Below are positions 1 to 64,000 of a stretch of 64,000 nt of DNA, one piece after another. Position numbers and translations under genes: made by a program. The DNA is from Bacteroidota bacterium (GTDB lineage: Bacteria > Bacteroidota > Bacteroidia > B-17B0 > Aurantibacillaceae): positions 1 through 64,000 of the forward strand of contig JAUXZS010000029.1 in the NCBI GenBank assembly GCA_030692515.1, given 5' to 3'. The notes beneath the pieces are model-generated. The model was not told the origin of the DNA. It saw only the letters and a program-made list of their open reading frames with translations, and searched no databases. Within the stretch, counting starts at the first letter, position 1, and each line of letters opens with the position of its first letter.

Positions 1-1
1 C

Positions 2-424
2 GGTGGTAGTCAAATAACAAACTCTGTGAGTATTTCTCCTAGTACGACTTACACTAATCCTGGAACGTATACAGTAACTATGTACGCTATTAAAGGTTCT
101 TGTAAAGACACAACAGTGAAAATAATTACTGTAGAGATTCCCTCTAAATTAGAAGTACCTAATGTGTTTACACCAAATGGTGACGGAAGCAATGATGTGT
201 TTTTCTTAAAAGTGGCAAACATATCAGAAATTAACGCCGTTATCTTTGACCGTTGGGGTAATAAAGTTTACGAAAGCACAAGCACAACAGGAAACATTGC
301 TTGGGATGGTAAAAACATGTCAGGTAAAGAATTACCGGTTGGAACTTATTTCTACATCATCAAAGGAAAAGGAAAAGACGGTACAGAATACGATACAAAA
401 GGTAACGTTAGTTTATACCGATAA
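2..424 (+). CDS. C-terminus of a T9SS cargo protein (gliding motility-associated C-terminal domain), partial
   Basis: The reading frame is open from base 2, so this is the 3' end of a gene that begins left of the window. The last ~85 residues fit the type B T9SS sorting domain (CHU_C, TIGR04131): VPNVFTPNGDGSND, then VIFDRWGNKVYES, a WDGKN loop and PVGTYFYII. The stretch before it (TYTNPGTYTVTMYA) looks like the end of a PKD-type beta-sandwich. In this family the domain directs export across the outer membrane and is removed at the surface. The passenger function cannot be judged. A strong terminator follows 20 bases after the stop codon. Confidence 0.9.
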   Translation, partial: GGSQITNSVSISPSTTYTNPGTYTVTMYAIKGSCKDTTVKIITVEIPSKLEVPNVFTPNGDGSNDVFFLKVANISEINAVIFDRWGNKVYESTSTTGNIAWDGKNMSGKELPVGTYFYIIKGKGKDGTEYDTKGNVSLYR

Positions 425-443
425 ATAAATTTAATCTTTAAAT

Positions 444-482
444 AAAAAATCCCCTGTTTTAATTAAACAGGGGATTTTTTTG
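444..482. terminator. Bidirectional intrinsic terminator
   Basis: A perfect 16-bp inverted repeat (444-459 with 465-480, core TCCCCTGTTT) with a 5-base loop is flanked by A-runs on the left and T-runs on the right. It can therefore terminate both the T9SS gene arriving from the left and the convergent nuclease gene arriving from the right. Confidence 0.9.
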
Positions 483-501
483 TATTACTAAACTCTAAAA
501 A

Positions 502-1869
502 TTATAAATCAATAACTCTGCGTTTACTTTTTCTTAACCAAGCTTGCACTATACCATCCATGTCTGGATAATACAAACTTCTTTTTATAAGTCCGGCTAT
601 TTCTTCTTTAGAAGAAAAATTATCTGAAACATCAAAATAACCAAATCCAACATAATGACCATTTTCGATTAGGATTAATGAGTTCTCCTCAGGTTTTCTT
701 CCTCTTTCTATGATTGCAAAATCAGATTTATGAAAAGTATATTGATCTAAAATTTCTTGTGCACGTTTGTTATATTCATTTACACCTTCTTCTCCCGCAC
801 AAATTCCATTACACTTTTTTATTTGATGATTAAAACAAAAACTACCTTCGCTTGTTAAAGAACAATATTGTAGACACAAAATTTTTTCATCAATCCAACT
901 TTCCAATCTTTCGCGTGTAGAAGAATAATTTGTAAATGCTACTAAAGAATTTTCTGCCTCTTCATAAGGCACTATTTTAAAATGAATAATACCTTCTTTA
1001 TTTGTAAACCAATCTATACTATGGGTAAATACATCAGCTTTACTTTTTCGATTATAAAGAGGTTTATGTTTTTTAATCTCTTCGGCTTCAAATAGTAATG
1101 CTATTAATTCACTACCCGTTTCAACGAAATCAACATTATATAAATCATTCAACATTTTTTTACCCTTACGTTCATCAGTTCCAAAATGGCTTTGAGCGCG
1201 TGTATACATGTTTACACTTTTTCCTATATAAATTATTTGGCCTTCTTTATTCAAAAAATAATAAACGCCACAACTTTCGGGTAATTTATCTAAAATGTAT
1301 TTTTTAATGTTATCAATACGACGAGTCATTAATTCAACAACGCCTTTATTTTTATATAATGGATTAGAATTTTTTAAACTCATTAATAAATCAAATAATT
1401 GAGCCGTTGCAACAGCGTCCCCTTCTGCACGATGTCGTCCAAATATTTCGATTCCTAATGAGGCACATAAATGACCAAGGCTATATGAAATTCTTCCGGG
1501 AATTAATTTTCTACTTAATCGAACGGTACATAAAGTTTCTCGGTGGTATTTATAGCCTAAAGAAGCAAATTCCTCTTTCACAAAATTATAATCAAAGCCA
1601 ACATTGTGAGCTACAAAAACACAATTTGCGGTCATCTCAATAATTTTTTTAGCAACCTCATGAAATTTTGGAGCATCGCGTACCATATCATTGGTAATAC
1701 TTGTAATGTTGGTGAAATATGGGGAAATATAACACTCAGGATTTATTAACGTTGTGTATTTGTCAACAACAACAAGGCCATCGTGCACTATAATGCAAAT
1801 TTCGGTTATCCTTCCTTTTTGATAATTAAATTTACCACCACAGGTTTCTATGTCGATAATTGCAAACAT
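502..1869 (-). CDS. DnaQ-like 3'-5' exonuclease fused to a GIY-YIG (UvrC/Cho-like) nuclease domain
   Basis: The N-terminus (about 1-165) is a DEDDh exonuclease like the DNA polymerase III epsilon subunit: D6 and E8 in IDIETCG, D93 in HNVGFDYNF, and H146/D151 in HRAEGDA. From about residue 195 a GIY-YIG domain follows, with GVYYF at 201-205, YIG at 214-216 and an arginine at 224 in the catalytic helix, as in UvrC and Cho. The remaining ~200 residues resemble the tail of this fusion family and contain a Cys-containing segment (LQYCSLTSEGSFCFNHQIKKC). The fusion is known and thought to act in DNA repair, with Cho-like 3' incision. The gene stands alone, convergent with the gene to its left. Confidence 0.88.
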   Translation of the reverse strand: MFAIIDIETCGGKFNYQKGRITEICIIVHDGLVVVDKYTTLINPECYISPYFTNITSITNDMVRDAPKFHEVAKKIIEMTANCVFVAHNVGFDYNFVKEEFASLGYKYHRETLCTVRLSRKLIPGRISYSLGHLCASLGIEIFGRHRAEGDAVATAQLFDLLMSLKNSNPLYKNKGVVELMTRRIDNIKKYILDKLPESCGVYYFLNKEGQIIYIGKSVNMYTRAQSHFGTDERKGKKMLNDLYNVDFVETGSELIALLFEAEEIKKHKPLYNRKSKADVFTHSIDWFTNKEGIIHFKIVPYEEAENSLVAFTNYSSTRERLESWIDEKILCLQYCSLTSEGSFCFNHQIKKCNGICAGEEGVNEYNKRAQEILDQYTFHKSDFAIIERGRKPEENSLILIENGHYVGFGYFDVSDNFSSKEEIAGLIKRSLYYPDMDGIVQAWLRKSKRRVIDL

Positions 1870-2182
1870 TTATTACAAATTAACGGCTTTAATTTAAGTA
1901 GGTAAAAAAATACTATAATTTGTAGCTATAACCTCTCAATTCCTTATAAAACCTAATAAATTCGTTAATTATATTAAAAAAAGCAATTATTATAATTCAC
2001 CTACGAAGACTTTTGACTAAAACCTTTTTTAAATTGGTAATATGTAAAATATTTAGTCTGCAATATTAAAATTAACCACATAAACGCTTGGAAAGGTTTG
2101 ATTACCGAAATTTTTGATAATTTTAGAGAATATTTGAAATAGGAATAAACGACTATCCCAATTTAAAAAAGAAAACTTAAGA
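1870..2182. other. Intergenic region between divergent genes
   Basis: This AT-rich gap lies between the divergent nuclease and SiaC-like genes and must hold promoters for both. I see no exact TAnnTTTG element, hairpin, RNA gene or convincing small ORF. Confidence 0.5.
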
Positions 2183-2560
2183 ATGGAAAATCTAAACATT
2201 TCACCAACCCCAAAATCTCCTGAGGTAAAATTTAATATTAACGGTGATCTTTTTATTGGAGGTAAATCAATACCCGAGGATACAAATAATTATTATAAAC
2301 CTCTTTTTACATGGTTAGAAGAATTTAAAAAAACATCTCCTGCGGCAATAAATATGACGCTTAAACTTGAATATATGAACACATCAAGCGTGCGTATTAT
2401 GTTAAAGTTTCTTCAAAATCTAGTGGCTTTATCTAAAGAAAACGTACAACTTAAAATAACTTGGGTATATGATTTTGATGATGATGATATTTGCGAACAA
2501 GGTGAAATAATTAAAGAAAGCATTAAATTTCCAATGGAGATGGTTGAAAATAGATTTTAA
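2183..2560 (+). CDS. siaC: SiaC-family regulatory phosphoprotein (DUF1987)
   Basis: This 125-residue protein fits the SiaC/DUF1987 family: the N-terminal PTPKSPEVKF-NINGDLFIGGKSIPED pattern and a YMNTSS motif. In Pseudomonas, SiaC is phosphorylated on Thr68 by the kinase SiaB and dephosphorylated by the PP2C phosphatase SiaA; here Thr67 in YMNTSS aligns with that residue. The gene lies 49 bases upstream of a TPR-SpoIIE phosphatase on the same strand, so substrate and phosphatase are probably co-transcribed. No SiaB kinase is adjacent; the only one in the window lies 40 kb away beside a second siaC. Family assignment is firm; the downstream target is unknown. Confidence 0.85.
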   Translation: MENLNISPTPKSPEVKFNINGDLFIGGKSIPEDTNNYYKPLFTWLEEFKKTSPAAINMTLKLEYMNTSSVRIMLKFLQNLVALSKENVQLKITWVYDFDDDDICEQGEIIKESIKFPMEMVENRF

Positions 2561-2609
2561 GCAAATAGTTACTTGTATTGAGAGAAAAGTAATTTATAAT
2601 ACTATTTAA

Positions 2610-4769
2610 ATGAAATTAATTTTATCCCTATTAATTATAAATTCATTTGTCTTTTCTCAAATCGACCAAAAACAAATTGATTCTCTCACCAAAATAGCAA
2701 ATAGCAAATCCCCCGACAGTGTTCGTATATCTGCTTTATCAGATCTTAATTGGATATTCGCAGTTTCAAATCCAAAAAAATCCAAAGAGTACGCAATACA
2801 AGAAATTCAATTATCTGCCAACGCTTCACCATTACTAAAAGCGCAAGCCTATAATGATTTGGCTATTTCTTTTTACAAATTAACAATTAATGATTCAGCG
2901 CTGTATTATAACAAAAAAGCTTACGATATTCGAAAAGCTGTTGGAAGAAAAGATTTAATGGCCTCATCATTAAGCAAAATAGCAATGATTCATATGGACT
3001 TAGGAAATTATTCGCAGGCGTTAATTGCAAATTTGGAAGCTTTAAATATTTACGAACAAAAAAAAGATGAAGCCCGTCTTGCTTTAATATACAATAACAT
3101 CAGCCAGCTTTACGAAAAATTAAACCGTTTCGATAAAGAGATTTATTATTGTGAGAAATCTTTAAACCTATGCATAAAACTCGGAGACGAATATGGTGAG
3201 GCAAACTGTTTAGCAAATTTAGCAGGCTGCTATATAAAAAAGGGTAACGCAAAAAAATCATTCGCCATCATGGATAGAGTAATTGCTGTCTACTCAAAGT
3301 ATGGTGACTCACTCAGTTTATCAAGCGCCTATAATAATTTAGGTTACATGAATCGTATAACTGGAGATTTTAAATCCGCAAAAGACTATTATTTAAAAGC
3401 CATTGCTATTTGTAAAAATCTAAACAACACGCAAAGCTTACTCCTTTTCCTCCATAATTTAAGTTCAATCTATTTATTAGAAAAAAATTATTTAGCAGCC
3501 GAAAGCACAAGCAAAGAAGTTTTATCAAACACAAGCGCCGATAACATTACTCAACTGCTATTAACCTATCGCTTATTAGCAACAATATATCCTTATTTAA
3601 ATAAACCAGCCGAAGCCGAAAAATATCTAGATAATTTTGTTTCATTAAAAGACTCTGTGTTTTCAAAAGAAAATGCTGCGTCAATGGGGCGTCTACAAAC
3701 ACTTTTTGAAATCGAAAAACAAGATCTCATGATTCAAAATCTTGAAAAAGATAAAGTATTGCAATCTGTTCAAATCAAAAAACGAAACACAACTATTTTG
3801 GCGGTAACAATTGGATTAGGCTTATCTATTCTCTTAATTTTTGCTGTATTTAGAAGTTATCGTCAAAAGCAAAAAGCCAACTCAATAATTACTCTACAAA
3901 AAGAAAAAGTTGAATCTCAAAGAGACGAATTAAAATTTAAAAACGAAATTATTGAGGAAAAAAGCAAAGAAATTACCGATAGTATTAATTACGCGAAGCG
4001 AATTCAAGACGCAATTTTGCCATCTATTAGCGATATCAATAAACATTTTCCAAATAATTTTGTTTACTATCAACCAAAAGATATTATTGCAGGTGATTTT
4101 TACTGGATGCATTCTGATGATAATTTACTTTTTATTGCCGCCGCCGATTCAACTGGCCACGGCGTGCCAGGTGCAATGGTTAGCATTGTCTGTAGTAATG
4201 CTTTGGATAAAGCAGTAAAAGATTTTGGTTTAACAAAGCCTGGAGAAATTTTAGATAAAACAACCGATTTAGTTATTGAATCTTTTGCTAAAAATGGTCA
4301 GATAATAAAAGGAGAAATGGGAGAAGAAATAAAAGATGGAATGGATATTTCTTTACTTTGTATTGATAAACAAAATAAAAAAATATTTTGGAGTGGCGCT
4401 AATAATCAACTTTGGTTTATTACTCCAGAAACAAAAGTTACAGACGAAAATTCAGAATCGATTGAGATTAGCGAAATTAAACCCGATAAACAACCCATCG
4501 GGAAAAACGAATACCGTAAAGCTTTTGTTACGCATGAAATTCAATATTTAAAGGGAACTATTTTTTATTTAATGACAGATGGTTACCCCGACCAATTTGG
4601 CGGAGCAAAGGGGAAAAAATTTAAATACAAACAATTAGCTGAAATTTTAATTGAAAATTACAAACAGCCTCTTGAAAAACAAAAAGAAACTTTGCTAAAT
4701 AAATTTGAGGCATGGAAGGTAGGTCACGAACAAGTTGATGATGTAACTATCATTGGTATTCAGATTTAA
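2610..4769 (+). CDS. TPR sensor - transmembrane - SpoIIE/PP2C serine/threonine phosphatase
   Basis: The order is a signal peptide (MKLILSLLIINSFVFSQ), a periplasmic array of TPR-like helices to about residue 370, one membrane helix (ILAVTIGLGLSILLIFAVF, about 397-415), a cytoplasmic coiled coil, and a SpoIIE/PP2C domain over the last ~210 residues. Metal-site aspartates are visible in AGDFYW, ADSTGHGVPGA, DGMDIS and the final DDVTIIG. The linker before the domain carries EITDSINYAKRIQ, shared with four other phosphatases here. SpoIIE-type phosphatases dephosphorylate partner-switch proteins; the neighbouring SiaC-like protein is the obvious candidate substrate. The periplasmic ligand is unknown. 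Confidence 0.9.
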   Translation: MKLILSLLIINSFVFSQIDQKQIDSLTKIANSKSPDSVRISALSDLNWIFAVSNPKKSKEYAIQEIQLSANASPLLKAQAYNDLAISFYKLTINDSALYYNKKAYDIRKAVGRKDLMASSLSKIAMIHMDLGNYSQALIANLEALNIYEQKKDEARLALIYNNISQLYEKLNRFDKEIYYCEKSLNLCIKLGDEYGEANCLANLAGCYIKKGNAKKSFAIMDRVIAVYSKYGDSLSLSSAYNNLGYMNRITGDFKSAKDYYLKAIAICKNLNNTQSLLLFLHNLSSIYLLEKNYLAAESTSKEVLSNTSADNITQLLLTYRLLATIYPYLNKPAEAEKYLDNFVSLKDSVFSKENAASMGRLQTLFEIEKQDLMIQNLEKDKVLQSVQIKKRNTTILAVTIGLGLSILLIFAVFRSYRQKQKANSIITLQKEKVESQRDELKFKNEIIEEKSKEITDSINYAKRIQDAILPSISDINKHFPNNFVYYQPKDIIAGDFYWMHSDDNLLFIAAADSTGHGVPGAMVSIVCSNALDKAVKDFGLTKPGEILDKTTDLVIESFAKNGQIIKGEMGEEIKDGMDISLLCIDKQNKKIFWSGANNQLWFITPETKVTDENSESIEISEIKPDKQPIGKNEYRKAFVTHEIQYLKGTIFYLMTDGYPDQFGGAKGKKFKYKQLAEILIENYKQPLEKQKETLLNKFEAWKVGHEQVDDVTIIGIQI

Positions 4770-4863
4770 TTATAACCAAAGTTGTTTTTTCAACGCCAAA
4801 GTTTTCAAATAGAATTGTATAATCCCAAAAATTTCCATACTTTTATTATATACATTTTAAATC

Positions 4864-6453
4864 TTGAAAATACATTCAAAAATAATCACAGTTCTCTTAT
4901 TTATTGTTGCCACAAGTCAAGCACAATGGACTCTAAAACTTACTAGTAACGTTTATCTACGAACTTGGAAACTTGATACAAAAGCAAATAAGGAAGAAAA
5001 AGAAGTTGACGGAGCAACTGTTATACTCTTTCAAAATGGAAAACAAATAAATCAAACAACATCAAGTAATGGTGGAGAGTTTACAATTTTAATACCTCAA
5101 AATGGTGAATTTTATTTAACAGTTTCATATCCAGGATGCAATACTAAACGGATGGGCATCAATACCCAAAACGTCCCGAATAATATCGCAAAAGATAATT
5201 ATAAACCAACTTTTAAAATTACTGGGGGTTTTATTATGGTGAAACCATATCCTGGAATTAATTACTCAGAGTTAAGTCAAGATTTAATAAGAGTAGAATA
5301 TCTTCCAAATAAAAAAGCTTTTGACGACACTGAAGAAGGTACCCAAAGAGGCTTAGGAATTGTTTCAAAAATATATGATGCCGAAGACGATTTATTTAAT
5401 CGCTTCTGCTCAACAAATAAAGCGGGAGATGTTGCATTAGCAAAACCCGACTGCCCCTTAGCTAAATCACTTTACGAAAAAGCAATTAGTATTATTCCAG
5501 GAGAAAAATATCCTATAGACCAACTGGCAAAAGTTGGCTTGTGCTTAAAAGACATAGAATTAGCTGCAAAAAAAGCTGCGGATGAAGCGGCTGCGAAAAA
5601 AGAAGCTGAAATTGCCGCCAAAAAAAATGAAGCGGCAACTAAAGAAGCCGCCGATAAAAAAGCAATTGAAGATGCAATAGAAAAAGTTGCTCAGGAAAAA
5701 GCTAAGGCTATTAAGGAAGAAGAAGCAAAATTGGCAAAAGCAACTAGCGAAAAAGTAGCTAAGGAAAAAGAAAAAGAGGAGAAAGAAAAAGCAATAAAAG
5801 ATAAGGAAGAAAAAGATAAAGCCATAAAAGAAAAAGCTGCTAATGAAAGGTTAGCTAAAGAAAAAACGCTGGCAGAAAAAAGAGAAAAAGAAAAAAGTGG
5901 TGATTTAATTATTAAAAAGAAAACCCCTGAGGAAATAGAGAAAGAAGCAAAATTAGCTAAACAAAAAGAAGGAATGGCTAAATCACAAGCAGAGGATAGA
6001 GATGCCATGCAAGCGGATGCCGATAAAGCAAAAGCAAAACGCAAAGAAAATGAAAAAGCTGCAAGAGACAAAGCAGAAAAACAAAAAGAAGGTTTAGCAA
6101 AATCAAAAGCTGAAGATGAAGCCGCGATGAAAGAAGCTGAAGACAAAAAAGACAAAGCCAGAAAAGATAGAGATGCAAAAGAAGCCGAAGATAAAAAACG
6201 TTCTTTTGAGACTAGAGCTAAAGATGGAGAAGGTGAAATGGATAAAGGAGATTCTGACTATAGTATACCTCAAGTTTTAGGTGGCGGCGCTGAAAAATAC
6301 AAAGAAAAAATTAAAACAGCAGATGGATATTTAAAAATGAAACGTTATCAGGAAGCAAAAGTTGCTTATGAAGATGCTCTAAAATACAAAGCAAATGATC
6401 CGTATGCTCTTTCAAAATTAGAAGACATAGCCAAATTAGTAGCTCCTAAATAG
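4864..6453 (+). CDS. Secreted Lys/Glu/Ala-rich coiled-coil protein with carboxypeptidase-regulatory-like N-terminus
   Basis: The frame opens at TTG just after an in-frame stop (4858-4860), and a signal peptide follows at once (IITVLLFIVATSQAQ), so TTG is very probably the start. Residues ~45-120 look like a CNA-B/carboxypeptidase-regulatory beta-sandwich (VDGATVILFQNGK, EFTILIPQNGEFYLTVSYPG). Residues ~235-455 are an extremely K/E/A/D-rich helical stretch with an internal 40-residue repeat. The last ~65 residues (GYLKMKRYQEAKVAYEDAL) form a TPR-like helix pair. It may be a periplasmic structural or scaffold protein. It lies 94 bases downstream of the phosphatase gene on the same strand. The function is not recognised. 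Confidence 0.7.
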   Translation: MKIHSKIITVLLFIVATSQAQWTLKLTSNVYLRTWKLDTKANKEEKEVDGATVILFQNGKQINQTTSSNGGEFTILIPQNGEFYLTVSYPGCNTKRMGINTQNVPNNIAKDNYKPTFKITGGFIMVKPYPGINYSELSQDLIRVEYLPNKKAFDDTEEGTQRGLGIVSKIYDAEDDLFNRFCSTNKAGDVALAKPDCPLAKSLYEKAISIIPGEKYPIDQLAKVGLCLKDIELAAKKAADEAAAKKEAEIAAKKNEAATKEAADKKAIEDAIEKVAQEKAKAIKEEEAKLAKATSEKVAKEKEKEEKEKAIKDKEEKDKAIKEKAANERLAKEKTLAEKREKEKSGDLIIKKKTPEEIEKEAKLAKQKEGMAKSQAEDRDAMQADADKAKAKRKENEKAARDKAEKQKEGLAKSKAEDEAAMKEAEDKKDKARKDRDAKEAEDKKRSFETRAKDGEGEMDKGDSDYSIPQVLGGGAEKYKEKIKTADGYLKMKRYQEAKVAYEDALKYKANDPYALSKLEDIAKLVAPK

Positions 6454-6512
6454 TAGTTATTTAAAAAATAAACTATTTATTCTAAACAATTTTTTAATCA
6501 TATTTTTTAAAA

Positions 6513-7163
6513 ATGGATCCAAATACAACATTACCATTATTAAATTCAATCGAAATTAGAGTGCTAGGTGCTTTAATCGAAAAAAGCAAAACTACTCCCG
6601 ATTATTATCCAATGACACTGAATGCACTCACAGCAGCCTGCAATCAAAAAACTTCCCGAAAGCCGGTTGTTGATTATGATGAGGAAACAGTAGTAATGGC
6701 TTTAAATTCCTTAAAGAGCCAGAGTTTAGTTTCCACTGCCGTTGGCGGAAGTATTCGTTCTGTAAAATACAAACATAATTTTACAACTGTTTACCCTTTA
6801 AGTGATGGCGAGTTAGCCGTAATGTGTTTGCTTTTTTTACGTGGCCCGCAAACGCCAGGAGAAATAAATACTAATTCAGCAAGGTTACATGAATTTAGAT
6901 CTTTGGAAAGCGTACACGAAGCGCTTAATAAATTAATGAATTTGGAAAACCCATTTGTAAAGGAAATACAAAAACGTGCAGGACAAAAAGAAACTCGTTT
7001 TACACATTTATTAGGTGAAGAAATAATTTTTGATGACGAGCCTGAACGTGAAGAGCCCGCCAGAAAACACGTGAGCGAAATTGAGTCACGATTAGCAAAT
7101 GTTGAAAAAGAATTAGCTGAAGTGAAAGAATCTTTAGCGAAAATCATGAAGGAATTATTTTAA
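6513..7163 (+). CDS. yceH: YceH family protein (DUF480)
   Basis: The 216-residue protein has the typical YceH start (EIRVLGALIEKSKTTPDYYPMTLNALTAACNQKTSRKPVV, in pieces) and a tandem winged-helix fold. A C-terminal coiled coil follows (ESRLANVEKELAEVKESLA). YceH proteins are about 215 residues long and widespread; their role is not established. The gene heads a short plus-strand run with the DUF2461 and NlpC/P60 genes, spaced 15 and 9 bases apart. Confidence 0.9.
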   Translation: MDPNTTLPLLNSIEIRVLGALIEKSKTTPDYYPMTLNALTAACNQKTSRKPVVDYDEETVVMALNSLKSQSLVSTAVGGSIRSVKYKHNFTTVYPLSDGELAVMCLLFLRGPQTPGEINTNSARLHEFRSLESVHEALNKLMNLENPFVKEIQKRAGQKETRFTHLLGEEIIFDDEPEREEPARKHVSEIESRLANVEKELAEVKESLAKIMKELF

Positions 7164-7178
7164 AAACAGCTACTATAA

Positions 7179-7868
7179 ATGAGTAAAATTAAAATAGAAG
7201 AAAGCAATTTGAACTTTTTAAAACTGCTCAAGAAAAATAATAATCGTGATTGGTTTAATTTACATAAAGAGCGCTATTTAAGCGAAAAACAAAATATTGA
7301 ATTATTTGCCGATGAATTACTTTTGGAAATGAATAAACATGATGTAATTGAAACAGTGAGTGGCAAAAAAAGTTTACACAGAATTTATAGGGACGTTAGA
7401 TTTTCAAAAGAAAAAACACCTTATAATTCTCACTGGGGCGGAAGTTTTAAGCGCGCCACAAAATTGCGCAGAGGTTCTTATTACTTTCATATCGAATCGG
7501 GAAATACATTTTTAGCCGGGGGCTTTTGGGGTCCAGAGCCTGCCGATCTTAAAAGAATACGCGATGAATTTGCGTATGATGCAAAAGAGTTTAGAGCAAT
7601 TTTAAAAAACAAAAAGTTCGTAAGTAATTTTGGAACACTCAAAGGTGAGCAAATAAAAACCACACCTAAAGGTTTTAAGGCAGATGATAACGCCATTGAT
7701 TTGTTGCGTTACAAACAGTTTTTACTAATTAGAAAATTTACTGATAAAGAAGTACTCGGCCCCAACTTTGTAAAACAGGTAAAGGAAACATTTGTCGCAA
7801 TGCGTCCGTTTTTAAATTATATGAGTGAGGTATTGACAACAGATGTGAATGGTATCTCGATTGTTTAG
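7179..7868 (+). CDS. DUF2461 domain-containing protein
   Basis: This 229-residue protein fits the DUF2461/TIGR02453 family. It opens with NFLKLLKKNNNRDWFNLHKERY and continues with RIYRDVRFSKEKTPYNSHWG and a GGFWGPEP segment. Members are common in Bacteroidota and have no proven biochemical role. The gene is 15 bases after yceH and 9 bases before the NlpC/P60 gene, consistent with one transcript. Confidence 0.88.
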   Translation: MSKIKIEESNLNFLKLLKKNNNRDWFNLHKERYLSEKQNIELFADELLLEMNKHDVIETVSGKKSLHRIYRDVRFSKEKTPYNSHWGGSFKRATKLRRGSYYFHIESGNTFLAGGFWGPEPADLKRIRDEFAYDAKEFRAILKNKKFVSNFGTLKGEQIKTTPKGFKADDNAIDLLRYKQFLLIRKFTDKEVLGPNFVKQVKETFVAMRPFLNYMSEVLTTDVNGISIV

Positions 7869-7877
7869 TTTTTAATT

Positions 7878-8378
7878 ATGCGAAAAATAATAATTATCCT
7901 ATTTTTTTTATTTCCTTTTTTATGCAACTCGCATTCTAAGCCTTATTATGAAGCCCACAAAGACACAATTAATATTGATAGTTTAGTTTTATTTGTAAAA
8001 AAACAAATTGGTGTTAAATATTGTTATGCTAATTGTAGTCCAAAAAGCGGTTTTGATTGTTCGGGTTTTGTGTACTATGTTTTTAGCCATTTTAATTTAA
8101 AAGTGCCGCGTTCCTCAATGGATTACGAAAAAAAAGGGAAATTTATTTCTCTTGATTCCTGCAAAATTGGCGATGTAATTGTGTTTACAGGCACTAACGC
8201 TAAAAACAGAAGGCCGGGGCATGTAGGAATAATATTATCTAATCCGGGAGAAGAAATAAAATTTATTCATAGCTCATCCAGTAAAAAATGTTCAGGAGTA
8301 AAAATATCAACCTTTAAAGAGTCGCCTTATTACAAAGTAAGATTTATAAAAATTGTAAGAGTAGCAACCGTTATTTAA
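7878..8378 (+). CDS. NlpC/P60 family cell-wall peptidase
   Basis: An N-terminal signal peptide (IIIILFFLFPFLCNSHS) precedes a single NlpC/P60 domain. The catalytic cysteine is in FDCSGFVYYVF, the first histidine in RPGHVGIIL and the third polar position in FIHSSSS, the expected Cys-His-His order. Such enzymes hydrolyse gamma-D-glutamyl-diaminopimelate bonds in peptidoglycan peptides. At 166 residues it consists of little more than the catalytic domain, with no SH3 or LysM targeting part. Confidence 0.9.
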   Translation: MRKIIIILFFLFPFLCNSHSKPYYEAHKDTINIDSLVLFVKKQIGVKYCYANCSPKSGFDCSGFVYYVFSHFNLKVPRSSMDYEKKGKFISLDSCKIGDVIVFTGTNAKNRRPGHVGIILSNPGEEIKFIHSSSSKKCSGVKISTFKESPYYKVRFIKIVRVATVI

Positions 8379-8414
8379 GCAACTATTATTAATGATTTTA
8401 ATTTTAAAAACAAA

Positions 8415-9044
8415 ATGAAAACAACAAATTGGTCTTTAGCACTAAAACCTTTACTTGAAAAGTATAAAGGAAAACCGCATCCATTGGAGTTTAAAAATTT
8501 ATATCAATTGGTTGTAATGGTTATACTATCAGCGCAAGATTCAGATAAACACATTAACGAAATTGCTCCACCATTATTTAAAGCTTTTCCCAACATGAAA
8601 GTCTTGGCTACTGCTGATGAAAATAGTTTATTTAGCTTTATTAGTAAAGTGCGCAACTTCGGAAACAAAACAAAATGGTTATTAGAATTAGCAAAAGCGG
8701 TTAAAGAGGATAAAAATATTCCGCTTACCATGGAAGAACTAATTAAACTGCCGGGTATTGGGAGAAAGTCGGCGAATGTGATTATACGAGGCGCTGGTAT
8801 AAAAGCAGAAGGAGTTATAGTTGATTTACATGTTGTAAGAGTTGCGCCACGTATTGGTATAGCCAGTGGTACCGATCCAAAAAAAATTGAAAAACAAATA
8901 ATGGAAGTAATTCCGGAAAAAGATTGGGGTGAAATTGGTATGGCTATTTCTTTTTTGGGTAGAGAAACTTGCCGCCCCACCAATCCAAAACACCACGAAT
9001 GTGTGATAAATAAATGCTGTGTTTATTTTAAAGAAAATCGATAA
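8415..9044 (+). CDS. nth: Endonuclease III-like DNA glycosylase (HhH-GPD), variant Fe-S loop
   Basis: The sequence follows endonuclease III: LSAQDSDKHIN, helix-hairpin-helix LPGIGRKSANVI with catalytic Lys118, and Asp137 in VDLHVVRVAPR. The family removes oxidised pyrimidines and nicks the abasic site. The C-terminal iron-sulphur loop is unusual. E. coli has C-X6-C-X2-C-X5-C, whereas here it reads C186-X6-H193-X2-C196-X5-C202, with an extra Cys201. Either a Cys3His cluster forms or the cluster is altered. The gene converges on the FKBP gene with only 15 bases between them. Confidence 0.88.
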   Translation: MKTTNWSLALKPLLEKYKGKPHPLEFKNLYQLVVMVILSAQDSDKHINEIAPPLFKAFPNMKVLATADENSLFSFISKVRNFGNKTKWLLELAKAVKEDKNIPLTMEELIKLPGIGRKSANVIIRGAGIKAEGVIVDLHVVRVAPRIGIASGTDPKKIEKQIMEVIPEKDWGEIGMAISFLGRETCRPTNPKHHECVINKCCVYFKENR

Positions 9045-9059
9045 TAAAATTCTAATTTT

Positions 9060-9512
9060 TTACTGAACATTAATTAAATCAATATCAAAAATTAAAACCG
9101 AATTAGCGGGAATACTGCCCGTTGCTTGATTTCCATACCCTAAAGCAGAAGGAATTAATAAAATTCCCTTTCCGCCCTTTTTAAAAAGCGGAATTCCTTC
9201 TTTCCAACCTTTTATAACAGAACCTAAATTAAAAGTAGCCCCCGTACTTGCGCTTTGATCAAACACTTTGCCATCTTTTAAACTTCCTTTGTAATTTACA
9301 GTAACGTTTGAGTTGGCATTGGGTTGTATTCCGGTTCCGGTTGTAGTCATCACATAATACAATCCGCTTCCTGTTGCTGTTGCATTTAAATTATTGTCAG
9401 AGATATAATTTGTAATTATTTTCTCATCCAACTCATTTTGAGTTGCAATTTTTTTCTTTTTACAAGATAAAAAACTCAAAACAATCATTACTAAAACAAG
9501 ACTTTTTTTCAT
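9060..9512 (-). CDS. FKBP-type peptidyl-prolyl cis-trans isomerase, lipoprotein
   Basis: The protein starts with a lipoprotein signal ending in LSFLSC, so it is probably anchored to a membrane. The last ~100 residues are one FKBP domain: VTVNYKGSLKDGKVFDQS, VIKGWKEGIPLFKKGGKGILLIPSALGYG and the closing VLIFDIDLINV (in pieces). FKBP enzymes isomerise prolyl bonds and assist folding of exported proteins. It lies 7 bases downstream of a phosphatase gene on the same strand and may be its last co-transcribed gene. Confidence 0.93.
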   Translation of the reverse strand: MKKSLVLVMIVLSFLSCKKKKIATQNELDEKIITNYISDNNLNATATGSGLYYVMTTTGTGIQPNANSNVTVNYKGSLKDGKVFDQSASTGATFNLGSVIKGWKEGIPLFKKGGKGILLIPSALGYGNQATGSIPANSVLIFDIDLINVQ

Positions 9513-9519
9513 TTATTTT

Positions 9520-11664
9520 TTAAATTTTAATTCCAATTAAGCAAACATCGTCCACCTGCCCTAAATTACCTTTCCAATTTTCAAATACTTCGTTAATACA
9601 ATCTTTCTGCTCATGTAAAGTTAATTGATTGTTTTTAATTAATAATTCGGAAAATTGTTTTTTGTTGAATTTTTTACCGGAAGGTCCGCCAAATTGATCG
9701 GCGAATCCATCCGTAAATAAATAAAATGTAGTGTTTTCAATGTAATCAATTTCGTGAGTTGTAAAAGGTTTAGGATTATCGGTTTTTCCAATTGGCTGCT
9801 TATCTGCCTTTATTACCATTAGTTCATTACCCCCTACCTTATTCGAATTAGAAGAATGAGAAATATACCATAATGGATTGTTAGCCCCGCTCCAGAATAT
9901 TTTTTTGTTTTTATTGTCAATACATAAAAGTGAAATATCCATTCCGTCTTTTACATCACTCGTGCTTTTTTCAAAAGTTTCTAAAACCAACTCTCGTGTT
10001 TTATCAAGTATTTTACCAGTTTCGCTTATATTAAATTCCTTTACTGTTCTATGTAAGGCGTTTGAACAAACTATTGAGACTAAAGCTCCCGGCACACCAT
10101 GTCCGGTTGAGTCGGCTGCAGCAATATAAAACTTGTCGCCAATTTTCTCTGACCAATAAAAATCACCGGCAACCAAATCTTTTGGTTTGTATAAAATAAA
10201 ATTATGTTTAAAATGTTTATTAATAAATTCAAAAGGTGGTAAAATAGCTTCTTGTAATCGTTTAGCGTATGTTATAGAATCAATTATTTCTTTTTGTTTT
10301 TCATCAACCAAATGTTTTTGTTTCTCAACTTCTATTTTTTGTTGTAGAGTAATAAGATTGGCTTTTTGCTTTCCGTTATATGCTCTTATAGCAATAACTA
10401 AAAAAAGAAAAACTAAAACGCCGGCTCCAATGCTAATATTTGTGATTTTTTTTTGTTGCCTTAATTCTTCTTTAGCAACAATATCTTTTTTAAGTTGTTT
10501 TTCTTTTGTTTCAGCTTCTTTTTTATTAAAATCGAAAGTTAATTGTTGCTGAATAATTTTTTCAGAGTTATCTTTATTTCTAACACTATCCATATATTCT
10601 ACATGCAATTTATAATGATAAAAGGAGTTTTTATAATCCCTCTTTAGTGTATCAATACGACTTAATAATGCATAACAATCTGCTAAAATTTTCAAACTTC
10701 TTGTTTTCTTAAGTATTATGAGATTTTCTTTTAATTTTTTTTCTGCGCTACTGATATTATTAAGCTCAATTTCAACCCTCCCAATATCATTTATTGTGCC
10801 TACCATCCCCTCAATATTTTCAGTCTCCTCCTGCATTTTTAATGCCCGATTAAAATAGTCTTTAGCAAGTGTATATTTTTTTTGGATTAAATATATAGAA
10901 CCTAAATGATTGTATGAGGATGAAATTCCTCTCTTATCATTAATTTCCAAGCTTATTTTTAAAGATTTATTAAAAAAATTATAGGCAGTATCAATTTTTC
11001 CTAATTCTAAATACAAATTTCCAATATTGGAAATTGCATTCGCCAATCCAAATTTAGTGTTTGTTTCTTCAAAAAGGTTCACGGCTAATTTGTAATTTTT
11101 CAAAGCCTCATCATATTTACGTTCATTAAAATATACATTCCCAATATTCGCGTAAGAAGCGCCCATTTGAGATTTGTCATTTAACTCCGCCCGCAATTTA
11201 AGACCGAGTAAATAATTTTTTATTGCTTCTGAAGTATTCCCTTGTTTAATGAACACTATCCCTATGTTGTTATAGGCCGCAGCGACAACTTTTTTATCTC
11301 CCGCCTTATTTCCGAAAAAAATTGCTTTATTAAAATACTCTAAAGCATCATGGTGTTTGCTTAAATTAAGATGAGCTGTTCCTAAATTAAAATTAGACAG
11401 TGCTACTCCACCAAGATTATTATTTTTCGTATAAATCACTAAAGCCAATTCCCCATACTTTACTGATTTAGTAGGGTTATTTCTTCTTAATTCAAACGCC
11501 AAATAATTATAACTTCTAGCTATTGTGGTGTCTGGTTTTTTAATTGCTATACTTTTTAAGACGGAATCTTCGATAATAGAAAAATTATTATCGGAATTTT
11601 GGCAATAAAAATTGCAAATCCATCCGAAAATAATAATAATAATATATTTAATTTTTGTTTGCAC
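9520..11664 (-). CDS. TPR sensor - transmembrane - SpoIIE/PP2C phosphatase
   Basis: I place the start at the GTG at 11664-11662, giving 714 residues. It yields a proper signal peptide (MQTKIKYIIIIIFGWICNFY) and a 5-base gap to the upstream stop; the longer TTG frame overlaps the upstream gene and adds a charged leader. A periplasmic TPR array follows (motifs such as YNNIGIVFIKQGNTSEAIKNY), then a membrane helix (GAGVLVFLFLVIAI), a coiled coil with EIIDSITYAKRLQ, and a SpoIIE domain with AGDFYW, ADSTGHGVPGA, DGMDIS, TDGFADQFGG and a final DDVCLIG. It is closest in its catalytic part to the 2610-4769 protein. It is probably co-transcribed with the propeller phosphatase upstream. Confidence 0.9.
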   Translation of the reverse strand: MQTKIKYIIIIIFGWICNFYCQNSDNNFSIIEDSVLKSIAIKKPDTTIARSYNYLAFELRRNNPTKSVKYGELALVIYTKNNNLGGVALSNFNLGTAHLNLSKHHDALEYFNKAIFFGNKAGDKKVVAAAYNNIGIVFIKQGNTSEAIKNYLLGLKLRAELNDKSQMGASYANIGNVYFNERKYDEALKNYKLAVNLFEETNTKFGLANAISNIGNLYLELGKIDTAYNFFNKSLKISLEINDKRGISSSYNHLGSIYLIQKKYTLAKDYFNRALKMQEETENIEGMVGTINDIGRVEIELNNISSAEKKLKENLIILKKTRSLKILADCYALLSRIDTLKRDYKNSFYHYKLHVEYMDSVRNKDNSEKIIQQQLTFDFNKKEAETKEKQLKKDIVAKEELRQQKKITNISIGAGVLVFLFLVIAIRAYNGKQKANLITLQQKIEVEKQKHLVDEKQKEIIDSITYAKRLQEAILPPFEFINKHFKHNFILYKPKDLVAGDFYWSEKIGDKFYIAAADSTGHGVPGALVSIVCSNALHRTVKEFNISETGKILDKTRELVLETFEKSTSDVKDGMDISLLCIDNKNKKIFWSGANNPLWYISHSSNSNKVGGNELMVIKADKQPIGKTDNPKPFTTHEIDYIENTTFYLFTDGFADQFGGPSGKKFNKKQFSELLIKNNQLTLHEQKDCINEVFENWKGNLGQVDDVCLIGIKI

Positions 11665-11669
11665 TAATT

Positions 11670-14600
11670 CTAAAACCTCACACCTATTATACAAACATCA
11701 TCAATTTGCTCGAGATTTCCTTTCCAATTATTAAACGCGTCTTCAATTTTCTGCTTTTGGCCCTCCATACTGTCACCATAACTAGAAATTAAAATATCTT
11801 GAAGTTGTTTATGTTTAAATTTTTTTCCTTTTGATCCACCAAATTGATCTGCAAAACCATCGGTTAAAGTATAAATCACATCGCCTTTAATTAAGTTTAC
11901 AGTATGGTTATTGAATGGAGTAGCATCTTTATGATGTTTCCCAACTGGCATTCTATCTCCCTTAAGATCTATTAGCTCAACACTTTTTTCTGTTTGCCTC
12001 AATATCCATATTGGATTGTTTGCTGATGAGTAGGTTATTTTATTATTTTTAAAATCAAAGGCTATAACACTACAATCCATTCCATCTTTGCCTCCTTCTA
12101 CACTACCGTCTTGAGCCAAAGATTCAATAATTCGCTTACGTGCGTGGTTTAATATCTCTGCAGGACTTTTTAACTTACGCTCATTTATTGCCTCATTTAA
12201 ACAAGAAATATTTAGCATACTCATCATTGCTCCCGGAACACCATGCCCTGTACTATCAGCAGTTACCAAAGCAAAATCACCATTTACCAAATGCGAAGCC
12301 CAATAAAAATCTCCGCTTACAATATCTTTAGGCTTAAAGAATAAAAAATAATTTTTAAGATTGGTGTTTAACAACTCATCACTTGCCAATAACGCACGTT
12401 GAATACGTTGAGCATAATTTATACTATCAACAATTTCTTTTTGTTTTTCCTCAATTAATTCTTTTTGCTCAACAACTTCGGCCGTGCGTTCGGCAACTAT
12501 TACTTCTAATTTCTTTTGATTCACTCTTAATTGAGCAGTACGTATATTGATAAAGCAATAAATTAATGTACTTACCATAATCATATATAAAAAATAGGCT
12601 AGCCATGTTTTCCACCAGGGTGGATTAATTACAAATTTATATTTTAATATATCACTCCATTGTTGAGACAAACCAATTGCTCTTACATTAAAAACATACT
12701 CTCCGTTAGATAAGTTACTATACAAAGCTCTATTATCTTTTGTTAAAGGACTCCAATCCTTATCTATACCTTCCAACATATATTGATAGTGGATTTTGTT
12801 GGGCGCCGACCAGTCAATAGCACTAAACTGAAAGGTAATATGATTTATATGATAAGGTAATTGTAAATTTTTAGGATAATTATAAAATGAAACCAAACTA
12901 TCAAATTTAACATCTTTTAAACTCTTTTTTATTTCATCTCCAACAAACATTGGATTGCCAGATTTTAAAGAATCCTTTAAAGCATAGAAATCAATAAAGG
13001 TTTGCTCAAGTTCAATATTATTTAATTGTATTAAAGGTTTTTCTGTTGAAAGTTTAAATGTATTAAGGTTTAATGTGCTTAAGGCCTTTCCTGTGCCCCA
13101 CCAAATATTATTTTTACTATCGATTAAAGAAGATTTATTGAAAAAATTATTCGCTTTTAATCCGCTTGTAGTAGAATAAACAAGTGCCTCATAAATACTA
13201 TTTTCACTTGAGTTTTTTGAGGTTTCTTGTTTAATTTTAGCAGATGCGCTTATGAAATAATTAAGTCCATTCTCTGTTCCAAGCCACAAACCACCTGCTT
13301 TATCTTCAAGAATTGAATTAACATCATTATTACTAAGCCCCTCATTTTCTGTAAATCGTATAAATTTTAGGTTCCCAGATTCTAAAGAATTTTTTTCTAT
13401 CCCGCATAACCCTTCACCATCCGTACCAAACCAAATAGTACCTTTTGAATCTTGAAAAATTGTATTTATATAATTACTACTTAAACCTTGTTTTTTTGTA
13501 TAATAAGTAAAATAAACGCCATCAAATCTACACGCTCCACCTCCATCAGTTCCGAGCCAAAGAGTGCCTTGATTATCTTTCATCATACACAAAACAGTAT
13601 TATTACATAAACCTTCTGTTTCAGAAAATGTCGTAAAAAATTTACCATCAAAACGAGAAACACCATTACCATCTGAGCCAAACCAAACATTTCCTTGACC
13701 ATCTTCTAATAATGACAAGATATAATCGCTGCACAATCCTTGTTCCTCTGTATAATTTAAAAACGATTTTCCATCATATTTAATAACTCCGCCGCCATCA
13801 GTAGCAAACCACAAATTTTCATGTTTATCTAATAAAATAGCCTTAATATAATTACTACTTAAACCTTTACTTACATTATAATGAGCAAAACTTTTTCCAT
13901 CATAAATCATTATTCCATCTCCATAAGTTCCAAACCAAATTTTCCCTGTTTTATCTTCTAAAATCGCCCTTACAGTGTTATTTCCTAATCCTTCTTTGTT
14001 CGTATAATGCATGAACAATTTTTCATCATAACGGTTAACACCTCCTCCATAAGTTCCAAACCATAAGTTACCTGCATTATCTTCTTGTATTGAAGAAACA
14101 TAATTATTACTTAAACCTTCGTTTTCTGTGTAATAAGTAAATGTTTTACCATCAAATTTATTAGCGCCACCACTATAAGTACCAAACCATAGATTACCAA
14201 TTTTATCTTGAAAAATTGACAATACGCTATTATTACTTAAACCTTGGTATTCGGTATAATAAGAAAACGATTTTCCATCAAACAAATTTACCCCTCCTTC
14301 ATCCGTTCCAAACCACAAATTACCATTCTTGTCTTCGAACATAGATAATACAATATTGTTACTTAAACCTTCGTCCTCTGAAAAGGTAGTTAATGTTTTT
14401 CCGTCGTAACGACTAAGTCCTCCTCCATTTGTTCCAAACCAAATATTTCCATTTTTATCCTCCAAAATTCCTCTTACAGAATTATTGCATAAGCCTTCTC
14501 GTTCTGTAAAATAAGTAAAACTTTTTCCATCATAACTGCAAACACCACCACCATTAGTACCAAACCAAATATTCCCTTTTTTATCTTGAATAATTGACAA

Positions 14601-15329
14601 AACTGTATTATTACTTAAACCTTCTTTTTCAGAAAAACGAATAAATGTTTTTCCATTATAACAACAAGCGCCTCCACCCTCGGTACCAAACCAAATATTT
14701 CCAGCTTTATCTTCTAACATAGATAATACTACGCTATTGCTTAACCCTTCTTTTTCGGTGTAATGAAAAAACGAACGGCCATCATATCTGCTAACTCCTG
14801 CCTTTGTACCAAACCACAAATTGCCATTTTTATCATTTAAAATGCTTCTAACATATGGAGAATTCATTCCCTGATCAACATCAAGATATTGTAAATTATA
14901 AATTGTTGCGTCTTTAAATCTTGGAGTTGCAGCAATAACAGGAACAGGTTGTTTACAAAATATTTCTTTTCCATTTGCAGGAACAACTTTTGGTGTTGAG
15001 GAAGTGTCTTTTCTTAATGTAGTTGTAGGAAGCTCCTTAGGTAAAAAAACAACCTTTGGCTCGCCAACAAGATGAACATTTGTATTGGTAGGCAAAACAA
15101 TTGGAGTTGATACGTTTAATACTTTTGGCAAACCAGCTAAAACAGGTAATGAAACTGCTCTATGTAAACTAACTGGATTATATTTTTGTGTTTTTACGGA
15201 TTCTGCGCCCGTATGTTTTTTATCCCTCGAATGATTATCGTCTACACTATTAGTATTACAGGAAATAAAACTAATAAAAAATAAAAAAAAATATAGAAGC
15301 TTGTTAAAAAGACACATATTGAATGGCAT
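11670..15329 (-). CDS. Two-component-type beta-propeller/Y_Y_Y sensor fused to SpoIIE/PP2C phosphatase
   Basis: After an N-terminal lipoprotein-like signal (FFLFFISFISC), residues ~145-730 hold about 14 propeller repeats of the pattern EDKxGNxWFGTxGGGxxRYDGKxF. This matches the two seven-bladed propellers of Bacteroides hybrid two-component sensors. A Y_Y_Y domain (HITFQFSAIDWSAP...YQYMLEGIDKDW), one membrane helix (YFLYMIMVSTLIYCFI), a coiled coil with EIVDSINYAQRIQ and a SpoIIE domain follow. Metal residues lie in SGDFYW, ADSTGHGVPGA, GGKDGMDCS, TDGFADQFGG and DDVCIIG. The usual histidine kinase output is thus replaced by a phosphatase. The periplasmic ligand is unknown. Confidence 0.92.
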   Translation of the reverse strand: MPFNMCLFNKLLYFFLFFISFISCNTNSVDDNHSRDKKHTGAESVKTQKYNPVSLHRAVSLPVLAGLPKVLNVSTPIVLPTNTNVHLVGEPKVVFLPKELPTTTLRKDTSSTPKVVPANGKEIFCKQPVPVIAATPRFKDATIYNLQYLDVDQGMNSPYVRSILNDKNGNLWFGTKAGVSRYDGRSFFHYTEKEGLSNSVVLSMLEDKAGNIWFGTEGGGACCYNGKTFIRFSEKEGLSNNTVLSIIQDKKGNIWFGTNGGGVCSYDGKSFTYFTEREGLCNNSVRGILEDKNGNIWFGTNGGGLSRYDGKTLTTFSEDEGLSNNIVLSMFEDKNGNLWFGTDEGGVNLFDGKSFSYYTEYQGLSNNSVLSIFQDKIGNLWFGTYSGGANKFDGKTFTYYTENEGLSNNYVSSIQEDNAGNLWFGTYGGGVNRYDEKLFMHYTNKEGLGNNTVRAILEDKTGKIWFGTYGDGIMIYDGKSFAHYNVSKGLSSNYIKAILLDKHENLWFATDGGGVIKYDGKSFLNYTEEQGLCSDYILSLLEDGQGNVWFGSDGNGVSRFDGKFFTTFSETEGLCNNTVLCMMKDNQGTLWLGTDGGGACRFDGVYFTYYTKKQGLSSNYINTIFQDSKGTIWFGTDGEGLCGIEKNSLESGNLKFIRFTENEGLSNNDVNSILEDKAGGLWLGTENGLNYFISASAKIKQETSKNSSENSIYEALVYSTTSGLKANNFFNKSSLIDSKNNIWWGTGKALSTLNLNTFKLSTEKPLIQLNNIELEQTFIDFYALKDSLKSGNPMFVGDEIKKSLKDVKFDSLVSFYNYPKNLQLPYHINHITFQFSAIDWSAPNKIHYQYMLEGIDKDWSPLTKDNRALYSNLSNGEYVFNVRAIGLSQQWSDILKYKFVINPPWWKTWLAYFLYMIMVSTLIYCFINIRTAQLRVNQKKLEVIVAERTAEVVEQKELIEEKQKEIVDSINYAQRIQRALLASDELLNTNLKNYFLFFKPKDIVSGDFYWASHLVNGDFALVTADSTGHGVPGAMMSMLNISCLNEAINERKLKSPAEILNHARKRIIESLAQDGSVEGGKDGMDCSVIAFDFKNNKITYSSANNPIWILRQTEKSVELIDLKGDRMPVGKHHKDATPFNNHTVNLIKGDVIYTLTDGFADQFGGSKGKKFKHKQLQDILISSYGDSMEGQKQKIEDAFNNWKGNLEQIDDVCIIGVRF

Positions 15330-15417
15330 AAGCTAAAGATAGCGAAAAAAAATTGTAATGAAAATGATTACCTTTAAGCTTCTTAATATTATTTTTTACT
15401 TCAAAAAAACATTACCT

Positions 15418-16560
15418 ATGTCTTTTACCTCTCTTGGTTTATCTCCATATTTATTAAAAATAATAGTTGAGCAAAAATACGAACAGCCTTACCCTATACA
15501 ATTAAAGGCTATTCCGGCAATTTTAAAGGGAAAAGATATTCTTGGCATAGCACAAACCGGTTCTGGAAAAACGGCTAGTTATGTTTTGCCTATTATTCAA
15601 CAATTACAAAAACAATCGGCCTCAAAAAACCGACATGTATCCACTTTAATTTTAGTTCCAACGAGAGAATTAGCGATACAGGTAAACGATGTGTTTAATT
15701 TATTTGTTAATGGTTTGCCTGAAAAATTAAAAACACTTGCTGTGTACGGAGGTGTTTCAATTAATCCCCAAATGATAAAATTACAAGGCGTTGAAGTTTT
15801 AGTTGCAACACCCGGCAGATTATTAGAATTAATTTCATCAAAAGCCGTTCACTTAACAGATGTGAAAACATTGGTGTTAGATGAAGCAGATAAAATGCTC
15901 AATCTTGGTTTTAAAGAAGAAATGTCCAAAATATTTTCTTTACTTCCCAAAAAAAGACAAAACCTTTTATTTTCCGCTACTCTAAGTGAAGATGTAAATA
16001 CCATAAAAGAAATTATTCTTAACAACCCCCTAATAATTAAAATAGATGGAGAAGAAAATAAAATAGACCTCATTAATCAACTAGCTTATTTTGTATCAGC
16101 AGAAAGAAAAGGTCCATTATTGCGTTATTTAATTAAACATCATAAAATGCAACAGGTTTTGGTTTTTACATCTTCCGTTTTTAAAGCAGACGTTGTTGCC
16201 GATAAGTTAAGAATAAATGGAATAAAGGCCTCTGCTATTCACAGCAAAAAAAGTCAAGGTGCGCGAGAAGAAGCATTAAATAAATTTAAAAGCGGAAAAT
16301 TAAATGTGTTAGTTGCAACAGATTTAATGGCGAGAGGTATAGATATTAAATTTTTACCTCATGTTATTAATTATGAATTGCCTCGCTCTCCCAAAGATTA
16401 TATCCACCGCATCGGAAGAACCGGTAGAGCCGAATCTTCAGGCGAAGCCATTTCTTTAATTTGCGAGGAAGATCAACATCACTTTAAAATTATTCAGAAA
16501 AAAATGGGCAAATGGGTTACTATGATTGATAGTAGTGATTTTGATTTGAAAGGATATTAA
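15418..16560 (+). CDS. DEAD-box RNA helicase
   Basis: The frame opens at 15358, but the family N-terminus (MSFTSLGLSPYLLKII) begins at the ATG at 15418, which I use. All helicase motifs are present: the Q-motif YEQPYPIQ, motif I AQTGSGKT, PTRELA, DEAD, SAT, VLVFTSS, ATDLMARGID and HRIGRTGR. The protein is the compact RhlE/DbpA-size core with almost no C-terminal extension, so the exact subfamily is unclear. The stop codon overlaps the end of the convergent gene by four bases. Confidence 0.93.
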   Translation: MSFTSLGLSPYLLKIIVEQKYEQPYPIQLKAIPAILKGKDILGIAQTGSGKTASYVLPIIQQLQKQSASKNRHVSTLILVPTRELAIQVNDVFNLFVNGLPEKLKTLAVYGGVSINPQMIKLQGVEVLVATPGRLLELISSKAVHLTDVKTLVLDEADKMLNLGFKEEMSKIFSLLPKKRQNLLFSATLSEDVNTIKEIILNNPLIIKIDGEENKIDLINQLAYFVSAERKGPLLRYLIKHHKMQQVLVFTSSVFKADVVADKLRINGIKASAIHSKKSQGAREEALNKFKSGKLNVLVATDLMARGIDIKFLPHVINYELPRSPKDYIHRIGRTGRAESSGEAISLICEEDQHHFKIIQKKMGKWVTMIDSSDFDLKGY

Positions 16561-19500
16561 TTGATCACTACAATTTTTTTATTTATTTTCTGCAGAGTGT
16601 TTTTATTTTGAACAAAATAAATTCCATTAGCTAAATTAGAAAATGTAAATTGATGATTGTTTGATTCATTTAAAGATGCAGATAAAATAATTTGGCCTAA
16701 TTGATTTACAATATTAATTTCCAAATCTGTTTCTGAAACAATATTACAGAAACCACTAGTTGGATTTGGATAAATTTTTAAAAGAGAATTATTTAGATTA
16801 CTATTATTTTCTGCAACCCCTAAACAAGAGGCAACAAATATTGTAATACTATCTGAACTAATACAACCTGTAGTACTGTCGGTATAAGTATAAACAGGCG
16901 TAAAAGAACCAATAGCCTGTGGAATAAAAAAACCGTTATTTACATTAAAGCCAGAATAAACACCACCTGATGGATTGCCTGCTAATGGAATTGGTGTTCC
17001 GCCAAAAATTACTAAACAACTATTATAGTATGGGGCGGTTAAAGAAACTGGCGCCGATGGTTGAACCGAAATTGAAATAGTGTTAGTTCCTGTACACCCA
17101 AAAGTATTTGTTCCGGTTGCTGTATAAACAGTTGTAGCAGTTGGAAAAACAACAGCAACATTACTATTTAACCCCGTACTCCATGTATAAGTAACCGCAC
17201 CTGAAGCAATAAGTGTTGCAGCTTGCCCTGCACATATTGCTGATGAAGCGGTAACAGAATTTAAAGTTAACGAAGGAATTGCATTAACAGTTACTGTTAT
17301 AGGAGTTCTGTTAGCACTTAATGCGCAAGTTTCTGATTCGATATAATAGGTATAAACTCCTGCACTTAAAATTGGTGTAACATAAGTTGTACCAGTGGCG
17401 ATACTTGTTGTTGCTGTTGGCGATGGATACCAAGTAAGTGTACCTGAGCCAGAAGCCGTTAGAGTATTTGAATTTCCAACACAACCAATCAAATTATTTG
17501 CAGAAGTCGTATTTAAAGGATCAGCCGGTGTAATACAGTCATAAAATCTAACTAAATACCCATCTGCTGCACCTCCTCCAAAAACGCTTTGATGACCAAA
17601 AAAAGTAGCAATTCCAAAACCGTTATTTGTATCTGTTGCGCCGGCAAAATATAAATTATAAAACGCGTCGGTAGAACATCCATAAATAAAATCATCACCA
17701 GAATCACCATAAAAAGAACCCCATTGCCTTGCACCGGCATTTGTGAACTGCGCAATAAATCCATCTGTTAAACCACCTCCATAACCATTTTGATGCGCAT
17801 TTAAAGTTGCAATTGCTGTATTAGGGGCGTTACTCGAAGTGTGTCCGGCAATATAAATATCCCCGGAAGCATGAACACTACAACAATAAGCAGTCTCATC
17901 TCCAGCTCCACCATAATAAGTACCCCATTGACGGACACCTCCTGAATTAAACTTAACTAAAAAAGCATCAAAAGGCCCGCCAGCATAAGCCACTTGGTGA
18001 CCACCAATTGTGGCAATACTCTGACCGTTAGTGCTTTCTGTTTTACCAACCAAATAAACATCTAAATTAATATCTGAAACACAATTGTAACCAATTTCAT
18101 TTCCATTTCCCCCATAATATGTTCCCCATTGTCGAACACCACTTGAATTAAACTTAACTAAAAATGCATCTTCGGCAAAACCTCCATGAGCAACTTGGTG
18201 ACTTCCCGAACTAGAAATTACATTTGCAATTGTGCAATCTGTAGAGCCAGTTAAATAAACATTATTATTAGCATCGGTACAACATCCAAATCCCACATCA
18301 ACTCCAGCGCCACCGTAATAAGTACCCCACTGACGAACACCAGAACTATTAAATTTCACCAGAAAAGCATCCATGTTACCACCATTATTACTTTGATGAG
18401 AACCTGCAGTTGCTATTACGGTTCCAAAATTACTATCAGATTTTCCAGATAGGTAAGCATTACCGGCGAGGTCTGTGGCGCAACTTTGTGCAAACTCAGT
18501 TCCAGAACCACCATAAAAAGTTGCCCACTGACGAATACCTGCGCTATTAAATTTAACTAAGAATCCATCCCATCCACCACCATTTGTGTTTTGATGTCCG
18601 CTTGAAGTTGCAATAACATTTGGTGCGCTACCCAAGGAATAACCACCCATAAAACAATTTCCGGCAGCATCTGTAGCGCAGCAACTTGCAGCATCACGAA
18701 TAGCTCCGCCATAATATGTGCCCCACTGACGAACTCCCGAGCTATCGAATTTTGCTAGATAAGCATCGTTTACACCACCGCTATAAACACTTTGATGACT
18801 TCCAACTGTGGCAATGCTCGTGCCGTTATTAGAATCTGTATATCCTGCTATAAAAACGTTGCCTAATGCATCATTAGATGTTGCAGCACCTATCTCGCCA
18901 GAACCAACTCCTCCGTAATAGGTTCCCCAAACCCTAACCCCCGGATCAATTATAAATGGTAAAGATGAATTAACATTTTCGATATTAAAACTGGCTACAT
19001 TATTTTGTATTTGCCATTGAGCATTTAATTTTTTTCCGTTTTGAGTTACGTAAGGTGCTTGTTCAATAATTTTACCTAATGGAGTATTTATTATCAACTC
19101 TCCATTTTTATTAATGCTAATTTTTTCAGCGCCATTAAACTCTAATTGAATTTGTTTGAAATCACCTCCGGCCGAGATTATATAATCATATTTTAATTTA
19201 CCATTTTTTGAATACCATTTTAAATCGATGCCATTATAAATATTTTCATATAGTATTTCGTGATATGATTTAACACCTGTTACACCGTTTGGACAAACCT
19301 CTAAATAATAATTATTATAATCGTTTAGCGGATTTATCTTTTTTGCAACCACATTTTTATTAGCATTTAACCAATTAACATCAACGCGATAAACGGTAGT
19401 TTGATTTGGCACTTTACTTTTTTTATTTGTAACAGGATTAATTTCTTCTTTCCAACTATCCACTCTGGATTGTTGATAGCAAATCCCATCTTTTTTTAAA

Positions 19501-19709
19501 TGAAATGCAAGCTGACCATCTGTTCCATAAAATAAAACATCCGGCCTCGGGTTTTTACTTTGGTCGGAAATTTGCCCTAAATTTTCTTGGAAAACAATTT
19601 GGTTTGTAGGTTTAAGGCGCGAATCATTTGAAAAATTAGAAAAACAATACCCGTTAGCGAATAAATGTGTTGAAAATAAAAAAATAAAAGAGATAAAGGA
19701 AAATTTCAT
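16557..19709 (-). CDS. Large T9SS-exported SBBP-repeat protein (DUF7948, propeller, Ig-like modules)
   Basis: A signal peptide (FSFISFIFLFSTHLFANG) leads into a DUF7948-type N-terminus (FQENLGQISDQ, DVLFYGTDGQLAFHL). About eight SBBP-type repeats follow, each with the motif VRQWGTYYGG, then two Ig/PKD-like modules rich in Thr and Ser. The C-terminus from LLKIYPNPTSGFCNI is a type A T9SS sorting domain (TIGR04183). It is probably surface-attached or released. It is a paralogue of the protein at 60216-62936 but carries extra Ig-like modules. The function of such SBBP proteins is not settled. Confidence 0.88.
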   Translation of the reverse strand: MKFSFISFIFLFSTHLFANGYCFSNFSNDSRLKPTNQIVFQENLGQISDQSKNPRPDVLFYGTDGQLAFHLKKDGICYQQSRVDSWKEEINPVTNKKSKVPNQTTVYRVDVNWLNANKNVVAKKINPLNDYNNYYLEVCPNGVTGVKSYHEILYENIYNGIDLKWYSKNGKLKYDYIISAGGDFKQIQLEFNGAEKISINKNGELIINTPLGKIIEQAPYVTQNGKKLNAQWQIQNNVASFNIENVNSSLPFIIDPGVRVWGTYYGGVGSGEIGAATSNDALGNVFIAGYTDSNNGTSIATVGSHQSVYSGGVNDAYLAKFDSSGVRQWGTYYGGAIRDAASCCATDAAGNCFMGGYSLGSAPNVIATSSGHQNTNGGGWDGFLVKFNSAGIRQWATFYGGSGTEFAQSCATDLAGNAYLSGKSDSNFGTVIATAGSHQSNNGGNMDAFLVKFNSSGVRQWGTYYGGAGVDVGFGCCTDANNNVYLTGSTDCTIANVISSSGSHQVAHGGFAEDAFLVKFNSSGVRQWGTYYGGNGNEIGYNCVSDINLDVYLVGKTESTNGQSIATIGGHQVAYAGGPFDAFLVKFNSGGVRQWGTYYGGAGDETAYCCSVHASGDIYIAGHTSSNAPNTAIATLNAHQNGYGGGLTDGFIAQFTNAGARQWGSFYGDSGDDFIYGCSTDAFYNLYFAGATDTNNGFGIATFFGHQSVFGGGAADGYLVRFYDCITPADPLNTTSANNLIGCVGNSNTLTASGSGTLTWYPSPTATTSIATGTTYVTPILSAGVYTYYIESETCALSANRTPITVTVNAIPSLTLNSVTASSAICAGQAATLIASGAVTYTWSTGLNSNVAVVFPTATTVYTATGTNTFGCTGTNTISISVQPSAPVSLTAPYYNSCLVIFGGTPIPLAGNPSGGVYSGFNVNNGFFIPQAIGSFTPVYTYTDSTTGCISSDSITIFVASCLGVAENNSNLNNSLLKIYPNPTSGFCNIVSETDLEINIVNQLGQIILSASLNESNNHQFTFSNLANGIYFVQNKNTLQKINKKIVVIN

Positions 19710-19762
19710 GACAAATTTTAAATTGCAATGAAGATATAAAATTTAAAAGTGAAAACCAAAAA

Positions 19763-19978
19763 CTAAAGTTCTTTAGATTCATTTTTAGTACTATCCGCCT
19801 CGTATTCAACCTCACATTTACCCAATAAAAGACATTTATTGAGAATCCCGAAAATTAACACCACTACACCAACTAAACCCATTCCTATGATAGAATTGTT
19901 GTATGCAGTAAGAATGATTAATAATCCTAAAGGAACAAGAACCAATCTAAAGTAGCCTATTTTTTGCATGAGTTTCAT
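19763..19978 (-). CDS. Small two-helix membrane protein, YgaP/DUF2892-like
   Basis: The 71-residue protein has two hydrophobic helices (LVLVPLGLLIILTAYN and GMGLVGVVVLIFGILNKCLLL), a conserved-looking GKCEVEYEAD and a charged tail. This is the shape of DUF2892/YgaP-type inner-membrane proteins, which often carry a cysteine at this position. It lies between the SBBP gene and the copper-oxidase gene on the same strand. The family call is moderate and the role is unknown. Confidence 0.6.
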   Translation of the reverse strand: MKLMQKIGYFRLVLVPLGLLIILTAYNNSIIGMGLVGVVVLIFGILNKCLLLGKCEVEYEADSTKNESKEL

Positions 19979-20080
19979 AATTCTGTTTTTAAACTAATTA
20001 TTTTAATTCCCTCTATGTGTTATAAGTGTAACTCAATACTAAAGTTACAATAAAAAATGCTTAATCAAAGAAACCTGATT

Positions 20081-22255
20081 TTAATAAGTTATTTTAACAC
20101 CTACGCCAATACCCATATCACTATCATAATGCGAAGATGCAGAAAAGTATTTTGTTAGAATATATTTAATTCCTGCCGAATATTCTAAATCGGTATTAAA
20201 CATTCCCCATAAACGAAGCCGTGATGTAAGCGGAATATCATCTCTTGTAATTTGAAGCCTTAAATTATTATTATGATCATAACGCAAATCGGCAACAACT
20301 AAAAACGGTAATAAATATTGTACACCTAAACAAACAACTCCTCTATTATCTTTTGTATTAGATTGCCCAAAAACATTTTTTTCATTGTTAGAACTTTTTC
20401 TATACCGCCAATCCCAACCACTATATACAAAAGCGAATTGATTTTTACCTATGTATCTACCGATATGACTTTCTGATTCATAACCTGTTTTGTCATTTAA
20501 GCCTAAGCGCCATTCCGTTTGTAATTTCCAGCGTGTATTCATTAAGGAAATTTGGCCATCACTACCATTACTCTCTAATCCAACCTGAGCTCCCAAGAAA
20601 AAACGTTTGTCATCATGATATACTTTCCGTAATGATTTTTTTGGGTTTGGCAATTGAGGATTAGGTGGTGAATTTTCATATGAAAAAACTCTACCCATGC
20701 CACTCATCATGTGATATAATATATGGCAATGAAAAAACCAATTGCCGTATTCCTCAGAAGCATTAAATTCAATAGTATCTGTTTCCATTGGCAAAATATC
20801 TAAAACATTTTTTAATGGTGAATATTCTCCTTGTCCATTTAAAACTCTAAAAAAATGCCCATGCAAATGCATAGGATGTCTCATCATAGAATTATTATTA
20901 ATAATAATCCGAACATTTTCTCCTGCTTTAATAAAAATTTTATCATTTTCAGAAACGGTTTTGTTATTAATTGTCCATACATAACGATTCATGTTTCCTG
21001 TTAATTCAAAATTTAAAGTTCTAAAAGGTACTTCTGGTAAGTTTGTTTTTACAGGCGATTTAAGCATTGCATAATTTAAAGTTACAATATCCTTTGAATT
21101 CATTAAATGATGAGCGTGTTTGTTTTTTTTATCTTTATTTATTGTCATCCTAGAAATTTCCGGATACATTACTCGATTCATATCCATCTGCTGCAAACTC
21201 ATATCCATACCCATATTCATCATATTATAACTAAAGCCCATCATATTATTCATCATTTTCATTCCTTCAAAATAATTTAAACGAGGCATTGGCGTAAATT
21301 TTTCACTTATTCCATTTCCTATTTCTAAAACAGCTGAGCCTATTCTATCTTCTGAAGTAGCAATAAAATTATGGGCGATGGAATCATTTGGTATAGTAAT
21401 TAAAACATCGTAAGTTTCAGAAACCCCAATAATTAATCTGTCAACCACAACAGGTTCTGTATCGATACCATCGTTTGCAACAACAGTAACTTTACCACCA
21501 CTGTATGCTAGCCAAAAATAGGTTGATGAACTACCGTTAACAATACGTAAACGAACCTGATCACCGGCCTTATAGTTATTTAATTTTTGCTGAGTTTTTC
21601 CGTTAATTAAAAATCTTTCATAATACACATCGCTTACATCCATTGCATGCATTCTTTTCAACTCATTGGTTAATTTAGTTTTTAAAAACCCTTTTTTTAC
21701 GGCTTCAAAATAGTTTTGAGTCGCCTTTTTTTTGATGGCATACCAATCGGTCGCATAATGCAACGATCGTTCTATTTGGTGGGGATTTTCGTCTGACCAG
21801 TCACTTAAAACAAACACTTCTTGATTTATAATAGTTTCATTTTTTTTATGAATTATAAATGCACCGTACATCCCAACTTGTTCCTGCAGCATAGTGTGTG
21901 AATGATACCAGTATGTACCACTTTGTTTAATTGGAAATTTATAAATGTGTATTGAATTTGGTTTTATAGGTGCTGTAGTGAGATTGGGAACCCCATCCTG
22001 TTCGTTTGGTAAAATTAAACCATGCCAATGAATAGAAGTTGCATGCTTCATATAGTTATGCACAAAAATTTCAGCAGTATCTCCTTCGGTAAAATAAAGC
22101 GTTGGCGAGGGTATCTGGCCATTAATCGAAATGGCTTTTTTGGTTTTACCTGTATAATTAACGATAGTATCTTTTACATACAAGTCATAATGAACTAACC
22201 GTTGAGCAACCATACCGCAATTCATAAATACTAAAAATGCGATTATTTTATACAT
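20081..22255 (-). CDS. Multicopper oxidase (CopA-like) with C-terminal CopB-like outer-membrane barrel
   Basis: I use the ATG at 22255, which begins a signal peptide (MYKIIAFLVFMNCGMVAQ). The longer frame starting at 22384 would run through a likely promoter. Three cupredoxin domains carry all copper ligands: HWHG, WYHSHT, HPMHLHGHFF and HCHILYHMMSGM. A Met-rich loop (MKMMNNMMGFSYNMMNMGMD) is typical of copper-resistance oxidases. After about residue 590 the sequence changes to alternating amphipathic strands (RWKLQTEWRLGLN, FAFVYSGWDWRYR) and ends IGVGVKITY, like CopB. It probably oxidises Cu(I) and handles copper at the outer membrane. The fusion is inferred from sequence pattern. Confidence 0.85.
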   Translation of the reverse strand: MYKIIAFLVFMNCGMVAQRLVHYDLYVKDTIVNYTGKTKKAISINGQIPSPTLYFTEGDTAEIFVHNYMKHATSIHWHGLILPNEQDGVPNLTTAPIKPNSIHIYKFPIKQSGTYWYHSHTMLQEQVGMYGAFIIHKKNETIINQEVFVLSDWSDENPHQIERSLHYATDWYAIKKKATQNYFEAVKKGFLKTKLTNELKRMHAMDVSDVYYERFLINGKTQQKLNNYKAGDQVRLRIVNGSSSTYFWLAYSGGKVTVVANDGIDTEPVVVDRLIIGVSETYDVLITIPNDSIAHNFIATSEDRIGSAVLEIGNGISEKFTPMPRLNYFEGMKMMNNMMGFSYNMMNMGMDMSLQQMDMNRVMYPEISRMTINKDKKNKHAHHLMNSKDIVTLNYAMLKSPVKTNLPEVPFRTLNFELTGNMNRYVWTINNKTVSENDKIFIKAGENVRIIINNNSMMRHPMHLHGHFFRVLNGQGEYSPLKNVLDILPMETDTIEFNASEEYGNWFFHCHILYHMMSGMGRVFSYENSPPNPQLPNPKKSLRKVYHDDKRFFLGAQVGLESNGSDGQISLMNTRWKLQTEWRLGLNDKTGYESESHIGRYIGKNQFAFVYSGWDWRYRKSSNNEKNVFGQSNTKDNRGVVCLGVQYLLPFLVVADLRYDHNNNLRLQITRDDIPLTSRLRLWGMFNTDLEYSAGIKYILTKYFSASSHYDSDMGIGVGVKITY

Positions 22256-22302
22256 TATTTCTTGATTACATTTTTCTACTATAAAATCGAAAGCTATTAG
22301 AC

Positions 22303-22337
22303 CAAATCTAAGTCTAAAAAGAAAGTATAAATACAAA
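22303..22337 (-). promoter_or_regulatory. Candidate promoter of the multicopper oxidase gene
   Basis: On the minus strand TAGATTTG (22310-22303) matches the Bacteroidota -7 consensus TAnnTTTG. A TTTG at 22337-22334 could be the -33 element, although the 23-base spacing is longer than usual. The position leaves a leader of about 45 bases before the ATG at 22255. Confidence 0.45.
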
Positions 22338-22420
22338 ATTATACTAATATACAAAAAACAAACGAGTAGAATTAAAAGTGACATAAATCATTAGAGGTAA
22401 AAATAAAACTATAGACATTT

Positions 22421-22440
22421 ATTTACCCATTTAGGTAAAT
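22421..22440. promoter_or_regulatory. TetR operator O1
   Basis: ATTTACCCATTTAGGTAAAT is an imperfect 20-bp palindrome with perfect outer half-sites ATTTACC/GGTAAAT. It lies 27 bases upstream of the tetR start, just before the -7 element. It shares its half-site with the perfect palindrome at 23099-23116. It also lies upstream of the divergent copper-oxidase gene. Confidence 0.75.
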
Positions 22441-22445
22441 TATTA

Positions 22446-22453
22446 TATATTTG
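22446..22453 (+). promoter_or_regulatory. -7 promoter element of tetR
   Basis: TATATTTG is an exact TAnnTTTG match ending 14 bases before the ATG of tetR. The operator at 22421-22440 covers the place where the -33 element would sit, which suits steric autorepression. Confidence 0.6.
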
Positions 22454-22467
22454 TAAAAAAATAGAAA

Positions 22468-23082
22468 ATGCCCAAAGAAATTGATACTAATACAGAACAA
22501 AAAATATTAGATTCTGCAACTAAAGTATTTCATGAAAAAGGATATGATGGCACTCGCATGCAAGAAATTGCGGATGATGCAAATATAAACAAAGGCCTAT
22601 TGCACTATTATTTTAAATCAAAAGATAGTTTATTCGAAACAATTTTTAGTTTAGCCTTGGGTAAATTAATTTCTAAGATTCAAGTAATCCTTGAATTGGA
22701 AATCCCACTTGAAATGAAAATTGATTTAATGGTGGAGGAATACATGAATATGTTGTCGAAAAACTCCTACTTACCACGTTTTGTATTAAATGAATTAAAT
22801 AAAAACCCAGAAAAATTTATTGCCAAACACATAGGTAATAACATGAAAAATACCTTTTCCGGTTTTGCATTATCGGTAAAAAAAGAAGTTGATGCAGGAC
22901 TAATTAGACAAGTAGATGCCAGACAATTGTTCATGAACATCATTTCAATGATAATTTTTCCTTTTATTGGAAGACCGATGATTCAAGTAGTTATTGGCAT
23001 CGATAATAAAGAGTTTCAGGAATTAATTAAAGAACGAAAAGACCATATAAAGTCCTTTGTTAAACAAGCTATCAAAAAATAA
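22468..23082 (+). CDS. TetR/AcrR family transcriptional repressor
   Basis: The N-terminal ~60 residues form the TetR DNA-binding domain: ILDSATKVFHEKGYDGTRMQEIADDANINKGLLHYYFKSKDSLF, read in pieces. The rest is a helical ligand domain as in CecR/YbiH-type regulators. It heads the TolC-HlyD-ABC operon, and E. coli CecR (YbiH) likewise sits with the ybhGFSR transporter genes. Matching palindromes lie just before this gene and between it and tolC, so it very probably represses itself and the pump. The ligand is unknown. Confidence 0.9.
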   Translation: MPKEIDTNTEQKILDSATKVFHEKGYDGTRMQEIADDANINKGLLHYYFKSKDSLFETIFSLALGKLISKIQVILELEIPLEMKIDLMVEEYMNMLSKNSYLPRFVLNELNKNPEKFIAKHIGNNMKNTFSGFALSVKKEVDAGLIRQVDARQLFMNIISMIIFPFIGRPMIQVVIGIDNKEFQELIKERKDHIKSFVKQAIKK

Positions 23083-23098
23083 AAAAATTTAACTATCA

Positions 23099-23116
23099 TT
23101 TACCCAATTGGGTAAA
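23099..23116. promoter_or_regulatory. TetR operator O2
   Basis: TTTACCCAATTGGGTAAA is a perfect 18-bp palindrome in the 50-base gap between tetR and tolC. It has the same half-site as O1, which strongly suggests both are bound by the adjacent TetR. Confidence 0.82.
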
Positions 23117-23132
23117 AAATTAAAAAAATATA

Positions 23133-24404
23133 ATGGAAAAAATAAAAAACATAGGGCTCATTACAAGCATTCTAATGCTATCTTTTCTTTCTAAAATACA
23201 AAGCCAAAATTCCCTCAGCATTCAGCAATGCTATGAACTTGCAACTAAAAACTATCCCCTAGTTAAGCAATTAGAATTAATAGAAAAAACTAAAGAATAT
23301 TCTATTGATAATGCCTCTAAAGGTTATCTTCCGCAAATTAATTTTGCAGGACAAGCAACCTATCAATCTGAAGTCACAAAAATTCCCTTTGCTCTGCCAA
23401 ATACAACCATTAAAGATTTAAGTAAAGACCAATATAAAATTTATGGAGAAATAAATCAGTCCTTAACAGATGCCTATGTCATTAAACAACAAAAAGAACT
23501 CATAAAAACAAATACAAGTTCCGAAACAGAAAAAATAAATGTTGAATTATATAAACTTAAAGAAAGAATAAACCAATTATTTTTCGGTATATTATTGATA
23601 GATGATCAAATTAAGCAAACCGAGCTTCTTAAAAAAGACATAGAATCAGGCATCAAAAAAATTGAAGCCGCAATTGCAAACGGAATAGCATTAAAAAGTA
23701 ATTTGGATTTATTAAGTGCTGAGTTATTAAAAGCAACTCAAAGAAATACTGAATTAAATTATAACCGAAAAGGTTTTACAGATATGCTTTCTGTTTTTAT
23801 AAATCAATCCTTAAATGAAACTACTAGTTTTTCTCATCCTTCAATTCAAGCAATTACAAACAACATAAATCGTCCAGAATTAAAATTATTCGAAGCTCAA
23901 AAAAACACTATTGCCATACAGAATAAATTAATTCTTGCAAAAAACTTACCCCGACTAAGTTTATTTTTTCAAGGTGGCTATGGTAGACCGACTCTTAATT
24001 TTTTAAGTAACGATTTTGGCACTTACTATATTGGTGGCGCAAGATTTAATTGGAACATTTCGGGATTTTATACTTATTCAAAAGAAAAAAAAATAGTTGG
24101 TATAAATCAAAATATGTTAGATATACAAAAAGATGTTTTCCTTTTTAATACAAATCTTACATTAAAACAGCAAAATAGTGAGATTAGCAAACTAACTGAT
24201 TTAATCAAAACAGACAATCAAATTATAAAACTTCGAGAAAACGTTAAGATTACAGCAAATAATCAATTAGAAAACGGAACAATAACAACTATAGATTATT
24301 TAAATTATGTAAACGCCGAAAATCAAGCTAAACAAAATTTAATATTACATACTACACAATTATTATTAGCACAGTATAATTATCAAACAACTTCAGGAAT
24401 TTAA
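23133..24404 (+). CDS. TolC-family outer-membrane efflux protein
   Basis: A signal peptide (LITSILMLSFLSKIQS) is followed by the TolC pattern: LSIQQCYELATKNYPLVKQLEL, long helical hairpins rich in Gln/Asn/Lys, and a second repeat with the LSLFFQGGYGRPTLNFLSNDFGTYYIGGARFNWNIS strand region (in pieces). It forms the outer-membrane channel for the ABC pump encoded just downstream. It lies directly after operator O2. Confidence 0.88.
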   Translation: MEKIKNIGLITSILMLSFLSKIQSQNSLSIQQCYELATKNYPLVKQLELIEKTKEYSIDNASKGYLPQINFAGQATYQSEVTKIPFALPNTTIKDLSKDQYKIYGEINQSLTDAYVIKQQKELIKTNTSSETEKINVELYKLKERINQLFFGILLIDDQIKQTELLKKDIESGIKKIEAAIANGIALKSNLDLLSAELLKATQRNTELNYNRKGFTDMLSVFINQSLNETTSFSHPSIQAITNNINRPELKLFEAQKNTIAIQNKLILAKNLPRLSLFFQGGYGRPTLNFLSNDFGTYYIGGARFNWNISGFYTYSKEKKIVGINQNMLDIQKDVFLFNTNLTLKQQNSEISKLTDLIKTDNQIIKLRENVKITANNQLENGTITTIDYLNYVNAENQAKQNLILHTTQLLLAQYNYQTTSGI

Positions 24405-24423
24405 AAAATTAAAAATCAATAAA

Positions 24424-25320
24424 ATGAAAAATATAAAATTTATAATTGCCGTTTCGCTTATAATCCTCTTTGCATCTTGCAAAAACAATAAAAATAATTT
24501 TGATGCTTCAGGTTCATTTGAGGCTGAGGAAACAATTATTTCTTCTGAAGCATTTGGAACAATAAAGCAATTGGATTTAGAAGAAGGCCAAACACTTAAA
24601 GCCGGACAATTTATTGGATATATTGATAGCACACAGCTATACCTAAAGAAAAAACAGTTAGAGGCTCAAATAAAAGCTGTTCTTGGAAAAAAACCAAATG
24701 TAGCGGTACAAATGGCATCTCTTCAAGAACAATTAAAAACTGCAGAAAAAGAAAAACTTAGAATTTTAAACTTAGTTAAAGCAGAGGCGGCAACAACGAA
24801 ACAGTTAGATGACATTAATTCCAACATAGAATTAATTAAAAAACAGATTGAGGCGCAAAAATCTACTTTAGAAATTTCAACAAGCACAATTACAGACGAA
24901 ACTATTCCATTAAAAATTCAAATTGAACAATTAAATGATCAAATTCAAAAATGTAAAATAATAAATTCTGTTAACGGCACAGTTTTAACTAAATACGCAG
25001 AAGTAAATGAAATGACTGCTCAAGGTAAACCCCTTTACAAAATTGCAGATTTGAGTTCACTTATTTTAAGAGCATATATATCGGGGAATCAATTACCTCT
25101 TATAAAAATCAACCAAAAAGTAAAGGTAAATACAGATGATGGCAAAGGTGGTTATATTGAACAAGATGGAATTATTACTTGGATAAATGATAAAGCAGAA
25201 TTTACTCCTAAAACCATACAAACAAAAGATGAACGAGCAAATATGGTTTATGCCATAAAAGTAAAAGTTAAGAATGATGGCGCTTACAAAATAGGAATGT
25301 ATGGCGAAATAAAATTTTAA
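24424..25320 (+). CDS. HlyD/YbhG-like periplasmic adaptor lipoprotein
   Basis: The signal ends in the lipobox ILFASC. A biotinyl-lipoyl-like half-motif (GTIKQLDLEEGQTLKAGQFIGYID, in pieces) precedes a coiled-coil hairpin (about 75-165). The second lipoyl half follows (INSVNGTVLTKYAEVNEMTAQGKPLYKIADLS), then a beta-barrel domain. This is a membrane-fusion protein bridging the ABC transporter and TolC, and it matches YbhG in size and context. It lies 19 bases after tolC and 4 bases before the first ATPase gene. Confidence 0.9.
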   Translation: MKNIKFIIAVSLIILFASCKNNKNNFDASGSFEAEETIISSEAFGTIKQLDLEEGQTLKAGQFIGYIDSTQLYLKKKQLEAQIKAVLGKKPNVAVQMASLQEQLKTAEKEKLRILNLVKAEAATTKQLDDINSNIELIKKQIEAQKSTLEISTSTITDETIPLKIQIEQLNDQIQKCKIINSVNGTVLTKYAEVNEMTAQGKPLYKIADLSSLILRAYISGNQLPLIKINQKVKVNTDDGKGGYIEQDGIITWINDKAEFTPKTIQTKDERANMVYAIKVKVKNDGAYKIGMYGEIKF

Positions 25321-25324
25321 TAAA

Positions 25325-26242
25325 ATGAGTGATGTAATACTCAATAACATTTGTAAAACATACAACAAGGGCATTGTTTTAGCTGTTGATGACGTTTCAT
25401 TCTCTGTAGGAAAAGGCGAGTTGTTTGGTTTGATTGGTCCGGATGGTGCTGGGAAGACAAGTATTTTTAGAATATTAACCACTTTGTTATTAGCAGATAG
25501 TGGTTCTGCAAGTGTTAATGGTTATGATGTTGTTAATGATTATAAAAAAATAAGACAGCATGTTGGCTATATGCCAGGCAAATTTTCTCTCTATCAAGAT
25601 TTAACTGTAGAAGAAAATTTAAAATTTTTCGCAACTGTTTTTAATACTACGATTGAAGCCAATTATGAATTAATAAAAGAAATTTATATACAGATTGAAC
25701 CTTTCAAGAAACGTAGAGCAGGAAAACTTTCGGGTGGCATGAAACAAAAATTAGCCTTGTGTTGTGCTTTAATTCACAGACCAACTGTTTTATTTTTAGA
25801 TGAGCCAACCACAGGAGTAGACACTGTATCACGAAAAGAATTTTGGGATATGCTGAAGCGATTGAAGCAAGAAGGTATTACTATTTTAGTTTCGACACCA
25901 TACATGGATGAAGCCACGTTGTGCGAGCGTATTGCGCTTATGCAAGACGGTAAAATCATGTCAATTGATACACCCAAAAACATAACGAAACAGTACGCGG
26001 AAATTTTGTATGCGATAAAAGCTTCAAATATGAGTCATTTATTATCTGACTTAAGATTAAACAAACTCATTAGAAGTTGTAATGCTTTTGGTGAATACCA
26101 TCACATTACCTTTAATGATGACTTAAAAAATTCTAAATCAGAACTACTAAATTATTTGAAATCTAAAAATTATATAAGCATTGAAATAAAACAAGTAGCG
26201 CCAACCATTGAGGATTGTTTCATAAAACTCATGAATAAATAA
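25325..26242 (+). CDS. ABC transporter ATPase 1 (N-terminal half of YbhF type)
   Basis: Walker A is GPDGAGKTS (residues 38-46) with Asp in place of the usual Asn, the same variation as in the first ATPase half of E. coli YbhF. The signature LSGGMKQKLAL and Walker B VLFLDEPTTGVD are intact. It energises drug export together with the second ATPase directly downstream. In E. coli both halves are one protein; here they are two genes separated by one base. Confidence 0.9.
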   Translation: MSDVILNNICKTYNKGIVLAVDDVSFSVGKGELFGLIGPDGAGKTSIFRILTTLLLADSGSASVNGYDVVNDYKKIRQHVGYMPGKFSLYQDLTVEENLKFFATVFNTTIEANYELIKEIYIQIEPFKKRRAGKLSGGMKQKLALCCALIHRPTVLFLDEPTTGVDTVSRKEFWDMLKRLKQEGITILVSTPYMDEATLCERIALMQDGKIMSIDTPKNITKQYAEILYAIKASNMSHLLSDLRLNKLIRSCNAFGEYHHITFNDDLKNSKSELLNYLKSKNYISIEIKQVAPTIEDCFIKLMNK

Positions 26243-26243
26243 A

Positions 26244-26987
26244 ATGAACGAAATTGTTATAAAGACAGATAAACTCACAAAACGATTTGGAAATTTTATT
26301 GCAGCCAATGAAATTACTTTTGAAGTAAAAGCAGGTGAAATATTTGGTTTTCTTGGTGCTAATGGTGCTGGAAAGACAACAGCTATGAGAATGTTATGTG
26401 GGTTATCAAAGCCCTCCTCAGGTAATGCTACAATAGCGGGTTTTGACATTTATAAAGAAACCGAAAAAATTAAAAAAAATATTGGTTATATGAGTCAGAA
26501 GTTTTCGTTATACGAAGATTTAACTGTAATAGAAAACATCCGTTTTTTTGGTGGCATATATGGAATATCCGACAAACAAATAAATGAAAAAAGTAATACG
26601 TTAATAGAACAATTAGGTTTAAAAAATGAAACAAAAAAATTAGTAGCCTCTTTACCTTTAGGCTGGAAACAAAAATTAGCCTTTTCTGTTGCCATACTGC
26701 ACGAACCAAAAATTGTTTTTTTAGATGAACCTACAGGGGGCGTTGACCCCGTAACAAGAAGACAGTTTTGGGATTTGATCTATTCAGCATCAGATAGAGG
26801 CATAACAATATTTGTAACAACACATTATATGGATGAAGCTGAATACTGCAACCGAATTTCGATGATGGTGGATGGCGTTATAAAAGCATTAGACACGCCA
26901 ACAAATTTAAAAAAACAATTTTCAGCCGATTCAATGGATGAAGTGTTTTTTGAATTGGCAAGAGGTGCAAAACGTAAAGGAGATTAA
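26244..26987 (+). CDS. ABC transporter ATPase 2 (C-terminal half of YbhF type)
   Basis: Walker A GANGAGKTT and Walker B IVFLDEPTGGVD are canonical. The signature motif reads SLPLGWKQKLAF instead of LSGGQ, a variation also typical of the second half of YbhF-type ATPases. With the upstream ATPase it should form an asymmetric heterodimer. The start lies one base after the previous stop, and the stop is two bases before the first permease gene. Confidence 0.9.
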   Translation: MNEIVIKTDKLTKRFGNFIAANEITFEVKAGEIFGFLGANGAGKTTAMRMLCGLSKPSSGNATIAGFDIYKETEKIKKNIGYMSQKFSLYEDLTVIENIRFFGGIYGISDKQINEKSNTLIEQLGLKNETKKLVASLPLGWKQKLAFSVAILHEPKIVFLDEPTGGVDPVTRRQFWDLIYSASDRGITIFVTTHYMDEAEYCNRISMMVDGVIKALDTPTNLKKQFSADSMDEVFFELARGAKRKGD

Positions 26988-26989
26988 TT

Positions 26990-28096
26990 ATGAAACAATT
27001 TTTAACCTTTGTAAAGAAAGAGTTTTTTCATGTGTTTCGTGATAACAAAACCTTGTTAATGTTATTTGGGATTCCCATTGTGCAAATAACTCTTTTTGGA
27101 TTTGCACTCACCAACGAAATAAAGAATACTGAAATTGTTGTTTGTGATTATGCGAAAGACGCAGCATCAAAAAGAATTATTAATGCATTAGAAGCAAGTA
27201 AAAATTTTGAGGTAACAAAGGCAAATTTAAATCATCATCAAATTGAGACATCATTTAAAACTGGAAAAATAAAATTAGCAATAGTTTTTCCAAATAATTT
27301 TAATAAAGAATTACTTCATTTAAAAAAAGCCCAACTTCAAATCATTGCTGATGCGTCAGATCCCAATACCGCCACAACACTTACAAATTATGTTTCAAAT
27401 ATTGTAATGAATTATCAATTAGAATTAATACAAAATAATCCAATCCCCTATCAAATCACTCCTGAAGTGCGGATGTTATATAACCCTGAATTAAAGGGTG
27501 CAACTAATTTTGTGCCAGGCGTTATGGCATTAGTATTAATGTTGGTATGTGTATTAATGACCTCTGTTTCTATAGTTAGAGAAAAGGAAAAAGGAACTAT
27601 GGAAGTTTTATTGGTATCACCATTCAATCCATTCCTAGTAATTATCTCAAAAGCAGTTCCTTATTTTGTTCTATCACTCGTTAATCTGACAATCATTTTG
27701 TTACTAAGTGTTTTTCTTTTAGACATGCCATTTAACGGCAGCATTATATTATTATTTACCGTTAGCAGCTTATTTATTATTACCTCCTTATCACTTGGTT
27801 TAATGATATCAAACATTACAAATTCCGAACAATCGGCAATGCTTATTTCATTAATGGGCATGCTTATTCCAACCTTATTATTGGCTGGATTTATGTTTCC
27901 CATAGAAAATATGCCAAAACCCCTGCAGTTTTTCTCGAATATTATTCCTGCAAAGTGGTATTATATCATTGTAAAATCCATTATGATTAAAGGTTTAGGA
28001 TTTAGTTCAATTATAAAAGAAACATTAATTCTAATTGCAATGACAATCTTTTTGTTACTCGTGAGTTTAAAAAAATTCAAAATAAGGTTAGAATGA
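26990..28096 (+). CDS. ABC-2 type permease (YbhS-like)
   Basis: One N-terminal membrane helix (LLMLFGIPIVQITLFGFAL) is followed by a ~140-residue periplasmic domain and five C-terminal helices, the ABC2_membrane_3 layout. The cytoplasmic loop EKEKGTMEVLLVSP is the family's coupling motif. It pairs with the next gene, with which it overlaps by four bases (ATGA), indicating translational coupling. Confidence 0.9.
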   Translation: MKQFLTFVKKEFFHVFRDNKTLLMLFGIPIVQITLFGFALTNEIKNTEIVVCDYAKDAASKRIINALEASKNFEVTKANLNHHQIETSFKTGKIKLAIVFPNNFNKELLHLKKAQLQIIADASDPNTATTLTNYVSNIVMNYQLELIQNNPIPYQITPEVRMLYNPELKGATNFVPGVMALVLMLVCVLMTSVSIVREKEKGTMEVLLVSPFNPFLVIISKAVPYFVLSLVNLTIILLLSVFLLDMPFNGSIILLFTVSSLFIITSLSLGLMISNITNSEQSAMLISLMGMLIPTLLLAGFMFPIENMPKPLQFFSNIIPAKWYYIIVKSIMIKGLGFSSIIKETLILIAMTIFLLLVSLKKFKIRLE

Positions 28097-29214
28097 GAAT
28101 ATTAAGATTTTTATTACAAAAAGAGTTTAAGCAGATATTCCGTAACAAGTCCTTGTTACCGATGATATTTCTTATGCCAATTATTCAACTAATCGTTATG
28201 CCTTTGGCTGCAGATTATGAAGTTAAAAACATTAATCTTTCAATAGTTGATCACGATCACTCAACCTACTCACAAAAACTTACATCTAAAATTATTTCAT
28301 CAGGGTATTTTATTTTATCGGATTATGGTAATTCATTTAAGAATTCATTACAACAAGTAGAACAAGATAAATCAGATTTGATTTTAGAAATTCCTCAGGG
28401 CTTTGAGAAAAATATTGTTAGAGAAAATAAACAAAAATTATTTATCGCTGTAAACGCAATAAATGGCACAAAGGCTGGATTAGGTGGCGCTTACATCAAT
28501 AACATTATTTTTAATTTTAATAATGATTTAAGGAACGATTGGATTCAATCAATGCGTTATAATCAAATACCAACTATTGAAATTGTTTCTTCAAACTGGT
28601 TTAATACATTTTTGAATTATACTTTTTTTATGGTTCCAGGAATTTTAGTTGTATTAGTAACCATGGTTTGTATTTATATGTGTTCTTTAAATATTGTAAA
28701 GGAAAAAGAAATTGGAACAATTGAACAAATAAACGTAACCCCCATTAAAAAATTTCATTTTATACTTGGCAAGTTGATTCCGTTTTGGGTCATAGGAGTT
28801 TTTATATTTAGCGTTGGTCTGTTTGTTGTTGGAAGATTAGTGTATGGTATAATTCCTGTTGGAAATGCAGGCTTAGTTTATGCTTTTTTAAGTTTATATT
28901 TAATAGCCATGTTGGGTTTAGGGTTACTCATCTCAACCTATTCAGAAACCCAACAACAAGCAATGTCGGTTGCTTTCTTTTTCATGATGGTTTTTCTTTT
29001 AATGAGTGGCTTGTTTACTTCAATTGATAGCATGCCTGAATGGGCAAAAATAATTGCTAATTGTAATCCAGTAACCTATTTTATTGAAGTAATGAGAATG
29101 GTTGTATTAAAAGGAAGTAATTTTTCGGATATTAAAAATCATTTTATTATCATGACCGGTTTTGCAGTTCTGTTTAACAGCTGGGCTATTTTAAATTATA
29201 AAAAGACAAGTTAA
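28093..29214 (+). CDS. ABC-2 type permease (YbhR-like)
   Basis: It has the same topology as its neighbour: an N-terminal helix (SLLPMIFLMPIIQLIVMPLA), a large periplasmic domain and five C-terminal helices with the coupling loop KEKEIGTIEQINVTP. It is the second subunit of the heterodimeric export channel and the last gene of the tetR-tolC operon. Confidence 0.9.
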   Translation: MRILRFLLQKEFKQIFRNKSLLPMIFLMPIIQLIVMPLAADYEVKNINLSIVDHDHSTYSQKLTSKIISSGYFILSDYGNSFKNSLQQVEQDKSDLILEIPQGFEKNIVRENKQKLFIAVNAINGTKAGLGGAYINNIIFNFNNDLRNDWIQSMRYNQIPTIEIVSSNWFNTFLNYTFFMVPGILVVLVTMVCIYMCSLNIVKEKEIGTIEQINVTPIKKFHFILGKLIPFWVIGVFIFSVGLFVVGRLVYGIIPVGNAGLVYAFLSLYLIAMLGLGLLISTYSETQQQAMSVAFFFMMVFLLMSGLFTSIDSMPEWAKIIANCNPVTYFIEVMRMVVLKGSNFSDIKNHFIIMTGFAVLFNSWAILNYKKTS

Positions 29215-29250
29215 AAAGTAATTTAAAGTTTTAGTAAATACTTTATTTTA

Positions 29251-29274
29251 AAAAAACATTAACTAATGTTTTTT
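29251..29274. terminator. Weak terminator-like hairpin at convergent gene ends
   Basis: AAAAAACATT and AATGTTTTTT form a perfect 10-bp stem with a 4-base loop, overlapping the stop codon of the PRPP-synthetase-like gene. The stem is very AT-rich, so termination strength is doubtful, but its place between two converging operons fits. Confidence 0.4.
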
Positions 29275-30134
29275 ACTAGAAGATCGCTGATATCTATTTC
29301 ATTAGAGACATGCTCAATTGTATTACATGTAATAATCTTTTCTGCTCCAGATTTTTTTAATTCTTCATAAGCATTTCCGGCAAATACTGCATGAACGCCA
29401 ATACAAGTTGGTGCTTTCATCTTTGCATTTTTTAAATGTCTAACCGTCTCAATCATGGTTCTAGCAGTTGAAATAATATCATCAACCAGAACCGGAGTAT
29501 GATTCAAATAATTTTGTACATCAGGCACAGAAACTTCAACATCTTTATCTCCTTTCCTGATTTTTTTCAAAACAATAAATGGTGCGCCAGCATCTTTGGC
29601 GACCTCTGAAACCCACTGTTCACTTTCTGCATCTGGCCCAATCAATAATGGATTTTTGATATTCTCTTTTATATAGGAAGAAATAAGTTTGGAGGCATGA
29701 AGTACTTTAGATGGAATTGAATAAATTTCATTCATGGATGCCCTGCGATGCAAATGCGGATCGATAGTAATCAACGAGTCTGCAAAACCTGATATTAGAG
29801 ATGCAAAATATTCAGATGTAATACCTTCGCCTGGTTTAAAAACTTTATCTTGTCTCATGTAAGAAAGATATGGGGCAATGAGGCAAACGGCGGTTGCACC
29901 CAAAGACTTAATTGTTTTTGATAAAAAATAAAGTGGCAATAATTTTTCATCGGGCTCATGAAGTGTGCATATAATAATTACTTTTTTGTTTTTCACGTCC
30001 GATAATACGCGAACATATGTTTCAGTGTCCGGAAATTGACGAATTTCCACTTTACCTTCCTCAGCTTTTAATTTTTGAAGAAGTCTTTCGACCAGTTTTT
30101 CGTTTCCTGGTAATGTAAAAATTATAGTTTCCAT
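29259..30134 (-). CDS. Ribose-phosphate pyrophosphokinase-like enzyme
   Basis: The PRPP-synthetase hallmarks are present: PDTETYVRV, the flag/active-site region PYLSYMRQDK, DPHLHRR with the catalytic histidine, and the PRPP-binding loop VLVDDIISTART. At 291 residues it is shorter than the ~310-residue bacterial enzymes and is closer to the archaeal-type form. The family makes PRPP and AMP from ribose 5-phosphate and ATP. Its gene starts one base after the phosphorylase gene stops. That context suggests a salvage role and a second Prs copy rather than the housekeeping one. Confidence 0.85.
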   Translation of the reverse strand: METIIFTLPGNEKLVERLLQKLKAEEGKVEIRQFPDTETYVRVLSDVKNKKVIIICTLHEPDEKLLPLYFLSKTIKSLGATAVCLIAPYLSYMRQDKVFKPGEGITSEYFASLISGFADSLITIDPHLHRRASMNEIYSIPSKVLHASKLISSYIKENIKNPLLIGPDAESEQWVSEVAKDAGAPFIVLKKIRKGDKDVEVSVPDVQNYLNHTPVLVDDIISTARTMIETVRHLKNAKMKAPTCIGVHAVFAGNAYEELKKSGAEKIITCNTIEHVSNEIDISDLLVKNIS

Positions 30135-30135
30135 T

Positions 30136-31638
30136 TTATTTAATTAAAATAATATTTGCTTCCGATTTTAAATAATCCAATGCATAATTTAGTTCGCCAC
30201 TTGTTTCTGAATAAATATTAAACAAAACATCTCCTTTTTTTACTTTTGTTTTTAATGGCGTAAATAGCAAAACACCCGCAGTTAAATCATGTGGTGCTCC
30301 AGCCAATTTTGCTATTTTGGCTAAACGACGATTATCAATTTCTATAACTGTTCCAGATTTTTTTGATAACACTTCTCTTTTATGTTGCGAGAATTTTGGC
30401 TCTTTAAAACCACCTTGAGCTTTACATATTGCCATGAATTTTTTATAGGCTTTTCCTGAACTTAAAATTTCCGTGGCCTTTAAAATTCCATTTCCTTTTT
30501 TTGATTTATCAGCCAACTCTATTATACTAGCCGCAATAAGCAATGCTCTTTCTTTTAAATCTTGAGGGGCGTTTTTTTCATTTCGCAAAACGCTTAAGAC
30601 ATCCATTGCTTCTAAAGAGGGACCTATACCCCTTCCCACGGGTTGGGATCCATCGGTAAAAAGTACTTTTACTTTTATTCCAATTGCTTTACCAACAACG
30701 GTAAAATAATATTTAAGTTTTTCAGCATCCTCTTCCGTGCGCACTTTAGCTGTTTTACCAATTGGTATGTCAATAACCACATGTGTTGAGCCGGCCGCTA
30801 CTTTCTTTGATAGAACAGAAGCAATCATCTGCCCTTCGCTATCTACATCAAGAGCCCTTTCAATCCGAATTAAAACATCATCAGCAGGACTCAAATTTAC
30901 AGATCCTCCCCAAACAAAACAGCCATTTTCTTTTGCTACAACTTCCTTAATTTGTTTAGCATTAAGATTTACCATTGTCATTGTCTCCAATGTATCTGCA
31001 GTACCAGCGGGTGATGTAATTGCTCGGGAAGATGTTTTCGGAATTGTAAATCCCGCCGCTGCAACAATAGAAACTACAATGGGTGTTGTACGATTACCCG
31101 GAAGTCCCCCCACACAATGTTTATCAACAATAATTTTATTATTCCAAGATAATCTTTGCCCTGAGGCAACCATGGCTTTAGTTAGTCCAATAATTTCGTC
31201 AACATTTAAATTATCTCCCGCACATGCTGTAATAAAAGCAGCTATTTCAATGTTAGAATATTGGCCCTTTACTATATCACTTATAATGTTTTTAAAGTCT
31301 TTATTTTCTAATGGTTGCCGATACATTTTAGAACGCACACTTTTCATTGATGAAACTGGTTGTACGTGTGCGAAACTAATTATATCGTCTTCTTTTGCGT
31401 TTAACGATATCCATGCGCTTTCTGACAAACTGGCTTCGCCATCGTCCAATATTCCATTGTTAATAATATTTAATGAAGCAATTAAAGATTTGTTATTAAC
31501 AGTTACTAAAACCCGGCTTAGTGCCTCAAATCCTTCTGATTTACAAACATTACAATCTTTATGCATAAACACAACATGCTCTTTTTGTGTATCAATACCA
31601 AGACGGATAAGTTGTAAAGTATTATCTAGTTCACTCAT
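30136..31638 (-). CDS. AMP/thymidine phosphorylase family protein (archaeal-type, TIGR02645-like)
   Basis: I prefer the ATG at 31638, giving 500 residues. It leaves one base to the upstream stop, whereas the longer frame from 31665 overlaps that gene. An extra N-terminal domain (LQLIRLGIDTQKEHVVFMH) precedes the phosphorylase fold, as in archaeal AMP phosphorylase. The phosphate loop reads KHCVGGLPGNRTTP and the base site SSRAITSPAGTADTLETM, both of the AMP-phosphorylase kind rather than the KHSTGG of DeoA. The expected reaction is AMP plus phosphate giving adenine and ribose 1,5-bisphosphate, though deoxythymidine cannot be excluded. No RuBisCO or R15P isomerase lies nearby. Confidence 0.85.
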   Translation of the reverse strand: MSELDNTLQLIRLGIDTQKEHVVFMHKDCNVCKSEGFEALSRVLVTVNNKSLIASLNIINNGILDDGEASLSESAWISLNAKEDDIISFAHVQPVSSMKSVRSKMYRQPLENKDFKNIISDIVKGQYSNIEIAAFITACAGDNLNVDEIIGLTKAMVASGQRLSWNNKIIVDKHCVGGLPGNRTTPIVVSIVAAAGFTIPKTSSRAITSPAGTADTLETMTMVNLNAKQIKEVVAKENGCFVWGGSVNLSPADDVLIRIERALDVDSEGQMIASVLSKKVAAGSTHVVIDIPIGKTAKVRTEEDAEKLKYYFTVVGKAIGIKVKVLFTDGSQPVGRGIGPSLEAMDVLSVLRNEKNAPQDLKERALLIAASIIELADKSKKGNGILKATEILSSGKAYKKFMAICKAQGGFKEPKFSQHKREVLSKKSGTVIEIDNRRLAKIAKLAGAPHDLTAGVLLFTPLKTKVKKGDVLFNIYSETSGELNYALDYLKSEANIILIK

Positions 31639-31639
31639 A

Positions 31640-33013
31640 TTAACTTTCAATTTCGATTGTTTCAAATAATTTCGGAATGGTACAGTCCCAACCGTAAGTA
31701 TCTTTTATTTTTACACGAAAAGTATCGGATGCCTGTTTTTCTCCATGAATAATAAAAACCTTTTCGGGTTTATTTTCTATTTCACTCATCCAATTAAGTA
31801 AATCTTTTTGGTCTCCATGAGCAGATAAACCTTCAATACTCTCAATATTCGCTTTAACTTGATAATACTTGCCATAAATTTTTGTCTCATGAGCTCCCTC
31901 GAATAACTTTCTTCCTCTAGTTCCTACGCCTTGATATCCAACAAATAACAAAGTAGTTTCGGGTTTACCAATATATTCTTGTAAATAATTTAATATCCTG
32001 CCTCCGGTAACCATACCGCTTCCAGCAATTACTATTTTTGGATAAGTCGTAGCTATTATCTCTAGAGTGTCCTTATAGTCCCTCACAACATTAAAAATTT
32101 TGCACATTGCATTGCACTCTTCTATTGGTAGTTTATGCCAAGATAAGTGTTTATGAAAAACTTCTAATACATTTGCACCCATCGGACTATCCATAATTAA
32201 AGGAATTTCAGGAATTTCCTTAGCCTTCCTTAATTGCCAAATTAAATACATAAGCGTTTGGGTTCTTTCTACAGCAAAACTTGGAATAATAATTGACCCT
32301 CCTTTTGCGATTGTTTCAAGAATAACTTTTTTCAACTGTTCTTTTATATCTTGTTTTGGATGTAGTCTATCGCCATAGGTGCTTTCAACAAAAAGAATAT
32401 CCGCCTTCTGCGGTCGCTTTGGAGGATACATTAAAAAATCTTTTTCTTGTCCAACATCACCACTAAAAACAAATCTTTTTTTTGCAATATCAACTTCAAT
32501 AAAAGCAGAACCGATTATGTGCCCATTTGTTTGATATCTAACTTTCATATCATCACCAAAATTAAACCATTTATCAATTTCAATTTCCATAAAATAATTT
32601 AAAGTTTTTTTCACATCCCTAACAGTATAAAGTGCTTTTGCTGGGTCATGCTTTGAATAGCCGCCTTTATTGGCCCTCTCGGCTTCCTCTTCTTGAATTT
32701 TTGCACTATCTAATAATATTATTTTTGCTATATCAAGAGTTGGAGCAGTGCCATAAATTTTTCCTTTAAAGCCCGAGCTAACTAAACGAGGCAAATAACC
32801 AACATGGTCTAAATGCCCATGCGTTAGCAAAATAAAATCAATTTCGGAAACGTTAATTGGTAATTCGTCCCAGTTAAGCAATCTTAATTCTTTTAAACCT
32901 TGAAAAAGTCCACAATCAACTAAAAAATTTTTATTTTCGGTTTCAATAAAATATTTAGAACCGGTAACAGTTGCTGACGCTCCAAGAAAATGTACTTTAA
33001 TTTTTTGTTTCAT
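31640..33013 (-). CDS. MBL-fold beta-CASP metallo-hydrolase (RNA-processing type)
   Basis: The metal site LTHGHLDHVGYLPRL and the later histidines (GHIIGSAF, SGDVGQEKD) form a metallo-beta-lactamase active site. A beta-CASP domain is present (VERTQTLMYLIWQL, IVIAGSGMVTGGRILNYL), and LSAHGDQKDLLNWM carries the last metal histidine in the RNA-specificity region. Relatives include CPSF73/Ysh1-like exonucleases. The gene overlaps the P-type ATPase gene by 17 bases, so the two are translated from one message. Its substrate here is unknown. Confidence 0.9.
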   Translation of the reverse strand: MKQKIKVHFLGASATVTGSKYFIETENKNFLVDCGLFQGLKELRLLNWDELPINVSEIDFILLTHGHLDHVGYLPRLVSSGFKGKIYGTAPTLDIAKIILLDSAKIQEEEAERANKGGYSKHDPAKALYTVRDVKKTLNYFMEIEIDKWFNFGDDMKVRYQTNGHIIGSAFIEVDIAKKRFVFSGDVGQEKDFLMYPPKRPQKADILFVESTYGDRLHPKQDIKEQLKKVILETIAKGGSIIIPSFAVERTQTLMYLIWQLRKAKEIPEIPLIMDSPMGANVLEVFHKHLSWHKLPIEECNAMCKIFNVVRDYKDTLEIIATTYPKIVIAGSGMVTGGRILNYLQEYIGKPETTLLFVGYQGVGTRGRKLFEGAHETKIYGKYYQVKANIESIEGLSAHGDQKDLLNWMSEIENKPEKVFIIHGEKQASDTFRVKIKDTYGWDCTIPKLFETIEIES

Positions 33014-35645
33014 ATTTCATTTTTTTATTGATTTTGAATTTTTTAACCATTTGAATTACTATCAAAGAAAAAAATCCCGCTCCAATCGAAATGACCAGAT
33101 CACTTAAAGACATTTCATAAATTGACAATATTATTCTCACTGGCTTAATCAGATATATGCAAATAATTATTACCAGAGAAATGACGATAGACCACCACAC
33201 ATATTTGTTCTTAAATACCTCAGACTTAAAAAAGGAAGTTGTTGTTCCCATATTAAAAACGTGAAGTAGTTGTGAAAACATTAGTGAGAAAAATAAAATA
33301 TTATTGTAAAGTTCAGGGTTCCATTTTTCAGTTCTATGCACAGTTAAATGACTTAATAGCACAGCTCCTAAACTTGTTAAAGAAAGAATAATTGCATATA
33401 CTATAATTTCAAACCATCTACGTTTATCTATAATTGGTTCATTTATTTTCCTCGGAGATTTTTGCATTATTTCGTCATTTCCCTCTGAAACTCCTAATGC
33501 CAAAGCTGGCAAAACATCTGTAATAAGGTTTATAAATAAAATTTGAAGCGGAAATAACTGGAAATTCTGCTGCGAAACAGAGGCAACAGCGATTACTATA
33601 AGCTCATTTAAATTACATGAAAGTAAAAAAATGACAAATTTCCGAATGTTTTCAAAAATCACTCGGCCTTGCTTTACCGCAATAACAATAGATAAAAAAG
33701 AATCATCTTTAAGTACCATATCGGCAGCTTCTTGAGAAACTTGCGTTCCTCTTAAACCCATTGCTATTCCAATATCTGCTTTTTTTAAAGCAGGGGCATC
33801 ATTCACTCCATCTCCAGTCATTCCTACAATGTTTCCGCTTTCTTGAAGAACTGCAACCAGATCTAATTTTTGCTTTGGGTTTACTCTTGCAAAAACTTTT
33901 GTACTTAACCACTTTTCTTTTTCGTTTTCAGTTAAGGTAGAATAATCACTCATATCCTTACCGAGAATTACATTTACATTGTCCTTTTTTGCAATACCCA
34001 ATTTTAAAGCAATATTTTTTGCAGTTGCCGGGTGGTCGCCAGTAATCATTATTACACTAATGCCTGCTGCGTTGCATTCCTTAATTGCCTCAAAAACTTC
34101 TTCTCGAGGTGGATCAATCATACCAATTAAACCAACAAAAACTAAGTTAGCTGTCATCTCTTCCTCTAATCTCGCCTCTGGTTTATAAGCGATTGCAATT
34201 ATTTTTAATCCTGAGCCAGCAAGTTCATTAGTTTTATTAATCCAGAAATTTCTCTCCTCAGATTGCAACTCAATAATCCCTTCCTTCTTTAAAATAAAAT
34301 TACAATGTAATAGTAGTTTTTCAGTAGCGCCTTTCGCATAAATTACATGATTATCTTCACCCTGATGCAGCGTAGCCATAATTCTTGTATCAGAAGAAAA
34401 GGCTTCTTCCTTCAATTTTGGAAATTTAGTTCTGCACGCTTGAATATTTATCTCGTGTTTTTCAGCAAACTTCAATAGACCAATTTCAAGAGGATCTCCA
34501 ATTTCTTTAATACCACCATTAATTTTTTGCAATTCAGCAGTATTGCACAAAACCATTATACGATTTGCAATTTTTAAAGAGTCATCTGTATCTGCGGCGG
34601 TAATTACTTCATTAACTTCAATTTTATTTTGTGTTAGCGTTCCTGTTTTATCCGTGCAAATGATATTGGTTCCTCCAAGTGTTTCAACAGCTGAAAGTCT
34701 TTTTACAATTACATTATATTTTACCAATTTCATCATCCCATTAGCCAAGGCCATTGTAGCAACAATAGGTAAGCCTTCTGGTATAGCAGCAACAGCCAGA
34801 GCAATAGATGTTTCAATCATTTTAAGAAAAAGCTGCCCACTTAATACTCCGGCTACAAAAATCAATACTACCAAAACACTAGTTACCCAAATTAGTTTTT
34901 CACTGAAAACCCTTAGCTTTTTTTCTAGTGGAGTATCGGACTCTCCAGATGCGCTAACCATTGTAGCAATTTGGCCAAGCTCGGTGTTCATGCCAGTAGC
35001 CGTTACAATCATATATCCATTTCCTTTTGTAGAGAAAGTGCCTTTATATAACATGTTGGTTCGGTCAGCCAAAACTGTACTGAGAGATAATTTTTCTGTT
35101 TGTTTTTCAACAGGCATTGACTCGCCAGTTAAAACTGATTCATCAATTTGTAGTTGAGATACTTTTAAAACTCTTCCATCAGCAGAAATCATATCACCCG
35201 CTTCAATGTAGACAATATCACCCGGAACAATTTCTTCTGAATTAATTTCTATTACTATTTTATCTCGAAGAACTTTTGTGGGCACAGAAGCTAATTTTTG
35301 TAACGCAGTCATCGAACGCTGAGCCTGAAACTCCATATAAAAACCTATAAACGCATTTATGACAATTACAATAAGAATTGCAATAGCATCTACCCAATCT
35401 CCTAAATAAAAAGATAATGCAACGGCAAATACTAGCAGCCACACTATAGGACTTTTAAATTGATTCAAAAAAATTAACCATAAACTTTTGTTGATATTCT
35501 TTTCGATAACATTTTTACCGAAAGTTCTTATACGATTCTGTATTTCGATATTAGACAATCCTATTTCAATATCAGACTGCAAATCTAAAACAACATCTTC
35601 TGCTTCAATTGAAAACGCAAGAGTTTTATTTTTTAAAAACGACAT
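32997..35645 (-). CDS. P-type cation-transporting ATPase, type IIA (calcium-like)
   Basis: The protein has the TGES actuator motif, the phosphorylated aspartate in CTDKTGTLTQN, KGA in the nucleotide domain and GMTGDGVNDAPALKKADIGIAMG at the hinge (in pieces). Membrane residues fit calcium site II: AAIPEGLP in helix 4, N-x-x-E in LSCNLNEL of helix 5, and N-x-x-x-D in FINLITDVLPALAL of helix 6. The most likely role is Ca2+ export. The gene follows an ArsR regulator by 21 bases, which is unusual because ArsR proteins normally control heavy-metal pumps. Confidence 0.9.
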   Translation of the reverse strand: MSFLKNKTLAFSIEAEDVVLDLQSDIEIGLSNIEIQNRIRTFGKNVIEKNINKSLWLIFLNQFKSPIVWLLVFAVALSFYLGDWVDAIAILIVIVINAFIGFYMEFQAQRSMTALQKLASVPTKVLRDKIVIEINSEEIVPGDIVYIEAGDMISADGRVLKVSQLQIDESVLTGESMPVEKQTEKLSLSTVLADRTNMLYKGTFSTKGNGYMIVTATGMNTELGQIATMVSASGESDTPLEKKLRVFSEKLIWVTSVLVVLIFVAGVLSGQLFLKMIETSIALAVAAIPEGLPIVATMALANGMMKLVKYNVIVKRLSAVETLGGTNIICTDKTGTLTQNKIEVNEVITAADTDDSLKIANRIMVLCNTAELQKINGGIKEIGDPLEIGLLKFAEKHEINIQACRTKFPKLKEEAFSSDTRIMATLHQGEDNHVIYAKGATEKLLLHCNFILKKEGIIELQSEERNFWINKTNELAGSGLKIIAIAYKPEARLEEEMTANLVFVGLIGMIDPPREEVFEAIKECNAAGISVIMITGDHPATAKNIALKLGIAKKDNVNVILGKDMSDYSTLTENEKEKWLSTKVFARVNPKQKLDLVAVLQESGNIVGMTGDGVNDAPALKKADIGIAMGLRGTQVSQEAADMVLKDDSFLSIVIAVKQGRVIFENIRKFVIFLLSCNLNELIVIAVASVSQQNFQLFPLQILFINLITDVLPALALGVSEGNDEIMQKSPRKINEPIIDKRRWFEIIVYAIILSLTSLGAVLLSHLTVHRTEKWNPELYNNILFFSLMFSQLLHVFNMGTTTSFFKSEVFKNKYVWWSIVISLVIIICIYLIKPVRIILSIYEMSLSDLVISIGAGFFSLIVIQMVKKFKINKKMKYETKN

Positions 35646-35666
35646 TATTATCTTCTATAAAAAGCT

Positions 35667-35960
35667 TTAAATACTTTTAATTAAACTTTGAATGCAACTA
35701 AATACAAAACTATTTTTATTAACCGAATAATAAATATTATTTCCTCCTCTTTGAAATTGCACAACCTCTTTATTTTTTAAAATAGACAAGTGTCTTGACA
35801 CCTCTGGTTGCTTTAATTTTAGTTGCACGCAAATTTTGGAAACAGATTTTTTTGTTTCCTTATTTTCAGCCAAAAATTTTAGAATACGAATTCTATCGGG
35901 ATGGGCAACGGCTTTTAACGATTCCGATATGTTTTGTAATTTGCTTTCTTTTATACTCAT
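35667..35960 (-). CDS. ArsR/SmtB-family transcriptional regulator
   Basis: The 97 residues form the winged-helix ArsR fold: LKAVAHPDRIRILKFLAENK, then KICVQLKLKQPEVSRHLSILKNKEVV and the wing RGGNNIYYSV. A single cysteine lies in the recognition region (KICVQL), where classical members have ELCVCDL. The canonical metal pair is therefore incomplete, and the signal may not be a thiophilic metal. It is the first gene of the minus-strand operon. A 30-bp palindrome immediately upstream is its likely operator. Confidence 0.88.
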   Translation of the reverse strand: MSIKESKLQNISESLKAVAHPDRIRILKFLAENKETKKSVSKICVQLKLKQPEVSRHLSILKNKEVVQFQRGGNNIYYSVNKNSFVFSCIQSLIKSI

Positions 35961-35964
35961 TATA

Positions 35965-35994
35965 TTGCAATATGTATATATCTGTATATTTCAA
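35965..35994. promoter_or_regulatory. Probable ArsR operator palindrome
   Basis: A 30-bp imperfect palindrome with outer half-sites TTGCAATAT and ATATTTCAA is centred at about 35979.5. It begins four bases upstream of the arsR start codon. It lies in the divergent region before the CNNM gene at 36123, so it might control both directions. Confidence 0.6.
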
Positions 35995-36122
35995 TACAAG
36001 TTTAATGATACGAAGAATTACAAACATTGATTTATATCAATTAAATATATCTTTAATTATGATAAATATCATTGTAGACATAAAGTTAAAGGATTAAGCT
36101 TGTTTTAAACATTTTTTTGCCA

Positions 36123-37082
36123 ATGTGGTATAACATTTTAATAGTAATTATGCTCGTAATTCTGTCCGGAACATTTGCCGGATTAACCCTATCGTTATTC
36201 GGCATTAGGTTAACTACTCTTGAGCGAAAAATGAAATTAGGAAATGCAAACGCCGCAAAAGTTTATAAACTCAGAAAAAAAGGTAATTTATTACTATGCA
36301 CACTATTGCTTGCCAACGTAACATGTTATACAATAATGGCCATTTTTTTGGGAAGTCTAACTACCGGAATAATTGCCGGGTTTGTCGGCACATCTCTTGC
36401 ATTTATTTTTGGCGAAATATTACCTCAGGCAATTTTCCCAAGATACACTGTATTATTAGGTGCAAGGCTTAGATGGTTAGTTTGGATTGCGCTAGTAGTA
36501 TATTTTCCAATTGCATTTCCAATTTCATGGCTGTTGGATAAAATAATTGGCGAAGAGCCTCCATTACTATGGACTAAAAAAGAAATAGAAGAAATAATTA
36601 AATTTCATGAAGTATCAGGAAATGGTATAATTGATAAAGACGAAGAAAGAATAGTTCTTGGAGCACTTTCATTTTCAGACAAAAAAGTAGAAGCCATTAT
36701 GATACCACTTAATAATGTTTTTTACTTGGAATCAGGAACTAAAATAAATCTACAACTGCTAAATCAAATAAGATCAAAAGGCTTTAGCCGCATACCTATT
36801 TACAATACTAATGAAAGAAAAATAATTGGCATTTTATATGCCAAAAATCTAATTGGCTTAGCAGACATTGATGGAAAGTTAATTGACGATTTGTGTAGTA
36901 AAGATTCGCAGATAATTGTAAATACGCAAATGGAGTTAGACAGTTTATTAAATTTATTGGTGAAACGAAAAATGCATATGGCACTGGTAATAGATGCGGA
37001 TAAAAATTTTAGAGGGGTTGTAACAATGGAAGATATTATGGAAGAAATATTAAAAACAGAGTTAGAGGATTTGAAATTATAG
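36123..37082 (+). CDS. CNNM/HlyC-CorC family membrane protein with CBS pair
   Basis: I choose ATG 36123 over the TTG six bases earlier. About four membrane helices of the DUF21/CNNM domain (ILIVIMLVILSGTFAGLTLSLFG, in pieces) are followed by a tandem CBS module (MIPLNNVFYL, GFSRIPIYN, VVTMEDIMEEIL). The larger C-terminal CorC_HlyC domain is missing, giving a short 320-residue form. CNNM proteins are implicated in Mg2+/Na+ transport. It is divergent from the ArsR/Ca-type ATPase operon, which hints at a shared ion-homeostasis role. Confidence 0.85.
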   Translation: MWYNILIVIMLVILSGTFAGLTLSLFGIRLTTLERKMKLGNANAAKVYKLRKKGNLLLCTLLLANVTCYTIMAIFLGSLTTGIIAGFVGTSLAFIFGEILPQAIFPRYTVLLGARLRWLVWIALVVYFPIAFPISWLLDKIIGEEPPLLWTKKEIEEIIKFHEVSGNGIIDKDEERIVLGALSFSDKKVEAIMIPLNNVFYLESGTKINLQLLNQIRSKGFSRIPIYNTNERKIIGILYAKNLIGLADIDGKLIDDLCSKDSQIIVNTQMELDSLLNLLVKRKMHMALVIDADKNFRGVVTMEDIMEEILKTELEDLKL

Positions 37083-37111
37083 GAATCTAAAAAATGCCAT
37101 TTTCAGGTGAT

Positions 37112-39661
37112 TTAGACCCTCACCCCAATTAAGGTCACATCATCCACTTGTTCCAAATTACCAACCCATTCAGCAAACGTATTTTCTAAAATTTCTTGTT
37201 GTTCTTTCATTGATTTTTGACTAACCATCTTTAAGAGTTCTTTCAAATTCTTACTCATATATTTTTTTCCTTTGTCACCACCAAACTGGTCGGGAAAACC
37301 ATCTGTTAGGGTATATATAACATCTCCTTTTTGTAAATCAAATTCCTGTATTGTAAATGACTCAGAGTCTCTATCGTGTTTACCCACAGGCATTTTATCT
37401 GGTTTAATCTCTATCACTTCATTATTTCGTATGATCCAAACAGGATTGTGTGCTGCCGCAATCTCTAATTTGGTTTTATTTTTATTAAAAGATATAAGAG
37501 AACAATCCATACCATCTTTGCCCCCCTCTATACTTCCATCTTTCTTTAAACGTTCAATAATATTTTTTCTAGTGAGATTTAATATTTCGGTTGGATTACT
37601 TGACGTTTCAATAGCTTTTTCTAAACTCGTAATATTCAACAAACTCATAATTGCACCAGGAACCCCATGCCCAGTACTATCAGCGGTTACAAATGCGAAA
37701 TTACCGTTCAGTAAAATTGAGCCCCAATAAAAATCACCACTGACAACATCTTTAGGTTTAAACAAAATAAAATACTCATTCAAGTTTTCATCTAAAAGTT
37801 CTTTTGTTGCTAAAAAACTTTTCTGAATTCTTTCTGCATAATTTATACTATCAGTAATTTCTTTGTGTTTTTCTTGAATTATTTCTTTTTGAAAATGAGT
37901 TTCTTTCTCTTTTAATTCAATTATCGCTTTTTGCCTTTGAGTTACTTTAAAACGGTTAAAAATAAAAAGCGCAAAAACAACAACCAAAAATAAACCTATA
38001 TAAAGTGCATAGCGCTGTGTTTTTTCCTGTTTAAGTTGTGCCGCAACAATTTCTTTCTCTGCCACAACTTTAATGCTGTCAGCGGCAGTTTTTTTCTCGA
38101 AACCAAATTTCATTTCCTGTTCTATCGAGGCCTTAGTATTTTCTATGTTAAAAAGACTGTCTTCATACTCTTTAAAAAGCTTATAGTGTTCTAATGCTTT
38201 TGCAGGACGATTGGTTTTTTCAAATAAATTATAAAAGTACTGATGAGCAAATTTTATTTCGATAAAGGCGCCAATTTTTTTTGCAATGTTCAAAGATTTC
38301 TCTATATATTTTTCGGCTAAGTCGTACTTTTTTAATTCTGTATAAAACGACCCTAAATTTCCGTTGGCTTGAGCTGCCATTTGCGGAATATCAGTTTTCT
38401 CAAAACATTCTATACTTTTTAAATAGTATTCTAATGCTTTGTCGTTAAAGTCTTGTGCCTTATATAACAGTGCAATATTTCCGTAGACACAACCCATACC
38501 ATAGGCATCCTTCAATTCCTCATCTGTTTTTAATGCCTTAAAATAATATTCAAGTGCCTGATTATATTTTAGATTGGCTAGAATTTTATTTTTTTTCTTT
38601 TTAGCAGAATCGCCCACTTGCATATAACATATTCCTAAATTTCCAAGTTGATTTGAAATTCCTCTTTTATCATTTATTTCTTCATATTTTTTTAACGATT
38701 GTAGATAGTAGGATTCAGCTTTATTATTTTGGGATTGAATATTATATAATACTGCAATCTCGCCTAAAATAGCAGCTTGATTTTTTATGTTTTCAGCCTC
38801 CTCCGAAATCTTAAGGGCTTTGAAACTATATTCAAGTGATTTTGAATAGTTACCCTGATTTTTATAAATGGATGCAATATTTACAAGGTGACGAGAAATC
38901 CCATTTTTATTTTCTAATTCTTCATCTATTTTTAGGGCTCTTTCATAAAACACGATAGCTTTTGAGAAAACTCCAAGAAATTTATAGGATAATCCTATGT
39001 TTCCGCAAAGAATTGAAATATTATTTTTACTATTAATTTCCTCACTTAGCTTAAGTCCCTTTAACATATTTTCAAGAGCTTTATCATTTTGTCCCATAGC
39101 TTGAAACAAGCCGCCAATATTACCATAGATATTAATTTGCCCCTTAACATTATTTATTTCTAAATTTATTTTGAGGGCTTTTTCAAAGTACTCCATTGCT
39201 TTGTCTGAATTACCAAGGCTTTTATAATTAACTCCTATACCTGCTAAGCAACTACTTTGTAGTTTTTTAGTAAGAATAATATATTTTTTGTCTTTTGATA
39301 ATTCAATTTCTTTTTCGGCTATCCTTAAGCCTTCATCAAAGAATTTTGAGGCGTTTTCATTATCACGTAAATAAATATAATCGTACCCTATAAACCTCAA
39401 ATTTTCACCTTTTTTTAATTGGCTTTTTCCTTTAACAGCATATTCGATTGCTTTTGTATGAAAAAAAATTGCGCTATCAGGTTTAATACCCTGATAAATA
39501 TTTCCTATTTCCATCCATATGTTAGAAATTGTAGTGTCTTGATTATTTGCTTTTAATTCTTGCCGAAGCGAATCAAGTTTAAATGATATCCGTTCGGGAT
39601 TTTGAGAAAACAAATTAACCCCAATCCAAAGAAAAATAAAAATCCAAAAAAATCTAGCCAT
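37112..39661 (-). CDS. TPR sensor - transmembrane - SpoIIE/PP2C phosphatase
   Basis: A signal peptide (FWIFIFLWIGVNLFSQ) precedes roughly ten TPR repeats (for example GNSDKAMEYFEKALKINLEI), a membrane helix (YALYIGLFLVVVFALFIFNRF, split) and a coiled coil with EITDSINYAERIQ. The SpoIIE domain covers the last ~210 residues with SGDFYW, ADSTGHGVPGA, GGKDGMDCS, TDGFPDQFGGD and DDVTLIGV. The catalytic part resembles the propeller phosphatase at 11670-15329, while the membrane helix resembles that of the neighbouring 39792-42179 protein, so it appears to be a domain mosaic or a paralogue of both. It is transcribed separately, 130 bases after the sia operon. Confidence 0.9.
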   Translation of the reverse strand: MARFFWIFIFLWIGVNLFSQNPERISFKLDSLRQELKANNQDTTISNIWMEIGNIYQGIKPDSAIFFHTKAIEYAVKGKSQLKKGENLRFIGYDYIYLRDNENASKFFDEGLRIAEKEIELSKDKKYIILTKKLQSSCLAGIGVNYKSLGNSDKAMEYFEKALKINLEINNVKGQINIYGNIGGLFQAMGQNDKALENMLKGLKLSEEINSKNNISILCGNIGLSYKFLGVFSKAIVFYERALKIDEELENKNGISRHLVNIASIYKNQGNYSKSLEYSFKALKISEEAENIKNQAAILGEIAVLYNIQSQNNKAESYYLQSLKKYEEINDKRGISNQLGNLGICYMQVGDSAKKKKNKILANLKYNQALEYYFKALKTDEELKDAYGMGCVYGNIALLYKAQDFNDKALEYYLKSIECFEKTDIPQMAAQANGNLGSFYTELKKYDLAEKYIEKSLNIAKKIGAFIEIKFAHQYFYNLFEKTNRPAKALEHYKLFKEYEDSLFNIENTKASIEQEMKFGFEKKTAADSIKVVAEKEIVAAQLKQEKTQRYALYIGLFLVVVFALFIFNRFKVTQRQKAIIELKEKETHFQKEIIQEKHKEITDSINYAERIQKSFLATKELLDENLNEYFILFKPKDVVSGDFYWGSILLNGNFAFVTADSTGHGVPGAIMSLLNITSLEKAIETSSNPTEILNLTRKNIIERLKKDGSIEGGKDGMDCSLISFNKNKTKLEIAAAHNPVWIIRNNEVIEIKPDKMPVGKHDRDSESFTIQEFDLQKGDVIYTLTDGFPDQFGGDKGKKYMSKNLKELLKMVSQKSMKEQQEILENTFAEWVGNLEQVDDVTLIGVRV

Positions 39662-39791
39662 AAATACTATTTCTCATAAAATTAAGATAATTAGAAAGAT
39701 ATGCAATTTTGTTTTATTTATGAGCGAATATTTAATAGTTAATGAAACTAATAGGCGTTTCAGTTAAGTCTATTAATTAAATTACAAATTA

Positions 39792-42179
39792 TTAAATTTT
39801 TAACCCAACCAATAAAATATCATCTAGCTGAATTACAGATTTTTTCCAATTATTAACAGTTACCTCTAAAAAATCAGCATTTGTACTAATTGCATTAGTG
39901 TCAAATTTAAGTATCGTTTCTTTGAAACGATTGACACCAAATTTTTTGTCGTCAACATTTAATTGATCAAATATTCCATCGGTTGAAAGAACTAAAATAG
40001 AGTTTTCTTTTATTTGAAATGTTTCTGATTTAAATTTCCGATCAGGTTCAACTTCTCCCAATAACGATAAACCTCCTATAGATTTTGAAGTAGCTTTTAA
40101 AATTTCTATTTGTTTATTGTAAACAACAAAACCATTATTGCGAGCACCGGCAAATGTTAACAGTTTTTGTTTATGATCGATTTTTACAAAAGACACATCC
40201 ATTCCGTCCTGAGAATATTCATCACCCTTATCTTGTTTTAAGGCTTTAAAAATTAAACTGTGTAAGTGATTTAAAATCTCGTCAGGTTCGGTTATTTTTT
40301 GTTTAACCACTACCTCATTTAAAATAGATTGAGCAATCATGGTCATAAACGCTCCGGGAACACCATGGCCGGTACAATCCGCCACTGCCAGGTAAGAAAA
40401 ACCATTTTCGCTATGAAACCAGTAAAAATCACCGCTTACAATGTCTTTTGGTTTATAGAACACAAAAATTTCTTCGAAGGAATTAATCATTTCCTCTTGT
40501 GATGGCAACATCGAAGTTTGTATTTTCTTAGCGTAATTAATACTTGCAATTATTTTTCGTTGACTTTCATCAACCACCAATTTTTGTTTTTCGATTAACT
40601 GTTTTTGTTTTTGAGAATTTTTAAATCGGTTGTAAATAAAACCACTAAAAATTAATAATAAAAATAACCCGCTATACAATGCAAATTTTAGAGTTTTTTC
40701 TTGTTTTAATTTAGCTTGACTTTCTGCTAATTTTGCCAAAGTTATTTTTTTTTCACTTGCTGTTCTGATACTATCAGCCAATACTTTTTTGTCGTACTCA
40801 TGTTGTATTTTAGATTTATAACTTGCTTTAAGGTTATCTACATTAATAATACTATCCCGCATAGTGATATATAGTGAGAACATTTCTAGCGTTTTTGCAG
40901 TATTACCTTGTTTCTCGTATATCTCTTTAAGGGTTTGAGCTGATTCTCTTATTCTAATTGGAAAACCAAGTTCCTTTGAGAGCCGAAGACTTTTAGTACC
41001 ATATTCTAAAGCAGGTTTCATTTGTCCCTGGTCAAAATATATTTTAGCAATGTTGTTTAGCGCATCTGTAGCGCTCAATTTATCATCAATACTCTCGCTT
41101 ATTTTTAAACTTTGTAACAAATAATCTAATGCTTCTTTTATTTGCCCTTGCTGTTCATATATAAGTGCAATATTGTATAGTGAAATTGATATCCCATTTT
41201 TATTCCCTGCATTTTGTTTTATTTTCAAACTTCGTTGATAGTATTTTAAAGCCTCATTCAATTGCCCTTGATCTTTATAGATGGTGGCCATGTTGTTTAA
41301 AGACTCGGCGATACCTTTTTTATCATTTATTTTTTCTCTTATCTTTAAGCTTTGTAAAAAATTATTCATGGCTTCTTTTAGCTGCCCCTGATCCTGAAAT
41401 AAACATCCGATGTTGTTTAATGAACTTGCAATTAACTCCTTGTCTCCCATCTTTTCTGCTGTTTTTAAACATTGATTGTAATAGTTTAGAGCCTCTTTTA
41501 TTTGTCCTTGACTATCATATACAATTGCCATGTTATTTAGCGTGCCAGCTATGCCTATATCATCCCCTATGTTTTCTCTTAATTTTAAACTCTTTTGGTA
41601 ATAATCTAAAGCCTCTTTTACTTTACCCGTTTCAAAATAAACTGCTGCTATATTATTTAACATGCTTGCAACGCCTATTTGATCATGAATTTTAATAAAA
41701 ATAGCTTTGCTTTTATTATAATAATGTATCGCTAACTTTCCTTCACCTTTAATGGAATGCATGTAACCGATACAGGTAAACATTTTTCCTGATTTTCTTA
41801 AATATGTGAGCTTTAAACCCGATGGAGAATTTAGGTTTTGAGTTTTATCTAAGGTTAGGATGGCCTCATCATTTATTTTAATGGGATTAACTTCAATATT
41901 TTTTTGAGCAACTAATTGTGCTTTTTCGAAAAGTGAGATGGCTTCATCGGGCTGGTTTGAACTAATAAATTTGGCCCATTCATAAAGTGCGTTGATACGG
42001 GATGTATCATGCTTTGCATTTTGTAAAATTAATCTAAGGGAATCGACACTTTTATTTTTCGGTGTAAGTATGGGTTCGGTTTGAGAATTGGAATTAAAAA
42101 AAACCAAAACGAATATCAAAAAAAAAGACAATCGACAAAAAATGTTCAATAAAAAGGTAAACATCAGATCTTTGAACAA
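39792..42179 (-). CDS. TPR sensor - transmembrane - SpoIIE/PP2C phosphatase, SiaA-like partner of the sia operon
   Basis: A hydrophobic leader (LLNIFCRLSFFLIFVLVFF) is followed by about eight very regular TPR repeats (IKEALDYYQKSLKLRE type), a membrane helix (FALYSGLFLLLIFSGFIY), a coiled coil with KIIASINYAKKIQ and a SpoIIE domain. Metal aspartates are in SGDFYW, ADCTGHGVPGA, QDGMDVS, STDGIFDQLN and DDILLVG. It starts one base after siaC, and siaC starts three bases after the kinase gene. By position it is the phosphatase (SiaA role) for this SiaC, although its sensor part is TPR-based rather than the HAMP type of Pseudomonas SiaA. The start could also be the ATG at 42164. Confidence 0.9.
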   Translation of the reverse strand: MFKDLMFTFLLNIFCRLSFFLIFVLVFFNSNSQTEPILTPKNKSVDSLRLILQNAKHDTSRINALYEWAKFISSNQPDEAISLFEKAQLVAQKNIEVNPIKINDEAILTLDKTQNLNSPSGLKLTYLRKSGKMFTCIGYMHSIKGEGKLAIHYYNKSKAIFIKIHDQIGVASMLNNIAAVYFETGKVKEALDYYQKSLKLRENIGDDIGIAGTLNNMAIVYDSQGQIKEALNYYNQCLKTAEKMGDKELIASSLNNIGCLFQDQGQLKEAMNNFLQSLKIREKINDKKGIAESLNNMATIYKDQGQLNEALKYYQRSLKIKQNAGNKNGISISLYNIALIYEQQGQIKEALDYLLQSLKISESIDDKLSATDALNNIAKIYFDQGQMKPALEYGTKSLRLSKELGFPIRIRESAQTLKEIYEKQGNTAKTLEMFSLYITMRDSIINVDNLKASYKSKIQHEYDKKVLADSIRTASEKKITLAKLAESQAKLKQEKTLKFALYSGLFLLLIFSGFIYNRFKNSQKQKQLIEKQKLVVDESQRKIIASINYAKKIQTSMLPSQEEMINSFEEIFVFYKPKDIVSGDFYWFHSENGFSYLAVADCTGHGVPGAFMTMIAQSILNEVVVKQKITEPDEILNHLHSLIFKALKQDKGDEYSQDGMDVSFVKIDHKQKLLTFAGARNNGFVVYNKQIEILKATSKSIGGLSLLGEVEPDRKFKSETFQIKENSILVLSTDGIFDQLNVDDKKFGVNRFKETILKFDTNAISTNADFLEVTVNNWKKSVIQLDDILLVGLKI

Positions 42180-42180
42180 A

Positions 42181-42555
42181 TTAAATATAACTAATTGAAA
42201 AATCTGCTCCTAATAACTCTTTAAACTCTTCACCTTTTTCCAACATTAATTCATCATCTTTACTGCATTTCCAATTTATTTCAAAAGCTTTGTCTTTTAA
42301 GGTAACGGATTTTAAAAGCATTATAGTTTTTACAATTATTTTAGACGTTGCGGTATTAAAATACACCCAGTTAAATTCTAAATTTGTTTTTTCCTTAGGT
42401 TGTTCTATATATGATTCAATGTATTTTAGCGTCTCGCCATAAAAGTCATTTACATTTTCGGGAAAAGACTTTCCTGAAAATGAGAAGTTTCCATTTTGCG
42501 CATCTAATACTATTTCTGGAGTTTCGTTGGTTTGTTTAATAATTATCGTTTCCAT
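42181..42555 (-). CDS. siaC: SiaC-family regulatory phosphoprotein (DUF1987)
   Basis: The 124-residue protein has the SiaC pattern: TPEIVLDAQNGNFSFSGKS, FPENVNDFY and VYFNTATSK. Thr68 in YFNTATSK corresponds to the phosphorylated Thr68 of Pseudomonas SiaC. It is encoded between the kinase and the phosphatase with gaps of only 3 and 1 bases, a compact three-gene switch. It is only moderately similar to the other SiaC at 2183-2560, so the two may serve different targets. No diguanylate cyclase (SiaD) is present nearby. Confidence 0.87.
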   Translation of the reverse strand: METIIIKQTNETPEIVLDAQNGNFSFSGKSFPENVNDFYGETLKYIESYIEQPKEKTNLEFNWVYFNTATSKIIVKTIMLLKSVTLKDKAFEINWKCSKDDELMLEKGEEFKELLGADFSISYI

Positions 42556-42558
42556 GTT

Positions 42559-43641
42559 TTATATTTTAATTTTAATTGAAAAAAACTTTTCTTTCTCTGG
42601 TGTTGGCGTTATGGAATATTCAAAATTTTTTTCGCAATTTTTAGCAATCTCAAGTAATCCTAATCCGCAATTACCATCGCTAGTTATTACATCATCCAAT
42701 AATCTTTTTTTGTAAAGGGTACTAATTTCATTCAAAGGCAACTCTTTAATGAGACTAAGACTGCTTTCAAGTTGCTTGCAATCATCTTCACCTATATAAT
42801 TACCACCTTCAATTGTAAAAAAGTTATCATCTTTACTAATAGAAAAAATGCCTTCTTTTTGTCCATTAATTAATTTACCGTGTTTAGATATATTTTGTAA
42901 AAATTCTATTAAGGACACAGTAAATTTTTTCTCTTTACTATTTGGACTTTTTTCATCTGAAAAGTTATTCTGTAGCATATCAATTACAGAGATTATAATA
43001 TCTTTGGATACATCGCCTTTGTATAAAATCAAAGTCTTTTTATCTAGCAACAATTTGTAAAAATCGATGTACTCATTAACATCTATTTTTTCAACACTTT
43101 CTTTTTTCTGAATAATTTCAAGAAATAAAAAAAATTGTGACTTTGTTTCATTTAAATTTCGAAAGGAATATTTTAGAGGCAAACCTGATTTGCGAGCCAT
43201 TTCAATAAGGCCTAGTCCGGCACCTCCTTTGTCAGAAAATTCTCCACCAGAAAGCACTTCGTTATAAAGTTTTTTTAATTCATCGCTATTTAATGAATTT
43301 ACCTGTAACATTTTTTGCTCTAAAGATTCGACATAATTATTACCAATAAGATTGCAAGATGATAAAACAACGCGGTCTTCTAAAATATTAATCTGAAAAA
43401 AGTCTGAGTGACCAGGCAAGGTTGTTTGGCTACCTTCTTTAACGCCGCCATGTCTAACAATATTTTGAAAACACTCAGCAATTAGAAATGAAACTTTATT
43501 TTTTAATTTACCTAACTCAGTTTTATTTTCTAAATAAAATTCGCTTATTCCGATAAGTTTATCGGTTATTTCGTCGCTAAAGGCGCCCAAATAAGACAAA
43601 CAAATTTTATCATTTTTTAATTTTTCATTAAGTTGCTCCAT
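42559..43641 (-). CDS. siaB: Tandem SiaB-type protein kinase (two GHKL domains)
   Basis: The protein is 360 residues, about twice a normal SiaB (~180). It contains the same module twice. Module 1 (about 10-180) has the N-box AECFQNIVRHG (E56, N60) and G-box KGGAGLGL (138-145). Module 2 (about 200-360) has IEFLQNISKHG (E246, N250) and GNCGLGL (323-329). Both keep the residues expected for ATP/Mg binding. SiaB phosphorylates SiaC on threonine, and the siaC gene follows three bases later. The duplication looks like an internal fusion; whether both heads are active is unknown. Confidence 0.85.
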   Translation of the reverse strand: MEQLNEKLKNDKICLSYLGAFSDEITDKLIGISEFYLENKTELGKLKNKVSFLIAECFQNIVRHGGVKEGSQTTLPGHSDFFQINILEDRVVLSSCNLIGNNYVESLEQKMLQVNSLNSDELKKLYNEVLSGGEFSDKGGAGLGLIEMARKSGLPLKYSFRNLNETKSQFFLFLEIIQKKESVEKIDVNEYIDFYKLLLDKKTLILYKGDVSKDIIISVIDMLQNNFSDEKSPNSKEKKFTVSLIEFLQNISKHGKLINGQKEGIFSISKDDNFFTIEGGNYIGEDDCKQLESSLSLIKELPLNEISTLYKKRLLDDVITSDGNCGLGLLEIAKNCEKNFEYSITPTPEKEKFFSIKIKI

Positions 43642-43794
43642 ATCTTTCAGAGTTTAATTTAATTCTTTAATATTTCAAAGTGCAGTAAATATAAAAAATG
43701 CATCGGAATAAAAAAACTAGTATTAATATAGCGTTCTTTTATATTTGAAAATAAAATATACTTAAAACTATGTTGAAATTAAATTGATTTGTAT

Positions 43795-44532
43795 TTAACA
43801 GATCATCAACAAACGGCTCTGTCCATTTTTTTCCTTGGGTGCACGGTGAATACAAGGAAGCACTTTACTCTCAGGATAATCTACCGCCAACTTCCACAAA
43901 TTACCAATACCCAAGCTGATAGGCTGTGCTTTAGGTTTAGACAGATAGTGTAGATCAAAGAAATGTTCACTTAAAAATGATTCAAATCCTTCATCTGCTC
44001 CACGATATAGTTTTTTGAGTTCATTACGTATTTCTGGAAAAAGTACTTTTTGCGTGGCTTGTGAGTTTGGCAATATTTCACTTGGCTCGCCATAGTAAGT
44101 GCATAAAAAGGTATCGCTTGCTATAGGAGAGCGATCTACATGAAAAGAATAAACATCCGTTGGAAAAAACGGGTGGGTATCATCTCTATCATAGCACTTG
44201 ATTATATTAAGGGTTGGAGATGCGCCATAATCTTTCAACAGCTCAAAGTCATTTAAAAGAATTTCGCGAGCGAGCTGCCCCTGTTCAGTCAACTGAAGTT
44301 CAAAAAGTTCATCGTGGCCAAGCACCGTTATATTTCCATTTAGTTCTACCTTTTTAACAATCTCAGAAAAATCACCTTTTAGCTTACGAGTCCAGCCAAT
44401 GGCATTAACATCTCCATGAAAAGGCGTAGAAACAAGATCCTGAAAATTGGTTACGCAATGAATTTGTTTCTCAACATGAAATAAATCTATCATAATGGGC
44501 AAATTATCATAACGTTTCGCAAGTTGGCACAT
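43795..44532 (-). CDS. DUF1826-like putative Fe(II)-dependent protein
   Basis: The 245-residue protein contains SFHVDRSP (an HxD pair), TYYGEPSEI in the middle and CIHRAPKEKNGQSRLLM near the end. The HxD...H...R order is that of 2-oxoglutarate/Fe(II)-type double-stranded beta-helix enzymes. The overall pattern resembles DUF1826, a family I recall from zinc-limitation loci of Proteobacteria. That assignment is from memory and moderate. Base composition is visibly richer in G+C (about 42% in a sampled 60 bases against 30% in the neighbouring sia gene), which suggests acquisition from another source. No partner gene is adjacent. Confidence 0.55.
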   Translation of the reverse strand: MCQLAKRYDNLPIMIDLFHVEKQIHCVTNFQDLVSTPFHGDVNAIGWTRKLKGDFSEIVKKVELNGNITVLGHDELFELQLTEQGQLAREILLNDFELLKDYGASPTLNIIKCYDRDDTHPFFPTDVYSFHVDRSPIASDTFLCTYYGEPSEILPNSQATQKVLFPEIRNELKKLYRGADEGFESFLSEHFFDLHYLSKPKAQPISLGIGNLWKLAVDYPESKVLPCIHRAPKEKNGQSRLLMIC

Positions 44533-44773
44533 TATTTTTTATAGAACACTTTCTGCATCTGTACTTATAAATGTTTGTTAAAGATACTAATGAATATTTG
44601 AGAAGACGATAAAAAGTTTGGAAACAAAGTTGAAATTTGACGGAAAAAATTGGTTTGCCCCTGTTCTTTGACTTGAAGAGATTCGAACTTATTCCTTTCT
44701 TAAATGATTTACAGAGACTTACAGATTTATTCGAGTGACTGCTGAAACATTAGTGAAACAATTCCTAAGATAT

Positions 44774-45433
44774 TTATTTTGTTCTATTATCTAATTCATC
44801 AGAAATTCTCTTCAAAGTATCTAACATAGATCCTATATAGAATTCATTAATAATCTTCACAACCTCTATATTAGAATAGGTTTTTGCATCTTGATTTTGG
44901 TAATTGGAAATTAAAGACTCTTTATTATTTTGCATTGTTTCACTCAATACATCTAACAATCGCCCTTTAACTCTACCCTCGGTCTCACTTGCAATTTTTA
45001 CTTGTATCTTATTAATAAGTTGTATAGTTAATTTTAGAACCTCATTCGATAATTCTCTTACAGAAAGCTTCAAATGTTCCTCTTCAGTAAGGCTATTTTC
45101 AGATTCAAAAAAACTTAGTACAAAATTCTTTTTTTCTTTAATAAATGAGAAACATTGTTCATAGTTCGTTGCTAGATCATTGTGCATAAACTGATTTCGA
45201 ATCTCCATAAAAGTGAAGAACTTCTTTTTCGCATCCTTGTCTAATGCTCCAATGTCAATTAATAAATGAATTTTTTGACTGAAGGACAATGCACTCCCTT
45301 TATTGCCAAATGAGAAGGTTAATGAGTAATCTTCTTCTATACCAATTAATTTTGACAAAAAACGCGAGGTCATATTCTCTAATTTAAGCGATACTAAAAG
45401 CACATCAGCTCTGATTTCCATTTGAGTGTCCAT
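44774..45433 (-). CDS. MltR/HEPN-like helical protein
   Basis: The all-helical 219-residue protein has FSQKIHLLIDIGALDKDAKKKFF followed by EIRNQFMHND (in pieces). This resembles the MltR/DUF4145 core. RNQFMH also fits the R-x4-6-H motif of HEPN domains, with the Asn after Arg that is common in RNase-type HEPN proteins. The rest is predicted coiled helix. HEPN proteins often act as RNases in toxin or defence systems, but MltR-type proteins are not proven nucleases. It stands alone in the accessory zone. Confidence 0.5.
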   Translation of the reverse strand: MDTQMEIRADVLLVSLKLENMTSRFLSKLIGIEEDYSLTFSFGNKGSALSFSQKIHLLIDIGALDKDAKKKFFTFMEIRNQFMHNDLATNYEQCFSFIKEKKNFVLSFFESENSLTEEEHLKLSVRELSNEVLKLTIQLINKIQVKIASETEGRVKGRLLDVLSETMQNNKESLISNYQNQDAKTYSNIEVVKIINEFYIGSMLDTLKRISDELDNRTK

Positions 45434-45638
45434 ATTTAGTTACATTGCATTGTTTAAATTAAAGATACACCTTTCTGCTTTCAATCCAAATTTTACTGAC
45501 TCCTCCTGTACCAAGTTGTTTTTGCGACAAAAAAAATGTACATTTAATACGCCATTTTGTATTATAAACTAGTAGTATAAACACAAAATGAAAAAAAGTT
45601 GAAATTAAATAACATTAATTAAAAATAACATCCAAATA

Positions 45639-46010
45639 ATGAGTGCACTCATAGAGTTAGAAGATTACGAAGTTCTTTCAACCGGGACAATAATAGGAGT
45701 AGCAAACAAATTAATAATTTTCAAACTAAAGGATTTAACTTTTGAGTTTGAATTTAAAAACAATCCTGAGTTTACCGAACATAGAATTAACTCTTTTGTT
45801 CCTAAGGATGGAAAAAAAATGAAACTTATTTTTGATAATTTCAACAATAGCCTTGGAATTGGAAATTTAGAACCTCTTGAAGTTGGATATATCGGAACCC
45901 AAAAATTATATCTAAATTATCGAGTTTATTCTCTTGCTGACAATACAGGTAAATTAGTACATTACACTTGGCTTTTATCCAAATCGAAAGGAGTGAGAAA
46001 TGTCAAATAA
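45639..46010 (+). CDS. Small unknown protein, DUF6864-like
   Basis: The 123-residue protein is mostly beta-strand: YEVLSTGTIIGVANKLIIFKL, FEFEFKNNPE, FDNFNNSLGIGNLEPLEVG and KLYLNYRVYSL (in pieces). I recall this pattern from proteins labelled DUF6864, with no known function; I could not verify it. It overlaps the next gene by 11 bases, so the two are very probably one translational unit. Confidence 0.6.
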   Translation: MSALIELEDYEVLSTGTIIGVANKLIIFKLKDLTFEFEFKNNPEFTEHRINSFVPKDGKKMKLIFDNFNNSLGIGNLEPLEVGYIGTQKLYLNYRVYSLADNTGKLVHYTWLLSKSKGVRNVK

Positions 46011-46437
46011 AGTAACAAATCCAAAATTTGAAGCTTCAGATATATATGAAGGAGGAGACATAACTCAAATCAAAGCCGATGAGTTAAAAGGCAATATTGT
46101 TGCAATTCGCCAATTAATTAATTCCCATAATTTGGCTGCGACTGAGAGCAAGAAAAAAGATTCAGAAATCCAAAAGTTAACCGCTGAGAATGAATATTTA
46201 AACACCGCACCTTACGTTTCAATTATTGCTGCAATTATAAATTTAGTCGGTTCATTAATAATTGGTTTAGCCTCAGAAATGGCAGGTAACGAGTTACAGA
46301 GTTCAGAAGGCGATATTTCAAGAAAAAGTATTTTGTTACTTTCTACTGGCGTAGTACTTATTTTGTTAGGATCATTAGCAACAATCTTTTACCCGAAGGC
46401 TAGAAGTTGGTATAATAAAGATAAAAAAACAATCTAA
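46000..46437 (+). CDS. Small two-helix membrane protein
   Basis: After a polar ~60-residue start with a short coiled coil (ESKKKDSEIQKLTAENEYL), two membrane helices follow (YVSIIAAIINLVGSLIIGL and KSILLLSTGVVLILLGSLATIFY). A basic tail (PKARSWYNKDKK) ends the protein. Start overlap with the previous gene indicates coupled translation, so this may be the membrane anchor or effector of a two-protein unit. I do not recognise the family. Confidence 0.6.
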   Translation: MSNKVTNPKFEASDIYEGGDITQIKADELKGNIVAIRQLINSHNLAATESKKKDSEIQKLTAENEYLNTAPYVSIIAAIINLVGSLIIGLASEMAGNELQSSEGDISRKSILLLSTGVVLILLGSLATIFYPKARSWYNKDKKTI

Positions 46438-46494
46438 ATGAAAACCTTAAGGATGTAATAATTATGATAACTGAAATAAAAATAATTCTTATTG

Positions 46495-47007
46495 ATGAAA
46501 ATAATGTTAAGTCAACTATATAAAAAAAAGTATTTAATTCGCCATAAAATTTTAGAAACTTTATACCAATCTCAATTTAAAGCTTTTGAAAATGTCCCAC
46601 CTACCGAAGGAGTTTTTATTAGTGATTATTCAATAAGCCAGAAAGAAATTTCTGAAAAAACAGGATTTGATGAAAAAGATTTAATTCCTGAAATTGAAAT
46701 CCTTCATGACCGAAAACAAATTTCATTTGAAACAGACGACTACGAAAACTTCTATTTTATCACAAAACAAGGAAGCGTAAACTATCATGATAAATTTTAC
46801 CTTGAAGAGGGAAAAAAGACACTATTAACCATTGTAAAAGACAGCTTAAGTATAATTACAACAATTGGACTTTTCACAATAGCTATTTATACTTTTATTA
46901 CAAATATTTCCCAAACAAGGGACAATACAAAAGATTTAGAATTAATGAAGCGTCACATTGATTCTCTAGAATTTGAGGTAAAAAAAACAAAGTTTGAATT
47001 TAAATAA
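46495..47007 (+). CDS. Unknown protein with winged-helix-like N-terminus and one membrane helix
   Basis: The first ATG is 46495; another at 46504 is also possible. Residues ~10-85 look like a winged helix (KKYLIRHKILETLY, SISQKEISEKTGFDEKDLIPEIEILHDRKQI, in pieces). A stem, one membrane helix (SIITTIGLFTIAIYTFI) and a short coiled coil at the C-terminus follow. A DNA-binding-like domain tied to the membrane is uncommon. The gene is 57 bases after the two-helix protein and may belong to the same unit. The function is unknown. Confidence 0.5.
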   Translation: MKIMLSQLYKKKYLIRHKILETLYQSQFKAFENVPPTEGVFISDYSISQKEISEKTGFDEKDLIPEIEILHDRKQISFETDDYENFYFITKQGSVNYHDKFYLEEGKKTLLTIVKDSLSIITTIGLFTIAIYTFITNISQTRDNTKDLELMKRHIDSLEFEVKKTKFEFK

Positions 47008-47375
47008 TTATAATGTTAAATCAATAAGGGATAAAAATCAAAATTTAATTGAATTATATGATAATATAGCTTACAGCCCTAAAGTCTAACAAATAATGAC
47101 ACTCATTTATTCTAAGTTTTCAATAATTTAAAAGTAAAAGACTTAGTAGTTGTTTCAATTAAAAAAATATTTATATCATAAGCAAAATTTCGGATAAGTG
47201 CTTTAAACTAAAGCAAAATATCTTTCAAAATAATAAAAAAATAAATGAAACTAAATTTGAAAGCAAAATACAAATCAATTAACATTCTAATTAAGTCGTA
47301 GTAAAAAGCAAAGATTCTTATAATCAAAAATTAGTGATATATGAATTACTAAAAAAAACACTAGAATAAACCACA
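47008..47375. other. Non-coding AT-rich gap before the RelA/SpoT-domain gene
   Basis: This 368-base stretch has no ORF of note, no clear hairpin terminator and no exact TAnnTTTG element. It is more AT-rich than its surroundings and separates the small-protein genes from the alarmone-synthetase-like gene, so the latter probably has its own promoter here. Confidence 0.5.
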
Positions 47376-48695
47376 ATGACAATTTCAAAAGCGGATATTG
47401 ATAGATTAGGGAATCTTATAAGGGTTGAAAGAGATAATATTAGTGATTCCACCCTAAACAGTCTGCAAGAATATAGAACTTCTCACAAAGAAATTCTTTC
47501 ATTGACTTTTAAAATGCTTTGTTTAAATACGCAAAAAATCCACCTTACTTCAATAGTTACATATAGAATTAAAAGATTCCAATCGATTATAGGAAAACTT
47601 CACCGTTATCCTGAAATGAGATTTAATCGTATGTGGGATATTGGAGGATGCAGATGTATATTAAGAAATAATTTTGACGTTTATAAATTAAAGGATTTAA
47701 TTTCCAAGGAAGCCGATTTTGAAATCGTAAAAGAATATGATTACATAGAAAAACCTCAAAAGGATGGTTATAAATCATTGCATCTATTTGTTAAACATAA
47801 ATTATCTGATAAAATTATAGAAGTTCAAGTTAGAAATCAAATTGACCATAATTGGGCAACTCTTGTGGAAATTACTGATGTCCTATATGATTCAAAATTA
47901 AAGGAACATAGCAATAATAAAGATCTTCTTCGGTTTCATTTTTTACTCTCTAAAATTTCAGAACTAAATATTCAAGATAAAAAAGAAATTTCTCAAATTC
48001 TTAAAAAATATAATTATTTCGAAAGATTAAGTGAAGTTTTTTCTAGAAATTACATTAAGGTTAGAAGACAATGGTTTGATATTGAATATAAACATAGTCA
48101 CAAGTTTTTTTTAATTGAAACTTCAAAAGATAATGTTCCCAAAATAGAGTCATATAAAACGTCGAATGAAGCAGAAGATTCTTATTTTAATGTCTACAAA
48201 TCAAGAAAAAATGCAAATGTTGTCTTGACTCATTTACAGAAACCCAGTTATAGTCAAATTAGTATAGCCTACTCTAATTACATTCTTACATTCCATAGTT
48301 TTTTAACTGAGTGCTATGAAATTCTTGAAAGTCTAATTGTTGAATCGCTTGAAAAAAAACAATATATCGAATATTTTAAAATATATAATTTATATAATAG
48401 CTTAGTCTTTAATCATATTAGCAACCTCAAGAGCGATATTCGAGAAATAGGTACATATGCAAACGAAACAAAAAACAAAAAGAATAAAGACAAAAGGAAA
48501 GAAAAAGAGTGGATAGAAGATATCCAAAAAAATGTGGATGAAAGTAATGATAGACGCAAAAAACTAATTGACAAATTTAGAAAAAGCATGCCGACTAGTG
48601 GGTTCGGCAAATTAGCGGTGATATATATTACTATATATATTGATAAAAAAAATCAACGAAAAATTAAGAAAGTATTGGCTTTAAACTCAAACTAA
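47376..48695 (+). CDS. Lone RelA/SpoT-domain (p)ppGpp synthetase-like protein with long C-terminal extension
   Basis: Residues ~60-170 hold the full RelA/SpoT nucleotidyltransferase motif set: R64-x-K66 and K74 in RIKRFQSIIGKL, D88 in DIGGCR, DYIEKPQKDGYKSLH (122-136), E149 in IEVQVRNQ and W160-ATLVE. There is no HD hydrolase domain and no TGS or ACT domain. About 270 further residues, including a Lys/Glu-rich segment (KNKKNKDKRKEKEW), have no family I recognise. Lone synthetases of this kind include housekeeping SAS enzymes, toxic SAS toxins and the CapRel phage-defence proteins. The location in an accessory region favours the last two, but this is inference. Confidence 0.75.
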   Translation: MTISKADIDRLGNLIRVERDNISDSTLNSLQEYRTSHKEILSLTFKMLCLNTQKIHLTSIVTYRIKRFQSIIGKLHRYPEMRFNRMWDIGGCRCILRNNFDVYKLKDLISKEADFEIVKEYDYIEKPQKDGYKSLHLFVKHKLSDKIIEVQVRNQIDHNWATLVEITDVLYDSKLKEHSNNKDLLRFHFLLSKISELNIQDKKEISQILKKYNYFERLSEVFSRNYIKVRRQWFDIEYKHSHKFFLIETSKDNVPKIESYKTSNEAEDSYFNVYKSRKNANVVLTHLQKPSYSQISIAYSNYILTFHSFLTECYEILESLIVESLEKKQYIEYFKIYNLYNSLVFNHISNLKSDIREIGTYANETKNKKNKDKRKEKEWIEDIQKNVDESNDRRKKLIDKFRKSMPTSGFGKLAVIYITIYIDKKNQRKIKKVLALNSN

Positions 48696-48845
48696 GCAAA
48701 AAGATTAATAGTATCATTCATCGTTCATTCCATTTAATAGGTGTTTTTTTCGAAAACATTAAGTTGATTTTATCATAATTTTACTGAATTATTAGTGCCA
48801 AATAATAATTGATTTAAAAATGAGTTCTCCTTTCCAAGAGTCAAA

Positions 48846-48882
48846 ATGCAAAAGTCGTGCTCAAAGAGCAATACTTTTGCAT
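48846..48882. repeat. Structured repeat copy A, internally deleted
   Basis: ATGCAAAAGT (48846-48855) pairs perfectly with ACTTTTGCAT (48873-48882). The 17-base interior contains a small hairpin (TGCTC-AAA-GAGCA). Its flanks match copy C: 48838-48856 and 50590-50608 agree at 18 of 19 bases. It therefore looks like copy C with its ~100-base interior removed. It is followed 6 bases later by a tmRNA 3'-end core. Confidence 0.7.
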
Positions 48883-48888
48883 ATATCT

Positions 48889-48905
48889 GTGGACCCAGAG
48901 AGATT
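48889..48905 (-). repeat. tmRNA 3'-end core, distal copy
   Basis: GTGGACCCAGAGAGATT matches the end of the intact tmRNA (50725-50741) at 16 of 17 bases and then diverges. It is a candidate left attachment remnant for DNA inserted at ssrA. Confidence 0.65.
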
Positions 48906-48938
48906 AACTACGTTGATCTCTTGAGTACCCATCGTCAA

Positions 48939-49061
48939 CATCAAATGAATTCTGCTTGTAGCAGAATATTTTTTATTTTCCTATATCTGTGTGAAAGTGA
49001 ACTTTCACTCTGATTCCGGAAAACAAAAAAGTCCCGCCAAAAGGCGAGACTTCATTTGATG
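48939..49061. repeat. Structured repeat copy B (outer stem with three inner hairpins)
   Basis: The outer stem pairs CATCAAATGA with TCATTTGATG (48939-48948 with 49052-49061). Inside are hairpin 1 (ATTCTGC/GCAGAAT, from 48949), hairpin 2 (GTGAAAGT/ACTTTCAC, from 48991) and hairpin 3 (GTCCCGCC/GGCGAGAC, from 49031, one mismatch). Copy C at 50597-50719 has the same three hairpins with identical start-to-start distances of 42 and 40 bases but different stem sequences. Both share AAAACAAAAAAGTCCCGCC next to hairpin 3. Confidence 0.7.
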
Positions 49062-49068
49062 CATTCTG

Positions 49069-49101
49069 TTCAGCCCACCGACATTTTTTCGAACTCCTTT
49101 C
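49069..49101 (-). repeat. Degenerate tmRNA 3'-end copy
   Basis: The stretch keeps TCAG at its start and TTCGAACTC near its end with the same spacing as the real tmRNA terminus (50722-50754), while the bases between have drifted. Like the other cores it directly follows a structured repeat (copy B). The call rests on short matches. Confidence 0.4.
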
Positions 49102-49270
49102 TTGAAGATCTCAATAAAATAAGTGTGTTAAAGCAATATTTAAGCATTTAGAGTTTCCTCTGAAAAAGAGCGTGTTTTCTCCTGTATAAAAACTATACAT
49201 GAGACACTTGTCAGGTATAAATATTTTAATTATCTTTACATGATAAGAGTATTAGGTAAAAACGCTTTAC

Positions 49271-50377
49271 ATGACAAAAAGTAAAAAAAATATAATTCCG
49301 GATAGTGAAATTGCATTTAATAATCTGCCTTTTTTACCACCTAATAAAGATAAAATTGAAACTGTAAAAGTTTTAAGGCAACTAGTAAAATCTTCAGTTG
49401 CATTGGCAGAATTAAAAGGAATAGTTCACATTTTACCTAATCCGGAAATTTTGCTTAATGCAATTATTTTGAAAGAAGCTAGAGCTAGTTCGGAAATAGA
49501 AAATGTAATAACAACACAAGATAAATTATACCAAGCTCTTTCAGCGAAAGGCATACAAGTTGATACTGCTACAAAGGAAGTTTTGAGATATCGAGAGGCA
49601 ATGCTTTACGGAGTGAATTTTATAAAGACGAAGTCCTTTTTAACAACAAACGCAATTATTGAAATCCAAAAAATACTTGAAGAAAATAATGCAGGAATAA
49701 GAAAATTGCCCGGTACAGCTCTTCGAAATGCATCAACTAGAAAAGTGATTTATACACCTCCTGACAATATTGATGCTATAAATAGGCTATTGAGAAACTA
49801 CGAGCAATACATAAATGAGGAAGATGATATTCCTCACCTAATAAAAATGGCTGTTCAACATTATCAATTTGAAAGCATCCATCCTTTTTATGATGGAAAC
49901 GGGCGTACTGGAAGGATAATAAATATTTTGTGCTTAATTATGGGTGGACTGCTTGAGAACCCTGTGTTATTTTTAAGCGGTTATATAATAGATAACAAAT
50001 CTGATTATTATAAATTGTTACAAGAAGTTAGAACAAAACAAAATTGGGAGGCCTGGATTTTATTTATTTTGAAAGGGATAGAATCAACAGCAAAAGAAAC
50101 CATCGCTCAGGTTGCCAGAATCAGTAAATTGTTTGATCAAACAAAAGGAGTAGTCCAAAAAAAGATTCCTAAAATTTATAATAAAGAATTGATTGAAATT
50201 TTATTTGAGCAGCCCTATTGTAAAAGTGAATATTTAGAAAATCGATTAGGTATTTCCCGAATTACAGCATCAAAATATCTTAAAGAGTTGGAGAAAATTG
50301 AAGTTTTAAAATCGAAAAAGGTTTGGAAAGAAACACTTTATATTAACACAGACCTTTTTAATCTCTTGAAAAAGTAA
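49271..50377 (+). CDS. Fic-family AMPylase with N-terminal inhibitory motif and C-terminal winged helix
   Basis: The Fic motif HPFYDGNGRTGR is complete (residues 204-215). The N-terminal inhibitory motif [S/T]xxxE[G/N] is seen as S73-S-E-I-E77-N78, placing it in the class II, self-inhibited group. The C-terminus (about 315-365) is a winged helix (SEYLENRLGISRITASKYLKELEKI, in pieces). Fic enzymes transfer AMP or other groups to target proteins. The gene lies between repeated tmRNA 3'-end cores (48889 and 50544) and is the only gene in that 1.65-kb unit, so it looks like cargo of an inserted element. No integrase gene is present. Confidence 0.92.
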   Translation: MTKSKKNIIPDSEIAFNNLPFLPPNKDKIETVKVLRQLVKSSVALAELKGIVHILPNPEILLNAIILKEARASSEIENVITTQDKLYQALSAKGIQVDTATKEVLRYREAMLYGVNFIKTKSFLTTNAIIEIQKILEENNAGIRKLPGTALRNASTRKVIYTPPDNIDAINRLLRNYEQYINEEDDIPHLIKMAVQHYQFESIHPFYDGNGRTGRIINILCLIMGGLLENPVLFLSGYIIDNKSDYYKLLQEVRTKQNWEAWILFILKGIESTAKETIAQVARISKLFDQTKGVVQKKIPKIYNKELIEILFEQPYCKSEYLENRLGISRITASKYLKELEKIEVLKSKKVWKETLYINTDLFNLLKK

Positions 50378-50506
50378 GCTAAAAAGTTCGAATCCCTTTG
50401 AGATACTAGGTTAAAAACCTTGTTTTTTAAAAAAGTTCGAACTCTACTTTTAAAAAACATAGTCTCTCGAACAACTAATATTGACAAGGGTTTCAGAGGA
50501 AATAAA

Positions 50507-50541
50507 AAAGGGACAAAACAAAAAAATTAGTTTGTCCCTTT
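50507..50541. terminator. Intrinsic terminator after the Fic gene
   Basis: AAAGGGACAAA (50507-50517) and TTTGTCCCTTT (50531-50541) form a perfect 11-bp stem with a 13-base loop. A tmRNA-end core begins 3 bases later, repeating the pattern of palindrome followed by core seen elsewhere in this region. Confidence 0.65.
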
Positions 50542-50543
50542 GG

Positions 50544-50560
50544 GTGGACCCGGAGAGATT
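50544..50560 (-). repeat. tmRNA 3'-end core, middle copy
   Basis: GTGGACCCGGAGAGATT is identical over 17 bases to the end of the intact tmRNA at 50725-50741 and differs afterwards. With the distal copy it brackets the Fic gene. Confidence 0.75.
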
Positions 50561-50596
50561 ATTGCTACGCAATGAACCCTCCTAACCATGAGTCAA

Positions 50597-50719
50597 AATG
50601 TAAAAGTCATTTTGCTTTGCAAATTGCTTTTTTGTTTTACGCATTCGCTTTTGAAAACAAGTTTTCAACGCTTCTTCGCAAAACAAAAAAGTCCCGCCTT
50701 TCGGCGGGACTTTTACATT
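50597..50719. repeat. Structured repeat copy C, overlapping the tmRNA terminator
   Basis: AATGTAAAAGTC (50597-50608) is the exact reverse complement of GACTTTTACATT (50708-50719). Inner hairpins start at 50609 (ATTTTGC/GCAAATT, 6 of 7 pairs), 50651 (TTGAAAAC/GTTTTCAA) and 50691 (GTCCCGCC/GGCGGGAC). This is the same architecture and spacing as copy B. Hairpin 3 is also the terminator of the tmRNA gene. Confidence 0.72.
50685..50714 (-). terminator. tmRNA terminator
   Basis: GTCCCGCC (50691-50698) and GGCGGGAC (50703-50710) with a 4-base loop form a GC-rich stem. On the minus strand it is followed by a run of T (50690-50685). It lies 12 bases beyond the tmRNA 3' end. Confidence 0.9.
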
Positions 50720-50725
50720 TATCAG

Positions 50726-51091
50726 TGGACCCGGAGAGATTCGAACTCTCGTCCAAATAAGGAATAAATAAGCTTTCTACACGTTTAGTTATAACTTGGT
50801 TGTAGGCGAAGGGCAGGCGTTATATCAAACCAACCCCTAACTTAGCTATTAATATTGTTTTACATAATAGCATTTGTAAAACAAACTACACATTTATGAT
50901 GCTTTACCCAAGGCGCAGAGCAGCTTAGCTCCCTGGAAAGCAAAGGACACTTAATTCTAAATTAAGCAGCCATAGCGTAAGAGTTATCTTCGCCAAATAA
51001 AAGTTTTGAAAGTTAAATTTAAAGAGCCATTCTTACAACGCTCTACATGCTTACATATCTAATGCGCTTACTGTCAAATCCGGTCGGGCCC
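50726..51091 (-). ncRNA. ssrA: tmRNA (transfer-messenger RNA)
   Basis: The 5' end GGGCCCG (51091-51085) pairs with CGGGTCC (50733-50727) as a 7-bp acceptor stem containing one G-U pair. The T-arm (GAGAGTTCGAATCTCTC) lies just inside the 3' end. The tag frame at 50994-50962 on the minus strand reads GEDNSYAMAA and stops with TAA, a typical Bacteroidota tag ending in hydrophobic residues. The terminal CCA is not encoded (CTG follows the discriminator A). tmRNA with SmpB rescues stalled ribosomes and tags the products for proteolysis. Its 3' end is a frequent integration site for mobile DNA, and partial copies lie downstream. Confidence 0.95.
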
Positions 51092-51170
51092 ATTTGGAAT
51101 TATAAATTTTAAATGTTGAATTAAGAATGCCATCCAACAAATAAAAAATAATTGCCTTCAAAGAACATAA

Positions 51171-51178
51171 CAAAGGTA
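51171..51178 (-). promoter_or_regulatory. Candidate -7 element of ssrA
   Basis: On the minus strand TACCTTTG is an exact TAnnTTTG match about 80 bases before the mature tmRNA 5' end, allowing a leader removed by RNase P. No clear -33 element is seen at the expected distance. Confidence 0.35.
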
Positions 51179-51238
51179 CAACATTTTAAAGCCGGAAAAT
51201 AGAATTTTACTATATTTAACTTACAAAACTTCTAAATC

Positions 51239-51766
51239 ATGAAAAAAATCATCGCCTGTTTCGTGTTCCTAACAATTGCAACGAATACTTTTTCTCAGGA
51301 AACCGTAAAATCTAAAGCTTTAAAATTAAAATATACTCCGCCTGAAGGTTGGATAGCAGAAGAGTTTGGCGATAAACTTGATTGGGAAATTTCGGGTAAT
51401 GTTTTATGCAAATGCTCGGGAGCCAAGTTTAGCAAACAACACAAAGATGGAAAAATGAATGTTGTTATTTATCCTAGTTCTCAATCAGGATTAGATTCAG
51501 CTAAACGTAATTTTGTTGGTGTATTAAGATTTGAAAATGTAGAAAAATACGATAAAACAAAAAATAAATTTTTCTCTTTCGAAAGAAAAAAATCAAATTT
51601 CACTGATTCAAAATTGAACAAAAAATCGTTTGATGTAATACGTTATTTCGCAAAAGTGGAAGATCATTTTTATATTATTTATGCCTGGCAGGAAAATTTA
51701 AATTTAATGAGTCCACAAACTGAAAAAGAATTATTTCAAATGGTTAACGCTATTGAGCCTTTTTAA
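51239..51766 (+). CDS. Secreted protein of unknown function
   Basis: A signal peptide (IIACFVFLTIATNTFSQ) is followed by a ~150-residue alpha/beta domain that begins LKLKYTPPEGWIAEEFGDKLDWEIS and ends YIIYAWQENLNLMSPQTEKELFQMVNAIEPF (in pieces). The shape resembles PsbP-like domains that start with a P-x-GW motif, but the similarity is weak. It converges on the histidine kinase gene with a 5-base gap. The function is not recognised. Confidence 0.65.
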   Translation: MKKIIACFVFLTIATNTFSQETVKSKALKLKYTPPEGWIAEEFGDKLDWEISGNVLCKCSGAKFSKQHKDGKMNVVIYPSSQSGLDSAKRNFVGVLRFENVEKYDKTKNKFFSFERKKSNFTDSKLNKKSFDVIRYFAKVEDHFYIIYAWQENLNLMSPQTEKELFQMVNAIEPF

Positions 51767-51771
51767 CAAAC

Positions 51772-52971
51772 TCAATCAACTTTTTTAAATTTTAAGTTAA
51801 ACTGAAATCCCTTATTATTTTTAAAACCGCATTCACCATTGAGTTGTTCTGTTAAAGATTTAATGAGGTCCAATCCCAATGAATTTTTTTCTTCTTGTTG
51901 CGTCATCAGTCCCGGTCCATTATCCTTTAATTCAATAGTTATTACTCCGTTAATTTCAATTAAAGTTAAAAGTATTTTTAATTTTTGATTTTCTACTTGC
52001 GCATGCTTAAAAGCGTTTGTAATAAATTCATTGATAATAAGGCCGCAAGGAATTGCCTGCGTAAGGTTCAAATCAATTTTTGATGAATTTACTTCAATTT
52101 CCACATTATTCTTACCACCAAAAGAATTTACAAGTTCTGAAATAAGCGAGTCCAAATATATTCTAAAATTTAAATTGTCAAGATTATCGCTATTATAAAT
52201 TCTTGTATGTACAAGGGCCATCGAAAAAACCATGTTTCTACATTCTTCTAATGCAGTCTTTCCTTCTTCAGAATTTATTGAATTTTTTTTAAGATTTAAT
52301 ATACTTGTAACTATATTCAAATTATTTTTAACTCGATGGAACAGCTCTGCTAATAAAACTTCCTTTTGTTTGATGGTTTTCTCAAGAAGCGCTTCCTGCT
52401 TGAATGATTCTTTAGATAGAAACAAACTTATGGTTACTGTTACAAAAAAGGAAAATCCGATATTTACATACTTAACAATTGACGTTAAGTGCTGGGGTAA
52501 TTCAACTTTAAAATAATTAAAATGAAAGGAAATTAATGCTGTCCAAATATAAATTAAACTAATAAAAAGCAAAACAGCCATGTGCTTTGTAGTTTCCTTT
52601 CTTGAGAAAATTTGCATCAGTCCAAAAAGAAATGGAAAATAATAAAGTAAACCCATCGCATCACTTCCCATACGAATAGCAATTACAAATAAAAAATTTA
52701 TACCCAATAAATTAAAGAGATAACTAGCTGGCAAATACCCGAATTTTTTATTAAATACAAATACTAAGGGAATTAAACTCAAACAAATAGACGATTCTAT
52801 TGCAATTTGATAATACCCAAGTGAAATAAAAATAACAGTGCCTAAAGAAACATTTAAAAAAGCCAACATGGCTGTGTTGTTTGTTTTACGGATAAGCGTA
52901 ACTTGCCAGGGCAAATGATGTGCCTTAATGCCAATATTACTTATTCTTGCTATGCATCTTAAAAAAAACAT
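51772..52971 (-). CDS. Membrane sensor histidine kinase, HisKA_2 type
   Basis: Six membrane helices fill the first ~195 residues. A HisKA_2 dimerisation helix follows with the phospho-acceptor in ELFHRVKNNLNIVTSIL, and a HATPase domain has the N-box NEFITNAFKHA, DNGPGL and SLGLDLIKSLTEQLNGE. There is no PAS or periplasmic domain, so the signal is probably sensed in or at the membrane. No response regulator is adjacent, so it is an orphan kinase in this window. Confidence 0.9.
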   Translation of the reverse strand: MFFLRCIARISNIGIKAHHLPWQVTLIRKTNNTAMLAFLNVSLGTVIFISLGYYQIAIESSICLSLIPLVFVFNKKFGYLPASYLFNLLGINFLFVIAIRMGSDAMGLLYYFPFLFGLMQIFSRKETTKHMAVLLFISLIYIWTALISFHFNYFKVELPQHLTSIVKYVNIGFSFFVTVTISLFLSKESFKQEALLEKTIKQKEVLLAELFHRVKNNLNIVTSILNLKKNSINSEEGKTALEECRNMVFSMALVHTRIYNSDNLDNLNFRIYLDSLISELVNSFGGKNNVEIEVNSSKIDLNLTQAIPCGLIINEFITNAFKHAQVENQKLKILLTLIEINGVITIELKDNGPGLMTQQEEKNSLGLDLIKSLTEQLNGECGFKNNKGFQFNLKFKKVD

Positions 52972-53587
52972 AAATTCCCGTCAAATGTATAAAAATATAA
53001 CAGAATCTTCCTTTATTTGAATAATGAATTTATAAAGACAATGGTACTAATTCTTGACGATTTTTTTTTTGCTTTTAATTCAAGATAACTCCTTTTGATA
53101 ATATCGGTTATACTTTAGTGAATTTGCTATTCTGGATAAACACTTTGTTTCGCGATTACCGAATATCATCCTGTTTGCCCCTAAAATCAGAAATTCTAAT
53201 TTTCATATTTACTATTTAGTAAAATGGCGTTATTTCCGTATTATATTCCTCCCTTGCTTGGGTTTTTTATCTGATAAAAGTAAATAAGCATCGCTGATGT
53301 TCCCAATAAACTTATTTAAAAAAATAAGCAACAAATAAAACCTCTTCGCAATCTCTAGTTTAATCATAACACCCAAATAACAGTAAAAAAGCTAACCCAA
53401 CTCCATTACTAAAAATTCAATGTAAAGTGGTAAAAATCAACCTTCTTTTGAATGAAATTTTCAAGGGTGAGTAATTTTTTTAAAACTAATTTTTGCGATT
53501 TATTTACGAAGCAGAGGATAATTGTTTAATTTTAAAAGAGTAAATTATAAATACACACAATTTTCTTTGCTAGAAATCTCGTTTTAT
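52972..53587. other. Non-coding gap of about 0.6 kb
   Basis: The stretch between the upstream end of the kinase gene and the end of the S41 peptidase gene is AT-rich and broken by stops in all frames. I see no RNA gene, repeat or strong hairpin. It may hold the kinase promoter at its left end. A run of T at about 53060 is the only low-complexity feature. Confidence 0.5.
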
Positions 53588-55060
53588 CTACTGCAATTTT
53601 GTTTTTCTAATTAGTTCTTTAGCTTTTAAAATTTCTAAATCCTTACGACTTAAAATATCTAATATAGAATATTTAATTTCATAATCAGGCATAATGCCGT
53701 GGCCGGTAATATTTGGAATAACGTCATTGGCAACTCTAAAAGCGGGCACTCTAATTTTTATTTTAGTGTTTGGTAAATTATAAAAAGGTGTTATTCCCGC
53801 ATTACATCCTTCTATGGCGCCCGAAGTTTCTTCACCAATAAATACAGCTTTATTATTTGCCTTTAAATAAGCGGCCACCAAACAAGATGCAGAAAATGAA
53901 CCTCCGTTTATTAAAACATAAATTTTTCCGTTGTAGTGATGTTTCTTTTTTGGTTTTATGGTGTATACAAAATTATCAGTATCATTAACCGTATTCTTTT
54001 TTGAAATCAAACCAAAACCAAAGCGCATTAGTTTAAAAAGTATTGGTTTAGAAGTGTATTTTTTGTAGGGGTATGTTTTTATAGCGGTGCGTAAAGTTTG
54101 TGTTTGTGTCGTATCTAAAAGATAACTTAATAATTTATAAGAATTCTCTAAACTTCCTCCACCATTATTTCGAAGATCCAAAACAAGGTTCTCTGTTTGA
54201 TTATTTTTTACTTCCCTAAAAATTTTACGATAAGCTTTATTGGTTCGTTTTCTCGAAAACGCATCTAATTTTAAATACACTGTTTTATTTTTATCATCCA
54301 AATAATTGTAATGAATTTTTGCCCGTTTATAATGCTTACACGAGCTGTCAATTCTTATTGCAAGCGGAAGCTGAGGAATTGTTTTCACATTAATTGCAGG
54401 ATACTTAACGCGCTTAACATTTTTTCCTGATAAATAATCAACCGTAAAAGTGTCGGGTCTACCAAACAAGGAAGGATAAAATGAATTAAATCCTAGTTGA
54501 ACATAATGTTCTTTCCCGGTTTGATTAAAGCCATCTGTACTAATAAATCGTTTACAATAACGCAACATAGAATCAACTCCTACACCATTTATAGAAATTA
54601 TTTCGGCACCTTTTTTTATAAGCGTATCTTTTTTCTTATTTAATGCGGCAATTAAATACACCTTGTCTTTTATTGGTAAAAAGAAGTATGGTGAATAATT
54701 ATACTTTTGCTTTGAAGCTTCTTTGTAATATTGGTTGGATAAAAGAGCTTCTGTATGTCCGCAATGCAATTCATCAATAATTATTTTAATTTTAATTCGA
54801 AATTGTTTTTCTGTTAAACTATCAGTTAATTCACTAATAAATTTATCAAATAAATTATTGTAATGGATTCTTGTGTTATAAATCCCTATTACCGGATGCA
54901 TGGCAAGAAACACATTTTTCATTAATTCAGCATCCTGTTGTAATTGAACAGGAGAATATTTTTTTTTCAAAACAGATTCTTTGTTTCTCTGCGAAAAACC
55001 GCTTTGATTAAGCAAAAAAATTATGAAAATAATAGATGAAAATTGTTTTAAAAATGCCAT
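53588..55060 (-). CDS. S41-family (C-terminal processing type) periplasmic peptidase
   Basis: I use the ATG at 55060, which starts a signal peptide (MAFLKQFSSIIFIIFLL...GFS); the longer frame overlaps the divergent gene. The C-terminal half has the S41 core: ENLVLDLRNNGGGSLENSYKLL, the serine site INGGSFSASCLVAAYLK and GEETSGA (in pieces). The N-terminal ~200 residues (ELMKNVFLAMHPVIGIYNT) resemble the helical cap of Bacteroidota S41 proteins, and no clear PDZ motif is visible. It is exported, probably to the periplasm. Only 31 bases separate its start from that of the divergent dehydrogenase gene. Confidence 0.85.
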   Translation of the reverse strand: MAFLKQFSSIIFIIFLLNQSGFSQRNKESVLKKKYSPVQLQQDAELMKNVFLAMHPVIGIYNTRIHYNNLFDKFISELTDSLTEKQFRIKIKIIIDELHCGHTEALLSNQYYKEASKQKYNYSPYFFLPIKDKVYLIAALNKKKDTLIKKGAEIISINGVGVDSMLRYCKRFISTDGFNQTGKEHYVQLGFNSFYPSLFGRPDTFTVDYLSGKNVKRVKYPAINVKTIPQLPLAIRIDSSCKHYKRAKIHYNYLDDKNKTVYLKLDAFSRKRTNKAYRKIFREVKNNQTENLVLDLRNNGGGSLENSYKLLSYLLDTTQTQTLRTAIKTYPYKKYTSKPILFKLMRFGFGLISKKNTVNDTDNFVYTIKPKKKHHYNGKIYVLINGGSFSASCLVAAYLKANNKAVFIGEETSGAIEGCNAGITPFYNLPNTKIKIRVPAFRVANDVIPNITGHGIMPDYEIKYSILDILSRKDLEILKAKELIRKTKLQ

Positions 55061-55066
55061 AAATGT

Positions 55067-55074
55067 TATCTTTG
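55067..55074 (+). promoter_or_regulatory. -7 promoter element of the Lys1-like dehydrogenase gene
   Basis: TATCTTTG is an exact TAnnTTTG match 17 bases before the ATG at 55092. A TTG at 55043-55045 is a possible -33 element inside the 5' end of the divergent peptidase gene, so the two promoters must overlap. Confidence 0.6.
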
Positions 55075-55091
55075 TAAAAATACAAAATAGA

Positions 55092-56297
55092 ATGCAGAAA
55101 ATTAAGATAGGCGTTTTACGCGAAGAAAAAAATCCACCAGATAAACGCGTACCCCTTACCCCTCTCATCTGTTCAGAATTGAATAGGAAATATCCAAATA
55201 TTGAAATTGTAGTGCAACCTAGCAAAATAAGATGTTATAGCGATGAAGAATATGTATCATTTGGAATTACTTTGCAGGAAGATATTAGTGATTGCGATAT
55301 TTTAATGGGCGTTAAAGAAGTTCCGAAAGAATTATTACAAGCTAATAAAAAATATTTTTTCTTTTCTCACACGATTAAAAAACAAGCGCACAATCAAAAT
55401 TTGATTAAAGCTCTACTTGAAAAGAAAATACAAATGATAGATTATGAAACACTAACCGATAAAAATCATAATCGAATTATAGGCTTTGGAAGATATGCGG
55501 GCGTTGTAGGAGCTTATAATGGCATATTAGGTTATGGACTTAAATACGATCTATTTCGTTTAAAGCCAGCTAATCTTTGCAGAGATAGAGCCGAAATGGA
55601 AGAAGAATTAAAGCGCGTAAAATTACCAAATATAAAAATTGCTTTAACAGGTGGTGGAAGGGTTGCTAATGGGGTTATTGAAACATTAAGTGCCTTAAGA
55701 ATTAGAAAGGTTACTCCCGAAGAATTTTTAATGGCATCGTTTCGTGAACCTGTATATTGCCAATTAAATCCAAGAGATTATGTTGAAAGAAAAGGTGATC
55801 ATAATTTTGATTTAAACGACTTTTTTAAACATCCTGAGCATTTTGTTTCAAAATTTGGAGCGTTTACTAAAGTTACCGACTTATATATTTCAGCACATTA
55901 TTGGGATCCACGCTCGCCAAAAATGTTTTCGATTGAAGATATGAAGGAGCCAGATTTTCATATTTCGGTTATTGCCGATATAACTTGTGATTTAGATGGT
56001 TCAGTTCCTACAACGCTGCGATCTAGCACTATTAGCCAACCGTTTTATGGTTACAATATTGTAACCGGCAAAGAAGATTTACCTTTTAATAAAGATACAA
56101 TCTGTATTATGGCCGTTGATAATTTGCCTTGTGAATTGCCCCGAGATGCCAGTGACGACTTTGGAAAAGACCTAACTGAACGCGTATTGCCGTTTTTAAT
56201 TTCAGAAGATAAAGACGCTGTAATTGAAAGAGCAACTATTTGTAAAGATGGCAAGCTAACTCCTAACTTCGAATATTTAAGCGATTACGCTTATTAA
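55092..56297 (+). CDS. Saccharopine/alanine dehydrogenase family oxidoreductase (Lys1-like)
   Basis: The family N-terminus IKIGVLREEKNPPDKRVPLTP begins at the ATG at 55092; the longer frame from 55023 adds an unrelated leader that overlaps the divergent gene. The N-terminal half carries the AlaDh/PNT fold (GVKEVPKELL, FFFSHTIKKQ). The NAD-binding loop is ALTGGGRVANGVIETLSAL, and IADITCDLDGSVPTTLRSS lies near the active site. It is closest to NAD-dependent saccharopine dehydrogenase (lysine-forming) as found in Bacteroidota, but alanine dehydrogenase activity cannot be ruled out. Confidence 0.83.
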   Translation: MQKIKIGVLREEKNPPDKRVPLTPLICSELNRKYPNIEIVVQPSKIRCYSDEEYVSFGITLQEDISDCDILMGVKEVPKELLQANKKYFFFSHTIKKQAHNQNLIKALLEKKIQMIDYETLTDKNHNRIIGFGRYAGVVGAYNGILGYGLKYDLFRLKPANLCRDRAEMEEELKRVKLPNIKIALTGGGRVANGVIETLSALRIRKVTPEEFLMASFREPVYCQLNPRDYVERKGDHNFDLNDFFKHPEHFVSKFGAFTKVTDLYISAHYWDPRSPKMFSIEDMKEPDFHISVIADITCDLDGSVPTTLRSSTISQPFYGYNIVTGKEDLPFNKDTICIMAVDNLPCELPRDASDDFGKDLTERVLPFLISEDKDAVIERATICKDGKLTPNFEYLSDYAY

Positions 56298-56310
56298 AAA
56301 TTCATTTATT

Positions 56311-56348
56311 AAAAAGCCGCATTCATAGTTGATGAAAGCGGCTTTTTT
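56311..56348. terminator. Bidirectional intrinsic terminator
   Basis: AAAAAGCCGC (56311-56320) pairs with GCGGCTTTTT (56338-56347), extended by TTCAT/ATGAA in the interior. A and T runs on the two sides allow termination of both the dehydrogenase gene and the convergent phaC gene. Confidence 0.85.
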
Positions 56349-56393
56349 ATTCTTTTTTCGTTACAGATTAACCGAAGCGATAATTTAATTAAA

Positions 56394-57443
56394 CTAACTA
56401 TCTCTCTTTTTTAACCAAGTAGTAACTGCTGGCGCTAATTCTTTTTGAGATCTACTTCCAACAAAAACACCAATATGACCACCTTTAAAGCTATATAATT
56501 CTTTATCCTTACTTCCAACATAATCGTTTAAAGGAATTGTTGCAGCCGGCGGAACTAAATGATCTTCGGTGGCATAAATGTTTAATAAAGGGGCTGTTAA
56601 ATTTTTTAAATTAACTTTTTTTCCTCCTACTTCTAATTCACCCTTAATTAATTTATTTTGCTGATAAAGTTCTTTCATAAATTGTCTGAAACACTCGCCA
56701 GCTTGGTCAGGACTTTCGCTAATCCATTTTTCCATTCGTAAAAAATTCATCAGTTTATCTTTATCATCTAAACTGTGGTTTAAAGTTTGTTGTTTTTGCG
56801 CCTTCATCATTGGCTTTAACATGTCAAATCCTTCATTTAAAAAATTACCTGGAATTAAGCCATGATTGGCATCCACCAATTTATCAAAATCCATATCTCT
56901 GCTCCATCTAAACAATAAACCATCATTCGTACTAAAATCTATTGGAGTAACATGCGTAACTAAATTTTTTACTTTGTTTGGAAATAAAGATGCGTAAATA
57001 ACACTTAACGTTCCGCCTTGACAAATACTTAAAATATTAATTTTCTCAACACGATTTTTTTTACGAATAAAGTCTACGCAATTATTAATATACCCATTCA
57101 CATAGTCATCCATACTTAAAAATCTATCACCTTTACTTGGATATCCCCAGTCAATTAAATACACATCTAAGCCTGCATCTAATAAGTTTTTTATGTAACT
57201 ACGGTCTGGTTGAATGTCCAACATTTTATATGTATTAACCAATGCGTAAACTACTAATACGGGTGTTTTAAAGGTGGAAGGGGTTTCTCTATTATATCGA
57301 TATAATTTTAATTTGTCTTCGGCATAGACTTCAGTTTTAGGTGTAGTAGCAATATCTATTTCTTTAATTTCATTAAGAGTTTCGTAACTTTTAAATACTT
57401 TTTGACTGATTTCGGTCATCTCTTTTATTAAATTTGTTTCCAT
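56394..57443 (-). CDS. phaC: Class III polyhydroxyalkanoate synthase subunit PhaC
   Basis: The start is the ATG at 57443 (349 residues); the upstream extension to 57500 runs through a terminator hairpin. The alpha/beta-hydrolase core has the lipase-like box SICQGG with nucleophile Cys141, the aspartate in YATEDHLVPP and the histidine in GGHIGVFVG. The length and VYLIDWGYPSKGD match class III PhaC rather than the ~590-residue class I enzymes. It polymerises hydroxyacyl-CoA into storage polyester together with PhaE, whose gene lies just upstream on the same strand. Confidence 0.92.
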   Translation of the reverse strand: METNLIKEMTEISQKVFKSYETLNEIKEIDIATTPKTEVYAEDKLKLYRYNRETPSTFKTPVLVVYALVNTYKMLDIQPDRSYIKNLLDAGLDVYLIDWGYPSKGDRFLSMDDYVNGYINNCVDFIRKKNRVEKINILSICQGGTLSVIYASLFPNKVKNLVTHVTPIDFSTNDGLLFRWSRDMDFDKLVDANHGLIPGNFLNEGFDMLKPMMKAQKQQTLNHSLDDKDKLMNFLRMEKWISESPDQAGECFRQFMKELYQQNKLIKGELEVGGKKVNLKNLTAPLLNIYATEDHLVPPAATIPLNDYVGSKDKELYSFKGGHIGVFVGSRSQKELAPAVTTWLKKRDS

Positions 57444-57473
57444 AATTGAGTTGTTATTATGACTAATATAAAC

Positions 57474-57514
57474 AAAAAAAGCCGCCCTGCAAACACACAA
57501 ACGGACGGCTTTTT
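57474..57514 (-). terminator. Terminator or attenuator hairpin between phaE and phaC
   Basis: AAAAAGCCGCC pairs with GGACGGCTTTTT with a one-base bulge, followed on the minus strand by a T-run (57480-57474). It sits between two genes whose products form one enzyme, so it probably lowers phaC transcription relative to phaE rather than ending the operon. Confidence 0.65.
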
Positions 57515-57532
57515 GAGTTCTTAGCTATAAGA

Positions 57533-58894
57533 TTATTTTTTCTTTGTTTTTGAGGCTTTATCATCATCTGCAGTTTCGGTAATTACCGAATTTTTAGATG
57601 CTAATTTTGATTGCAAATCTTTTACTTGCTTTTTTAATTCATACACCGCTTTTTGCATTTCTTCAACTTCTGATTTAAAAACAATTGGATAGTTTTCAAA
57701 AGTATGTTCGAATTGAGATTCGAAATGTTTTTTAACATCCATGCTTAAATTTAAAGCTTCAGCTTTTACCTTGCTAAATTCTTCGGTTGCAAATAATTCA
57801 GAAAATAATTGCTCGTTAACTTTTACCCATTCGTTATACATATCTTTTGCATTAGGAACTTGAGTTAAAGCAGCAGGATCTTTAAATTTATCAGCATATT
57901 CTTGCGCAACTTTCTCAATACTTTTTTGAGTTGTAGCTTGCAATTGCATTTGTAATTCTGATTGCTTAAGGCTGTATTCAGTCATTTTATCCATTAATGC
58001 AATAGTAGCTTCAACATTTTCTTTTTCTTTACCTGGATTTGATAATTTTAATAAAGGCTCAAAGGTTTTGCTGAAGATATTATTCACTTTACTGTAAAGC
58101 TCTTTTAAGTTTGAAGAATCTCCTGCAAATAAATTTGGAAATTCTTTCGACATATTTTGAACTTGCGCAAAATAATCTTTTCCTAAATTGTTATTATTTA
58201 CAAAAAAACCTTGTACCTGTTTCATACCGTTGTCGTAAACCTCCTTTAAAGAAGCTCCTGTATAAAAATTTCCAAACATTTGTTTCGTTAAATTACTGTA
58301 TGAATCTGTAGTAAAATAATTTTTAAAAGTATCCATGCTAAACTGACCTTTTTTCATTGCCTCAGCCATTGGTTGAAAAAACTCTTGCATTTTAGCATTC
58401 ATTTGGCTTGCCTGAATAAAGTTTGTAAAAACATCCTTATTAAAAGTACCCTTCATGTTATTACTCATAGTATCAAAAGATGAATTTAAAGTATTCATCC
58501 ATGAATTATAAATATTTGTAAAAGCAGTATTTGTTTGACCAAAGTTAGACATGTAATCTTGTGCCGGCTTACCAAAACTTTGAAAACTGTTATTTATACT
58601 TTGATTAAAATCCGCCATTTGTTTTGCGTAAGTTGATTGTTGGTTAAACCAATTTTTAAAAAACTCTTGAGGATTTGTATTATTTGAATTAAATGCGCTT
58701 GAAGTAGATTGTTGCATTCCGTTTAAAATAGACATTTGTTTCTCTAGCAAATCTTTAAAAATAGTTTGTCCTTCATGAGAAATACTTCCATTAGAAATTG
58801 CAGATTGCATTTTTTTTGCTGAATCCATCCAAGTATTTAAATACTGAGTTTGGGTTTCAATCATTGTGTCGATAAGCGGGTTTGATGTTTTCAT
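57533..58894 (-). CDS. phaE: Class III polyhydroxyalkanoate synthase subunit PhaE
   Basis: The 453-residue protein has the PhaE pattern: an N-terminal helical region with MIETQTQYLNTWMDSAKKMQ and FFKNWFNQQSTYAKQM, a central segment PNAKDMYNEWVKVNEQLF and a C-terminal coiled coil (EEMQKAVYELKKQVKDLQSKLAS, in pieces). The SEVEEMQKAVYELKK stretch is typical of the part that contacts PhaC. It has no catalytic residues and activates PhaC. At 453 residues it is longer than the ~360-residue gammaproteobacterial PhaE. The nearest upstream -7-like match on the minus strand is TAAGTTTG at 59026-59019. Confidence 0.85.
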   Translation of the reverse strand: MKTSNPLIDTMIETQTQYLNTWMDSAKKMQSAISNGSISHEGQTIFKDLLEKQMSILNGMQQSTSSAFNSNNTNPQEFFKNWFNQQSTYAKQMADFNQSINNSFQSFGKPAQDYMSNFGQTNTAFTNIYNSWMNTLNSSFDTMSNNMKGTFNKDVFTNFIQASQMNAKMQEFFQPMAEAMKKGQFSMDTFKNYFTTDSYSNLTKQMFGNFYTGASLKEVYDNGMKQVQGFFVNNNNLGKDYFAQVQNMSKEFPNLFAGDSSNLKELYSKVNNIFSKTFEPLLKLSNPGKEKENVEATIALMDKMTEYSLKQSELQMQLQATTQKSIEKVAQEYADKFKDPAALTQVPNAKDMYNEWVKVNEQLFSELFATEEFSKVKAEALNLSMDVKKHFESQFEHTFENYPIVFKSEVEEMQKAVYELKKQVKDLQSKLASKNSVITETADDDKASKTKKK

Positions 58895-59110
58895 TGTTTG
58901 TTATTTTAAAGTTATTATATTGTTAACCAGACGTTTATGTGTAAGCAATTGAAATTCAGTTTTTTACACGTGTTATTCTAATTCCGGTGCAAATATCCGA
59001 AATTAATCGGTCAATATCCAAACTTAGTCGATTAAATAATTGTTAAATTAATAAAAAGGCGAGTTTAACGATTTAGATTTTAGGCTTTTAGGTAAATTTT
59101 GATAGTTTAA

Positions 59111-59118
59111 TACCTTTG
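59111..59118 (+). promoter_or_regulatory. Candidate -7 element of queG
   Basis: TACCTTTG matches TAnnTTTG exactly. Transcription would begin near 59122-59125, leaving little or no leader before the reading frame of queG. A matching -33 element at normal spacing is not evident. Confidence 0.4.
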
Positions 59119-59177
59119 CCTTTCTGAAAACAACTTCAAATAATCATTCAAAATTTATTAAAACAGAAGCTAAACGA

Positions 59178-60056
59178 TTGGGTTTTGATTTTTGTGGTAT
59201 AAGTAAAACAGAATTTTTACATGAAGAAGCGCCTCGTTTGGAAAAGTGGTTAAAAGAAAATAAACATGGCGAAATGAAATACATGGAAAATTATTTCGAT
59301 AAACGTTTAGACCCAAGATTATTAGTTGATGGTGCAAAATCTGTTATTTCATTATTATACAATTATTATCCAGAACAAACTCAAGTTGCTGATGCACCAA
59401 AAATAAGTAAGTATGCTTTTGGAAAAGATTACCATGAAGTAATTAAAGAAAAATTAAATGAGTTTTTATTTTCTTTAAAACAAGAAATAGGAAATATTTC
59501 GGGAAGAGCTTTTGTAGACAGCGCCCCTGTTATGGATAAAGTTTGGGCAGCAAAAAGTGGTTTAGGTTGGGTTGGTAAAAACAGTAATTTAATTAATAAA
59601 GAAAAAGGTTCTTTCTTTTTTATTGCAGAATTAATTATTGATGTTGAATTAGAATACGATGGGCCAATAAAAGACTATTGTGGCACCTGTACAAAATGCA
59701 TTGATGCCTGCCCTACTGAGGCAATTGTGGCGCCATATATTGTTGATGGAAGTAAATGCATTAGTTATTTAACCATCGAATTAAAAGAAGCTATACCAGC
59801 AGAATTTAAAAACAAGATGGATAATTGGGTTTTTGGCTGTGATGTGTGTCAGGATGTTTGTCCGTGGAATAGTTTTAGTATGCCTCATAATGAAACACAA
59901 TTTAAAAACACTAACGGCTTGCTAAATTACACAGAAGCTGAATGGAACGATATAACAGAAGAAACATTTAGCACGGTATTTAAAAATTCTGCGGTAAAAA
60001 GAACAAAGTACAAAGGCTTGAAACGGAATTTGATGTTTTTGAAGACAACTTATTGA
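59178..60056 (+). CDS. queG: Epoxyqueuosine reductase QueG
   Basis: The protein has the QueG layout: an N-terminal cobalamin-binding region with [50 protein letters not shown] around the catalytic aspartate, and two 4Fe-4S motifs ([15 protein letters not shown] and [11 protein letters not shown]). It reduces epoxyqueuosine in tRNA to queuosine. The frame continues upstream to a stop at 59103 and encodes [17 protein letters not shown] before the TTG used here, which looks like the missing first helix of the family. There is no ATG, GTG or TTG in that part; CTG at 59124 or ATT at 59157 may be the true start. Confidence 0.92.
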
Positions 60057-60215
60057 GCCTTATTTAAAAATATCCGACAATGCCTTTATCGATTTAGAAC
60101 GAAAATTTCTTTGATTCGGCTCTACGCAGCGTTAAATTAGATTTGATTTTATCAGTCCCTTAAAATCAATTGCACTTAGCTCTTGTTTCACAAATTAATA
60201 ATTAATAAATTTTAT

Positions 60216-62936
60216 ATGAAGAGTTTTTACTTTACAGTTGTTTTCCTAATAGCGTTAACCTCATTGGCTGTTAAACCCGATTTTAATGCCGCTGCCAATC
60301 TGGCTTTTGTTCCTAACATGGGGCAAATAATTACCGATAAAAATACTCCAGCAAGTATGGTGCACTTTAAAGCCAGTGTAAGCGGATTGGAATTTTATTT
60401 AACTGATAGTGGTATTAGTTATGTTTTTGTAAAACACAACCGCGACCTTTACGATGCAGGATTAGGAGGGTCGCCAAATCCAAATTTTACACCAACAACT
60501 GAATATGGTCGTATTGATATGACTCTTGAAAATGCAGTAATAAACAAGAATACAGTAGTTAAAGAATTTCCTTCACAAGCAAAATACAATTACTATTACG
60601 CACAATGTGCAGAAGGCGCTATGGCCATAAGTGGCTATCATAAACTTACTTATAAAAATGTTTACCCAAATATAGATTGGGTTATAACCAGTGATAGCAA
60701 AAAACATTTGAAATATGAATTTATTGTGCACCCAGGCGGCAATCCTTCTCAAATAAAAATGGAATATAAATATGCAGAAATAAATGTAACTCCAAATGCT
60801 ATTACTCTTACATCGCCGATGGGAGAAATTAAAGAACAAAACCTTTATGTTTATATTCAAGAAACAAACGCATCTGTACCTGCGAATTATGTGCAAAACG
60901 GAAATATAGTAAGTATTAATACTCAAGCTCCTGTAGGACAGACTTTAATTATTGATCCGCCATTATATTGGTCTACTTATTGGGGTAGCGCAGGATCTGA
61001 ACAAACACAAGCGCTGGTTACCTCCGGCGTTGGTGAATTTGTTTTTATTGCTGGATACACAAGCAGCACTACTTTTCCAACTACTAATCCAGGCTCAGGA
61101 ACATATTATCAGGGCGTTTTTGGAGGAAACTTTGATGCTTTCATCACAAAATTTGACACTAACGGCGTGCACTTTTGGTCAACTTATTATGGCGGAAGTG
61201 GCAGCGAAGGCTCAACAAGTTATACCGGAATTTCTATAGCTTGTGGTGCAGGTAACGATCTTTGGTTGGTTGGCACAACAAATTCTACTAACTTACCTAT
61301 ACAAAATGCGGGAAGCGGTGCTTATTATCAGGCTACTCTTGGAGGGGGTTATGATTTTTTTGTTGTTAAATTTAATTACGCTGGTGTTCGTCAGCATGCC
61401 ACATATGTTGGTGGATCTTTAGATGATGGGGGCCTGAGTCATGGTAATGGCGCTGACTGTGATCCATCCGGAAATTTATATTTTTCGGGAAGAATACTTT
61501 CAGCGAATTTCCCATTATTAAATCCGGGAGGAGGTGCTTACTTTGACAATACTCTAAATGGCGGGGACGATCTTTGTATTGTGAAATTTTCTCAAGGATG
61601 CCAAATGTTATGGTCAACAATTTTAGGGGGTTCCGGTGATGATATGAATTACTCCATGGATTTACATGTGGATAGAATAAACAGTAAATTATACGTAGGC
61701 ACATGTTCTAATTCTACTAATCTTCCAACGGTAAACCCAGGTGGCTCTTTTTATTTTGACAATACAAATAATGGCGGTACTGATATGTACCTAACACGTT
61801 TTTCTTTTGGCGGATTAATGGAATGGGGAACCTATATTGGTGGAAGTGGCGAAGAATGGTTATCCATGTCTGTAATTAGTGCGCCAGATGGCGATATTGG
61901 TATGATCACATTGACTGGCTCTACTAACATGCCTTGCGTGAATCCTGGAGGCTCGGCTTTTTTTGACAACACTCATAATGGTGGCACATGGGACATGTAT
62001 TTATGTCGCTTTGAACAAAACGGTGTAATGAGTTGGAGTACATATTACGGTTCATCAAACAATGAACATTGCCAACATAATATTACGATGGATGCAAATG
62101 GTAATATTATCATGTGCGGGGTATCTGATGGCGCCGCTGCTCCTCCAACATTTAATCCTGCCAATGGAAGTTATTATAACGGTGTTAAAGATGCGCAAGG
62201 TACTTATTGCCTTGTTCAATTTAGTCCTGCCGGAGTTATGTTATGGGGAACTTTTTGGGGTGGATCTGGACACGATCATCTTTTGGGTGCTGTTGGGGCT
62301 TGCATAGGGGTTAGTGCGCATAGCGATATTTTTGTAACCGGAGAAACAAATTCAACAAATTTGCCAATGCTTAATCCTGGCTTTGGTGCATATTTTGACA
62401 ACACAGCTAACGGTGGTCAAGACGGATTTATAGCCAAATTTAATAACGATATTATTCCTGTCCCTCTGCCCATCGAATTACTTGGCTTTAGTTGTGAACC
62501 TTCTCCTATAGGCATTGAAATAAATTGGGTAACAGCAAACGAAATAAATAATCATCATTTTACAATTGAAAGAACAAGTGATGGAGAAAATTACGAAACT
62601 ATTGGTACAGTAAAAGGTTCGTTAAATTCTTACGCAACCCATCATTATAATTATGTAGACAAAACCCCATTAAATGGTGTGAATTATTACAGACTATCGC
62701 AAACAAATACTTCAGGAAGTGAAAAAACGTTTAATCTAATTGCATGTAATCATGAGGATGATAAAGGCGAGGTACTAATGAATATTTATTCAATGACGGG
62801 GCAATTAATTTACTCAGCAAGAACTAACGATTACCGAGTTGCCTTAAAATCTGCCGAAATTGCAATAGGTGTTTATCTTGTTGAATTAGTTGAACAGAAC
62901 AGTAAGACTAACTTTAAACACTTGGTAACTCAATAG
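60216..62936 (+). CDS. T9SS-exported SBBP-repeat protein (DUF7948 type)
   Basis: The ATG at 60216 gives a signal peptide (SFYFTVVFLIALTSLAV). A DUF7948-like N-terminus follows (NLAFVPNMGQIITDKN, MVHFKASVSGLEFYLTDSGISYVF), then about seven propeller repeats of the kind WSTYYGGSGSEG with NLPxxNPG spacers, and a fibronectin-like module (NGVNYYRLSQTNTSGSEKTF). The C-terminus (MNIYSMTGQLIYSARTN...GVYLVEL) fits a short type A T9SS sorting signal. It is a paralogue of the protein at 16557-19709. It probably resides at the cell surface; the function is unknown. Confidence 0.88.
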   Translation: MKSFYFTVVFLIALTSLAVKPDFNAAANLAFVPNMGQIITDKNTPASMVHFKASVSGLEFYLTDSGISYVFVKHNRDLYDAGLGGSPNPNFTPTTEYGRIDMTLENAVINKNTVVKEFPSQAKYNYYYAQCAEGAMAISGYHKLTYKNVYPNIDWVITSDSKKHLKYEFIVHPGGNPSQIKMEYKYAEINVTPNAITLTSPMGEIKEQNLYVYIQETNASVPANYVQNGNIVSINTQAPVGQTLIIDPPLYWSTYWGSAGSEQTQALVTSGVGEFVFIAGYTSSTTFPTTNPGSGTYYQGVFGGNFDAFITKFDTNGVHFWSTYYGGSGSEGSTSYTGISIACGAGNDLWLVGTTNSTNLPIQNAGSGAYYQATLGGGYDFFVVKFNYAGVRQHATYVGGSLDDGGLSHGNGADCDPSGNLYFSGRILSANFPLLNPGGGAYFDNTLNGGDDLCIVKFSQGCQMLWSTILGGSGDDMNYSMDLHVDRINSKLYVGTCSNSTNLPTVNPGGSFYFDNTNNGGTDMYLTRFSFGGLMEWGTYIGGSGEEWLSMSVISAPDGDIGMITLTGSTNMPCVNPGGSAFFDNTHNGGTWDMYLCRFEQNGVMSWSTYYGSSNNEHCQHNITMDANGNIIMCGVSDGAAAPPTFNPANGSYYNGVKDAQGTYCLVQFSPAGVMLWGTFWGGSGHDHLLGAVGACIGVSAHSDIFVTGETNSTNLPMLNPGFGAYFDNTANGGQDGFIAKFNNDIIPVPLPIELLGFSCEPSPIGIEINWVTANEINNHHFTIERTSDGENYETIGTVKGSLNSYATHHYNYVDKTPLNGVNYYRLSQTNTSGSEKTFNLIACNHEDDKGEVLMNIYSMTGQLIYSARTNDYRVALKSAEIAIGVYLVELVEQNSKTNFKHLVTQ

Positions 62937-62973
62937 ATTCTAATCAAGTATTTTTATTTTAAATTCTTATGCC

Positions 62974-63016
62974 AAAAAAAAACCGCAACCCTAATTTGCA
63001 GCAAGGAGTTGCGGTT
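62974..63016 (-). terminator. Intrinsic terminator of the minus-strand PspC-like gene
   Basis: AACCGCAAC (62981-62989) pairs with GTTGCGGTT (63008-63016). On the minus strand the stem is followed by about nine T residues, so it mainly serves the gene reading leftward from the window edge. Confidence 0.75.
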
Positions 63017-63191
63017 TGGTTCACATGAAAAAACATTTTAACTTTTATTCTTTGACGAATAAGTACCTTAAAAAGTTACAGTCTATTATTTTTGAAGCCT
63101 CAATTTATTCAGTTTCAAAATTAACTACCCTAGATGAACTTGTTGTATTTTATAAGTTAACAAATTACTAGACTATTGTTTTATTAATATT

Positions 63192-64000
63192 TTATTCTGG
63201 CACTTTAGGCTGCGCGGGTTCCTTTGGCACTTTTGGCGCTTTAGGCGTTTTTATTTTAATCCCATTTTCATCGATTTTTATTTGTGCTTCGTTACCATTT
63301 ATCTTTAAACCCTCTTTATTAATAACAACACCATGCTCTTCGTTATTTGTTTCGTTAATTATTACTTGTCCATCTTTAATAACAACAGTTTTAGTTATGT
63401 GTTTCCCCTCGTTATCATAATCATCTTCACCATCATCGTTCAATCCTTCACAATCAATACATTTTAAACCTTTTTCTGTCATTTGCCATCTGCGTCCAAC
63501 CATATTTCCATCCCAAGTATTAGTAGTATTTTCAACATCATCCAAAAGATGTTTTACGCTTTTATCAAAATAAATTACTTTACCCTTTGGGATATACAAT
63601 TTAATATCTACTTCTTGTACTTTAAATTTTGTACCAGCAAGAACAGAAAACACTTCGTCAAAAATTAATTCACTGTTATTTTGGCTATATGAATATTTAA
63701 TAGTTTTTGCGTTTTCATTTGCCTCTTGTTTAGTATAGCCTCTTGAAGTATAATTAATAATTAACTCAACGCTGTCTGAATTACTTTCTAATACATCTAA
63801 ACCAGCAAATCCTATTATACTTAATTTATTTTCTACTTCTCCAAATTGATATCCACCCTGATTTTTCGAAAAATATGTATCTAAATCATCTGCGTTAACA
63901 AAGTTAAATTGTTTTAAAGTTGCCATTGCAGGATTTAACTTAATAATTATAGTATCACCAATGGCATGTAATTCTCTGGTTACTTTTACTCTTGATGTTT
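63192..64000 (-). CDS. C-terminal part of a PspC-domain protein, partial
   Basis: The frame runs past the apparent Met at 63926 without a stop to the window edge (upstream codons read TRELHAIGDTIIIKLNPAMA), so this is the 3' part of a longer gene. It has a beta-rich DUF4097/adhesin-like region (FAGLDVLESNSDSVELIINYTS, YIPKGKVIYFD) as in Bacteroidota PspC-domain proteins, whose N-terminal PspC and membrane parts would lie to the right. The tail is Gly/Lys/Pro-rich (KTPKAPKVPKEPAQPKVPE). Such proteins are linked to envelope stress. The assignment is from the C-terminal half only. Confidence 0.7.
   Translation of the reverse strand, partial: TSRVKVTRELHAIGDTIIIKLNPAMATLKQFNFVNADDLDTYFSKNQGGYQFGEVENKLSIIGFAGLDVLESNSDSVELIINYTSRGYTKQEANENAKTIKYSYSQNNSELIFDEVFSVLAGTKFKVQEVDIKLYIPKGKVIYFDKSVKHLLDDVENTTNTWDGNMVGRRWQMTEKGLKCIDCEGLNDDGEDDYDNEGKHITKTVVIKDGQVIINETNNEEHGVVINKEGLKINGNEAQIKIDENGIKIKTPKAPKVPKEPAQPKVPE

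What the first reader, a model, noticed from the sequence alone, without database searches (positions are those of the whole stretch)
42559..43641. Double-headed SiaB kinase
One 360-residue protein contains two complete GHKL modules, each with an N-box (ECFQNIVRHG, EFLQNISKHG) and a G-box (GAGLGL, NCGLGL). Pseudomonas SiaB is a single module. The duplication, next to siaC and a phosphatase, suggests an obligate intramolecular dimer, one catalytic and one regulatory head, or kinases for two different SiaC proteins. This genome has at least two.
Basis: partly seen in the sequence, partly recalled or inferred. Interest (0 to 1): 0.68.

Follow-up and report, generated by a model that had tools for sequence, protein, structure and literature searches.

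The report
Two-headed SiaB-type protein kinase
A bacterial kinase that in Pseudomonas works as a pair of identical molecules is here made as one chain with two unequal heads, a design that turns out to be shared by many Bacteroidota and is probably a built-in, lopsided dimer.

Summary
The ORF lies on the minus strand (42559-43641, 360 aa) and carries two complete SiaB-family (DUF6272) modules; each half passes the family cut-offs alone. AlphaFold2 gives two GHKL folds in a confident mutual arrangement (pLDDT 86.8, pTM 0.86); the best solved match is P. aeruginosa SiaB, 6kko. It is no curiosity of this genome: I collected 105 distinct tandem proteins, nearly all from Bacteroidota. N and C heads form separate lineages, so the fusion is old. 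A second tandem (L065) is a fusion of two neighbouring single-module genes that stay separate in relatives. Since Pseudomonas SiaB acts as a dimer, 2:2 with SiaC (PMC7647112, PMC7278518), I read the tandem as a single-chain SiaB heterodimer acting on the SiaC encoded next door. Both heads keep the catalytic Glu and Asn in 105 of 105; the N-head lid is nearly invariant while the C-head lid is eroded, which points to unequal heads. Two kinases for two SiaCs is poorly supported. I found no paper on tandem SiaB.

The parts
42559..43641 (-). tandem SiaB-family (DUF6272) kinase, 360 aa
   Evidence: two folds in AF2 model
43087..43641 (-). N head (residues 1-185)
   Evidence: DUF6272 101.2 bits, SiaB_fam_kinase 111.9 bits on its own
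42562..43086 (-). C head (residues 186-360)
   Evidence: DUF6272 82.8 bits, SiaB_fam_kinase 109.2 bits on its own; 6kko_A Z 15.0, 166 residues
43462..43476 (-). N-head N-box E56-N60
   Evidence: E and N in 105 of 105 N heads
42892..42906 (-). C-head N-box E246-N250
   Evidence: E and N in 105 of 105 C heads
43207..43227 (-). N-head G2 box / lid GGAGLGL (residues 139-145)
   Evidence: canonical; G142 and G144 in 105 of 105 N heads
42655..42675 (-). C-head G2 box GNCGLGL (residues 323-329), changed lid
   Evidence: in C heads the K, G, G lid positions are kept in 28, 30 and 61 of 105
42181..42555 (-). SiaC-family phosphoprotein, 124 aa, likely substrate; 3 nt after the kinase stop
   Evidence: PF09345 107.1 bits
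42352..42354 (-). codon of SiaC Thr68, equivalent of the P. aeruginosa T68 phosphosite
   Evidence: FNTATSK placed against the published LLYLNTSSIK; residue 430 of the read-through chain = SiaC T68; Ser or Thr in 131 of 131 distinct SiaCs
39792..42179 (-). TPR + SpoIIE/PP2C phosphatase, likely SiaA-like opponent (ORF start as listed, TTG, may be too early)
37112..39661 (-). second TPR + SpoIIE/PP2C phosphatase in the same row

Best explanation
The protein is a single-chain, hetero-headed version of the SiaB kinase dimer. Its two GHKL modules pack on each other as two SiaB subunits would; the chain binds the SiaC encoded 3 nt downstream and phosphorylates it on Thr68, and the TPR-PP2C phosphatase(s) encoded next remove the phosphate, giving a partner switch. 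The N head, with the canonical ATP lid, is the main kinase; the C head, with an eroded lid but intact Glu/Asn, completes the dimer and probably helps to recognise SiaC or to sense nucleotide. Shown here: two complete modules, two folds, old fusion, gene row with SiaC and PP2C, lid asymmetry across the family. Inferred: dimer-like packing, kinase activity, substrate, division of labour. The output of SiaC here is unknown and is not a SiaD-type diguanylate cyclase, because no GGDEF domain was found in the genome.
For: Both halves pass the family cut-offs alone. AF2 pTM 0.86 for the whole chain, which two halves of unknown mutual placement would not be expected to reach. P. aeruginosa SiaB is a dimer and forms a 2:2 complex with SiaC (PMC7647112 passages; PMC7278518 whole text). 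A second tandem, L065 (PP2C - SiaB-SiaB - SiaC), has an N half that groups with the upstream genes and a C half that groups with the downstream genes of the unfused pairs of L070-L073 (100/99 and 100/98 support), three of which (L070, L071, L073) have the same PP2C - SiaB - SiaB - SiaC order. N heads form one lineage (25 of 27, 98/89; 104 of 105 plus one single). Lid complete in the N head only in 89 of 105, C only 1, both 12, neither 3; a G2-box glycine is lost in 11 of 105 C heads (7 changes on a tree) and 0 of 105 N heads. SiaC directly downstream in 83 of 105; a Chlorobiota MAG fuses tandem and SiaC in one ORF (L163). SiaC distances follow C-head distances more than N-head ones (partial r 0.44 against 0.21 over 83 pairs). 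Read-through model of kinase + SiaC: pLDDT 91.8, pTM 0.86. No GGDEF in the genome.
Against: No coordinates were available, so a SiaB-like dimer interface was not checked. C-head Glu and Asn are kept in 105 of 105, which argues against a dead head; P. aeruginosa SiaB itself lacks the K-G-G lid, and only 16 of 29 single modules pass the same strict lid rule, so lid loss alone does not show inactivity. The window's own C head keeps both G2 glycines and has Lys for Arg. In L065 both heads look competent. The tandem could dimerise further. The partial correlation is modest and open to saturation.
Confidence: 0.6

Rival explanations
1. Both heads are active, near-equivalent kinases; the fusion only secures 1:1 dosage of a SiaB dimer that phosphorylates two SiaC molecules.
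For: Catalytic Glu and Asn in both heads of 105 of 105; both lids complete in 12 of 105; in L065 both lids look competent; Pseudomonas complex is 2:2.
Against: Lid complete in the N head only in 89 of 105; a G2 glycine lost in 11 C heads and 0 N heads; C heads less conserved than N heads in 95% of 5460 protein pairs.
Confidence: 0.25
2. Each head serves a different SiaC, so the tandem couples two SiaC pathways.
For: 8 SiaC proteins against 5 SiaB proteins in the genome; 5 SiaCs have no SiaB gene in the stretch fetched around them, so they need a distant kinase if they are phosphorylated.
Against: SiaC directly downstream in 83 of 105 tandems; no conserved two-SiaC row among tandems (only L145 shows two on the same strand); the other tandem of this genome (C41) has its own SiaC; L163 fuses one SiaC to one tandem.
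Confidence: 0.08
3. The C head is a true pseudokinase that binds SiaC without nucleotide and acts only as a scaffold.
For: Lid deleted or scrambled in some C heads (L128, L129).
Against: E and N kept in all 105 C heads, even in those two; the window's C head keeps the G2 glycines.
Confidence: 0.12

Closest known systems
SiaB of Pseudomonas aeruginosa (PA0171; PDB 6kko), GHKL kinase of SiaC Thr68
   Same: Fold (6kko_A: TM by target 0.86; Z 15.0 to the C head), N-box Glu/Asn, SiaC gene next door, PP2C opponent, conserved Thr68.
   Different: Pseudomonas SiaB is one module acting as a dimer; here two diverged modules in one chain, about 25 and 24% identical to it. No GGDEF partner found in this genome.
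SpoIIAB / RsbW anti-sigma kinases
   Same: Each head matches their fold (e.g. 6m37_A Z 10.5 to the N head, 1tid_A Z 9.5 to the C head); partner-switch logic.
   Different: Single modules with STAS-type substrates and sigma factors as clients (recalled); here SiaC substrate, tandem heads, no sigma factor identified. Dimer asymmetry of SpoIIAB is recalled, not tested.
Rv1364c-type fusions (RsbU-RsbW; PDB 3ke6)
   Same: Partner-switch modules fused in one chain (listed).
   Different: Phosphatase and kinase fused, not two kinases.

Membership tests
SiaB family protein kinase (NCBIfam NF038262 / Pfam DUF6272) | profile score above curated cut-off | tested here: met
   each half alone: 111.9 and 109.2 against 85; 101.2 and 82.8 against 26.6
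SiaB family protein kinase (NCBIfam NF038262 / Pfam DUF6272) | GHKL fold like 6kko | tested here: met
   6kko best match; the N head also matches RsbW/SpoIIAB
SiaB family protein kinase (NCBIfam NF038262 / Pfam DUF6272) | N-box Glu and Asn | tested here: met
   E56/N60 and E246/N250; 105 of 105 in each head
SiaB family protein kinase (NCBIfam NF038262 / Pfam DUF6272) | phosphorylates SiaC on Thr68 | not testable with these tools
   SiaC with Thr68 is encoded 3 nt downstream
P. aeruginosa-type SiaB equivalog (NCBIfam NF038264) | score above the equivalog cut-off of 225 bits | tested here: not met
   whole protein 91.6; halves 45.7 and 50.6
P. aeruginosa-type SiaB equivalog (NCBIfam NF038264) | single module | tested here: not met
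   two modules
SiaABCD biofilm pathway | GGDEF diguanylate cyclase SiaD as output | tested here: not met
   no GGDEF match in the genome; the same search finds it in 8 of 14 control genomes
SiaB dimer | SiaB-type dimer interface between the heads | tested here: inconclusive
   pTM 0.86 gives a confident arrangement, but no coordinates to compare with 6kko

The most novel reading that the evidence does not exclude
A conserved, obligately asymmetric SiaC kinase: an N head that does the chemistry and a C head that has shed its ATP lid but keeps the catalytic Glu/Asn because it gates the chain by sensing nucleotide or docking SiaC, serving a SiaC network without GGDEF cyclases, with 8 SiaCs and 45 PP2C-type domains in one genome.
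Probability: 0.35. Interest if true: 0.6.

Novelty: new variant of a known kind. Interest (0 to 1): 0.42.

Why it matters
It gives a natural single-chain form of a GHKL kinase dimer in which each active site can be mutated on its own, so the question whether the two active sites of such a dimer are equal becomes directly testable. It also shows that SiaB-SiaC-PP2C switching is a large system in a Bacteroidota genome without GGDEF cyclases, where its output is unknown.

Tried and rejected
Artefact (assembly or ORF fusion): rejected, 105 distinct tandem proteins from many assemblies. Recent duplication: rejected, halves 24% identical and N and C heads separate on the trees. Plus-strand reading: rejected, full of stops. 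A rare feature of this genome: rejected; at least 23 of 60 relatives (17 of the 37 genomes of the same genus, own included, and 6 of 23 of other families) carry one (the match list was cut, so a lower bound). It is patchy, though: in an even draw of 395 genomes of the phylum only 2 gave a tandem ORF (at most 5 candidates a genome were scored). The 80 loci are the best 80 of 402 matches to a tandem query, so 80 of 80 is not a frequency. One search dropped 5 duplicate proteins of 110. One search counts 93 of 116 with SiaC directly downstream, but these rows hold repeats of the same loci; 83 of 105 is the distinct count. Some tandems counted as lacking SiaC end near a contig end (e.g. L105). Tree caveats: one search's bootstrap had not settled; the window's C half is a long branch without firm place there; one search is a FastTree tree. 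The single modules used for comparison (28 plus P. aeruginosa SiaB) were a selection of those fetched, not a survey.

The read-through model cannot say which head SiaC touches: no coordinates, and an artificial two-residue linker. Literature: (PMC open-licence library only) gave no tandem SiaB paper. Of PMC7647112 and PMC8457831 I saw passages, of PMC7278518 the whole text; all other papers only as search listings. The Chen et al. 2020 EMBO J paper was not held. Recalled, from no call: the role of the N-box Asn in Mg-ATP binding, the name 'ATP lid', SpoIIAB asymmetry. Only the catalytic Glu61 is from a paper, there as a prediction.

Full report
Observation. The ORF at 42559-43641 lies on the minus strand and encodes 360 residues. 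Pfam DUF6272 and NCBIfam SiaB_fam_kinase each match it twice, and each half passes both cut-offs when scanned alone. The halves align over almost their whole length at 24% identity.

Surroundings. Reading along the minus strand the order is tandem kinase, SiaC (3 nt after the kinase stop), TPR-PP2C, second TPR-PP2C. The SiaC has a Thr at position 68, as in P. aeruginosa; Ser or Thr stands there in 131 of 131 distinct SiaCs compared. The genome holds 7 DUF6272 modules in 5 proteins, two of them tandem, 8 SiaCs, 45 SpoIIE/PP2C domains and no GGDEF (the control found it in 8 of 14 genomes). So the Pseudomonas output, activation of the GGDEF cyclase SiaD, is unlikely to be what happens here.

Structure. 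AlphaFold2 with 78 tandem proteins gave mean pLDDT 86.8 and pTM 0.86; the least certain parts are residues 68-71 and 136-139, the latter in the N-head lid. The closest solved structure is SiaB of the SiaB-SiaC complex, 6kko (Foldseek E 4.0e-09; Z 15.0 over 166 residues, aligned to the C head); the N head is matched by RsbW and SpoIIAB among others (Z 10.5 and 10.1). A pTM that high means that the mutual placement of the heads is predicted with confidence, although no coordinates were on hand to compare it with the SiaB dimer. A read-through chain of kinase plus SiaC gave pLDDT 91.8 and pTM 0.86; the linker is artificial and the docking site cannot be read from the output.

Distribution. Of 60 relatives, 50 have DUF6272 and at least 23 have a tandem ORF (27 tandem ORFs with the window's). 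A search of GTDB species genomes with a tandem alignment kept 80 loci, the best of 402, all with a tandem ORF, 83 ORFs in total; titles name Bacteroidales, Flavobacteriales, Cesiribacter, Nafulsella, a Sphingobacteriaceae MAG and one Chlorobiota MAG. An even draw of 395 genomes of the phylum gave tandem ORFs in 2, so the design is widespread but patchy. Pooled and freed of duplicates there are 105 distinct tandem proteins.

History. On a tree of 83 modules, 25 of 27 N heads form one group (98/89) and 18 C heads another (99/98); within this 18-protein subfamily the two main subgroups are the same in both heads. With 239 modules, 104 of 105 N heads fall in one supported set with one single module. 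The fusion is therefore old and the heads have diverged together. L065 is a second case of separate origin: its N half groups with the upstream and its C half with the downstream genes of unfused neighbours in L070-L073, and L070, L071 and L073 show the same PP2C - SiaB - SiaB - SiaC order. Two genes that are repeatedly neighbours and once fused are likely to work as a heterodimer.

Asymmetry. In 105 tandems the catalytic Glu and Asn are kept in both heads, without exception. The lid is not: Lys138, Gly139, Gly140 and Arg150 are kept in 100, 103, 105 and 103 N heads, their counterparts in 28, 30, 61 and 56 C heads. A strict lid rule is met by the N head only in 89 of 105, the C head only in 1, both in 12, neither in 3. 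A G2-box glycine is missing in 11 C heads, 7 changes on a tree, and in no N head. C heads are less alike than N heads in 95% of 5460 protein pairs. Against a simple reading: P. aeruginosa SiaB lacks the K-G-G lid and is an active kinase in print; only 16 of 29 single modules meet the strict rule; the window's C head keeps both glycines and has Lys for Arg. I therefore claim unequal heads with confidence, but not a dead C head.

Substrate. SiaC lies directly downstream in 83 of 105 distinct tandems, and in L163 it is fused to the tandem (one MAG, a stop codon lost by error is not excluded). Over the 83 pairs SiaC divergence follows C-head divergence more than N-head divergence (partial r 0.44 and 0.21; in 99% of 300 subsamples). 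That is a weak hint that the C head takes part in recognising SiaC.

Mechanism. P. aeruginosa SiaB phosphorylates SiaC on Thr68, binds it 2:2 and lets go after phosphorylation (PMC7647112, passages); residues for SiaB dimer formation were identified (PMC7278518). The tandem most simply is that dimer in one chain, with the N head as main kinase. Steps shown: two modules, two folds, family-wide asymmetry, gene row. Steps inferred: dimer packing, catalysis, substrate, division of labour.

Verdict. Real, correctly read as two heads, not unique, not described in the papers searched; a new variant of the SiaB kind.

Noticed in passing
whole genome G000; window 2610-4769, 9520-11694, 11670-15329, 37112-39661, 39792-42179: 45 SpoIIE/PP2C domains in a 4.3-Mb genome, five of them in this window, several with TPR repeats; 8 SiaCs and no GGDEF. 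A large phosphatase-heavy switch network of unknown output.
   Followed up: partly
window 2183-4769: A SiaC gene directly followed by a TPR-PP2C gene; the only SiaB gene of the window lies about 38 kb away, so its kinase is not obvious.
   Followed up: no
L163 4956-6506: Chlorobiota MAG: tandem SiaB and SiaC in one 516-aa ORF.
   Followed up: partly
L074 10525-11649, L075 2640-3773: 374- and 377-aa ORFs with a SiaC domain at the C end and an unidentified N part, beside an ordinary SiaC and SiaB.
   Followed up: no
L064 1920-4502, L105 3585-6086, L122 3437-5967: Two tandem SiaB genes in a row (four heads) in three loci.
   Followed up: no

Follow-up and report, generated by a model that had tools for sequence, protein, structure and literature searches.

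The window analysed here, a stretch of 64,000 nucleotides from a Bacteroidota genome, carries an array of structured repeats beside a tmRNA gene, and the features of the array are given below in the order in which they are met from the tmRNA. R1 denotes a covariance model of 17 copies, of which loci in relatives supplied 14; units B and C were part of this set, and the independent support comes from the wider Bacteroidia search, the cross-family loci L101-L128 and the covariation of held-out copies.

50725..51091, minus strand: tmRNA gene ssrA (ARAGORN; Rfam RF00023, 120.8 bits)
50725-50740, minus strand: equivalent of tmRNA nucleotides 59-74, ATCTCTCCGGGTCCAC, within the ssrA gene
50560..50724, minus strand: unit C, about 165 bp (R1, a model that includes it, 128.4 bits, E 7.1e-26; folding z -7.0 on the plus and -8.1 on the minus strand)
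50544..50559, minus strand: 16-nt direct repeat ATCTCTCCGGGTCCAC of the tmRNA 3' end, after unit C
50506..50543, minus strand: hairpin AAAGGGACAAAC..GTTTTGTCCCTTTTTT beyond the repeat of unit C, seen in the sequence
49271..50377, plus strand: gene for a SoFic-type Fic protein, cargo between units C and B (Pfam; PADLOC SoFic, E 1.6e-113)
49071..49151, plus strand: recombinase-tail-like coding end (...DIFSNSFLEDLNKISVLKQYLSI, then stop) with TTCGAA at 49088-49093, from the sequence and by analogy with the LSR C-terminus at locus L168
48905..49067, minus strand: unit B, second full cloverleaf, orphaned from the tmRNA (R1, a model that includes it, 148.8 bits, E 1.6e-30; folding -48 kcal/mol on the plus strand, z -9.7, and -55.2 kcal/mol on the minus strand, z -10.5)
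48889..48904, minus strand: 16-nt tmRNA-end repeat ATCTCTCTGGGTCCAC after unit B, identical to the tmRNA at 15 of 16 positions
about 48822..48888, minus strand: copy A, a decayed unit (folding z -5.4 on the minus strand)

Read on the minus strand from the tmRNA, the array consists of unit C, the 16-nt repeat, a strong hairpin, the Fic gene, the recombinase-tail-like end with GTTCGAA, unit B, the second repeat (15/16) and copy A. An earlier reading of the letters alone (the sequence-only reading) had placed two repeats here, B and C, each with an outer stem around three hairpins, and both copies fold in this way. The copies are real, but their extent of about 120 bp (123) was wrong, since the unit is about 165 bp long with a spacer and a fourth, T-arm-like hairpin. 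The elements were also said to precede tmRNA ends; the adjacency holds, while the elements are naturally read on the minus strand and lie downstream of the tmRNA at 50725-51091. The tmRNA 3'-end cores that were reported are present, but they are the 16-nt repeats at 50544-50559 and 48889-48904 and form part of an insertion signature rather than being neighbours. Copy A was rightly taken as a reduced third copy; it spans about 48822-48888 instead of 48846-48882, and its outer stem encloses hairpin 3 (hp3) directly, hp1 and hp2 being absent. The degenerate core described after B, on the other hand, does not seem to be a tmRNA end and appears instead to belong to a different integrated element, as its right end, where GTTCGAA occupies 49087-49093 in the minus reading. 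Between the Fic gene and unit C (50385-50475) lie several TTCGAA-containing, T-arm-like inverted repeats, which are perhaps remnants of further tRNA-end insertions. The region beside the tmRNA (44774-50377) also holds candidate defence genes, namely the SoFic gene, a gene for a RelA/SpoT-domain protein that matches PDC-S33 (E 1.1e-62), and DUF6864.

The unit is about 150-190 bp long, typically ~165 bp, and is composed, in the direction away from the tmRNA, of an outer stem (10-13 bp), hp1, hp2, hp3, the closing outer strand, a spacer starting with TTGAC, and a fourth hairpin. Hp1 is GC-rich and is followed by TTTTTTGTTTT, and hp2 has a T-rich 5' arm, an A-rich 3' arm and a GAAAG..CTTTC-like apical stem. 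The fourth hairpin has the form GGAGAGAT-C-AGC-GNA-GCT-A-ATCTCTCC; its 3' arm is a copy of the 3' strand of the tmRNA T-arm, and the copy continues through the acceptor to GGGTCCAC, while its 5' arm pairs with nucleotides 59-65 of the adjoining tRNA. Unit C accordingly contains the cloverleaf (outer stem, terminator-like hp1, hp2 and hp3), the spacer TTTTGACTCATGGTTA, and the 5' arm and loop of the terminal hairpin, the 3' arm of which is provided by the repeat at 50544-50559. The unit is a quasi-palindrome, as shown by reverse-strand R1 matches to the same copy. No conserved open reading frame was found in the units, and coding on the reverse strand was rejected, since most units have no open frame.

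The sequence-only reading had proposed searching this genome and other Bacteroidota with a covariance model, and the search gave many matches. In the genome of the window, which was searched by R1 and tRNA flanks only, we found B, C, a third full copy on another contig (C68:471501-471656), and weaker copies at tRNA-Gln and tRNA-Met. R1 matched 32 of the 40 genus genomes (E<=0.01) and, in a Bacteroidia sample, 66 of 295 genomes, or 48 of 155 genera (E<=1e-5); since the unit is quasi-palindromic, the number of matches per genome also counts weaker matches on the reverse strand of a copy already matched. When 84,980 GTDB species genomes were searched with a DNA pattern of the terminal hairpin, which is independent of R1, 19 stretches were obtained, all from Bacteroidota (including Niastella vici, Puia dinghuensis, Longitalea luteola, Chitinophaga oryziterrae and Lutimonas saemankumensis), and nearly all of them contained an R1 match. 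Viral, phage and plasmid sequences gave no match to the motif or the unit, and an origin from a phage, plasmid or virus was rejected on these searches. In Rfam release 15, only tmRNA reached the gathering score in the window, and a relaxed search of B, C and L003 gave weak matches below threshold. Nothing matching was found on tRNA-linked repeats of Bacteroidetes in the open literature, a search that left most subscription journals outside its scope and is weak evidence for that reason. Going by these two sources, the family appears to be previously undescribed, in agreement with the sequence-only reading, which knew of no element with such a layout.

The same reading had taken the compensated stems as a sign of selection on pairing, and very strong covariation on held-out copies supports this. 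Across 59 units from loci outside the R1 build, 56 of 58 pairs were changed on both sides, 89% of cells pair, and the covariation score was 0.614, compared with 0.157 after shuffling and no more than 0.113 with slid partners; the alignment was fitted to R1 and includes one reverse-strand match (L154:9209-9370), and the figures lean towards structure for this reason, but the margin is far beyond the controls. The mean folding z was -6.5 as RNA and -7.6 as DNA. A chance or artefactual origin of B and C is ruled out by their folding z, the R1 scores, the Bacteroidia matches and the held-out covariation. The pairing may be kept at the DNA level as well as the RNA level, and it could also be kept through template-switch correction of palindromes instead of selection.

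Most strong copies share the orientation of a tRNA or tmRNA gene and begin 2-10 nt past its end, and the adjoining genes encode tRNAs for His, Gln, Ser, Arg, Lys, Leu, Phe, Pro, Val, Asp, Cys, Met, Ala and Glu as well as tmRNA. Among the cross-family loci L101-L128, 19 of 28 lie within about 10 nt of a same-strand ARAGORN tRNA or tmRNA, and many of the remaining loci are orphans behind a pseudo T-arm with GTTCGA. The structured repeat family abutting tRNA and tmRNA ends, possibly mobile, that had been anticipated from two copies is thus supported by the matches across the genus and the class. In the cleanest copies (unit C of the window and Puia), the last 16 nt of the tRNA, nucleotides 59-74, are repeated exactly after the unit. 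A 16-nt repeat reaching C74 was seen in unit C, L147, L150 and L006 (tmRNA), in L146, L110 and L117 (tRNA-Ser), and, with one mismatch, in L108 (tRNA-Arg); at the tRNA-Ser of Puia dinghuensis the same 16 nt are followed by a terminator-like hairpin. The repeat is 17 nt long in L153 (tRNA-Asp) and 21 nt in tRNA-Met, and it is longer where another unit follows. A repeat of at least 16 nt is kept in about a third of the units tested, several of these being in tandem arrays, and most units keep 4-10 nt, which we read as decay. Orthologous tRNA genes without a unit bear a plain terminator (tRNA-His in the genome of the window; tRNA-Met and tRNA-Gln in G014). At the window locus, the hairpin at 50506-50543 resembles the tRNA-side hairpin of other integrated elements (e.g. 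L192 and L119), and unit C is placed between the tmRNA and this left hairpin of the island, so that unit C arrived later than the island. A 6.1-kb composite element bounded by units was considered and rejected, since the spacing reflects conserved tRNA-Gln/tRNA-His synteny.

We suggest that the unit is probably a non-autonomous mobile DNA of Bacteroidota that inserts right after C74 of a tRNA or tmRNA gene, with a repeat of nucleotides 59-74 (16 bp) left on its far side. The 16-bp repeat would arise at insertion, either from a staggered cut or from recombination with a carried core, and the T-arm-like terminal hairpin, of which the 5' arm pairs with tRNA nucleotides 59-65, may take part in target recognition or re-create the target. 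The terminator brought by the unit would make the insertion tolerable. Units are seen to stack in tandem, and some have been pushed away from the tRNA. As for the mobilising enzyme, it has probably been lost or works in trans. The argument for mobility comes from footprints compared between species rather than from alleles within one species, and a site-specific integrase carrying a tRNA 3' end would also leave sequence identity that runs from the T-loop to the end of the tRNA; both points count against the insertion reading. A more specific form of the mechanism, which we regard as doubtful, is that base pairing directs the unit to its target: a guide complementary to tRNA nucleotides 59-65 would be formed by the 5' arm of the terminal hairpin (e.g. 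GGAGAGAT, GGGAT), the cloverleaf would be recognised as folded single-stranded DNA, as its GNA triloops and few G-T pairs might indicate, and a recombinase would insert it with the 16-bp duplication. The 3' ends of tRNA and tmRNA genes are classic landing sites of bacterial islands, and tiny structured insertions across a class, with a 16-bp footprint and no known enzyme, point to an undescribed insertion activity in Bacteroidota. The family accounts for messy arrays at tRNA flanks, which R1 allows to be annotated, and the question of recognition can be tested in cultured strains such as Puia dinghuensis.

The structural data bear on a different explanation, in which the unit would serve tRNA genes as an elaborate RNA terminator, perhaps in both directions, or as a 3' trailer; transcription would be the reason for its retention, and recombination, not an insertion enzyme, would have spread it between tRNA genes. 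Hp1 together with the T-rich arm of hp2 resembles an intrinsic terminator for the tRNA, with a GC stem and a T tract on the tRNA strand at 50714-50687 in C and 49053-49028 in B (minus), and hp3 followed by the other arm of hp2 could terminate the opposite strand. In addition, G-T pairs far outnumber A-C mismatches in hp1 (16 vs 1) and at the base of hp2 (20 vs 1), the pattern that selection on tRNA-strand RNA leaves. This does not extend to the outer, hp3 and terminal stems, in which no excess was observed (12 G-T vs 17 A-C), and overall G-T accounts for 4.1% of pairs in units, whereas the tRNA stems at these loci reach 9.2%. In 39 of 59 units a GNA triloop caps the terminal hairpin, and such triloops are very stable in DNA; these values, with small counts and related copies, hint at a role as DNA for part of the structure. 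A terminator also leaves the exact 16-nt repeat, the T-arm-like hairpin and the insertion beside a foreign island unexplained, and a plain hairpin suffices at most tRNAs of the same genome. Hp1 is like an intrinsic terminator in that, on the tRNA strand, T-rich sequence comes after a GC hairpin, but it is one of four arms, and the others are unneeded for termination. We consider it unlikely that termination explains the unit.

We then turn to the enzymes that might move the unit as an inserting DNA. Across the 40 genomes of the genus, none of Y1_Tnp, Cas1, LSR and reverse transcriptase (RVT_1) was positively associated with units, and none is required by unit-rich genomes. For Y1 the p value was 0.25, and G031 and G006 hold many units without a Y1_Tnp match; for LSR (PF07508) it was 1.0, and G001 (a single contig), G060, G022 and G013 carry units without a match. 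Cas1 was present in 3 of 28 unit-bearing and 9 of 12 other genomes, an anti-correlation (p 1e-4, not phylogeny-corrected) that may reflect clade structure. The genome of the window has 13 tyrosine recombinase matches; the association tests covered Y1, Cas1, LSR and reverse transcriptase.

LSR islands do share the landing site of the units. At locus L168, the tail peptide beside one class of orphan units is an LSR C-terminus (PF00239, PF07508, PF13408), and at nine loci (L257-L265) a tRNA gene lies beside a recombinase gene in convergent orientation. At L168 and these nine loci, most LSR C-termini are encoded in the antisense strand of the tRNA (e.g. ...AEKEGFEPPVPYG), and the attachment site overlaps the end of the recombinase gene. 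LSR islands thus insert at the same tRNA 3' ends as the units and displace older ones. By analogy, 49071-49151 in the window may be the right end of an integrated element lying between unit B and the tmRNA, its tail class being one not joined to a full LSR, and unit B would then lie at the far end of a serine-recombinase island carrying the SoFic gene. It might be argued from insertion at tRNA 3' ends, from the nine loci and from orphan units as displaced flanks that the units are attachment-site remnants of these islands, or are moved by LSRs. We regard this as improbable, because there is no association, the four unit-rich genomes named above have no LSR match, and the TTCGAA of LSR right ends is absent from the right ends of units. 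Compared with integrative elements of tyrosine and serine integrases that target tRNA genes, the unit likewise leaves the tRNA whole by a supplied or duplicated 3' end, but it has no integrase or cargo, and one family is found at about fifteen tRNA types.

In geometry, the closest described elements are family 2 casposons, which insert at the 3' ends of archaeal tRNA genes with a direct repeat of 14-15 bp (PMC6614799), but it is very improbable that the unit is a casposon relative or short derivative inserted by a Cas1-type integrase with a long target duplication, since Cas1 is absent from most unit-rich genomes and anti-correlated with units, which had already weakened this idea, there is an offset between the terminal inverted repeats, and the start of the duplicated segment lies inside the T-loop. 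Both have a long direct target repeat at a tRNA 3' end (16 nt, nucleotides 59-74, in the cleanest units); casposons, however, are multi-kb elements with Cas1 and other genes, whereas the unit is about 165 bp long, gene-free and bacterial. We file the inserting unit with the short non-autonomous palindromic mobile repeats. Like REP/ERIC-type repeats and MITEs, it is short, palindromic, non-coding, dispersed and non-autonomous (REPs, PMC3733652), but unlike them it is fixed in orientation and distance to tRNA 3' ends and has a conserved four-way junction and a tRNA-matched hairpin. In contrast to the REP/RAYT system, Y1 transposases do not track the units, and in comparison with MITEs the unit is quasi-palindromic with a 16-bp repeat and no conserved ORF, no autonomous parent having been found. 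Integron attC sites (core GTTRRRY, recognised by IntI), compared by layout only, differ from the four-way junction of the unit.

Finally, we observed that 29 of 75 units have a further partial or full copy behind them. In about 15 of these, the next copy starts within 8 nt of the hp2 apex, compared with about 3 expected for even starts (binomial p 7e-8, with copies within one clade not fully independent). Breakage or polymerase stalling at the hp2 apex would fit these starts. At about 9060-9110 of L152, two tmRNA ends are joined inverted at the T-loop, GTGGACCCGGAGA-GTTCGAAT-CTCTCCGGATCCAC. Other sequences were also seen at tRNA flanks of G031: a structured repeat of another type, TGAAGTAGAAAACCCC..GGGGTTTTTCACTTCA, is found behind tRNA-Phe and tRNA-Met and, in diverged form, behind tRNA-Arg (L222, L224 and L226), and an IS-like sequence, GGATCAGGCGCAAAAGTTGTGGGGAAG, lies just past several tRNA terminators (L223, L225 and L227), two of these copies having the ORF start MDPSYNDFLKIVLP.
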